From positions 1 to 32,845 of the IMG/VR virus record IMGVR_UViG_3300017773_000070: a stretch of DNA of 32,845 nucleotides; one strand, written 5' to 3'. The notes below the pieces were generated by a model. That model was given only the letters and a program-made list of their open reading frames with translations, had not been told where the DNA came from and ran no database searches. This document shows positions 1 to 32,845 of the stretch, piece by piece. The stretch comes from a virus. Within the stretch, counting starts at the first letter, position 1; each line of letters opens with the position of its first letter. The position numbers were made by a program, and so were the translations under genes.

Positions 1-404
1 ACAGAATTTTTTATTTGCTCTGTTTTAACAGTAGCAACTTCTGAACCTCCAGAAGCTTGAAAAATATTTAAGGCCTGTATCTCTCTTAATACTGGTGCTT
101 GTTCAGTGGCTTTAAGAAATTCATCTTGAGTAACTTCTCTTACACCTTCAATTCTAAAGAAGTTTACACCGCCATTAACTAGTCTTACAGACGTTCCATT
201 AAAGATATAACCTGTACCTTCTTCAAGCCTAGAATTACTTAAACTGTCTTTTCCTGCTCTAACTAAATCAATCTTTACTATTCTGCCTTTATCTTCCGGA
301 GCAAAAGTAAACGTTGTTCCATTAAACTCACGGCTTTTTCCAATAGGTCCTATACCTCTTTGAAAAGCTTTTCCGTTAAGACTAAAGGATTCGCTAAAAG
401 ACAT
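1..404 (-). CDS. Unidentified late protein, 3' end outside the window
   Basis: An open frame runs from an ATG at 402-404 to the left edge without a stop, so about 134 N-terminal residues are visible. It begins MSFSESFSLNGKAFQRGIGP. A GAGGAG-type ribosome site lies 8-14 nt upstream, inside the end of gp5, and the gap to gp5 is only 5 nt. It is therefore the next gene of the baseplate operon. The visible part is polar and beta-rich (several short V/I/F stretches, a G-T-G-Y-I-F-N-G segment) and has no signal peptide or membrane segment. I do not recognise the family. A virion or tail-tip role is inferred from position only. Confidence 0.8.
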   Translation of the reverse strand, partial: MSFSESFSLNGKAFQRGIGPIGKSREFNGTTFTFAPEDKGRIVKIDLVRAGKDSLSNSRLEEGTGYIFNGTSVRLVNGGVNFFRIEGVREVTQDEFLKATEQAPVLREIQALNIFQASGGSEVATVKTEQIKNS

Positions 405-409
405 ATGTT

Positions 410-1267
410 CTACTCCTCAGGATTAATTGGATCATTATCAACACCAGTGCCAAGTTTCTTCATTGTTTCTTGTGCAAATGCTATTCTTTGATCTGTGTGC
501 GCAAGATCTTTGTTAGGTCTTTCATATTTATTTTGAAAAACTATAGTGGCATCTTTAAGAGTAGTTGCACTTCTTAATTGGCCTATCCCTAAATATGGAA
601 GAGTCTCTAGTTCATGTTTAACAAATCTCAATTGTGTTTCCATTTCTCTGTAATCTTTATTTATTCTACCAGAAAACTTTTGAAGTTCACCAAACCTGTC
701 ACCCGCTTTCTTTGCAGGATTCCACTGAGCTATTCCAAATGATCCTTCGTCTTTAAATCCTGACACTGCCGCAGGATTAATATCGCCTCTGTTTGCAGTT
801 GCTCCAGATTCTACACAAAAGTTTCCAATCATACCACACGCTTGTTGAGGTGTAAATTCGCCACCTTCAGGCGATATGAAAAAGTTAAATGCTTTTTCAA
901 TATTAGTATTTCCATCTATAGGAATTGATACAGAAGGTAATGATTCATCAATTGAATTTGTATTTGTTTCAATTTTTGGAATAGAACCTAACACTAAAGG
1001 AAGTTGTGAATTCTTTCCATCAAGAAATACGCCAAAGACTTGTGCTCTTATTTTCAATTGTGAGTTTGCGCCTTGACCAGAACTACCGTCTTCAGTTACT
1101 GGTACACCAACTTGTGCCCACGGTAAATCATCATCAGGAATATCTTCAACGTTATCAGTATGAATACCAATTATTCTTACTTTGACTCTATCGAGTTTTA
1201 AAGGATCAACGTTATTAACAACATATCCTATGAACCATCTAGTTTCATCTCCGTAATAATTTGCCAT
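410..1267 (-). CDS. gp5: gp5-like baseplate hub protein with tail lysozyme domain
   Basis: Part of the central tail hub that punctures the outer membrane and locally digests peptidoglycan. Residues about 10-100 form an OB-fold-like hub domain (WFIGYVVNNVDPLKLDRVKV, typical of gp5 N-termini). Residues about 122-280 look like the phage tail lysozyme family: helix with PEGGEFTPQQACGMIGNF, then FGIAQWNP, a signature of these muralytic domains. The protein is 285 aa, whereas T4 gp5 is 575 aa. No C-terminal beta-helical needle repeat is visible, so the spike must be another protein or be absent. It overlaps the upstream hub gene by one base (TAATG). The family assignment is firm; the catalytic residue was not assigned. 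Confidence 0.9.
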   Translation of the reverse strand: MANYYGDETRWFIGYVVNNVDPLKLDRVKVRIIGIHTDNVEDIPDDDLPWAQVGVPVTEDGSSGQGANSQLKIRAQVFGVFLDGKNSQLPLVLGSIPKIETNTNSIDESLPSVSIPIDGNTNIEKAFNFFISPEGGEFTPQQACGMIGNFCVESGATANRGDINPAAVSGFKDEGSFGIAQWNPAKKAGDRFGELQKFSGRINKDYREMETQLRFVKHELETLPYLGIGQLRSATTLKDATIVFQNKYERPNKDLAHTDQRIAFAQETMKKLGTGVDNDPINPEE

Positions 1268-2607
1268 TATAATTCAGCCTCCACACCTAGCGATGCAACT
1301 CTTCCACACATTAATTCGGTAGATACACCTTCATCTGAAAAAACATGTTTTGCTGTCATTATAAGATAATCTCCAGATTTCTTTAAATCAAACTTTGCAC
1401 TTTGATCATCTGTATAAGGACTTGTGTCTAAAAATCTAAGCCTTATAGTTTTACCAACGGTATAGTTTGCATCACCAGTAATAAATTCTCTTCCTCTTAC
1501 TGTTATGACCAGTGGTGATTTAATTAAAAATTCTTTTAATGAATCTCTATTAATCTTTTTAGTTTGACCACCAACAGTTTTTTCATCTTGATAACTTTTG
1601 AATGTTGTTCCTGTCGTGTCATAAGCTCCAGATGAAGCAATTTGAGATATAACTTTTGAAGTATGTTGACCAATCTTTTTATCTTTTATTTTAAATTCTG
1701 GAGAATGATTGTATCTAGAATTTTCTCCACCGAGAGCATTCTTAACGATCAACGTCTTAAAAACGTTATCAACATCGAAATCAACATTTGTAGGTATGCC
1801 TTTGAACGTATCATGAAAAACATACTTTGCACCTACATGGCCATTCCTCATAATCTTTAATAAATTTTCTTGAGATTCATATCTGTATTTAAATATCAAA
1901 TATCTTTTTACAATCTCATTACCATCACCAGCACTAGGTGCATATATGTAAGGTTGCTCTGCATTAATGGGTTGTTGAGTCAACATTTTTTCTAAATCTT
2001 TTAATATTAAATTATCTACTCCAAGAGCCGAAAAGAAAAAGAAAGGAAGACCATCACTGGTAGTAGCTCTTTTATTCAACCACGCACCGGCTTCTAAAGG
2101 ATTTAAATTTGGAATTATAACTTTCATGTCTTTCACATCATCAATTCCTTCAATCAATACTTTTTTGTCTAAAAAGTTTTCTATGATTGTTTTTATAATT
2201 GATGTAGGAGAACCAACATAAGATTTACTAATATTTTGACCTGATGAATCGAACACATGGTATTCCATCAAATGTAATACTACAAATTCTGTTCTTTCGT
2301 CGACTCTTACTACATTTTCAATCTTATCAACTAAGAACTCTTTGGTAATAGTATTAGCAGATACTGTTTCTTCTAAATGTTGAATAGTAATAGTTAATTT
2401 TTCACCGCCTTGAAAATCAACGTCTTGTAGAATATTTTCTTCTTCTTTGAAAGTCAATCTTGCAGTTAAATAAGGTTTTTCGATATGTTCATAAATCGTA
2501 AATTCTGAAACTAAAGTTCTTATATCAACTTCTGTATCATTTCGTGTTGATGATATAGTAGCTTCAACGATTAAATAATCGGTACTTGTATGCGCAGATA
2601 ATTCCAT
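1267..2607 (-). CDS. gp27: gp27-like baseplate hub protein
   Basis: A 446-aa protein lying between gp53 and gp5 in a baseplate operon, the place expected for the hub ring that joins the tail tube to the gp5 lysozyme. The sequence is beta-rich with an N-terminal region of the kind seen in hub proteins (strands around residues 25-130, FTIYEHIEKPYLTARLTF) and a C-terminal half with ITVRGREFITGDANYTVGKT, resembling the second tube-like domain of gp27/gpD hubs. T4 gp27 is 391 aa. No signal peptide. One base separates it from gp53. The hub role is well supported by context; the exact orthology to gp27 is inferred rather than proven by motif. Confidence 0.75.
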   Translation of the reverse strand: MELSAHTSTDYLIVEATISSTRNDTEVDIRTLVSEFTIYEHIEKPYLTARLTFKEEENILQDVDFQGGEKLTITIQHLEETVSANTITKEFLVDKIENVVRVDERTEFVVLHLMEYHVFDSSGQNISKSYVGSPTSIIKTIIENFLDKKVLIEGIDDVKDMKVIIPNLNPLEAGAWLNKRATTSDGLPFFFFSALGVDNLILKDLEKMLTQQPINAEQPYIYAPSAGDGNEIVKRYLIFKYRYESQENLLKIMRNGHVGAKYVFHDTFKGIPTNVDFDVDNVFKTLIVKNALGGENSRYNHSPEFKIKDKKIGQHTSKVISQIASSGAYDTTGTTFKSYQDEKTVGGQTKKINRDSLKEFLIKSPLVITVRGREFITGDANYTVGKTIRLRFLDTSPYTDDQSAKFDLKKSGDYLIMTAKHVFSDEGVSTELMCGRVASLGVEAEL

Positions 2608-3336
2608 TTAGCCCCTTAGTGACTTTTTAAAGCTTGTCACTATTCCATTAATTAAATCCGGTTTAATAACTTTAATTTGTTTTAAATTTTCATTTACGGC
2701 ATGGTATACATCTTGATGTGTTTTACCAGTGAGTAAAGCACCAGGACCTACCGTAGGATCAATATCAACTATAGTATCAGTACCATCTACGTAATGACTT
2801 TCTGATAAAAATTCTTTTTCCGACGATACGGCAACAAGAGTTTCTGAGACACCAGATGAATTAGTAGAAGTAAAAGTTTCTCCTCCACTTGCAAAGGATA
2901 CGGTTCCTTCTACAATGATTTGTCCTAGATCTAAATTTCTTCTTATTATTTTACCGCTTTGTGCAGATGTATTACCAGTTATTGTTTGACCTATTTTAAA
3001 CTTAGTTGCAAAACTTTCTCTAGTAGTTATAGCAGTATTCGGAAAAGATTTTTGTATGTAAGTAATTAGTTCTTGATTAGGTAAAGGCCAACCTTGTTCT
3101 CTTAAATCATCGTTTAAAAGATAAAAAGTCCAATAGTGTAAAGGCGTGTCATACAATTGTATCGATACTTGATCTGGTCTAAAACCTTCTTGTATCGTAT
3201 GTTTGTTTGCAAAAGTAAGATCATTTTTAATTTGATCCACTATGTCAGCATATACAGATATGTTTTGAAATGTAACGGGATCAGGTTCATCACCGAAGTT
3301 GTAACTGATATTTGAAAAGTTGCTAAAATATAACAT
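2608..3336 (-). CDS. gp53: gp53 baseplate wedge protein
   Basis: Baseplate wedge component that in T4 joins neighbouring wedges and closes the hub-wedge interface. The N-terminal half carries the family signature: MLYFSNFSNISYNFGD at the start, GFRPDQVSIQLYDTPLHYWT around residues 52-70, then FYLLNDDLREQGWPLPNQEL around 71-90. Residues 110-240 contain a small beta-rich insertion (KIGQTITGNTSAQSGKI) of LysM-like length; T4 gp53 is 196 aa and this is 242 aa. The ATG overlaps the gp48 stop by one base (TAATG). Virion protein, expected late expression from the 4733 promoter. Confidence 0.9.
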   Translation of the reverse strand: MLYFSNFSNISYNFGDEPDPVTFQNISVYADIVDQIKNDLTFANKHTIQEGFRPDQVSIQLYDTPLHYWTFYLLNDDLREQGWPLPNQELITYIQKSFPNTAITTRESFATKFKIGQTITGNTSAQSGKIIRRNLDLGQIIVEGTVSFASGGETFTSTNSSGVSETLVAVSSEKEFLSESHYVDGTDTIVDIDPTVGPGALLTGKTHQDVYHAVNENLKQIKVIKPDLINGIVTSFKKSLRG

Positions 3337-4694
3337 TAGAATCCTCTCTGAACATCAAGCGATTTAAGAGTTTCATGTTCAACAAACGCCATAGAAATAT
3401 CTATCTCATTTGGTTGACCATCATTTCTAAATGAACCACCTGTAGGATTAATTGTTGCATTAAAACTTCTTAAGTAACAAGGTTTTATCTTAGGTAAATT
3501 TTTATTTCTTCTTCCTTGAAACTTAAATATTATTTTAAATGCATTCGGAAAATGATAACCTATGTCTGCAGAAGCAGAACCGAAGTTTACTGGAAATCCT
3601 CTTGGATATAACTCTTTTCGAAAATGTTTAATTATTTTTTGTACAGTTCTTGCTTCTTCTGGAGAAGTTGCTATAAGTTTAAATTGAAATTGAAACTCAC
3701 GTATATTAACTCCTCTAAATATAGCTCTTACATTAGGATTAACAATAAACCTATTAGCAAGAGTTGTTGCGTTTTTAAAAGATTGCAATGGCATAAATCT
3801 GTTGTTTACTTTTGCAATTGCAAGTTTCAATGAGTCTGTGACTCCTGGTGAGAGATTTTTACTAGTATCTCCACCACCTAAGAATGTATCAATTAAAGCA
3901 GTTCCTTCTCCTTTGATTGCTTCAGCAGCCGCGCCTAAACCTGACATGCCACCTTCTATTCCAGCTAATGTTGAAGCACCTAGTACGCCTAATTCAGCAT
4001 TTGTGTCATATCCAACGTTATCAACAAAAGACATACTTGGAGGAAAGTACATTGTAACTGTTGGTTCACCTTTCTTAGGAAAAAAGCTTGTGCCAGATCT
4101 TACATTTGAAGAAGATTTTTTAGCAGTAGCAGCCTCAACCTCAGTATCTTTTTTAGCTGCAAAATTTAATGAAGCAGCGTCATCAGCAAAAGCTGCCGTG
4201 TTGGCTCCTCCGCTACCATCTGCAATATCTGCAGAGAATGTTGTTGGTTGATTAGTAGCACCTAAGAAAGATGCATTTGCATCATTTGCTTGTTGAAACC
4301 CTGGATTTTTACTTCCAAAATCATCAACTAATCCTAAGCCTGCAGCTTGATTTCTAGCATCATCAGCTTCTTTTAATCTGGCCTGTTTAAGATTATCTTC
4401 TTGTTGTTTCATATGAGACTTTTGGCTCTTACCGGATTCAGGTGTGGTATACTCTAAAGTTTGAAATGATACAGTCGCAGCATAAGCAGGATTACCTGAT
4501 ACATCCAATGGATATTCTAATGTGCTACCACCAACACCAAAGTTTTTAAACAAAGCACCTAATAACGATTGACCAGCTTCTGCAAAATCATCGAGTGCAC
4601 CTTCAACGTTACTAAAGTTTTTTATTGGATTCTTTAATCCACCTCCGCCTTTAAGTGTTTCTCCTAAAGGTCCAGCTTTATCTAGTATTCCCAT
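3336..4694 (-). CDS. gp48: gp48-like baseplate tail-tube cap
   Basis: First gene of the minus-strand late operon. In T4, gp48 caps the hub and with gp54 nucleates the tail tube. The C-terminal third carries FRGVNIREFQFQFKLIATSP, EARTVQKIIKHFRKELYP and YHFPNAFKIIFKF, which is the pattern of gp48 and related tube-fold proteins. Residues 90-200 are a low-complexity Gln/Ala/Asp-rich insertion that makes it 452 aa against 364 in T4. The ATG follows AAGGATTACAC; the leader from the late promoter at 4733 is about 32 nt. Confidence is good for a tube-cap protein; gp48 rather than gp54 is chosen from position and size. Confidence 0.8.
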   Translation of the reverse strand: MGILDKAGPLGETLKGGGGLKNPIKNFSNVEGALDDFAEAGQSLLGALFKNFGVGGSTLEYPLDVSGNPAYAATVSFQTLEYTTPESGKSQKSHMKQQEDNLKQARLKEADDARNQAAGLGLVDDFGSKNPGFQQANDANASFLGATNQPTTFSADIADGSGGANTAAFADDAASLNFAAKKDTEVEAATAKKSSSNVRSGTSFFPKKGEPTVTMYFPPSMSFVDNVGYDTNAELGVLGASTLAGIEGGMSGLGAAAEAIKGEGTALIDTFLGGGDTSKNLSPGVTDSLKLAIAKVNNRFMPLQSFKNATTLANRFIVNPNVRAIFRGVNIREFQFQFKLIATSPEEARTVQKIIKHFRKELYPRGFPVNFGSASADIGYHFPNAFKIIFKFQGRRNKNLPKIKPCYLRSFNATINPTGGSFRNDGQPNEIDISMAFVEHETLKSLDVQRGF

Positions 4695-4704
4695 GTGTAA
4701 TCCT

Positions 4705-4712
4705 TATAGATA
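4705..4712 (+). promoter_or_regulatory. Candidate late promoter for the gp4 operon
   Basis: TATAGATA, one mismatch from the T4 late consensus TATAAATA, lies 38 nt before the gp4 start on the plus strand. It is the best late-type box I can find in the 55-nt divergent gap. This is weak evidence; the real promoter of the plus operon may differ. Confidence 0.3.
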
Positions 4713-4732
4713 ATATTAAAGTATTATTTCTT

Positions 4733-4740
4733 TATTTATA
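4733..4740 (-). promoter_or_regulatory. T4-type late promoter for gp48 operon
   Basis: An exact TATAAATA on the minus strand 39 nt before the gp48 ATG, in the short divergent gap between the two structural operons. T4 late promoters have just this box and are read by the gp55/gp33/gp45-modified polymerase. gp33 is encoded at 10074-10316. Confidence 0.75.
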
Positions 4741-4749
4741 ACGGTTATC

Positions 4750-5256
4750 ATGGTTTATTCTGGTCTTTACAAAGCGAAAAACACAACCAAGTACAAAGGT
4801 GACTACACCAATATAGTATATAGGTCTTTGTGGGAGAAAGCTGTATTTCAATGGTGTGATAAGAATGATAAGGTAAAAGGCTGGAGTTCAGAAGAAATAA
4901 TAGTTCCATACTACTATGACGTCGATAAAAAATATCATAAGTATTATGTTGATATGAAAATTGTGTTTGAAGATAAGACACTACTAGTTGAGATTAAACC
5001 TGAAAAAGAAACAGTACCTCCAGTTGGACCAAGAAAAACTAAAAGATATATTACAGAAGGCTTAACATATGTTAAAAATATGAATAAGTGGGAAGCTGCA
5101 GATAATTATGCAAAGGATAGAGGATGGGAGTTTCAAGTATGGACTGAAAAAACTTTACAAGAAATGAAACTTTTAACTAAGCCTGTCCCAGGTAAACTTA
5201 AGAAGTATAAACCTCTACCTACATATCGAAAAAAGCGTAAGAAAAGATATAAATAG
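4750..5256 (+). CDS. gp4: gp4 head completion nuclease
   Basis: Small protein that completes the DNA-filled head before tail joining; the family (T4 gp4, 150 aa) has a TnsA/restriction-enzyme-like nuclease fold. Visible signature: GLYKAKNTTKYKGDYTNIVY at residues 5-24, RSLWEKAVFQWCD at 25-37, WSSEEIIVPYYYDVDKKYHK at 45-64, and the acidic/lysine pair YVDMKIVFEDK...LLVEIKPEKE around 66-86, which looks like the D-(E-x-K) metal-binding core. The C-terminus is very basic (KKRKKRYK). First gene of the plus-strand operon; its tail overlaps the late promoter of the following gene. Confidence 0.9.
   Translation: MVYSGLYKAKNTTKYKGDYTNIVYRSLWEKAVFQWCDKNDKVKGWSSEEIIVPYYYDVDKKYHKYYVDMKIVFEDKTLLVEIKPEKETVPPVGPRKTKRYITEGLTYVKNMNKWEAADNYAKDRGWEFQVWTEKTLQEMKLLTKPVPGKLKKYKPLPTYRKKRKKRYK
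5248..5255 (+). promoter_or_regulatory. T4-type late promoter, 5 nt before an ATG
   Basis: An exact TATAAATA within the last codons of gp4, followed by GACTT and the ATG at 5261. With the usual late start site 5-7 nt after the box, transcription would begin at or inside the start codon, giving a leaderless message. The same spacing occurs at 28576-28583. Confidence 0.65.
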
Positions 5257-5260
5257 ACTT

Positions 5261-5851
5261 ATGAGTAATTTATTTCAAAGATTAGAACTTGAAGCATTTA
5301 GAAAAGGTATTACACCTCGAACACAAGAATCTCGAGACTGGTTTCGTCGTCGTGTACAAAGACTTACAAGAGTGAATCGTGAAGCATTAATGAGAGAAGA
5401 TGAGATTAATAAAGTAAGTAGTCCTTTGCTTGGTAGTATGATGATGTTTTTCTATGATCCTAAGCTTAAAGACAAGCTTCCATACTACGATACTTTTCCA
5501 TTGGTTATACCAGTTGAAAAAGCAGAAGGTGGATTTAGAGGTTTAAATTTACATTACATTCCTCCAGTTTTAAGAGCAAAGTTTTTGGATAGTTTACTTG
5601 ACGTAGTTAACAATAAAAAATATGATGAGTCAACGCGATTTACTTTAACATACAGTTTACTTAAAGGTGCATCGAGATTTAGATTCTTTCAACCGTGTTT
5701 TAAACATTATCTTTTAAATCACGTTAAATCTAGGTTTGCTCAAGTACCAGCACCTGAATGGGAGATAGCTACATTCTTACCAACAGCAAGTTGGAAGAAA
5801 GCTCCTGCAGGTAGAGTATATTCAGATTCGAGGAACATATCAAATGGCTAG
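5261..5851 (+). CDS. Conserved T4-like structural-region protein, function unknown
   Basis: A 196-aa protein in the head/tail operon. It opens MSNLFQRLELEAFRKGITPR and continues with LMREDEINK, a run MMMFFYDPK, then PYYDTFPLVIP and GGFRGLNLHYIPPVLRAKFL. I recall this pattern from other marine T4-like phages, where it sits beside gp4 and has no assigned function. No membrane segment or nuclease motif is visible. The 5' end abuts a TATAAATA box; the 3' end overlaps the next gene by 8 nt. In T4, gene 2 (DNA-end protector) lies near gene 4, so such a role is possible, but nothing in the sequence shows it. Confidence 0.8.
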   Translation: MSNLFQRLELEAFRKGITPRTQESRDWFRRRVQRLTRVNREALMREDEINKVSSPLLGSMMMFFYDPKLKDKLPYYDTFPLVIPVEKAEGGFRGLNLHYIPPVLRAKFLDSLLDVVNNKKYDESTRFTLTYSLLKGASRFRFFQPCFKHYLLNHVKSRFAQVPAPEWEIATFLPTASWKKAPAGRVYSDSRNISNG

Positions 5852-6536
5852 TAGTGTAGATGAATTAAAAGCTTTAGCTAATACAAAATTAGGATTTGCT
5901 CGAGCAAATAGGTTCTTGGTCACAATGCCAACTAGCTTCGGCGGAGGCGGCGGATTATTAGGTGGTATAATTGGAATGTTAACAGGCGGCGGAGGTGGAG
6001 CATCTGGTAGAGAATTAAATATTCTTTGCTCGAATGCAACTATGCCCGGCAAGGTTACATTAACTAATGACAGAAGAATCGGAATGGAATTTCAAAAAGT
6101 AGCATATGGGTATGCCGTCGACGATGTTGCAATGACTTTCTATTTAATGAATGATTACGGCGTAAAAGAATACTTTGATGCATGGAGAAATACTGCAATT
6201 CCAGAAGATGGAGCCAAAGCATTTACAAGTAACTACAAGAGTCAGTATGCTAAGTCTATAACTATACACCAGTTACGTCAACCATTAAAAGGATTTAGTA
6301 AACAGGTTGGACCAATTAGGTTTAGTGGTGGAATAGGTGGAGGATCAGTTTATTCAGTAGAGTTACTGGAAGCTTTTCCTGTGTCAACTAGCGCAATAGA
6401 ATTAAATAACGAATTAGATGGATTAGTTCAATTAACTGTAACTTTTGCATATACAAATTGGGCTCGCGCAAGTAGCACTCAAGGATTTATTAACATGGAT
6501 ATTGATACACCTCTCGGTGGAATTGATATATTATAA
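5844..6536 (+). CDS. gp54: gp54-like baseplate tube initiator (tail-tube fold)
   Basis: A 230-aa tail-tube-fold protein. The signature runs ARANRFLVTMP (residues 18-28), a glycine-rich loop (30-54), LNILCSNATMPGK (58-70), DDVAMTFYLMNDYGVKEYFD (90-109) and an end strand QLTVTFAYTNWA. These match the shared fold of T4 gp19 (tube) and gp54 (tube initiator). Its place next to gp26 and gp29, without a sheath gene nearby, favours gp54; gp19 or a tube paralogue is the alternative. SD GAGGAAC precedes the ATG, which overlaps the previous gene by 8 nt. Confidence 0.7.
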   Translation: MASSVDELKALANTKLGFARANRFLVTMPTSFGGGGGLLGGIIGMLTGGGGGASGRELNILCSNATMPGKVTLTNDRRIGMEFQKVAYGYAVDDVAMTFYLMNDYGVKEYFDAWRNTAIPEDGAKAFTSNYKSQYAKSITIHQLRQPLKGFSKQVGPIRFSGGIGGGSVYSVELLEAFPVSTSAIELNNELDGLVQLTVTFAYTNWARASSTQGFINMDIDTPLGGIDIL

Positions 6537-6549
6537 GGAGTAGAATAGT

Positions 6550-7257
6550 ATGGGATTACCTAAATTAAATGACGTACCAAAGTATAGAGCTGTGGTACCT
6601 TCAACAAATAATGAAATTACATTTAGGCCTTTTTTAGTTAAAGAAGAGAAAATTTTATTAATAGGTTTAGAAACACAAGACGCTATGCAAATAGCTAGTG
6701 CCGTAATGGACACGGTTAAATCATGTGTATACGAAGAATTAGACATGAGGTCTTTAACTTCATATGACATTGAATTTTTATTTTTAAAGATAAGAGCAAA
6801 GTCAGTTGGAGAAACATCTAAGTTGGTTTTTAAATGTAAAGAATGTGCAACTGAAAATGATGTTAGAGTTAATATTGACGATATAAACATAAAAGTTGAT
6901 AACAGTAATAATAAAATTAATATAACTGATAAGATAATAGTTGAAATGAAGCATCCTACTTTTAGTCAAATGGCGGCTAGTGAATCACTAAACGAAAAAT
7001 CTCCAACAGTTCAGGTGTTTGGATTAATAAGAGAATCAATAAATTCTGTCATGACAGATGATGAAAGAATTGATATGAGAGATATTGAAAAAGAAGAATT
7101 TCAAGAATTTATCGAATCAATGACACAAGAACAGTTTACTAAGATAAGAGAATATATTGAAAATATACCTAAGTTATCTCATGATATTGAATTTGATTGC
7201 ATTAAATGTAACACACATAATGAAATTAAAGTGGAGGGCCTGCAAAGTTTTTTATAA
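6550..7257 (+). CDS. gp26: gp26 family baseplate hub / tail-assembly chaperone (0-frame product)
   Basis: A 235-aa member of the T4 base-plate protein family (gp26/gp51). It has a conserved N-terminus (LPKLNDVPKYRAVVPSTNNE) and two CxxC pairs, CKEC near residues 97-100 and CIKC near 217-220, likely a zinc site. In T4, gp26 is needed for hub assembly. The frame ends with tandem stops TAA TAA at 7255-7260 straight after a T-TTT-TTA heptamer, and the -1 frame is open onward to 7433. I therefore read this as the short product of a frameshifting gene, analogous to lambda gpG. SD AAGGAG lies 10 nt before the ATG. Confidence 0.9.
   Translation: MGLPKLNDVPKYRAVVPSTNNEITFRPFLVKEEKILLIGLETQDAMQIASAVMDTVKSCVYEELDMRSLTSYDIEFLFLKIRAKSVGETSKLVFKCKECATENDVRVNIDDINIKVDNSNNKINITDKIIVEMKHPTFSQMAASESLNEKSPTVQVFGLIRESINSVMTDDERIDMRDIEKEEFQEFIESMTQEQFTKIREYIENIPKLSHDIEFDCIKCNTHNEIKVEGLQSFL
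7248..7254 (+). promoter_or_regulatory. -1 ribosomal frameshift heptamer T-TTT-TTA
   Basis: In the gp26 frame the codons are AGT TTT TTA TAA, so the heptamer is in the correct X-XXY-YYZ register for -1 slippage. It is directly followed by two in-frame stops, then, 6 nt after the heptamer, by a perfect 10-bp stem. After slippage the next codon is ATA at 7254-7256, and no stop occurs until 7431-7433. Confidence 0.82.
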
Positions 7258-7433
7258 TAAGTCTATCTCATAATTCATTAAGTAATTATTATGAAACTAA
7301 TTTTAACTTAATGCAACATCATAAATATTCTTTAAGTGAGATAGACAATTTGATACCATGGGAAAAAGAAGTTTATGTGGGAATGCTAATAGATCACATA
7401 AGAGAAGAAGAAAGCAAACAAGAAAGAAGATGA
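7254..7433 (+). CDS. -1 frameshift extension of gp26 (GT-like fusion C-terminus)
   Basis: A 59-codon frame ended by TGA, reachable without break only from gp26 by -1 slippage; the fusion would be 294 aa. It reads IISLSHNSLSNYYETNFNLM, then QHHKYSLSEIDNLIPWEKEV and an acidic/basic helix ending KQERR. The pattern from SLSHNSL onward resembles a small protein I recall just before the tape measure in marine T4-like phages. The only in-frame ATG is at 7311, after the first 19 residues, and lacks a good SD. The -1 frame is closed upstream at 7227-7229. The stop is one base before the tape-measure ATG. Alternative: independent start at 7311 giving 40 aa. Confidence 0.75.
   Translation: MISLSHNSLSNYYETNFNLMQHHKYSLSEIDNLIPWEKEVYVGMLIDHIREEESKQERR
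7261..7346 (+). promoter_or_regulatory. RNA stem-loop stimulating the frameshift
   Basis: GTCTATCTCA at 7261-7270 pairs perfectly with TGAGATAGAC at 7337-7346. Inside the loop CATTAAGT at 7276-7283 pairs perfectly with ACTTAATG at 7306-7313, giving a two-step helix. The 6-nt spacer to the slippery heptamer is in the range used by known -1 frameshift stimulators. Confidence 0.75.
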
Positions 7434-7434
7434 C

Positions 7435-9132
7435 ATGGCAAGAAGATATTCAACATTAGGTGATGTTATTGATCAACTTAAAACGAACAATGACTCTAGC
7501 ATAGATACAACGCAAGCAGTTGATAGTTTACATAATACTGTATCAAGTTACTTTGTTAAAAAATCTAAAATAGATCTTGAAGCATCTAGAGAAAAATCTA
7601 CCGCCAAAGCAAAAAAGGCGGCTGGATCTGGTATCACTGAACAAGTTAAAAAAGCAGATAGTGGTTTACTTGGAAGCTTAAAAGGTTTAAAGGGAATAGG
7701 TTTCTTAGGCGGTCTTGCATTATTGGCTAAAGTTGTTGGAGGCGGTGTCATAAAGTTATTGGCAGCATTAGGACCTGCAGGTGTTGGATTAGGTGCATTC
7801 TTTCTAGGATTATCTAGTGCAGAAGCCATCATACAAAAATTTGCATCAAAGGATGCTGGCGAAGGTATAAAAAAATTATTACAAAATTTAGCTGCAGGTT
7901 TAAGCGCTTTTGGTAAAAAAGAATTCTTAGCATTAGGTACCGTTTTAGCAGCAGGTATGATATTCCCAAAAAGTACTGTAAAAGGTCTAGGAGCAGTTGG
8001 CTTAGGCATGGCTGCATTTTTTACTTCATTAGCTGGAGCAGATGCTCTAATGTCTATGATGGGCGGTGATCAAGGAGAAAACTTAAAGAAATTATTAGAA
8101 AATCTTGCAGGTGGTCTTAGCGCATTTGGATCTAAAGAGTTTGCAGCACTAGGTGCTGCTATGGCATCAGGCGCGTTATTAGGTTTATTTCCTGGAGGTG
8201 CTCAAGCAGCTGCATTAGGAATTGCATCAATAGGTGTCGGTATTGGTGCTTTTATTACGTCTTTAGCTGGATTTTCTAAGCTAGGTGCTGTATTAGGTGT
8301 TGATGGAAGTGCATTTAAAACTTTAGTTACTAATATAGCTGGAGGATTAACAGCATTAAATAAAGTAGAAGCCGAAGGTTTATTGAGTAAAGTCGGTGCA
8401 ATTGCTGGAATTGGACCTGCTTTATTATCAGCAATGGTAGGCTCAGGTGGTGTTCAGTTAGTTGATAATCTAATCGATGGCGCTAAAAAAATTGTTAACT
8501 TTTTATTTGGAACAGACCTCAAAGATCAAAAGACAACCAGAGCAAATATGATTCAATCCATGGTTGATGCTATGGAACCTCTCAAAAGTATTGATATATC
8601 AGTTGCTGACAATTTAGATAGGCTTAGTGGTGCATTAAAGAAATTTATGGATAACTTAAATGACTTAGGAAAGATAAGTCTTAAGGGATTTGAAAAAAGT
8701 GTCAAAGACATGATTGCTGGAATGGGTATTCAGCTTGATTTAATTGATAAGATGGCTAATGGTGGAAAAGTAGGTAGTGGATATTTTGATGGAATACCTG
8801 AAGTTGATTTTGGCAAAGGATTTTTATCTCCAGACTTGAAGGTCGATGATTTAGTCAAACAGATGAATAAAGTAAATATGATATTAGGTAAGACTAATAC
8901 AATACAACCTGCTAATCAACTCCAAAAAAATAATATAGATCCAGTTGATACTGGAAAATCTACAGCTCCTTCTGGTACAACTAACAATAATAGTAACTCT
9001 TCAAATAATAATGTAGTAGTAGCACCAACTAACAATCAAACAATAAGCAATAAAAATACAACAAATGCTTTAATATCAAATGGCCCTGCAGTTGATATAC
9101 AGGACCAGTTGGTTGTTGGATTTGGTACTTAA
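7435..9132 (+). CDS. gp29: gp29-like tape measure / baseplate hub protein
   Basis: A 565-aa protein (T4 gp29 is 590 aa) that sets tail length and lies within the tube; assigned from size, composition and place after gp26. The N-terminus is polar and helical (residues 1-80). Residues 85-340 hold three imperfect tandem units, each with a Gly/Ala-rich hydrophobic stretch (GLGAFFLGLSSAEA, GLGMAAFFTSLAGAD, GIGAFITSLAGF) and a helix of the type KKLLQNLAAGLSAFG, starting near residues 142, 214 and 291. Residues 500-545 are an Asn/Ser/Thr linker before a short tail. Hydrophobic repeats are typical of tape measures that insert in membrane on ejection. It meets gp32 tail to tail with a 4-nt overlap. 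Confidence 0.8.
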   Translation: MARRYSTLGDVIDQLKTNNDSSIDTTQAVDSLHNTVSSYFVKKSKIDLEASREKSTAKAKKAAGSGITEQVKKADSGLLGSLKGLKGIGFLGGLALLAKVVGGGVIKLLAALGPAGVGLGAFFLGLSSAEAIIQKFASKDAGEGIKKLLQNLAAGLSAFGKKEFLALGTVLAAGMIFPKSTVKGLGAVGLGMAAFFTSLAGADALMSMMGGDQGENLKKLLENLAGGLSAFGSKEFAALGAAMASGALLGLFPGGAQAAALGIASIGVGIGAFITSLAGFSKLGAVLGVDGSAFKTLVTNIAGGLTALNKVEAEGLLSKVGAIAGIGPALLSAMVGSGGVQLVDNLIDGAKKIVNFLFGTDLKDQKTTRANMIQSMVDAMEPLKSIDISVADNLDRLSGALKKFMDNLNDLGKISLKGFEKSVKDMIAGMGIQLDLIDKMANGGKVGSGYFDGIPEVDFGKGFLSPDLKVDDLVKQMNKVNMILGKTNTIQPANQLQKNNIDPVDTGKSTAPSGTTNNNSNSSNNNVVVAPTNNQTISNKNTTNALISNGPAVDIQDQLVVGFGT

Positions 9133-10013
9133 TCTTGCTTTGCAAGTTTAGAGAAATAAGATAAAGTATCCTCATCTTCACTACTCATTTCTTCTGCAGT
9201 GACTGGCTCAACGGCCGGCTCAGGATTATTTAACTTAATTTCTTCTTTTACCGTATAGGCACCAGCAGTAGCTTGTTCACCTAGTACTCTCATTAGTTTT
9301 GCTTTAAGCTCATCATATGGTTTATAGTTTTTAGGATTAGTGAATTCTGATAGATCATGCATCTTGCCATAAACTTCTTCTAACTTAGCTTCATCAGAGT
9401 TTAATAATGGAGCTGCAGAAGAAAATTCTGATTTATCATAGTTTCTATAACCTTCAACATTCCTGATCTTAAGTTTAAAATCAGCACCTTCCCAAAAGTC
9501 AAATGGATCTATTGGTGTTTCATCGGCAAATGCAGGATTCATAAGATCATAAATCTTATCAAAGATTTTCTTACCAAACTTATATAAGAATACCTTGCCT
9601 TCGTTTTGAGGTGCAGATGGATCACTAACTACATAGATATTAGTTACGTAATGTAATCTTCTCTTTTGAGTTCTTGCTCTATCTTTATCAGACTCAATAC
9701 CTGAGTTCCAAAGTCTAGAGTTAAGTTCACCAACTGGATCAGGTTGACCTATTGAAGTAAGTGAATTTTCAATATACCATTGACCGGTAGGACCTTTAAA
9801 ACCGTGATCCCAATATCTTACAAAAGGAATATTCTCTTCCGTACCAGGGAGGAACCTGATGACGGCATAGCCATTACCTGCTTTATCAACAGTTGGCTTC
9901 CATATTCTATCATCAACGTATGATTTAGTTTCACCACTATTTGTGGCTTCTGCTGCTTTAATAATTTTACTGATATTAGAACCGCGATTGCGTTTAAGTG
10001 TTTCAAATGACAT
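9129..10013 (-). CDS. gp32: gp32 single-stranded DNA-binding protein
   Basis: Binds ssDNA cooperatively during replication, recombination and repair. Clear signature: basic N-terminus MSFETLKRNRG, then RIWKPTVDKAGNGYAVIRFL (residues 36-55), PFVRYWDHGFKGPTGQWYIE (63-82), RRLHYVTNIYVVSDP and VFLYKFGKKIFDKIYDLMNP. The last 30 residues are acidic (EEMSSEDEDTLSYFSKL), the tail that contacts partner proteins. T4 gp32 is 301 aa. There is no cysteine, so the T4 His-Cys3 zinc site is absent; its place has GQPDPVGEL. SD AAGGAGA precedes the ATG. A TATATATAAG stretch 50 nt upstream might be a promoter but matches no box well. Confidence 0.95.
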   Translation of the reverse strand: MSFETLKRNRGSNISKIIKAAEATNSGETKSYVDDRIWKPTVDKAGNGYAVIRFLPGTEENIPFVRYWDHGFKGPTGQWYIENSLTSIGQPDPVGELNSRLWNSGIESDKDRARTQKRRLHYVTNIYVVSDPSAPQNEGKVFLYKFGKKIFDKIYDLMNPAFADETPIDPFDFWEGADFKLKIRNVEGYRNYDKSEFSSAAPLLNSDEAKLEEVYGKMHDLSEFTNPKNYKPYDELKAKLMRVLGEQATAGAYTVKEEIKLNNPEPAVEPVTAEEMSSEDEDTLSYFSKLAKQD

Positions 10014-10073
10014 TGTATTGTCTCCTTATTACTGAAATATTAACTGAAATATAATCTTATATATACACAGTGT

Positions 10074-10316
10074 TTAGTTAAAAAACGATGAATCAATAGC
10101 ATTCTTTTTTGGTAAGAAATTTAATTCCATCGCTTCTGCTTCAAGCTTATCTTTTATAACTGGTGATATGAACTTTCGAATGTCTTCGACTTCAATATCG
10201 TTAGCTTCACAGACCTTCAGTATTGCATCCATATATGGAATCTTGAGATCTGCTACGGTACTTTCGATAAGCTTAGTGAATTTAGACTTTGTTAAAAATT
10301 GTTCTTCTATTTTCAT
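10074..10316 (-). CDS. gp33: gp33 late transcription coactivator
   Basis: An 80-aa protein resembling gp33 of T4-like phages, which links the sliding clamp to RNA polymerase at late promoters. Visible pattern: FTKLIESTVADLKIPYMDAI, then LKVCEANDIEVEDIRKFISP, KDKLEAEAMELNFLPKK. T4 gp33 is 112 aa; marine relatives are shorter, as here. It lies just upstream of gp32 and overlaps the preceding gene by 4 nt (ATGA). The exact TATAAATA boxes elsewhere in the window are the sites it would serve. A gp55 gene is not in the window. Confidence 0.85.
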   Translation of the reverse strand: MKIEEQFLTKSKFTKLIESTVADLKIPYMDAILKVCEANDIEVEDIRKFISPVIKDKLEAEAMELNFLPKKNAIDSSFFN

Positions 10317-11458
10317 TTGTCTAAAACCCTTAATAATATTGTATCATTATTGATTCTACCATTAGGTACCTTTGTTTTTGTTTTAAGAGTTTGCCAAGCA
10401 TCATCAATTTGCTTTGGTGTTTTCTGTAAAACAATCGGTAAGAAATCAAGTGGTTTACGTAGACATATAGTTCTACTTGAACCTTTTGAAAAATTCTTAA
10501 TGGTTGAACCAGATATTTCAAATCCATTTACACTTTCAGTGACATATTCAATAATCATTTTACTTTTAGTATTGAATGTATATAACCGAGTTTTTGTTGG
10601 TATTTGAATTGGATTGATTGATACAATCTTAAAATCATTATCCTCTTTTTTGTATTGCACTTTAGCAACCTGCTTATCAATAGATTTTGGTCTTTTGATT
10701 TTAACATTTCTTGAAGCTTTAGTAGCAGATCTGATTCTTTCAAGATCTTCTAACATTGCAGTGCATATTTTAATTCTTTGATTGAGGACCGACCTTTTAA
10801 GGTGGGAGTAACCTTCGACAGCTTGTTCGCATCTTTTGTAGTATGCGTCTTCATAATCAAGAAGCCAGCCCTCAATCATAGGCTTAACGTGACTGATTGC
10901 AGTATTTGTTAAGCCGTGGAACTTGAACCTATCGTATATGTTAATAGTGGCATCTTCACCATCGATCCACTTATCTTCTAGTTCAAGTAATTCTTGCATA
11001 ATAGTATTATTAATCTTACGTATTAATTTTTCTTGTGGTGATATAGTTATTATATTACTTTTAGCTTTTAGTTCTTTTTTCTTTTCATTGAATAAGACTT
11101 TACCTTCTTCAATAAGAGGTATGATTTTATCAAATAAATGATTTAAAAAATCAGCGGCCTTTGGAGACTCAATAGTTTTATTTAAATTATTGTTATACCA
11201 AAAAGCTGTAGCTGCATGATGTGTATATGTAAATTTCCAGTCTGGATTAGCTAAAATATATTTAGATGGTTGAGGAAAGTTTTTCTTAACCCATGTTTTA
11301 ACTTGATTAATACAATCTTTCTTATCTACATTAATATGAAAATAATCTTTTACTGCATCAAATCCTTTATCAATTGGAACACCAGCTAAACCAGTTCTAG
11401 CTCTTGCTCTTAATACTTTCTTTTTAGTCTTTTTACCTTTTAGTGCTTGTAATCCCAT
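10313..11458 (-). CDS. Conserved T4-like phage protein of unknown function
   Basis: A 381-aa basic protein. I start it at the ATG at 11456-11458 (MGLQALKGKKTKKKVLRARA) because GGGAGTTTAATAT precedes it; a longer frame to 11533 would overlap the upstream gene and has no SD. The middle is helical with many charged residues (LELEDKWIDGEDATINIYDR, HVKPMIEGWLLDYEDAYYKR). The C-terminal half has basic strands and a TICLRKPLDFLPI segment. It is coupled to gp33 by an ATGA overlap, so a role in DNA metabolism or transcription is possible, but no motif shows one. Confidence 0.85.
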   Translation of the reverse strand: MGLQALKGKKTKKKVLRARARTGLAGVPIDKGFDAVKDYFHINVDKKDCINQVKTWVKKNFPQPSKYILANPDWKFTYTHHAATAFWYNNNLNKTIESPKAADFLNHLFDKIIPLIEEGKVLFNEKKKELKAKSNIITISPQEKLIRKINNTIMQELLELEDKWIDGEDATINIYDRFKFHGLTNTAISHVKPMIEGWLLDYEDAYYKRCEQAVEGYSHLKRSVLNQRIKICTAMLEDLERIRSATKASRNVKIKRPKSIDKQVAKVQYKKEDNDFKIVSINPIQIPTKTRLYTFNTKSKMIIEYVTESVNGFEISGSTIKNFSKGSSRTICLRKPLDFLPIVLQKTPKQIDDAWQTLKTKTKVPNGRINNDTILLRVLDK

Positions 11459-11471
11459 ATTAAACTCCCAT

Positions 11472-11717
11472 TTATATGTTGTGTGTGTTGATGTAATCGT
11501 GTGTAGCGCCAATAACCATATTAGGATATTCACCTAAGTATGTACCAGCATCTAACATTTCTTTAGTAACTAAGTGTTTATGCATGTGTTCTATATTATC
11601 ATAGTTAGCAAGAATGTCTTTACCTAACTGATCAAACTCGTGATCAGTTATTAAATTTTTATCTAGCTTATAATATGCGTAAGAACACATTAAATATTTT
11701 GCTATAGGATTTTTCAT
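11472..11717 (-). CDS. Small protein resembling NAD-ligase domain Ia
   Basis: An 81-aa protein beginning MKNPIAKYLMCSYAYYKLDK. The segment YYKLDKNLITDHEFDQLGKD looks like the helical domain Ia of NAD-dependent DNA ligases (pattern YY..D...ISD.EYD.L). That domain binds NMN, but the catalytic domain is absent here, so a ligase function is not implied. The ATG is coupled to the stop of the upstream gene. Function unknown. Confidence 0.75.
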   Translation of the reverse strand: MKNPIAKYLMCSYAYYKLDKNLITDHEFDQLGKDILANYDNIEHMHKHLVTKEMLDAGTYLGEYPNMVIGATHDYINTHNI

Positions 11718-11917
11718 TATGCATGACCTCTTAACTTAAGAGACTCATGCATTGCATCAGTATCGGTGTAATACTTATCCTGATGAGCAATATTAATCTT
11801 AGTTGATATAGCAGCTGCCAACCCGCTGTTTTTTTCGATAAGCTTTTGAGCAAACTCATCTTGGTGAATAGGTGACATTGCTTCTAGTTGTTTGATAATT
11901 GTATCATAATTAAACAT
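11717..11917 (-). CDS. Small early protein, function unknown
   Basis: A 66-aa protein starting MFNYDTIIKQLEAMSPIHQD. The ATG at 11915-11917 is chosen because GGGAGTTTATATT precedes it; the frame extends further up but into the promoter. Predicted helical and polar, no cysteine or membrane segment. It is the first gene after the sigma70 promoter at 11950-11978, so it should be expressed early, together with the following gene with which it overlaps by one base. Confidence 0.75.
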   Translation of the reverse strand: MFNYDTIIKQLEAMSPIHQDEFAQKLIEKNSGLAAAISTKINIAHQDKYYTDTDAMHESLKLRGHA

Positions 11918-11949
11918 AATATAAACTCCCGATTTTTTATTATACTTAT

Positions 11950-11978
11950 ATTCTACCATAGTTTTCCGCAAATGTAAA
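11950..11978 (-). promoter_or_regulatory. Early sigma70-type promoter
   Basis: Minus strand TTTACA, 17 nt, TAGAAT, with a TG dinucleotide one base before the -10 (ATGGTAGAAT). It belongs to the six-copy family in this window and is the weakest at the -10. It drives the genes from 11917 downward. Confidence 0.75.
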
Positions 11979-12001
11979 GGAAAAAATGCATAAAATGCAA
12001 A

Positions 12002-12364
12002 TTAATTTCTCCTCATAGTAGAATATTCTTTAGGATCTGCATCTTTAGTTACAGGCACCATATTAGATTTATGCATAGTAGCGATACCAGTAATAAATGT
12101 ACCGGTATATGCATTTGTTTTAGACTTACCAACAACTTTACCAGTGTAGTTGCTTGTTGGTAGAGAACGTGAAAGCTCTTTGTAATTAGGAGCTTTAATT
12201 CCTGAATCTTTATTTTTATTTTTAAGCTGTGATGGATGTACACCACGTGACATAAGCCATTTATCATGTTCAGCTTGAGCTTTAACCCAACCTGGTTTAC
12301 GGAAAGGCTTTTTCTTTTTAGTACTATTATTATTGTAGTAGATTGGTAATAGATGCATTGTCAT
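12002..12364 (-). CDS. Conserved marine-phage basic protein, function unknown
   Basis: A 120-aa Lys/Arg/Asn-rich protein. The segment FRKPGWVKAQAEHDKWLMSR followed by GVHPSQLKNK is a pattern I recall from many marine T4-like phages, with no known function. The C-terminus (TGIATMHKSN) and the absence of hydrophobic runs suggest a soluble protein. The start at 12364 has GGAG 9 nt upstream; 12358 is an alternative. It overlaps the upstream membrane-protein gene by 35 nt. Confidence 0.75.
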   Translation of the reverse strand: MTMHLLPIYYNNNSTKKKKPFRKPGWVKAQAEHDKWLMSRGVHPSQLKNKNKDSGIKAPNYKELSRSLPTSNYTGKVVGKSKTNAYTGTFITGIATMHKSNMVPVTKDADPKEYSTMRRN

Positions 12365-12575
12365 TTTTCACTGCTCCGAATAATTTAGTTAAATCAATAT
12401 AACCATAATTGACGCCAAATAATAATGCAACTATTAATATTATTATAATAGCATTACGATAAAAGAAACCAACTATGGAAAAGAATACACCTACAATCAA
12501 TGCACCAGCTACCGCGAAGAAGAGGAGTTGAAGAAATAGTGGAAGCATTGATTGTATTTCTGATGGACTAGGCAT
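12330..12575 (-). CDS. Small membrane protein with two transmembrane helices
   Basis: An 81-aa protein. Residues 11-38 and 41-58 are almost wholly hydrophobic (LPLFLQLLFFAVAGALIVGV; NAIIIILIVALLFGV), joined by a tight FYR turn, leaving a short polar C-terminus. GGAGG lies 9 nt before the ATG, which overlaps the upstream gene by 8 nt. Size and topology would suit a holin or antiholin, but its place in an early cluster is unusual for that and there is no direct evidence. Confidence 0.75.
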   Translation of the reverse strand: MPSPSEIQSMLPLFLQLLFFAVAGALIVGVFFSIVGFFYRNAIIIILIVALLFGVNYGYIDLTKLFGAVKNDNASITNLLQ

Positions 12576-12819
12576 TTATAGCCTCCAAATTCTGTGGGGC
12601 GGCGATCAATACATCTAGCCTTACCGACCGATGGGTCCGCCCCATGGTAAGACTAGGGAACGTTTTATACTCCACCGATGATTCCCTGGGTAGTTCCGTA
12701 CCTGTAAATCCCGCTATGCTTCTACTTCTGCCTGATGCAACTTTTCCATCACATAACTTGGTGGTTGCTTTCGCTATGTCATTAATTTTCTCCACTTTTG
12801 TTTTCATTTCTTTTTCCAT
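12568..12819 (-). CDS. Small early protein of higher GC content, function unknown
   Basis: An 83-aa protein directly after an early promoter. The -10 box ends at 12831, so the predicted start of transcription (about 12824) is only about 5 nt before the ATG at 12819. If the internal ATG at 12807 is used, the leader is about 17 nt with a weak GGAAAAAG. The C-terminal half (TFPSLTMGRTHRSVRLDVLI) is coded by DNA clearly richer in GC than its neighbours, and it contains strong inverted repeats. No known motif. Confidence 0.65.
   Translation of the reverse strand: MEKEMKTKVEKINDIAKATTKLCDGKVASGRSRSIAGFTGTELPRESSVEYKTFPSLTMGRTHRSVRLDVLIAAPQNLEAINA
12596..12656. repeat. GC-rich nested inverted repeats inside a small gene
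   Basis: CTAGcCTTACC (12615-12625) pairs with GGTAAGaCTAG (12646-12656) with one mismatch. Inside, ATGGG (12631-12635) pairs with CCCAT (12641-12645). In addition GGGGCGG (12596-12602) is perfectly complementary to CCGCCCC (12637-12643), which overlaps the inner hairpin, so a switch or pseudoknot is possible. The element lies in the 3' half of the 12568-12819 gene. Confidence 0.55.
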
Positions 12820-12830
12820 TTTATAGATAT

Positions 12831-12859
12831 ATTATACCACAGTTTTTCGTAAATGTAAA
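12831..12859 (-). promoter_or_regulatory. Early sigma70-type promoter with extended -10
   Basis: Minus strand TTTACA, 17 nt, TATAAT, with TGTGG immediately before the -10 (extended -10 TGG-TATAAT). Consensus-like in all parts; drives the small genes from 12819 downward. Confidence 0.85.
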
Positions 12860-12902
12860 GGAAAAAATGCATTTAATTTAAAAAAAGTGATTAACATATT
12901 AA

Positions 12903-13088
12903 CTAAGTTCTATACCTTTGAATATTGTCAGGACCAGAGATGCTTGACATCTCTGGACTTTTATTTTTTAAAGCACGAAGTTCTTCGTTAAGTTCTTTAA
13001 TACGCTTATATAAAGCATACTTTTCTTTAACTTCTTCTGCTATCTGCTTTTCTAGCAGTTCGATTTTAGTGAATAGATTCTTCGTCAT
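12903..13088 (-). CDS. Small coiled-coil protein
   Basis: A 61-aa protein. Residues 1-40 form a strong heptad pattern (FTKIELLEKQIAEEVKEKYA, then LYKRIKELNEELRALKNK), so it probably dimerises through a coiled coil. The last 20 residues are polar and are coded by DNA that contains a perfect 9-bp hairpin. It overlaps the upstream gene by 23 nt and belongs to the two-gene unit of the promoter at 13290. No function is recognised. Confidence 0.7.
   Translation of the reverse strand: MTKNLFTKIELLEKQIAEEVKEKYALYKRIKELNEELRALKNKSPEMSSISGPDNIQRYRT
12934..12956 (+). terminator. Hairpin with T-rich tract on the plus strand
   Basis: CCAGAGATG-cttga-CATCTCTGG is a perfect 9-bp stem with a 5-nt loop, followed on the plus strand by ACTTTTATTTTTT. 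It has the form of an intrinsic terminator for plus-strand (antisense) transcription, although it lies inside a minus-strand gene and no plus-strand gene precedes it. Confidence 0.45.
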
Positions 13089-13260
13089 CTTCTATATCCA
13101 ATCTAAATACAAACTCCATACCGTTATCATTATGAGCCTGATGAACCATCTCGCCTAGCGTATAGTTTTCATCATCGACGGTAAAGATAATTTCATTCTC
13201 TTCGTCAAACTTTTTTAGTTTTTCTTTTTTAAAATTTATTACATTTGATTTTTTAGACAT
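13066..13260 (-). CDS. Small acidic early protein, function unknown
   Basis: A 64-aa protein with a basic N-terminus (MSKKSNVINFKKEKLKKFDE) and an acidic rest (DEENEIIFTVDDENYTLGEM, ending DIEDDEESIH). AGGAG is placed 7 nt before the ATG, and the early promoter at 13290-13318 lies 30 nt upstream, so it is the first gene of that unit. No known family. Confidence 0.7.
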   Translation of the reverse strand: MSKKSNVINFKKEKLKKFDEENEIIFTVDDENYTLGEMVHQAHNDNGMEFVFRLDIEDDEESIH

Positions 13261-13289
13261 TTAAACTCCTAATTTTTTATTATACTATT

Positions 13290-13318
13290 ATTATACCACA
13301 CTTTTAACTTAATGTAAA
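13290..13318 (-). promoter_or_regulatory. Early sigma70-type promoter with extended -10
   Basis: Minus strand TTTACA, 17 nt, TATAAT with TGTGG before the -10. From the -35 to the -10 it is identical to the copy at 31554-31582. The leader contains TAGGAG before the 13260 start. Confidence 0.85.
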
Positions 13319-13329
13319 GGAAAAAGTGA

Positions 13330-13734
13330 TTAACCTGTTAAATGTTTTGAATGAATTCTACAACCTATAAAGTTGTTATAGTAGTCATCTCTAAACAATA
13401 CATTGTGGTCGAACTGAAGCTTTGCTTCATAATAAGACATTTCGCCTTTTGTTTTACAGAGTTTTAATATTTCACGTTTGAATCTTTCTTTTCCGTGTTG
13501 TTCCACAAGCTGGCGTACTTGATTGGATGATCCATAGTAATCTTTCCAGTCTGATTCAACACGTGTTCGTACACGTCTCTTACGTGTTTTAGTGATGGGT
13601 AATGTTTTAGGTTTCCAGAAATTCTTCTTTCCAATATATTTTTTGTTGGTATGAATTTCTGTGAGTTGATATACATAGCCTTGATATTCTTCAGGTGTAT
13701 CTTCAAAAGTTACATTATTATAAGTCCACGTCAT
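13330..13734 (-). CDS. GIY-YIG family endonuclease
   Basis: A 134-aa protein with the GIY-YIG nuclease core: GYVYQLT at residues 19-25 (the GIY strand) and KKYIGKK at 31-37 (the YIG strand), followed by basic residues KTRKRRVRTRVESDWKDYYG and a later YYEAKLQF with the glutamate expected for metal binding. Similar free-standing proteins are common in T4-like phages and act as homing or DNA-processing nucleases. No intron or split gene is seen next to it, so a homing role is unproven. The gene overlaps the zinc-ribbon mini-gene by 17 nt. Confidence 0.82.
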   Translation of the reverse strand: MTWTYNNVTFEDTPEEYQGYVYQLTEIHTNKKYIGKKNFWKPKTLPITKTRKRRVRTRVESDWKDYYGSSNQVRQLVEQHGKERFKREILKLCKTKGEMSYYEAKLQFDHNVLFRDDYYNNFIGCRIHSKHLTG

Positions 13735-13879
13735 CTACTTCTTCAGCTTCAGCTCTCCTACCACATATTGGACAATACTTTGGTTCTTTATATGCTGCCA
13801 CGTAGGAAGTCTCATCGCATTCTTCGCATTCTATCTGGTAGTCTTTCAAGAATTTGTTCCCTTCTTTCTCGAGTTGCAT
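13718..13879 (-). CDS. Zinc-ribbon mini-protein
   Basis: A 53-aa protein with two CxxC pairs: ECEECDE (Cys18, Cys21) and KYCPICGRRAE (Cys36, Cys39), a classic zinc ribbon, and an acidic end EEVDDVDL. It starts at the ATG at 13877-13879, overlapping the DUF1289 gene by 68 nt in another frame. A TTG nearer to the first cysteines, preceded by GAAGGGA, is an alternative that would shorten the overlap. Such zinc ribbons between small phage genes may bind nucleic acid or polymerase; no direct evidence. Confidence 0.75.
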   Translation of the reverse strand: MQLEKEGNKFLKDYQIECEECDETSYVAAYKEPKYCPICGRRAEAEEVDDVDL

Positions 13880-13988
13880 TTCCCCATTCAGCAATTTCCT
13901 GAGTAGTTCTACCGCAACCTATACAAAAGTCCTCTTTAAGAGTACATACTTTAACGCACGGTGAAACTATTCTAGAAATCGATTTCAC
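13812..13988 (-). CDS. DUF1289 Fe-S-type small protein
   Basis: A 58-aa protein with the DUF1289 signature SPCVKVCTLKEDFCIGCGRT (four cysteines at about residues 11, 15, 22, 25) and EIAEWGNATRERREQILERL. I choose the GTG at 13986-13988, inside the last codons of the reductase; the ATG at 14030 would add 14 residues that are only the reductase frame read out of phase. DUF1289 proteins are bacterial proteins of unclear role, thought to hold metal. Close coupling to the ribonucleotide reductase suggests co-expression. Confidence 0.8.
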   Translation of the reverse strand: MKSISRIVSPCVKVCTLKEDFCIGCGRTTQEIAEWGNATRERREQILERLPDRMRRMR

Positions 13989-16185
13989 AGGCACCACCTG
14001 CACAGGCGGCTGCAGCGAGTGTATCAACATCTGTATACTTTCTTTCTGTTATGTCTTCTTTCCAGTCGACGGTTTTTAAAGTTGATTGAATCTTATTCCA
14101 CTTATGTAATAAGTATGCGTCTTTTAAACAATGTTCAGCAAGTACTTGATCTGAATTTAAATAGTTATCAGCAAACTTACCAAACCTTCTTATCCAATCT
14201 CTTTTCATAGCATTTTCTGATGACTCTAGAGATAAGTCTTCACCAAATCCTTTTGCTGTAGAACATGCATCCCATAAGTTATTAAAAACTTTAAGTGCGT
14301 CTACTACCATGCCAGATGCAAATACAGCAGCATTACCATATTTCTTTACCATATCTTTTGCAGTAATAACTGCAGTGTTTGGTGCTTGATTATAATCTTT
14401 GTCACCAGTCATAGGTAAGAAAGAAATACCTGCAAAGGCATTACGATTTTCATATACATATTTTTCTACTTCATCCCAGTCATCTACTATGATTGTATTA
14501 GATACATTATGTCTTACACCCTTATCAGCACATAACTCTTCATTAGTGCCAGCTTCAACCCAATGCTTTTGAGCTTTCTTAACTAACTCTAGATGTTTAA
14601 CACCTAACAAATCATCTTTATACAAAGATCCTTTATTTGGTAGTATAGGAAATGACACTACGACATCTGTACCACCAGCAGACCATACTGATTCTTCAAC
14701 CATGTACGGATTAGTCTTCATAATTGCTTGAGTTATTTCTGACTCTTTATTCATTTGCACGTTTCTAATATACATGCTTGAATGCTCGGCGTGAATACCG
14801 GATGCAGTTTGTAATAACACAGAAGCGTTACCACTTGGCTTGACACAAGTTGTTCTTGCTGCAGCATTGATTCCTATTATTCTAGCAACTTCTCTATTTA
14901 CGTCTTTAACTATTTGCGCACCTTTTTCTAATATCTTTTCATTGAAAAGAATATCTGGATTGTTCATCCATCCTGTAATTGAAACTCCAAGTAAAGCCTC
15001 TCTATCAAAAATAAGTTTTGATGTATCGGTTAAAAACTTAAAGTCTGTGTACCCCGCTTGTAGGGTACCGAGGATAGACGCTGCTCGGCATGCCTTGTAA
15101 AAGTCTTCCTCGGTATTGCATTTGCCTCCATTGATTTCAGTAAGGTTGCAACCTTGCCAACCTGACTTCTTATTGATCTGCGGATACATACCAATCTCCA
15201 CGCATGGATTTGTAGTATGTTCTTTAGATTCAACGAAGACGAACCCTGGTTCGCCAAACTGCTTGACAGATTCCATAATCTTGCCAAACTCTTCTGGTGT
15301 GGTCTCATCTCTTACAATAACTGCAGAGTTGTTTGACCTACCTCTTTGTGGATTATCCATAAACCAGTTACCAGTTTTAGCATTCATCATTTCTTCATCG
15401 TCTGGTGAAAAAAGACAAATGGTTGCTGATCTTCTTACGCCACCAGATAATACAGCATCTGCTGCATGCATAGTAATGTCGTAAGCGTTTATTGGTTTTA
15501 TATCCATTGGCTCTTTTGAGTCTAATACAATACCTTGTAATAAGTGTTCTATTTTGTCTAAAGACCTACGTAAACCGTTTGGTCCTGGCGCTTTAAATCC
15601 ACCTGATATAAAAGCACCTTTCGGTCTTATTTGCGATAGATCGAAGTACACTCTTCGTCCTTCGTATTCCGGATATTTACCTCCGCCTACAAAGAAAGAA
15701 GACATTAACACGTCTAATGCTGAAGCCCAACCTTCAATTGAATCTTCAACTATATAACCTTTCGCTTGTTTAGTTCTATTTTGAATTTTTGGTAATTTTT
15801 TAATGTGATGTTTCTGTACAGAAAATCCTGCACCTGCACCACATAATAAAATATAAAACACCTCGCCAAAGAACTCTGGTCTATTAACGTAAGAAGACGT
15901 ACAATTGTACATCCTCATTTGGTGTTTCATTAATTGATCTCCTCCAAACTGGAGTGCACGCTGAGCACCAAGAACTCTTTGTTCTTTATAGGCAGTACGT
16001 GCTTCGTCTAAATATTCAGTTAATTCATTCCCATTGCTCATATAATTTTTGTCGTGCATTTCAATAACACGATCAACAGCCTCATCCCAAGATTCATATC
16101 TACTATGACCGTCTTTAAAACGCGAATAGCCTTCGTAAAACTTAGTTTGAGACAAAAAATCTCTTGTGTCAACAAATTGTTGCAT
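13972..16185 (-). CDS. nrdJ: Adenosylcobalamin-dependent (class II) ribonucleotide reductase, monomeric type
   Basis: Makes deoxyribonucleotides for phage DNA synthesis with coenzyme B12. The 737-aa length matches the monomeric triphosphate reductases (Lactobacillus enzyme 739 aa). Seen: NCTSSYVNRPEFFGEVFYIL with Cys95 (redox cysteine), NPCVEI with Asn326, Cys328 (thiyl radical) and Glu330, GCNLTEI with Cys346, TTCVKPSGNASVLL, and a C-terminal CAGGACEIDF pair (Cys728, Cys733) for re-reduction. Own early-type promoter at 16221-16249; AGAGGAAAC SD. No sign of intron or intein. Cyanobacterial T4-like phages generally carry class I nrdA/nrdB, so class II here is noteworthy. Confidence 0.95.
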   Translation of the reverse strand: MQQFVDTRDFLSQTKFYEGYSRFKDGHSRYESWDEAVDRVIEMHDKNYMSNGNELTEYLDEARTAYKEQRVLGAQRALQFGGDQLMKHQMRMYNCTSSYVNRPEFFGEVFYILLCGAGAGFSVQKHHIKKLPKIQNRTKQAKGYIVEDSIEGWASALDVLMSSFFVGGGKYPEYEGRRVYFDLSQIRPKGAFISGGFKAPGPNGLRRSLDKIEHLLQGIVLDSKEPMDIKPINAYDITMHAADAVLSGGVRRSATICLFSPDDEEMMNAKTGNWFMDNPQRGRSNNSAVIVRDETTPEEFGKIMESVKQFGEPGFVFVESKEHTTNPCVEIGMYPQINKKSGWQGCNLTEINGGKCNTEEDFYKACRAASILGTLQAGYTDFKFLTDTSKLIFDREALLGVSITGWMNNPDILFNEKILEKGAQIVKDVNREVARIIGINAAARTTCVKPSGNASVLLQTASGIHAEHSSMYIRNVQMNKESEITQAIMKTNPYMVEESVWSAGGTDVVVSFPILPNKGSLYKDDLLGVKHLELVKKAQKHWVEAGTNEELCADKGVRHNVSNTIIVDDWDEVEKYVYENRNAFAGISFLPMTGDKDYNQAPNTAVITAKDMVKKYGNAAVFASGMVVDALKVFNNLWDACSTAKGFGEDLSLESSENAMKRDWIRRFGKFADNYLNSDQVLAEHCLKDAYLLHKWNKIQSTLKTVDWKEDITERKYTDVDTLAAAACAGGACEIDF

Positions 16186-16220
16186 CTCGTTTCCTCTTAT
16201 CTTTTTTGATTGTTGTATCT

Positions 16221-16249
16221 ATTATATATTAAAAAACAACTTTTGTAAA
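16221..16249 (-). promoter_or_regulatory. Early sigma70-type promoter of nrdJ
   Basis: Minus strand TTTACA, 17 nt, TATAAT, 36 nt before the nrdJ ATG. It lacks the TGTGG before the -10 found in the other copies, having AATA instead. The -35 is 5 nt downstream of the stop of the preceding gene. Confidence 0.8.
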
Positions 16250-16253
16250 GGAC

Positions 16254-16472
16254 TTATTCACCATCTTTTGAAAAATATTTTTCTATCATTTCAATTCTAT
16301 CATAAGCTGCTGACATCTTATTTAATTCCTCAATCACTGCTTCTGTAACATCTGAATGTTCACCAATACCTGCTGGCATTGTTTGATACACTTGTATATT
16401 TGCTTTGTGAACTTCTAGTTCACCTTCGGCTTGTTTCCTTGCCGCTATTATTATTTGATCGCCTACTTTCAT
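16254..16472 (-). CDS. Conserved small phage protein, function unknown
   Basis: A 72-aa soluble protein, MKVGDQIIIAARKQAEGELE followed by VHKANIQVYQTMPAGIGEHS and an amphipathic C-terminal helix. I recall similar proteins in other T4-like marine phages, without function. AGGAGATAATT precedes the ATG. It ends the long minus-strand late operon just ahead of the nrdJ promoter. Confidence 0.8.
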   Translation of the reverse strand: MKVGDQIIIAARKQAEGELEVHKANIQVYQTMPAGIGEHSDVTEAVIEELNKMSAAYDRIEMIEKYFSKDGE

Positions 16473-16481
16473 AATTATCTC

Positions 16482-17066
16482 CTATATAATTTTTGCGTTT
16501 ACTTTTCTATGTTTATTCCAAGCAACAAATCCACCTATTCTTAAAGCCCAATAAGCTAATTTATTTAATAGATGAAATCCATTTTGCTCGATGTTTATAT
16601 CACGAAATATTAGATCTGCTTTTTTCTGAGTAATATTTCCTATAGTTTTCTTCTTATTTTTTTTCAATAATGTTTCATACTTGTATGCAAAGTCATGTAC
16701 TAATCCACCCATTAACAATACACCTGTAGGTGATAACCATGTATGTAAGAATTTTGGAATAGATGCACCGTCAAAAGTAAATCCTGCTGGAATGACATAC
16801 CAATCTCCTTCAATTCTAAAAGTCCAGTCTTCTGCGACTATCCAATTACGTGTACCTATTAGCCACATCCATATTGCTCCCCAAAAACCTTTACCTGCTG
16901 TAGGTATTGCTATAGGTTGTAGCTTTGGCATTTCTTTATATTCAAATCCAATAATGACATCATCACAATCAACACCGAACATATTAATTATAAGACCTAT
17001 AATAATTAGTACACCAACGACAGTAAACTGCCACCAAGTAACAAGTTGATCTATTATAAATTCCAT
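16482..17066 (-). CDS. Membrane-anchored DUF1353 protein
   Basis: A 194-aa protein. Residues 10-30 form one membrane helix (WWQFTVVGVLIIIGLIINMF). The rest is a DUF1353 domain: YVIPAGFTFDGASIPKFLHT (about 88-107), LVHDFAYKY with the conserved His-Asp near residue 122, and a C-terminal helix. DUF1353 is widespread in phages; its activity is not known. It sits directly downstream of the probable spanin pair (one-base overlap), so it may belong to a lysis cassette. The N-terminal anchor would place the domain at the inner membrane. Confidence 0.82.
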   Translation of the reverse strand: MEFIIDQLVTWWQFTVVGVLIIIGLIINMFGVDCDDVIIGFEYKEMPKLQPIAIPTAGKGFWGAIWMWLIGTRNWIVAEDWTFRIEGDWYVIPAGFTFDGASIPKFLHTWLSPTGVLLMGGLVHDFAYKYETLLKKNKKKTIGNITQKKADLIFRDINIEQNGFHLLNKLAYWALRIGGFVAWNKHRKVNAKII

Positions 17067-17428
17067 TATTTTTTCTCCTCTTTAGGTTTTACCGCTTTTT
17101 CATAGTAAAAAATAACTTCATTTTGTTGTTCTATATATCTCTTTATTTGTTCAAAGTTAATTGCTAAGTTCTTAAATGACTGTGGATCTAAGCCATATAT
17201 TACAAACTCTCCCATGCCAGCTTTAACTTTTTTAATAACTTCTGGTAAGTTCTTTTCAGTTATCACAGTAATCTTAACATCTAACATATTTATTGGTTTA
17301 ACTTTTTGTGCTACAGCAATAGTAGGAGTTATAACCTTTTCAACAGTTACTATTTCTTTTTCTGGTTTCCAACTACAACTACTTAGTAGCAGCGTTGATG
17401 CCACCAAACATTTTGTTAACCTGTTCAT
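17066..17428 (-). CDS. Outer-membrane lipoprotein, probable o-spanin (Rz1-like)
   Basis: A 120-aa protein with a lipoprotein signal: basic start MNRLTK, hydrophobic CLVASTLLLSSC with lipobox LSSC and Cys18 as the lipidated residue. The mature part is about 103 residues with a helical C-terminal half rich in Lys/Glu. Its 5' end overlaps the preceding gene by 50 nt in another frame, the nested arrangement known for Rz/Rz1 lysis genes. With the i-spanin-like partner it would bridge inner and outer membrane and fuse them at lysis. Identification rests on architecture and gene order, not on a family motif. Confidence 0.72.
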   Translation of the reverse strand: MNRLTKCLVASTLLLSSCSWKPEKEIVTVEKVITPTIAVAQKVKPINMLDVKITVITEKNLPEVIKKVKAGMGEFVIYGLDPQSFKNLAINFEQIKRYIEQQNEVIFYYEKAVKPKEEKK

Positions 17429-17753
17429 TAATTCTCTTTTCTTGACCTATAGGATCTGCTAAACTATTTTTAATTATATCAGTTTTAGCAAGTAGGTTTG
17501 AAATCTTCTTGTTATTTTCTTCAGCAATAGTTAACTTGTTATTTAAGTCTTTAGTTAACTTAATTTGCTTTTGCATATTTTCTTGGAGTGCTTTAATTGT
17601 AGAATCTTTTGCTTTAACTGCAACTTCAAGCTTTGCGTTGTTATCACGTAAGGTTGCCATACGTTGCATAGTGTCATTGTAAATGAAATATGCACCATAG
17701 CCAATACCTGCTAATATAGCAAGTACAAATAAAAAGATATACAGCCTAGCCAT
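17379..17753 (-). CDS. Inner-membrane coiled-coil protein, probable i-spanin (Rz-like)
   Basis: A 124-aa type II membrane protein: one helix at residues 4-24 (LYIFLFVLAILAGIGYGAYF), then a long periplasmic coiled coil (residues 30-95, ATLRDNNAKLEVAVKAKDST and LTIAEENNKKISNLLAKTDI). This is the expected form of an i-spanin. It overlaps the lipoprotein gene by 50 nt and the upstream gene by 8 nt. Paired with the lipoprotein it would act in the last lysis step. Alternative: a generic membrane-anchored coiled-coil protein. Confidence 0.72.
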   Translation of the reverse strand: MARLYIFLFVLAILAGIGYGAYFIYNDTMQRMATLRDNNAKLEVAVKAKDSTIKALQENMQKQIKLTKDLNNKLTIAEENNKKISNLLAKTDIIKNSLADPIGQEKRINEQVNKMFGGINAATK

Positions 17754-18558
17754 GATCTTCTATGTATTTTCTAAATCTTTTCAGTAGTACTGGAAACTTA
17801 TCTTTTTTTCTACGCTTGTCATGCATGGTTGTAGTTTTAATTCTAGGCCCCATTGCTGTAGTTGCTGGATTAGGTATTGATGAAGTTGTTGTTCCTCCAC
17901 CTGAACCAAGATCTTCACTTGCAGCTTGAGCAGATGCCATATTTTCTGGAGATGGTGCACCCTTCTCACCTTTTTTTCTCATTCTTTTACCGCTTGCTCT
18001 TCTCATTCTAATATTATGCCATAGACCTTTATTTTTTTCTTCTAATGATTCTTTTTGCATAGCTTTTGTCTTCTTCTTCATTTTGTTTATAAAAGCTCTA
18101 TATACAGCTGCAGGTCCGGCTTTACCCATGACTTTCGCTCTTTGTTCCATTGCAATTGCTGCTTGTATCTGGTGAGCATGTTTTTTACCAGAGTTCTTAA
18201 TTTTAGATACTGATGCCTTTGCATCATCTACTGTAGCAAACTTCAAACCATGAATCGTACCTTTTGGATTCTCATCTGTATATAAGTCACTATGTTTTTT
18301 ACTATTAGCTGGTTGTCCTTTTTTTCTTGGTATTCTTTCAGTAGCTTCATGCATATCAGTGTTTGCACTTTTGCCAGATTGTTTAACAACTCTTAAAGGA
18401 TTACCAATTAGTCTTTCATATTTTTTATGTGCGGCTTTAGCTTTTTCTTCAGAACTGTAGTAAGCAAATACATATCGAGACTTTGGAGCACTCGGTTGTA
18501 CTAACATATGTGTATATGGTTTTACCTTTGCTCCTTTTTGTCTACCAGCTATTCTCAT
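17746..18558 (-). CDS. Basic modular protein of the late operon, function unknown
   Basis: A 270-aa lysine-rich protein made of short modules. Residues 95-165 (HGLKFATVDDAKASVSKIKN, then KKHAHQIQAAIAMEQRAKVM) and 170-212 (EEKNKGLWHNIRMRRASGKR followed by KKGEKGAPSPEN) are blocks I recall in many otherwise unrelated marine-phage proteins. The N-terminus (RIAGRQKGAKVKPYTHMLVQ) differs. No catalytic motif or membrane segment. Overlaps its neighbours (ATGA at the start). It may be a virion-associated protein, by analogy with the other basic proteins in this operon. Confidence 0.75.
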   Translation of the reverse strand: MRIAGRQKGAKVKPYTHMLVQPSAPKSRYVFAYYSSEEKAKAAHKKYERLIGNPLRVVKQSGKSANTDMHEATERIPRKKGQPANSKKHSDLYTDENPKGTIHGLKFATVDDAKASVSKIKNSGKKHAHQIQAAIAMEQRAKVMGKAGPAAVYRAFINKMKKKTKAMQKESLEEKNKGLWHNIRMRRASGKRMRKKGEKGAPSPENMASAQAASEDLGSGGGTTTSSIPNPATTAMGPRIKTTTMHDKRRKKDKFPVLLKRFRKYIEDHG

Positions 18559-19142
18559 CTAATTAACTCAGTTGCAGTTATGTAAATTTCTTGATTAGTT
18601 TTAATATGAGTTGCCTCATATACATCAACGCCAAATACATCTCCTACTGGAAAACAATCATCTTTAATTCTAATTTGATCTTTAGCCCAAACCAATTCAC
18701 TACATGATTTATTAAGTAACTTAGGATTGTTAACTCTATAAACGCCAGGTGATAGTTGTTTATTTTCTAATAAGAACCATTGATTGTTCTCATTTAAAAA
18801 ATCCAATACTTCTATGTTACATTTTTCACAAATATCTTCTAAACCTTTTTCGCTGAGGTTTGCTTTTTCTTTAACGAGATAAAGCGCTGACGCAAAAGAT
18901 CCGAGTTTACTTCCACCTCCTGGGAGTTTGGCAGTGAGCCTTTTGATGTTAGCCACAAGGCGAACGAAAGGAGTATAAGCAGACTTTTTGTCATCCGTGT
19001 CAAGTTTCACGTTCCTATCTCTTTTTCCATTTTCATCTATAATACCTTCTTTATATGCGTCCCAACTCTTCCAATCCATAACCATCATTCTTATGAATCG
19101 AAATGCATATACTGTATCAGCTACACCTTTTAATATACCCAT
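18555..19142 (-). CDS. Conserved T4-like phage protein, function unknown
   Basis: A 195-aa protein. The first 95 residues carry VADTVYAFRFIRMMVMDWKS, AYKEGIIDENGKR, KSAYTPFVRLVANIKRLTAK and LPGGGSKLGSFASALYLVKE, a block I recall from marine T4-like phages near late genes. The C-terminal 90 residues (ICEKCNIEVLDFL) are less familiar. Function unknown. One-base overlap (TAATG) with the upstream gene and ATGA overlap downstream. Confidence 0.8.
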   Translation of the reverse strand: MGILKGVADTVYAFRFIRMMVMDWKSWDAYKEGIIDENGKRDRNVKLDTDDKKSAYTPFVRLVANIKRLTAKLPGGGSKLGSFASALYLVKEKANLSEKGLEDICEKCNIEVLDFLNENNQWFLLENKQLSPGVYRVNNPKLLNKSCSELVWAKDQIRIKDDCFPVGDVFGVDVYEATHIKTNQEIYITATELIR

Positions 19143-19507
19143 TAAACTTTCCTTAGTATGTCAACAACATATGGATCCATAGTAATGCCAGTGAATTGAT
19201 CATTTCTAATATAGTTTAAAAATATTAAAAATGGTTTTACTATAGGCCAATGTTTGTCTTCAAGTTTAAGCTCCAATATATCAAGAGCTGCATCAATACC
19301 GAACATATTAAAAATAACTATAAAGTGATTTAGTAATAATCTTTCAGCCAGTTCATCTGTTTCAATATAACGATTGAGTAATCGCTTTATATACTTAAAT
19401 CTCTTTAAGTCTTCATAAAACTCATCTATATCAGCGAACTTAGGATTCTTATAATGCTTAGCTGCATACAAGAATAAGTTCTTTTCAGTTAGTTCTTTAA
19501 AAATCAT
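19142..19507 (-). CDS. Conserved T4-like phage helical protein, function unknown
   Basis: A 121-aa all-helical protein: NLFLYAAKHYKNPKFADIDE, FYEDLKRFKYIKRLLNRYIE, ERLLLNHFIVIFNMFGIDAA and WPIVKPFLIFLNYIRNDQ. The same pattern occurs, as far as I recall, in marine T4-like phages next to the preceding family, always without function. The two genes are coupled here. No SD is clear before the ATG. Confidence 0.8.
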   Translation of the reverse strand: MIFKELTEKNLFLYAAKHYKNPKFADIDEFYEDLKRFKYIKRLLNRYIETDELAERLLLNHFIVIFNMFGIDAALDILELKLEDKHWPIVKPFLIFLNYIRNDQFTGITMDPYVVDILRKV

Positions 19508-19528
19508 TACAAAATTATATATTCAATT

Positions 19529-19867
19529 TTAAAGAGCTTCTTTTAATTCTTCTATTAGTGCCGCTTTACTTTTCCTTCTATCAAGTTCAATACCGTGTTC
19601 TCTACCAAGAGCTTCAAGCTGAGCCTTTGTCATTGCTTCATAGTCCCATGATAGATTATCTTCTGTCATCAATTCGACTTTAGCTTCTTCGAAATTTGTC
19701 GGAGCTTCTTTCAACATTACTGGCTCTTCTGGCTGCCAGCCTAAGTATTCGTCGATTGCCGCTTCCGATATTTTTCTAGAAACTAAGAGTTCTCCTGTTC
19801 TAGGATGTCTCCAACCTTGTGGTGTTGGTACCGCATCCTTTTGAAAATTTGGAGGTGATATGGCCAT
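19529..19867 (-). CDS. Small two-domain protein with C-terminal HeH/SAP-like helix pair
   Basis: A 112-aa protein. The N-terminus PTPQGWRHPRTGELLVSRKI, then SEAAIDEYLGW, is a block seen in marine-phage structural-region proteins. The last 34 residues (TKAQLEALGREHGIELDRRK, then ALIEEL) match the helix-extended-helix type of small nucleic-acid-binding fold. The middle is acidic linker. AAGGAAA lies before the ATG. A DNA-binding virion role is possible, not shown. Confidence 0.75.
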   Translation of the reverse strand: MAISPPNFQKDAVPTPQGWRHPRTGELLVSRKISEAAIDEYLGWQPEEPVMLKEAPTNFEEAKVELMTEDNLSWDYEAMTKAQLEALGREHGIELDRRKSKAALIEELKEAL

Positions 19868-19877
19868 TTTTATTTCC

Positions 19878-20732
19878 TTACATTTTATGAATATTTAAAT
19901 CATCTTTTTCATAGCTACTGTCATAATGCTTCTTTATGAATTTATGCATATGATCAGTGTCTTTATGTCCAAGGTGTATAACTGGGTTGCCTCCACCAGG
20001 ACCTTTCATAGTATGAATTTTAGCTTTCATTCCAGCTGCTTTAGCTTTTTTAACCATGGAGTGTGCGTTCTTTTCACTATCCACATCAAATTCATGTGTA
20101 AATTCATACACTACAGAAATAGCTTTAAGTAAACTATCAGATACTTTACTACCTGATACTCCGTAATTTTCCATTGTTTGCACTTTTGCAGATGGATCTT
20201 TAACAGGTGTTGCACTTGGTTTAATTGCTAGATCACCAACATTTTTGTCGGTTGATCTCATCTTCTTACCGGGTGCACTTTTCTTAATATTATCTGCAGT
20301 ATCTTTCGCAGCTTTCATTCCGTCAGCTTCAACACTCTTTGGAGTCTTAAGCATGTCCATTGCACCTTTAGAAGACTTTTGTTTTTCATCATACTCTTCA
20401 GGTTTAGTAGCGCCTTTGTAATGAGCGGCTCTATCACCTTCGTATAATGACATTAATTTTTCTCTAAAAGTCATTGTGCTCTCTTTCTTTACTGATTCTT
20501 TTTTCTCTTTTTTCTTAACTCTTTCACCTGTTGAATAATGATAATCATCAGCCTCTTTCTGATCTGCAATTTTATTTGCAGTATCTTTTTTCATAGTGAC
20601 TGGATGAGTCTTTCCACCAAAGCTGAAATTCTTCTTTCCTTTTTTAGCCGCATCTGCTGCAGCACCATGGAAGGCAGTTCTTTCATTTGCTGGAATATCT
20701 TCAGGTATATGATACTTGAAACTTTCTTCCAT
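19878..20732 (-). CDS. Lysine-rich modular late protein, function unknown
   Basis: A 284-aa protein. The ATG at 20730-20732 is chosen because AAGGAGATAGAA precedes it; the ATG at 20753 has no SD and overlaps the upstream gene. It begins MEESFKYHIPEDIPANERTA. Blocks: FHGAAADAAKKGKKNFSFGG (28-47), TFREKLMSLYEGDRAAHYKG (about 88-107), VSDSLLKAISVVYEFTHE (about 197-214) and a C-terminal domain with HSMVKKAKAAGMKAKIHTMK, GGGNPVIHLGHKDTDHMHKF, which has a ferredoxin-like beta-alpha-beta look. Long Lys/Ser/Asp linkers join them. I take it as a virion-associated or scaffold-like protein; function unknown. Confidence 0.75.
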   Translation of the reverse strand: MEESFKYHIPEDIPANERTAFHGAAADAAKKGKKNFSFGGKTHPVTMKKDTANKIADQKEADDYHYSTGERVKKKEKKESVKKESTMTFREKLMSLYEGDRAAHYKGATKPEEYDEKQKSSKGAMDMLKTPKSVEADGMKAAKDTADNIKKSAPGKKMRSTDKNVGDLAIKPSATPVKDPSAKVQTMENYGVSGSKVSDSLLKAISVVYEFTHEFDVDSEKNAHSMVKKAKAAGMKAKIHTMKGPGGGNPVIHLGHKDTDHMHKFIKKHYDSSYEKDDLNIHKM

Positions 20733-20743
20733 TTCTATCTCCT

Positions 20744-21025
20744 TTACATCCATACGTGAGTTACGTAGGTTCCTATTGCTGCGGCAACAGCCACATATAC
20801 AACTTTATTTATAATGCTAACAGTCCTTGCGTTTTCATCACAAGTTTTCTGTATCTCATCTAGTTTAACAGAGAGTTTATTCATACGATCTCTCATATTA
20901 TCGTGGTCGTCTTGTAATGCTATTATCTTCTCCTCTGCTCTTGCTAAAGATATCATAGCATCTGCTAACTTATCTATTTTAGACTCTATCCTGTCGAGTC
21001 TTGTTTCATTTGTTTCTGTAGCCAC
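20744..21025 (-). CDS. Coiled-coil protein with C-terminal membrane anchor
   Basis: A 93-aa protein starting at GTG 21023-21025, one base overlapping the TAG of the preceding mini-gene. Residues 5-68 are a coiled coil (NETRLDRIESKIDKLADAMI, DNMRDRMNKLSVKLDEIQKT); residues 70-90 are one membrane helix (INKVVYVAVAAAIGTYVTHV). The layout is like the XhlA family of small phage membrane proteins, which act with holins. That would fit a lysis role, but the likeness is architectural only. Confidence 0.75.
   Translation of the reverse strand: MATETNETRLDRIESKIDKLADAMISLARAEEKIIALQDDHDNMRDRMNKLSVKLDEIQKTCDENARTVSIINKVVYVAVAAAIGTYVTHVWM
20806..20813 (-). promoter_or_regulatory. Possible T4-type late promoter inside an operon gene
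   Basis: Exact TATAAATA on the minus strand, 73 nt before the 20732 start codon, which is a reasonable leader length. It lies in coding sequence (Ile-Ile-Asn-Lys), so chance occurrence in AT-rich DNA cannot be excluded. Confidence 0.45.
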
Positions 21026-21165
21026 TACCTTTTTCCTTGTCCTCTATATCGTTTTAAACTTCTTCTTTTATGTTTATTCATAGTGGAAGTAGTTGGCTTA
21101 CGACCAATAGATGTACCATGTTTTATTGTTTCATGTTCTAAAACAGTTTTAAAAGCTTTTGCCAT
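21025..21165 (-). CDS. Conserved basic mini-protein
   Basis: A 46-aa protein, MAKAFKTVLEHETIKHGTSI followed by GRKPTTSTMNKHKRRSLKRY and RGQGKR. Very basic at the end. I recall closely similar mini-proteins (TSIGR-P-TS-MNK-KRRS-K-YRGQG) in marine phages, which supports it as a real gene despite its size. The ATG overlaps the upstream TAA (TAATG) and its TAG overlaps the next GTG. Function unknown; nucleic-acid binding is plausible from charge. Confidence 0.75.
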   Translation of the reverse strand: MAKAFKTVLEHETIKHGTSIGRKPTTSTMNKHKRRSLKRYRGQGKR

Positions 21166-21329
21166 TACTCACTTTTCCAAATAGTCCACACACCATAAGC
21201 AATTGCTAAACCTGCTGCAATCTTCGCTAATGGCGATAAAAATAATATCATAAGACCAAGAGCAATACAAACTACTCCGTCCATACTTGTTCTCTCTTTA
21301 GTTCTTTCTTTTATCCAGTTTTTAATCAT
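21165..21329 (-). CDS. Small membrane protein
   Basis: A 54-aa protein, MIKNWIKERTKERTSMDGVV followed by a hydrophobic stretch CIALGLMILFLSPLAKIAAG and LAIAYGVWTIW, about two short membrane helices. The ATG at 21327-21329 overlaps the stop of the preceding gene (TAATG); an upstream in-frame ATG at 21374 lies within that gene and is less likely. Next to the coiled-coil/membrane protein at 20744, so the pair could act together; no function known. Confidence 0.7.
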   Translation of the reverse strand: MIKNWIKERTKERTSMDGVVCIALGLMILFLSPLAKIAAGLAIAYGVWTIWKSE

Positions 21330-21691
21330 TAGTTGTCTACCTTTGCTCCTGCTCTCCATTGGAAACACGACCAATAGCGAGCTTTGTGTTTTGGACCTGG
21401 GTTATCACAGTTGTGTCTTGCACGAAATGATTTTCTTCGTGCTGGATTATCTCTTTTAATACTCATGTTTGGATCACCAAATCTTACGACTACAACTTTA
21501 CCGCTTGGACCTTTAACATATACTTTAAATTTTTTATTAGGATTTTCAGAAGTTCGTATAGGGTCATTCAACTTTACAGTCTTACCTTGATATTCTGCTT
21601 CAGTGATTTCTAAATTGTCATATAGATCATTGTTTTCACAAAAGTTATCGATCTCTTCTTCTCTATATTTTTTAAATTTATCCAAACTCAT
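21329..21691 (-). CDS. Marine-phage domain protein with RARHNC-NPGPKHKARYWSC motif
   Basis: A 120-aa protein. N-terminus MSLDKFKKYREEEIDNF, then a domain EYQGKTVKLNDPIR, FKVYVKGPSGKVVVVRFGDP, NPARRKSFRARHNCDNPGPK and HKARYWSCFQW. This last block, with Cys and His, is frequent in marine phages as a stand-alone protein or as part of larger ones; its function is unknown. The ATG at 21689-21691 is preferred over a TTG at 21700. The start overlaps the upstream gene. The first residues share the aromatic/acidic character of other N-termini in this operon. Confidence 0.8.
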   Translation of the reverse strand: MSLDKFKKYREEEIDNFCENNDLYDNLEITEAEYQGKTVKLNDPIRTSENPNKKFKVYVKGPSGKVVVVRFGDPNMSIKRDNPARRKSFRARHNCDNPGPKHKARYWSCFQWRAGAKVDN

Positions 21692-22586
21692 GACCTGCAA
21701 TCCTTTTCATTTGTTTATTAAACTCAGCTTGCCCGGGCTTTGTCTTATATAATTTTTTAGTAAGACTACTATCTTTCTTACCTTTAATGCGATACTTAAA
21801 ACCTTTTTCTTTATGTTCAGGATCTGTGGTCTTTACAAGTCTTCTCTTATATTGAGCTCCATAAGACTCTGGTCCTTTTGGTGCATCTGTACCTTCATTC
21901 TGACCTGGCGTTTGTTTCTTCATTAATCTTACAGATTCAGGTGTACCATAATCATATTTGTATTCAGCAACTTCTCTACCTTGTGCTTTTTGTCTAAAAG
22001 CTTTTTTCTTCTTAGCGTCTGTGGTTCTTTCTACATCTTGAATAAATGAAGGTTGCTTTACAATCTTTCTTAATTTTTGTAATAAAGCTCCAGGCGTTTT
22101 ATCATCCATATACATATCAGGCAATCCTGCAATTGATACTTTATAACTACCTTCTTTTCGTAATGCTCTTTTTATAAGCTGTTTTCTAGTATCATCAGCC
22201 TTTGCTACAGTAGTTAATATCTTTGCTTTTCTATCAATCTCTTTTGCGCGTTTACCTGTTGTTCTAAACATATCCGGCATCATTTTTTTACTTGGTCCTC
22301 TTAAGCCACGAGCTAATTTCGCTTTAGTTTTTAACTTCATAGACAATTCGTTCTTTGGCTCGTTTCTATCAAGTTCTGGTTTTGTACCATTACGATTTAT
22401 CTGACCAAATAATTTTAATGAACTACCTGCAAGCTTAGCTTCTTGTGGACCACGTTTAGCATCAAGATAAGCAGCAATCGCCATGTCTCTTTTCTTCTTA
22501 TCGCTCTTACCTTTAAACTGAGGAGCCTTCGATTTCTTAAAGTCTTTGATGTAAGAACCGATTCCGTCTTTTGGATCTAATGGCAT
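21678..22586 (-). CDS. Highly basic modular late protein, function unknown
   Basis: A 302-aa protein with very high Lys content. It opens DGIGSYIKDFKKSKAPQFKG and KSDKKKRDMAIAAYLDAKRG, a block I know from the N-termini or C-termini of many marine-phage proteins. Another block at about 148-205 (YKVSIAGLPDMYMDDKTPGA, KKKKAFRQKAQGREVAEYK) resembles a small alpha/beta domain also found repeatedly in such phages. No enzyme motif. Position and charge suggest an internal-head or other virion protein. Confidence 0.75.
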   Translation of the reverse strand: MPLDPKDGIGSYIKDFKKSKAPQFKGKSDKKKRDMAIAAYLDAKRGPQEAKLAGSSLKLFGQINRNGTKPELDRNEPKNELSMKLKTKAKLARGLRGPSKKMMPDMFRTTGKRAKEIDRKAKILTTVAKADDTRKQLIKRALRKEGSYKVSIAGLPDMYMDDKTPGALLQKLRKIVKQPSFIQDVERTTDAKKKKAFRQKAQGREVAEYKYDYGTPESVRLMKKQTPGQNEGTDAPKGPESYGAQYKRRLVKTTDPEHKEKGFKYRIKGKKDSSLTKKLYKTKPGQAEFNKQMKRIAGHEFG

Positions 22587-22594
22587 TAGTACCT

Positions 22595-22861
22595 CTACTT
22601 TGCGTTCATTGCTTTTGTCATTTGAGTGATGACTCGTTTCATATCAGTTTTTGGAATTTGAATATGCTTACCCCTACCTCTTCCATAATTGATTTGAAAG
22701 GTTGGTCCTTTTTTACCAGCGAACCTATCAATCTGAAAACCGGTTATGTCATCAGTATACATATTGGTAGCTTCTTCTATTGGCATTTCATCAGGCCATG
22801 TAGCTTCTTCTGAAGGTTGTGAATTTTCACGTACCTGTTCTATTGCTTTTCTTAAACTCAT
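22595..22861 (-). CDS. Small late-operon protein, function unknown
   Basis: An 88-aa protein: MSLRKAIEQVRENSQPSEEA, an acidic stretch, then DDITGFQIDRFAGKKGPTFQ and INYGRGRGKHIQIPKTDMKR. The basic middle could bind nucleic acid. ATGA overlap with the upstream gene. Not recognised beyond this. Confidence 0.75.
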   Translation of the reverse strand: MSLRKAIEQVRENSQPSEEATWPDEMPIEEATNMYTDDITGFQIDRFAGKKGPTFQINYGRGRGKHIQIPKTDMKRVITQMTKAMNAK

Positions 22862-23826
22862 TTCATGCTCCCTACTTTTTTCTTAGACATAAATTTTGTA
22901 TCAGCTGGTGCAATCATACCTTTCATGCCAGAACCGGGATCATCCTTGCCGTGATAGCCTTGAGCAAACCCAGGTTTCAGTTTCTTAACTTTTCCACCTT
23001 TAGCTTTAAATGCTGCAATAGCCGCGTCATGAGTTCTCTTTTCTGCATCAGACATTGCTTCTTTTTTCATAAGTCTGTTTGTAGCTCTGTCCATACCGCG
23101 TACACGCATTGCAGCTTTTCTTTCAGGACTTTTCATATAGTCTTGATCAGGCCCGCCTAAACGGCTTATTGCATCTTTATTACCTTGTTGTTGGCCTTTG
23201 TGATACATATCTCTTGCAGCCTTACCCATATAACTTTTTGCAAGATTCTTAGATATCTCTTTGACTTGTGTATTGTCTTTAATATCTTTAGTTAAAGATT
23301 TAACTTGACCTGAATGAACTTTTACTGCGCCTTTAAGACCTTTAATAACCTTCATAACTGTGGCTGTGTCTTTTTTATCAAGTGCTTCATTTTGTTTTCT
23401 AAGAACTGCTGCAACTTGAGGATGCTTATGAATATCTTTGGAAAGTCTATTCATAGCTTTAACTGCACCTGTCATATTACCTTTTGCATACCTAGGATCT
23501 GATGCAATACCGATTGCTTGTTTAATATGCTTAGGATCATGAGCTTCACCAAATGATTCTTTTTTCTTTTTACCTTTACCACTAAGATCTGAATCAGCAC
23601 CATAATAAGTGCCTTTACCTTTTCCTATATAAGAGTTGACTCTTGCCATTGCCCACTGCTGAGGTGTAGTTCCTGGCCTGTGGCCTGTTCTCCAAGCAGC
23701 CATGCCTCTATTGTATACCTTTTTAAGTGTTCCATAAGATATACCAGACTTAGCCGATTTCTTTTTTAAGCCTTCATTTTCGAGTAACTCCTCGAAAGCT
23801 TTTTCATAAGTTGAAAATTTAAGCAT
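22858..23826 (-). CDS. Basic modular protein with CTS-like N-terminus
   Basis: A 322-aa protein. It begins MLKFSTYEKAFEELLENEGL, comparable to the capsid-targeting N-termini of T4 internal proteins. Residues 20-82 (KKSAKSGISYGTLKKVYNRG, MAAWRTGHRPGTTPQQWAMA, RVNSYIGKGKGTYYGADSDL) form a domain widespread in marine phages, of unknown function. Residues 97-145 (DPKHIKQAIGIASDPRYAKG...KAMNRLSKDIHKHPQVAA) and the C-terminal block (DAAIAAFKAKGGKVKKLKPG) are further shared modules. GGAG lies 8 nt before the ATG, which overlaps the upstream gene by 8 nt. Likely virion-packaged, by inference. Confidence 0.8.
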   Translation of the reverse strand: MLKFSTYEKAFEELLENEGLKKKSAKSGISYGTLKKVYNRGMAAWRTGHRPGTTPQQWAMARVNSYIGKGKGTYYGADSDLSGKGKKKKESFGEAHDPKHIKQAIGIASDPRYAKGNMTGAVKAMNRLSKDIHKHPQVAAVLRKQNEALDKKDTATVMKVIKGLKGAVKVHSGQVKSLTKDIKDNTQVKEISKNLAKSYMGKAARDMYHKGQQQGNKDAISRLGGPDQDYMKSPERKAAMRVRGMDRATNRLMKKEAMSDAEKRTHDAAIAAFKAKGGKVKKLKPGFAQGYHGKDDPGSGMKGMIAPADTKFMSKKKVGSMK

Positions 23827-25009
23827 CTGCTTTACTCCTGTTTTTAATTTTTCTTACTTTGGCTCGATCTAACATTCTGGCATGTTTCATCTTATCGACC
23901 ATTTTTTCTCTTTCAATTTTTTTCTTTGCAACCTCTACTGCATCTTCACCGTACATTCTTCTATACTTTAAAGTATGCTTACTTAGTTTTGTTTTAGCGC
24001 CTGCATCACCTGGTGCTTTCTTATAAGCTGCTGGATTATCATCATCATATTTTGAATACTTTTTAAAATGTGCAAGTCTTTTCTTCTTAGTTGATTTTGC
24101 TACTCCTTTATAGTAAGGTGCAGGTTGTGTACCCGGTGCTTTCTTAACATCTGGATCTTGCTTAACTTTTTTAGGTGCTTCTTTTTTCTTTTCTAATAGT
24201 TCTATATCTGACAACCATTTTCGATATAGCTTTCCACCAGATTCTACGATAACATAATTAGTTCCAAGACTGGTAACACTAGCGAGCTCGTCACTGCCCA
24301 TGACAGTAACATGATCACCAATATTAAACAAATTTCCTTTAACATATGCCTCTCTTTTCTCAGAGACAGGCTCGAAATGTAACTTATTATAATATTCTTT
24401 TTGTTCTTTAAGTCCCATACCTTTTCTTACTTCATTATATACTTTCTTTGCGTCTGCATTTGATACATTCCGTGGCAGCCCCTGTGAGAATTGTGTGAAG
24501 TCTCCTTCACCTGCTAGTGATCTCATCTTAGATGCTGACATTCCACTAATATCGTCTGCATCGGGGTCTCTGTCTCCGGCTGAAATTACGTTGATTTTAT
24601 TGAAGTTATATAGACCGTGTCTACCTTTAACTCCATTATATTTTTTTAATAAGGTGTTGAACTCATTTATTCTATCTGATCCAACTACCATTGTTATATT
24701 TTTAAATCCGTCATTATACATTTCAGTGACCGCGTCAAAAACATTTTTAACTTTCTTATCAAGCATAACACTTCTTGCATGCTTAGGAAAAAACTTACGA
24801 ACTGTTTTAACTTTATATTTAAAATCCAATGGATTTTTCTTTTTATCTGTTGATTGCGATAAGTAAACTCTATAAGGATTCTTACCAGATTTTTTTGACA
24901 ACTCATTCATTAATTTTTCATGACCAGTTGTAGGAGGATTCATACGACCAAAAGTAAAGAATGCGGTCTTCTCTTCCTCTATCAAATAATGTTTAAATGA
25001 ATTTATCAT
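23819..25009 (-). CDS. Nucleotidyltransferase (NMNAT/cytidylyltransferase-like) with modular basic tail
   Basis: A 396-aa protein. Residues 15-200 are a HIGH-type nucleotidyltransferase fold: FFTFGRMNPPTTGHEKLMNE with GRMNPPTTGH at 21-30, SQSTDKKKNPL, VVGSDRINEF at 108-117 and the second signature SGMSASKMRS at 155-164. The family transfers adenylyl or cytidylyl groups, for example onto nicotinamide mononucleotide to make NAD; the substrate cannot be read here. Residues 200-396 are a lysine-rich tail with shared marine-phage blocks (PAPYYKGVAKSTKKKRLAHF, SKHTLKYRRMYGED). The first 13 residues, MINSFKHYLIEEE, look like a capsid-targeting sequence. TAATG coupling to the upstream gene. Confidence 0.85.
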   Translation of the reverse strand: MINSFKHYLIEEEKTAFFTFGRMNPPTTGHEKLMNELSKKSGKNPYRVYLSQSTDKKKNPLDFKYKVKTVRKFFPKHARSVMLDKKVKNVFDAVTEMYNDGFKNITMVVGSDRINEFNTLLKKYNGVKGRHGLYNFNKINVISAGDRDPDADDISGMSASKMRSLAGEGDFTQFSQGLPRNVSNADAKKVYNEVRKGMGLKEQKEYYNKLHFEPVSEKREAYVKGNLFNIGDHVTVMGSDELASVTSLGTNYVIVESGGKLYRKWLSDIELLEKKKEAPKKVKQDPDVKKAPGTQPAPYYKGVAKSTKKKRLAHFKKYSKYDDDNPAAYKKAPGDAGAKTKLSKHTLKYRRMYGEDAVEVAKKKIEREKMVDKMKHARMLDRAKVRKIKNRSKADA

Positions 25010-25938
25010 TAACCTTTCTTTCTTTGTAATTCTTTCTTACGTACATCTTTAAATAACTTCCTAGCCATTCTTTTAATTCTTGATTGCAATGCTGGCTTAG
25101 CAAGTCTTTTTTCAATCTCTTGCTTTCTTGCAAAAGTTAAGTCTTTCTTAGGAATACCTCTAGTTAGTTTTTTAGCAAGATCATTTCTTGCTTGTCTCAT
25201 TGCTCTTTTTTCAATAGTCTTTTTGTTAGCCATCTTTTTCATGGCACGTTTTCTACCAATAGCAATACGTGACTTCATTCTTTTCATAAGTCGAGAACGC
25301 TTCATTCTTTGTTGTAAGTTTAAAGCTTCATCCACATCTACTTCTTCTTTTTTAGCTTTCATATCCATATCAGCTTTAGCAGCCATTTTCTTTTTTTCTG
25401 CATCATCTGTTTTCTTTTGATTCTTTTTTTGACTAGCTGCTGCTTGAAATCTCATTCTCATCATTTGATCTAAATCCATAGCTTCATTCTTCTTTTTAAA
25501 AGGTTTAAATCTACTAGGATTAGATTGTTTCTTTGGACCATACCTGTTAGTAACTGTATGGGGTTTACCGTTGATGTGAACTACAGCTTCACCTTCTTTA
25601 TCTACATTGCCGTCCCATGTTCCTGCAGCGTGTGCTTTACGAGCTGCTTTAACTTTTGGATGATTGTCTATTGATTCTTTTTTAATAACTTCTTTGTCTG
25701 TCTTTACCATTCTAACACCGACTTTCCCGTCAGGTTTCATATATTTTTCTGGCTTCCTATCAGCACTTTGTACAGAAGAATTCATAGCTTTCTTATAATC
25801 AGAACTGTAAGGTGCGCTATGTATTTTCATTCTCATGAATTTACTGGTGCCTTTTTTACCTTTGACAGGTTCTTTTAAATTAGGAAGTTTCTTGTCTGTT
25901 TTCATAGAAAGTTCAGAAAACGATTTTAGTGGGGCCAT
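25009..25938 (-). CDS. Very basic late protein, putative internal/core protein
   Basis: A 309-aa protein. It begins MAPLKSFSELSMKTD. Residues 88-135 (DNHPKVKAARKAHAAGTWDG, EGEAVVHINGKPHTVTNRYG) form a small shared module. The last 105 residues are extremely rich in Lys/Arg (MKRSRLMKRMKSRIAIGRKR, KKLTRGIPKKDLTFARKQEI, EKRLAKPALQSRIKRMARKL), a block I recall from many marine phages. Its charge would suit DNA binding inside the head or a scaffold core. SD GGGAGGAAC; TAATG coupling on both sides. No enzyme motif. Confidence 0.8.
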   Translation of the reverse strand: MAPLKSFSELSMKTDKKLPNLKEPVKGKKGTSKFMRMKIHSAPYSSDYKKAMNSSVQSADRKPEKYMKPDGKVGVRMVKTDKEVIKKESIDNHPKVKAARKAHAAGTWDGNVDKEGEAVVHINGKPHTVTNRYGPKKQSNPSRFKPFKKKNEAMDLDQMMRMRFQAAASQKKNQKKTDDAEKKKMAAKADMDMKAKKEEVDVDEALNLQQRMKRSRLMKRMKSRIAIGRKRAMKKMANKKTIEKRAMRQARNDLAKKLTRGIPKKDLTFARKQEIEKRLAKPALQSRIKRMARKLFKDVRKKELQRKKG

Positions 25939-27167
25939 TAGTTCCTCCCTGGTTTATCCCATCCTTTTATAATTTCTGGTGAAAAGTTTGCGTATGAGAA
26001 TTCCATACGGTCCACAATTTTCACTGCATCACCACCAAGTTTATCAATAGCGACATACCCTTCTTGACCAGTTACCTTATACCCATCACGAGTCTTAAGA
26101 AAAGTCTGAGCGCTATTTAACTTATTTAGTATATTTATAATTTTTAGTTTTGCTAGAACTATAGATTTTTGTAATTCAAACATCATTTGCAAACTAATTT
26201 TGTTTTGAGATGAAAAAAATTTCAATAGATCATCTAATTTTTTCTGTTGAGCGGTCTTACCTTTTTCGCTCTTTCTTTTATCTATCTCTTTTTGAAACTT
26301 CTGTTGTATGTACCTGATTAACTTTTCAACGTGGGCTTTGGTGTTACCAATGACTTGGCCTTTTCGTACAAAAGTATTATTAAATGTTTCAATAGTTTGA
26401 GCAAGGTCTTGATTAGCTTCGATAGTACGTAAGGTAGAACCAGAAATTTTATTAAATATCCTGCCAGCATTACTAAGATGTGCATTCACTTCCTCCGTAT
26501 CTTTTTTAGTCATAGTAAATTGTGTCATATCTCTCAACATTGCATCTTGTGACCAAACATTTTTAGTATCACGAAACTTACTTGTATTCACGCCGTATGA
26601 TGCTTTCATAGTTTCAAATGAATTTCCTGTATATGTAGTATGCCAAACTATACCAATCTTTGCAGCTCTTACTTTCTTTGCAGCTTCAGTTCCTGCAGGT
26701 ATTGCATACACAATTGTGTTAGGGTGAAATGTTACGTAAGGTTTACCTTTAATTTTTTTTGTTTTAACATCGCTTGAATCAAATAAAAAGTCACCTTGTA
26801 CAACTCCTTTGATGCCAAGCTCTGGTAAATACTTTAATGCAGCTTTTAATTTTGTACTAAGATCGCCGCTAGTATCAGCATCAACGTCAGCATCAGTCTT
26901 GTATACTTTTGGAGTGGCGTTGAATATTCCTTTTTTAGCAACAAAAAATTTACCATCACGAGGATCGTTACCGCAAAAAACAGCTGGAGCTCAATCCCAT
27001 TTGACACTGACATTTCCATCCTTAACTCCTGCTACCATATCTCTTAATGAACGTAAAGCGAGTATTGCTTGTCTTGTACCATCGACTCCACCATAAAGAA
27101 CTTTATCCTCAATGTGAGTCATATGAGTATTCTTTTGTTCAGTTATAAATTCTTTAAAATTAAACAT
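25938..27167 (-). pseudogene. KWDG-motif protein interrupted by in-frame TGA
   Basis: A 410-codon frame from the ATG at 27165-27167 to a TAA at 25938, continuous except for TGA at 26991-26993. The reading is VKWD-[TGA]-APAVF, where marine T4-like relatives have KWDGAPA. KxDG is the lysine motif of ligase-type nucleotidyltransferases (lysine 56 here). One substitution, GGA to TGA, explains it. After the TGA the frame continues with family-like sequence (GIKGVVQGDFLFDSSDVKTK, VTFHPNTIVYAIPAGTEAAK). The N-terminus MFNFKEFITEQ resembles T4 capsid-targeting sequences. Either a point nonsense mutation, an assembly error, or recoding; an ATG at 26711 could restart a 257-aa C-terminal piece. Confidence 0.8.
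26132..26139 (-). promoter_or_regulatory. Possible internal late promoter
   Basis: Exact TATAAATA on the minus strand, 194 nt before the 25938 start codon and inside the preceding gene. The leader would be long, so chance is quite possible. Confidence 0.3.
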
Positions 27168-28570
27168 TATTCATATACCTTTGCATATATTGATGATATG
27201 TCAAGTTTAGAACCAGCATAATTCACCATGTCTGTTACAACTAAATCCGCTTTACCGTTTCTCATATTATCAACTAAATGAAACAACACATGTATTGAAG
27301 CAATTTTACTATGAACTTCATTTGCAAGCTTTTCTGTTAAGCCTTTCATGAATTCTTCTTTAGTAACTGTTGGATGTATTTTCTTAACCATGTTGTATAT
27401 TGGTAGAGCATTACGGGATTTTTCACCGAGTTTATTTAATTCCATTGCCATCTTTTTAAGCTCAGCGTTTGAAGGAAGTGTTTTACCAATTCTTCTTTTA
27501 ATTGAATCAGTTATCTGTGTATATCCACCACCACCGCCTCTTGCGGTTTTTAATTCTAATTCAAATGTTAAAGCGGCAAACTGTGATTTATTACGGATTG
27601 CGGCTTTACCGCCATCAAACTCGATATTAGCTGCTTTACCTCGCCAGAATTCAGAACCTTTTCTAGCAAAGGTTGCCATCAATCGTCCACCTTTAAACTT
27701 ATGAACATCAAGACTTTCATCTTTGTTTTCTATAGAAACCTTTATGCCTTTTTTAGTTTGAACTTTCTTTAATGATATACCTACTAATTTTCTTGATTCA
27801 AATAATTTAACGAGTGCTTGATTGAGTTCTTGAATAGAACCTTTAGGTAGTTTATTAGCTATTGACTTATCCGTGGTTGCCCATATATCTCCTGGGTTCC
27901 ACTTATCATTACTAAGTTTACTCATTTGTGAATTCTTAAGTGCAACATCTTTAGCTTTATAAATGTCATTCATAACTTTATCATCACGGTGGAATGACAT
28001 ATTTTTATTAATTAAATTTTTCTTTAGTAATTCTTGTGCTGTCCAATAACCCGACCAATGCCACGATGGATCTAAATCCATGACTTGTTGAAAGGTTGCT
28101 CCTTTTACAAATGTTGCGTTATACGCTTTTTCTAAATCTGAAGGTTGTATAGATTCAAATGTAGCTCTAGGATTATTAACCATAAATTCGCAATAAACAC
28201 ATTGTGTTATTTCTGCATGTGCAGTTTGTTGTGTACCTCCGCCTGAACCTCCGGTAGCACCACCAAAAACATTTGATTTACCGATTTCATTTGATTTAAT
28301 TGTGCCAGTATTTGTTTCAAACTCTTGTGTTTTCTTTTCTTTTTCTAAACGATCAATTGCATCTATATTTGCTGGTGTATTCTTTATTATTATTTCTTTG
28401 CCTGCAATAGAAGGAACAGCTTCACCAGCTTTAACGATCTTTCTTAATATAGCTATACGTGTTTCTTTAGTCTGAGAATTTATTTTTTCCCATTCACCTG
28501 GCGGCATCTTCGAAAATTCGAGTATCATGCGCTCCTCCAAGTATCTCATGTATGATTTGAACTTTAACAT
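27167..28570 (-). CDS. First gene of the 12-kb late operon, conserved protein of unknown function
   Basis: A 467-aa protein. It begins MLKFKSYMRYLEERMILEFS, again with an aromatic/acidic N-terminus. Seen further: a Gly-rich linker (residues 100-115), ITQCVYCEFMVNNP with a CxxC, PSWHWSGYWTAQELLKKNLI, and KWNPGDIWATTDKSI, a pattern I recall from marine phages without function. A late promoter lies 5 nt before this ATG. An in-frame ATG at 28526-28528 has a perfect GGAGGAG 3 nt upstream, giving an alternative 453-aa product without the N-terminal segment; both starts may be used. TAATG coupling to the KWDG gene. Confidence 0.78.
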   Translation of the reverse strand: MLKFKSYMRYLEERMILEFSKMPPGEWEKINSQTKETRIAILRKIVKAGEAVPSIAGKEIIIKNTPANIDAIDRLEKEKKTQEFETNTGTIKSNEIGKSNVFGGATGGSGGGTQQTAHAEITQCVYCEFMVNNPRATFESIQPSDLEKAYNATFVKGATFQQVMDLDPSWHWSGYWTAQELLKKNLINKNMSFHRDDKVMNDIYKAKDVALKNSQMSKLSNDKWNPGDIWATTDKSIANKLPKGSIQELNQALVKLFESRKLVGISLKKVQTKKGIKVSIENKDESLDVHKFKGGRLMATFARKGSEFWRGKAANIEFDGGKAAIRNKSQFAALTFELELKTARGGGGGYTQITDSIKRRIGKTLPSNAELKKMAMELNKLGEKSRNALPIYNMVKKIHPTVTKEEFMKGLTEKLANEVHSKIASIHVLFHLVDNMRNGKADLVVTDMVNYAGSKLDISSIYAKVYE

Positions 28571-28575
28571 ACATC

Positions 28576-28583
28576 TATTTATA
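28576..28583 (-). promoter_or_regulatory. T4-type late promoter of the 12-kb operon
   Basis: Exact TATAAATA on the minus strand, followed by GATGT and the ATG at 28570. It stands just downstream of an intrinsic terminator (28598-28619), so this is a clean transcriptional boundary. With normal late spacing the message would begin at the AUG. Confidence 0.75.
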
Positions 28584-28597
28584 ATAGTTCGGAGCTT

Positions 28598-28619
28598 AAA
28601 AAAGCGCCCTTACGGACGC
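28598..28619 (-). terminator. Intrinsic terminator after the Na/Pi gene
   Basis: Minus strand GCGTCC-GTAA-GGGCGC, a 6-bp GC-rich stem (one T-G wobble) closed by a GNRA tetraloop, followed at once by TTTTTT. It lies 21 nt after the stop of the transporter gene and before the late promoter, separating the two transcription units. Confidence 0.85.
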
Positions 28620-28639
28620 ATTATTAAGTTAAGCTGAAT

Positions 28640-29077
28640 TTAAAATTTAGTTAAGAATCTTGAGATGTGATGTACCCAAGGTAGAAGCATTACTGCCATA
28701 AAGAGATTTGCACCACTATGAGCTATAGCTATTCGTAATGTATCACCTTTTGGCATGCCATCAGATACAAAAAAACCGGCTAACCAAATGGTGCCGGTGG
28801 TTCCAATGTTCGCTCCGAGAACTGCAGCAATTGCGGCAGGCAGCGGAAGAGCCCCACTGGCAACTAAAGCTATGATCGCCGTAGTTGATAACGATGATGA
28901 TTGCCATAACAGTGTCATAACAATTCCACCTACAAACATATAAATCGGATTACCTAAAAAGAAGTTTAAGTGTTCTAAGTTTCCCATGGATTTCATTCCA
29001 CCTGAAAACATTTTAAGACCTATATAAAAAACTACAAGTCCAACTAGAGCCGTCATTATGGGGTTGCCTAAATCCAT
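28640..29077 (-). CDS. Half-length Na+/phosphate cotransporter homologue
   Basis: A 145-aa integral membrane protein (ATG 29075-29077, with AAAAAGG 8 nt upstream; an ATG at 29107 would add 10 residues but has no SD). It has the core of the Na/Pi cotransporter family: WQSSSLSTTAIIALVASGAL with the QSSS motif at about 59-62, and AAVLGANIGTTGT with GANIGTT at about 88-94. About four or five membrane segments. Full proteins of this family have two inverted repeats each with QSSS; here only one is present. It may import phosphate for DNA synthesis as a dimer, or modulate a host carrier. Clean terminator downstream. Confidence 0.85.
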   Translation of the reverse strand: MDLGNPIMTALVGLVVFYIGLKMFSGGMKSMGNLEHLNFFLGNPIYMFVGGIVMTLLWQSSSLSTTAIIALVASGALPLPAAIAAVLGANIGTTGTIWLAGFFVSDGMPKGDTLRIAIAHSGANLFMAVMLLPWVHHISRFLTKF

Positions 29078-29118
29078 CTTACATACCTTTTTAATTAATT
29101 CGTTCATACTAATATGTA

Positions 29119-29280
29119 TTAACGACCACGCCGTTTGAATGTTACACTTTTGTTAAACCTTTTCTTTTGAGAAGAATTATTTCTTCTATCATTTCGATAT
29201 TGAGGATCGTAGTTTTCGTATCCTCGTATACCGTTTTCTTTAGCCCATGCGGCAATCATTTCTGGTTTATGTTTTTTCAC
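29119..29280 (-). CDS. Basic mini-protein, function unknown
   Basis: A 53-aa protein starting at GTG 29278-29280, overlapping the TGA of the preceding gene by 4 nt (GTGA). Sequence begins MKKHKPEMIAAWAKENGIRG and ends with a basic tail KRFNKSVTFKRRGR. The first part looks like a short DNA-binding helix pair (IAAWAKENG), similar in feel to the end of Lsr2-type proteins, but this is weak. Tight packing between two real genes supports it as coding. Confidence 0.65.
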   Translation of the reverse strand: MKKHKPEMIAAWAKENGIRGYENYDPQYRNDRRNNSSQKKRFNKSVTFKRRGR

Positions 29281-29732
29281 TTTTGAAACCTCACTGTATA
29301 ATTTTTTCCATGATAATTAAAAGTTATAATTGAATGAGAATAGATAGTTTCCATTGACTCTTTATATCTTGTCGTCTTATTACAAACAAGTTTAGTACCA
29401 TCATTCGCAGTACTGTTTTGATGACCAAGTAATCCACCGATGATTGCACCTGCAGTACCACCGTCAGGTAAATCTTTGGTTATGTTGTTACCAATAATGC
29501 CACCAATGATAGCACCCATAACAGCATCACCAGTTTTGTCTCCTGATACTTTTCTTTCAGAACAAACTTCGACAACCTGTGGTGTTCTTTTAATTACAGT
29601 TTTAGTATAATCTTGGACATTAACTTGATAAGGCTGATCTGCTCGAGCTTCTTTAACGAGATGCATTAATGCTAGGAAGAACGCAAACGCAGCCATTCCA
29701 TACATTACAAAGCTTTTAGTTCTTTCACTCAT
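29277..29732 (-). CDS. Glycine-zipper membrane/envelope protein
   Basis: A 151-aa protein. ATG at 29730-29732 overlaps the TGA of the preceding gene (ATGA); an ATG at 29747 is an alternative. Residues 6-26 form a signal anchor (SFVMYGMAAFAFFLALMHLV) with a possible cleavage at ARA-DQ. The central GDAVMGAIIGGIIGNNITKD and GGTAGAIIGGLLG are a glycine-zipper pair as in the 17-kDa surface antigen family of Rickettsiales and relatives. Two cysteines (EVCSE, LVCNK) flank it and may form a disulphide. Probably in the host envelope; could affect superinfection or membrane integrity, unproven. Confidence 0.8.
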   Translation of the reverse strand: MSERTKSFVMYGMAAFAFFLALMHLVKEARADQPYQVNVQDYTKTVIKRTPQVVEVCSERKVSGDKTGDAVMGAIIGGIIGNNITKDLPDGGTAGAIIGGLLGHQNSTANDGTKLVCNKTTRYKESMETIYSHSIITFNYHGKNYTVRFQK

Positions 29733-29917
29733 TTCTTTAACTTCCATAAAATATACTCTTCACCATTTGCTTTCATGGTAATTGCAGGAACGCCTGATGG
29801 TTTTGTCTTACCAACGTACTCCCATTTATATCCGTCTTTCATTTGAGCGTTGGATGTTTCTCTAAACTCTTGTGTGTCCATACTGAACATTCCAAGAACT
29901 AATGCTACGATACCCAT
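29729..29917 (-). CDS. Small protein with hydrophobic N-terminus
   Basis: A 62-aa protein: MGIVALVLGMFSMDTQEFRE, then DGYKWEYVGKTKPSGVPAIT and EEYILWKLKK. The first 12 residues are hydrophobic but short for a membrane helix; they may be a signal peptide. The rest looks like a single small beta sheet. Coupled on both sides (29917 and ATGA at the 3' end). Unknown function. Confidence 0.7.
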   Translation of the reverse strand: MGIVALVLGMFSMDTQEFRETSNAQMKDGYKWEYVGKTKPSGVPAITMKANGEEYILWKLKK

Positions 29918-30108
29918 TATAATTCTCCTTCTACTTTACACATTGGGGTTATTGCTGTTTTATCAATATAGTCATTATTATAGTAAGTTCGTGTTATGAC
30001 TTCTTTTACTAGTTGACCATTACGAATTTTAAACGTTGTGAGTTCCCTAGACAGTACACCTTCACTGTCTAGGAGATCAAATGCTCGTTGCAAAGGACCA
30101 TCGGTCAT
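29917..30108 (-). CDS. Small early protein, function unknown
   Basis: A 63-aa protein, MTDGPLQRAFDLLDSEGVLS, RELTTFKIRNGQLVKEVITR and a polar end. Codons for LDSEGVLSR form a perfect 10-bp inverted repeat (see 30046-30073). It is coupled to the DUF932 gene by a one-base overlap. Not recognised. Confidence 0.7.
   Translation of the reverse strand: MTDGPLQRAFDLLDSEGVLSRELTTFKIRNGQLVKEVITRTYYNNDYIDKTAITPMCKVEGEL
30046..30073. repeat. Perfect 10-bp inverted repeat in a coding region
   Basis: CCTAGACAGT, 8-nt spacer, ACTGTCTAGG. On the minus-strand message this is a stable hairpin about 35 nt after the start codon of the 29917-30108 gene. No T-tract follows on either strand, so it is not a terminator. 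Confidence 0.7.
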
Positions 30109-31067
30109 TATGCAACCTCTGCAAACTTTAATGCTGTGTTAAGAGCATTTCTTTTTTTGATTTGGTTTCCACCAAACCATGAAGAGTAGAGTCTGTTATC
30201 AGAGTTTCTACCTTGTAGGTGATCAGTAACATAAGTCACTGAGTTGAAAGCCTGCCACCAAGAACCTTCGGCATACTTTGCGCCAGGTTGTTGTTCCAAT
30301 GCATCGTAACATGCAATGGCGTTCTTGGAAAGAGTCTCCATGGAAAGAGATTTATTTTGAACTCTCTTATCCGCAGTTCTTGGATAAACTGTATTGTAGA
30401 ACTCGACAAGAGAATCGATGTTGTATCTCTTGGAACCGAGAAACTCAGCCATTTCTTTATAAGTCTTCAACTTATCAGAAGCAATGCCGAGAGCTTTCTT
30501 AACTTCGTTTGCATTGAATTCAACTCTATGGCCAACTTTTACAGACCTTTGAGCCTGTGCCTCGAGTGAAAGGGAAAGTGTATTGTTACATACAACTCTG
30601 ATTGGTGTAAATCTAATATCAATAGACTTACCATATAAGTGAGGGTTTGAGAAAAGCAAGTAAGACTCAACTTTATCACCACCGAAAAGATCAAATGACT
30701 CTTTGACTTTAGCCAAAGCCCATACCATCTGTCCACCTTTAAGTGAACCTGCTGTATGCATTTCCATATCACCAGCAAGAACATACTCTGAAAAGAATTC
30801 AAAAGCTTGTTCGTTCTGAACTGGATTCCAGATCTGACCAATGTTAGTCAAGACTTTATCGTCTGAACTTCTCACTAAGGCTTTCATGCCTGTTGCAACT
30901 TTCTTACCGTTTGGTAGAGTTGCGTATGAATCAATCTGATCGACCGTCCAGTCAAGACCAGCTTTCTTCATCATTTGGTTCGGTGTAAGATCGTTGCTGA
31001 CTTCTACACCTAGGCCGTGCCACGGTACTTCACCTGCATACGCCATTGTTTCTACTTGATGTGCCAT
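30108..31067 (-). CDS. DUF932 phage/plasmid-like protein
   Basis: A 319-aa protein; the ATG at 31065-31067 is preceded by AAGGAAGGAATTAT, while a longer frame to 31121 has no SD and overlaps the mini-gene. DUF932 pattern: TMAYAGEVPWHGLGVEVSND near the start, IWNPVQNEQAFEFFSEYV, SNPHLYGKSIDIRFTPIRVV, CNNTLSLSLEA, and QNKSLSMETL...GSWWQAFNSVTYVTDHL at the end. The family is widespread on phages and plasmids and its function is not established. Part of the early cluster behind the 31554 promoter. Confidence 0.92.
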   Translation of the reverse strand: MAHQVETMAYAGEVPWHGLGVEVSNDLTPNQMMKKAGLDWTVDQIDSYATLPNGKKVATGMKALVRSSDDKVLTNIGQIWNPVQNEQAFEFFSEYVLAGDMEMHTAGSLKGGQMVWALAKVKESFDLFGGDKVESYLLFSNPHLYGKSIDIRFTPIRVVCNNTLSLSLEAQAQRSVKVGHRVEFNANEVKKALGIASDKLKTYKEMAEFLGSKRYNIDSLVEFYNTVYPRTADKRVQNKSLSMETLSKNAIACYDALEQQPGAKYAEGSWWQAFNSVTYVTDHLQGRNSDNRLYSSWFGGNQIKKRNALNTALKFAEVA

Positions 31068-31086
31068 AATATAATTCCTTCCTTGG

Positions 31087-31206
31087 CTATTGATTAATTT
31101 TTTCGATACAACCGGGTGCAAGACCTTCGGTTGTACATGGATCTTCGATTGCGCCGACTACCATGACTGCGGCTAATATTATAAAGAATGCGATAAATGT
31201 TTTCAT
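31087..31206 (-). CDS. Secreted mini-protein with two cysteines
   Basis: A 39-aa protein: MKTFIAFFIILAAVMVVGAI, a clean hydrophobic signal or membrane segment, then EDPCTTEGLAPGCIEKINQ with two cysteines nine apart. The ATG overlaps the upstream TAA (TAATG). It may be exported and form a disulphide hairpin in the periplasm, or stay anchored. No family recognised. Confidence 0.65.
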   Translation of the reverse strand: MKTFIAFFIILAAVMVVGAIEDPCTTEGLAPGCIEKINQ

Positions 31207-31508
31207 TAAGCGACCTCCTCAAAACCGATAGGCATACACTTAAACTTTTTAAATTTCCTACCGTCAAACCATAAAGTAAAAGTATCACCGACTGATGAGC
31301 TTCTCAAACCGTGACCACTATTTAAGTAGTGAAGGACGGTGACATTCTCGTTGGCATCGCTGCCGATCTTGTTTGACCAAGAACCATCGGTGTTTTGAGT
31401 GTACCTGAAAGCATAGTTCAATGCTTCGTTAATGTTGGTTGTTGGAACATCGATTGAAGCCGCGTTGTAAGGTACTGCTGCATCGTATGTGACTGTTACT
31501 GATATCAT
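31206..31508 (-). CDS. Small early protein, function unknown
   Basis: A 100-aa beta-rich protein (MISVTVTYDAAVPYNAASID, INEALNYAFRYTQNTDGSWS, HGLRSSSVGDTFTLWFDGRK). The block NEALNYAFRYTQN...SWS...GLRSSSVGD is one I have seen in other phage and plasmid small proteins without known function. GGGAGTTTAAATT precedes the ATG; the promoter at 31554-31582 is 46 nt upstream. Confidence 0.78.
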   Translation of the reverse strand: MISVTVTYDAAVPYNAASIDVPTTNINEALNYAFRYTQNTDGSWSNKIGSDANENVTVLHYLNSGHGLRSSSVGDTFTLWFDGRKFKKFKCMPIGFEEVA

Positions 31509-31553
31509 AATTTAAACTCCCGTTAAATAGTTAATTTTTTATTTTATAGATCT

Positions 31554-31582
31554 ATTATACCACACTTTTAACTTAATGTAAA
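31554..31582 (-). promoter_or_regulatory. Early sigma70-type promoter with extended -10
   Basis: Minus strand TTTACA, 17 nt, TATAAT with TGTGG before the -10. -35 to -10 are identical to 13290-13318, and the following AGATCTATAAAAT is shared with 31968-31996. Drives the 31508-29119 gene group and probably the transporter. Confidence 0.85.
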
Positions 31583-31595
31583 GGAAAAAATGCAT

Positions 31596-31754
31596 TTAAT
31601 TTGAATTTTTTTCATGAGTGACCGTGACTCGATACCCGGGCTTTTCACACCAAACCTCGACGGTGGTTTTCATCATGTCGATTGCGTGTTTCATGTCGTG
31701 GCAATCAGCTCGTGTAATCATCTCATCATTTCGAAATACGTATACGATAAACAT
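31596..31754 (-). CDS. Mini-protein, function unknown
   Basis: A 52-aa protein, MFIVYVFRNDEMITRADCHD, MKHAIDMMKTTVEVWCEKPG, YRVTVTHEKNSN. It reads as a compact beta-alpha-beta unit. Start is 3 nt from the previous stop. It ends 13 nt before the -35 of the next promoter. Not recognised. Confidence 0.62.
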   Translation of the reverse strand: MFIVYVFRNDEMITRADCHDMKHAIDMMKTTVEVWCEKPGYRVTVTHEKNSN

Positions 31755-31756
31755 AA

Positions 31757-31933
31757 TTATATCGCCTTTGTTTCACTGAATAATATTTCTTTTGGATCTA
31801 AAGCGAGACACTTAAAAGTATCAAATGCGTTATCAGTTGAGTTTTTTTCACTGTAACCGCGTTCAACTACGGAGAGTGTAATTGATTTGGTGAGACGATC
31901 CTGAGTGTATATGCAAGTTTGGTATTCGTTCAT
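31757..31933 (-). CDS. Mini-protein, function unknown
   Basis: A 58-aa protein, MNEYQTCIYTQDRLTKSITL, SVVERGYSEKNSTDNAFDTF, KCLALDPKEILFSETKAI. GGAG lies 13 nt before the ATG and the early promoter at 31968 is just upstream, so it is the first gene of that transcript. No family recognised. Confidence 0.65.
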   Translation of the reverse strand: MNEYQTCIYTQDRLTKSITLSVVERGYSEKNSTDNAFDTFKCLALDPKEILFSETKAI

Positions 31934-31967
31934 AATATAAGTAGCTCCTTTTTTATTTTATAGATCT

Positions 31968-31996
31968 ATTATACCACAGTTTTTAAGAGATGTAAA
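31968..31996 (-). promoter_or_regulatory. Early sigma70-type promoter with extended -10
   Basis: Minus strand TTTACA, 17 nt, TATAAT with TGTGG before the -10. The stretch after the -10 (AGATCTATAAAATAAAAAA) is identical to that of the 31554 copy, which points to recent duplication of the whole promoter-leader block. Confidence 0.85.
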
Positions 31997-32040
31997 GGAC
32001 TTTTTTCATTTAAGTCGCATTTTTTTTCGCAGGATTTTTT

Positions 32041-32730
32041 TTAACACCCTTGACTCAGTATCCCATGACTCGGAACGGAATCCTTCAGTTCAGGCTTCTC
32101 CGTCTCGTAGAAGTACTCTTCGGTATCTCCAAGCCTGTACTCATTACCATTCTCGACCTGATAGTATTCCGTAGACACTTTGAAGTCAGGCATCTTTGGT
32201 TTCTTTGGTGTCAAACTGTTATCATACACTCGCATCCGGTTGTTCGGATATAAAGCAAACTGTCCATTCTCAAGTTCAAGCAAGTTGAAAGACTTGTGCT
32301 CATCGGGTTGTTCCGCAGTAGAGTAATCAATCTCGTCCGCATGGATGTGATAGTTATCAAGAGTAGCAATATAAGAACCCTTTACAAATCCGTGATTCTT
32401 TGTATATACCTCGTAGTCCATAGATCCAATGAACTGCTTCTGTATACATGTAACACCGTAGTCCATGCAATTCCAGAACTGTAGGTCCGGTAGAGCCATA
32501 TCAACTTCGGGTGTCTCGGGTGATGCAACAAATGCACTGATCGGTAACTTATCGAATAAGGCACCGTACTCAGGTAAGAATGTTTCAAAATAGAAGGCAC
32601 GACCGGGTATGGATTTTGCTGTAACCCAGTGTCCTTCGACGAATTCACCGTGACCATCCTCGAGATCTCTGAGGTATTCACGGCGTACCCAAACCTTTTG
32701 GTTGGGGATATTACAAATTAAGTGGGATAT
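32041..32730 (-). CDS. Early protein with apparent AUA start, function unknown
   Basis: A 229-aa frame. The first ATG is at 32497-32499, but the frame is open and protein-like for 77 more codons (ICNIPNQKVWVRREYLRDLE, KSIPGRAFYFETFLPEYGAL, FDKLPISAFVASPETPE). GGAG at 32737-32740 lies exactly 6 nt before an ATA codon at 32728-32730, where the protein would begin I/M-SHLICNIP. The ATG-started version would be 152 aa with no SD. The C-terminal half has FALYPNNRMRVYDNSLTPKK and PDFKVSTEYYQVENG. I recall similar proteins in marine T4-like phages but no function. ATA may be a rare start codon or a base error for ATG. Confidence 0.7.
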   Translation of the reverse strand: MSHLICNIPNQKVWVRREYLRDLEDGHGEFVEGHWVTAKSIPGRAFYFETFLPEYGALFDKLPISAFVASPETPEVDMALPDLQFWNCMDYGVTCIQKQFIGSMDYEVYTKNHGFVKGSYIATLDNYHIHADEIDYSTAEQPDEHKSFNLLELENGQFALYPNNRMRVYDNSLTPKKPKMPDFKVSTEYYQVENGNEYRLGDTEEYFYETEKPELKDSVPSHGILSQGC

Positions 32731-32740
32731 CGTTAACTCC

Positions 32741-32845
32741 GTATTATATTAACATACTACTATATATTAAAAAAGGTTTCAGGCTGAAAAATTCTCGAGA
32801 AAAAAATTTTAATATAAAGCTTTCTGAAAAAAGTTTCTGAGTCTC
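32741..32845. other. AT-rich stretch at the right edge without a gene
   Basis: About 105 nt, very AT-rich, with several A/T runs and a 10-bp palindrome TTCTCGAGAA at about 32802-32811. It probably holds the promoter of the 32730 gene (a TATAAT lies on the minus strand just upstream of the GGAG), but no -35 fits well. I see no coding frame in it. Confidence 0.4.

Follow-up and report, generated by a model that had tools for sequence, protein, structure and literature searches.

A probable -1 frameshift at the end of gp26 in marine relatives of phage T4, with a predicted short and a predicted long tail assembly chaperone

The window analysed here, a viral stretch of 32,845 nucleotides (IMG/VR record IMGVR_UViG_3300017773_000070), contains a gp26-like gene whose neighbours match the profiles of head closure, DNA end protector and tail tube families, identifying the locus as a T4-like tail module (Table 1). 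The gp26 frame closes with AGT TTT TTA TAA TAA, and the heptamer T-TTT-TTA ahead of the tandem stops stands in X-XXY-YYZ register, base for base as described in the original prediction, which had proposed a programmed -1 frameshift at this point. As also stated there, the -1 frame, closed at 7227-7229, stays open from there until a TGA at 7431-7433, with the next ATG at 7435, and the first 19 post-slip codons are devoid of ATG, GTG and TTG, the first start being codon 20. Read across the junction, gp26 and its -1 extension would give a predicted fusion of 294 aa (TAC-NC, lambda G-T-like). The extension had been called protein-like, which holds in that it is coding, but it is not anonymous: it belongs to a recognised family, the cyanophage gp51 family PHROG 634, which is matched by 528 phage records. 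No other plus-strand ORF end in the window combines an in-register heptamer at most 12 nt from the stop with a -1 extension of at least 30 codons. Two minus-strand heptamers were rejected as chance-like. One, an A-AAA-AAT at 31103, stands near the end of the ORF preceding a DUF932 / PHROG 1221 gene of unknown function (30108-31121, minus strand), and was rejected because this gene has its own ATG and Shine-Dalgarno (SD) sequence. The other, at 24706, is apparently in a spurious ORF inside a larger gene (23819-25009).

Table 1. Features of the gp26-gp51 locus and its immediate surroundings in the window.
Feature	Position	Strand	Evidence or remark
Tail-tube / tube-initiator family gene, upstream; tail-module context	5844..6536	+	PHROG 45 match
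gp26-like gene, short chaperone form (TAC-N, lambda G-like), 235 aa	6550..7257	+	PF12322, 2.9e-58; PHROG 150, 2e-58
GGAGGG, SD-like element within gp26, proposed upstream stimulator	7233..7238	+	9-10 nt 5' of the slippery site
Slippery heptamer T-TTT-TTA, -1 register	7248..7254	+	T-TTT-TTN in register in 169/169 loci with a separate gp51 ORF
-1 extension, gp51 domain, 59 aa + stop	7254..7433	+	PHROG 634, E 1.4e-26
Downstream stem, 5' arm	7261..7271	+	begins 6 nt past the heptamer; kept in 11 clusters
Inner hairpin in the long loop, 7276-7283 paired to 7306-7313 (8 bp)	7276..7313	+	minimum-free-energy fold of the window
Downstream stem, 3' arm of the window's clade	7336..7346	+	pairs with 7261-7271
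Match to the alternative 3' arm (Pro-Trp-Glu-Arg codons), unused in the window	7358..7368	+	arm paired in many other phages (register 133)
565-aa ORF directly downstream, presumed tape measure protein	7435..9132	+	position only

The 565-aa ORF directly downstream is presumed from its position to encode the tape measure protein. It had no PHROG or Pfam match, and a shallow profile revealed no detectable similarity to T4 gp29. A long ORF directly follows gp51 in most loci, and in phiN3 and pf16 the downstream ORFs give weak tape-measure matches. The ORFs 3' of gp51 differ greatly from phage to phage, the one in the window having a high content of Gly, Ala and Leu and recurring hydrophobic blocks.

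Comparison across relatives was based on 177 distinct gp26 loci whose 3' end is complete, taken from viral contigs and isolates, of which 169 have gp51 as a separate ORF; clustering at 70% identity gave 121 clusters. As anticipated, the heptamer is conserved and the -1 frame constant, and no conserved start codon emerged from the alignment. All 169 of these loci have gp51 in the -1 frame with no stop across the junction, and the junction heptamer is T-TTT-TTT, -TTC, -TTA or -TTG, always in register. An in-register T-TTT-TTN was found in 121/121 clusters, against 52 expected from the codon usage of each gene (log10 P about -51), while elsewhere in these genes only 15 of 168 Phe-Phe/Leu(TTR) pairs are slippery. 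The T-run at the site comprises 6 T in 90 loci, 7 in 41 and 8 in 38, and all four isolates fetched later, outside the sample, have the heptamer. The suppression of synonymous change that had been expected around the junction was also seen. Pelagibacter phage Mosig (L001, gp26 at 3379-4110) and a further locus (L075) have the gp26 stop about 24 nt past the heptamer and retain both heptamer and -1 frame; judging from these two, the fixed element appears to be the heptamer and not the gp26 stop.

An element complementary to the 3' end of 16S RNA lies at a fixed place upstream, at a Glu codon starting 14 nt before the heptamer (GAGG). The mean best anti-SD pairing at this element was -5.83 kcal/mol, compared to -4.88 kcal/mol by synonymous resampling (121 clusters), and the Glu codon is GAG in 36/61 cases versus 676/2694 elsewhere (Fisher 4e-8). 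On the sequence level, we propose GGAGGG of the window as an upstream frameshift stimulator.

Downstream of the heptamer, the exact 10-bp pairing of GTCTATCTCA (7261-7270) with TGAGATAGAC (7337-7346) was reproduced, as was the second 8-bp stem in the loop, and the main stem grows to 11 bp if one G-U pair is allowed. Perfect 10-bp inverted repeats with a loop of at most 100 nt start at only 7 of the 32,845 positions of the window, so that the chance of such a repeat 6 nt past the heptamer is about 2e-4 per position. Across phages the 5' arm is the same, at +13 to +23 counted from the heptamer's first base, and there are two alternative 3' partners for it (loop 64-86 nt). The window's clade uses an arm at +88 to +98, found in 11 clusters and including a compensatory G-C to C-G change in one locus (L143), and in many other phages, among them the closest isolate by gp26, phage C48C1, with a 9-bp stem, the 3' arm covers the Pro-Trp-Glu-Arg codons at +110 to +120 (register 133, 39 clusters). 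Only two of 47 registers had a marked excess of long helices, namely 133 (33% vs 4% in the synonymous null) and 111 (9% vs 1.4%). In register 133 wobble positions are opposed, and two silent-silent pairs outrank all others among the 198 wobble pairs tested, with phi values of 0.65 and 0.59 (mean correlation 0.03, sd 0.15). GC content was ruled out as the cause of this covariation, since cross pairs of the same sites gave phi values of 0.0 and -0.25. The predicted conservation of the stem is thus seen as covariation at silent sites, although the stem is not found throughout: 69/119 clusters have at most a weak one, shorter than 8 bp in either register. RNAalifold on all 119 clusters gave no common structure, as expected given the two registers, and per-register tests were used instead; a search of Rfam gave no match. 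We regard the stem as a covariation-supported candidate for a bacterial frameshift stimulator, and the cassette of SD-like element, heptamer and stem may be new to the literature.

Phage T4 itself offers a natural control. Atkins et al. 2016 described the G-T frameshift as conserved in long-tailed phages "except T4" (PMC5009743). Both gp26 and gp51 of T4 match PF12322 and PHROG 150, and gp51 additionally matches PHROG 634 at its end. By sequence, the two T4 proteins are paralogues and T4 gp51 is a continuous fusion of the gp26 and gp51 parts, whose alignment with the predicted fusion of the window crosses the junction almost undisturbed; being continuous, T4 gp51 shows that such a fusion exists in nature as an ordinary protein. 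Those T4-type gp26 proteins that end in GLKEFF have the codons GAG/GAA TTC TTT or GAG TTT TTT, and none of ten T4-type genes is slippery, i.e. Phe-Phe was kept and the heptamer lost. Phe-Phe alone therefore does not explain the heptamer, and this control together with codon usage rules out amino-acid conservation as its cause. A tree of the gp26 domain, without a supported root, has three groups, with each of the two T4 types in a clade of its own (gp51 with support 1.0, gp26 with 0.84); the frameshift may have come before the duplication. Unlike T4, Vibrio phage nt-1 (L087, 1656-2671), a member of the Straboviridae, keeps the slippery one-gene layout and has an ATG at the gp26 stop, making it a possible intermediate between frameshift and split genes.

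The AlphaFold2 model of gp26 (pLDDT 93) had its best structural matches in 3fgx (Z 8.1), the HK97 tail assembly chaperone 2ob9 (7.9) and 3klu (YqbN, 7.3), followed by the next at 4.3, and the matched region spans gp26 residues 1-88 to 1-95. YqbN and its relatives are prophage tail chaperones as well. Foldseek alone was weak on the same model (E 1.0, probability 0.82). The predicted fold is suggestive of an HK97-type tail chaperone; Z scores of 7-8 alone are middling, and it is the identity of the neighbours that counts. Frameshifted (-1) tail assembly chaperones were reportedly described by Xu, Hendrix and Duda in 2004. The proposed equivalence to lambda G/G-T gains support from gene position, from the predicted gp26 fold when compared to HK97, and from the short and long paralogues of T4. 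The likeness comprises two ORFs before the presumed tape measure, a slippery site ending the first, a -1 extension and a chaperone fold, whereas the window differs from lambda in its T-TTT-TTN heptamer and in having an SD-like element and a covarying long-range stem. The three-part layout also resembles the E. coli dnaX and IS911 cassettes, where an SD-like element about 10 nt upstream and a heptamer are followed by a stem a few nucleotides (5-9 nt) downstream; the window matches it with 7233-7238, 7248-7254 and a stem from 7261. IS911 has a branched long-range structure comparable to the stem of the window (PMC5009743). However, the genes are unrelated, and the stem of the window type has its long loop and a 3' arm that depends on the clade. 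Similar loci, with a conserved T-run and a -1 extension before the tape measure, often mis-annotated, have been described for Pakpunavirus Adele / Vandenendeviridae and Andersonviridae (PMC12846349); they belong to different phage families, with a GTTTTT motif.

It is thus very probable that -1 programmed ribosomal frameshifting produces a short and a long tail assembly chaperone here, as originally predicted. Strong support comes from frame and heptamer in all 169 loci, from the stimulators and from the T4 control. Ribosomes translating gp26 would arrive at T-TTT-TTA and be held there from both sides, by GGAGGG pairing with the anti-SD about 10 nt upstream and by the long-range stem 6 nt downstream. 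In a minority of them both tRNAs, Phe and then Leu, would re-pair one base back and translation would go on through the gp51 domain in the -1 frame, so that one gene would give a majority of short gp26 (235 aa) and a minority of gp26-gp51 fusion (294 aa). By analogy to lambda G/G-T, the short and long forms might coat the tape measure protein, recruit tail-tube subunits and come off before the virion is complete. In T4 and close relatives the same pair would come from separate paralogues, gene 26 for the short form and gene 51 for the long one. We infer slippage in vivo, its rate and the contacts with tape measure and tube. Counting against frameshifting, U-UUU-UUA and U-UUU-UUU are far less shift-prone than A-AAA-AAG in E. 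coli (PMC5009743). We lean slightly towards a broader joint reading, in which the three-part signal sets the ratio of short to long form, the stem has alternated between two 3' arm sites within the gp51 frame, T4 genes 26 and 51 descend from one frameshifted gene by duplication, and the T4 "hub assembly" factors are tape-measure chaperones.

The same fusion protein would also result if RNA polymerase added a U in the T-run and the transcript were translated in the ordinary way, and the site is indeed a T-run. However, none of the runs reaches the 9 A/T described for bacterial slippage (PMC5009743) and over half have only 6 T. A polymerase would, moreover, need neither NNT before TTT-TTN nor a fixed SD-like element nor a covarying mRNA stem, and we consider transcriptional slippage very unlikely. 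Many GenBank records imply instead that a small separate gp51 is initiated near the gp26 stop, independently or by coupling. A well-placed start for the -1 frame was looked for, and no conserved one was found among 119 clusters: 89 of them have no ATG, GTG or TTG up to His6, i.e. before the conserved Leu-Ser-His, and 46 have none up to Phe17 (before Asn-Phe), so the conserved residues Leu4, His6, Leu9, Asn16 and Phe17 precede any start codon in many clusters. Initiation at codon 20 in the window would remove conserved residues, and T4 has the gp51 domain only in fused form. Some phages do have an ATG (TAATG in Vibrio nt-1, ATGGCTCAT in P-SSM2), but starts are not positionally conserved and the heptamer is kept even in those phages. 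Despite the SD-like element upstream, the many records calling a separate gene and the precedent of IS911, which pairs frameshifting with AUU initiation, a separately initiated gp51 therefore seems very unlikely.

A further alternative accepts the frameshift and assigns the stem another role, such as control of the translation of the next gene, mRNA stability or similar. Such a role would fit the position of both 3' arms towards the end of the gp51 frame, close to the next gene, as well as the long loop and the 69 clusters without a stem of at least 8 bp. On the other hand, a 5' arm 6 nt from the heptamer has the usual spacing of a stimulator, and the branched structure of IS911 is a comparable stimulator (PMC5009743), which makes a role apart from frameshifting rather unlikely, though not negligibly so.

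Programmed frameshifting into gp51 would explain why T4 looks different, with its two products hard-wired as paralogous genes while most marine relatives still use the frameshift. A short and long chaperone pair would also make sense of two T4 factors that have long been called only "hub assembly chaperones". Vladimirov, Gautam and Davidson reportedly identified the tail assembly chaperones of T4-like phages in 2022, with gp26 as the short and gp51 as the long form. PMC10885494 cites their study in stating that some T4-like phages have the short and the long form as separate genes, and PMC12846349 cites it for poly-T slippery signals in T4-like phages. Going by these citations, the core idea of frameshift and chaperones is already published in some form at the level of the T4-like group, and the system concerned involves the same protein family (PF12322, PHROG 150 and 634), with two genes in T4 as opposed to one slippery gene in the window.

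The frameshift reading would correct the annotation of gp26 and gp51 in cyanophage and pelagiphage records. None of nine marine relatives with an annotated gp26 whose regions were inspected marks ribosomal slippage. The gp51 part is unannotated in the records of S-CAM4, S-CAM8, ACG-2014b and ACG-2014d, truncated in those of Mosig, C48C1 and Sf-CH5, and given its own start in those of S-RIM32 and P-SSM2.
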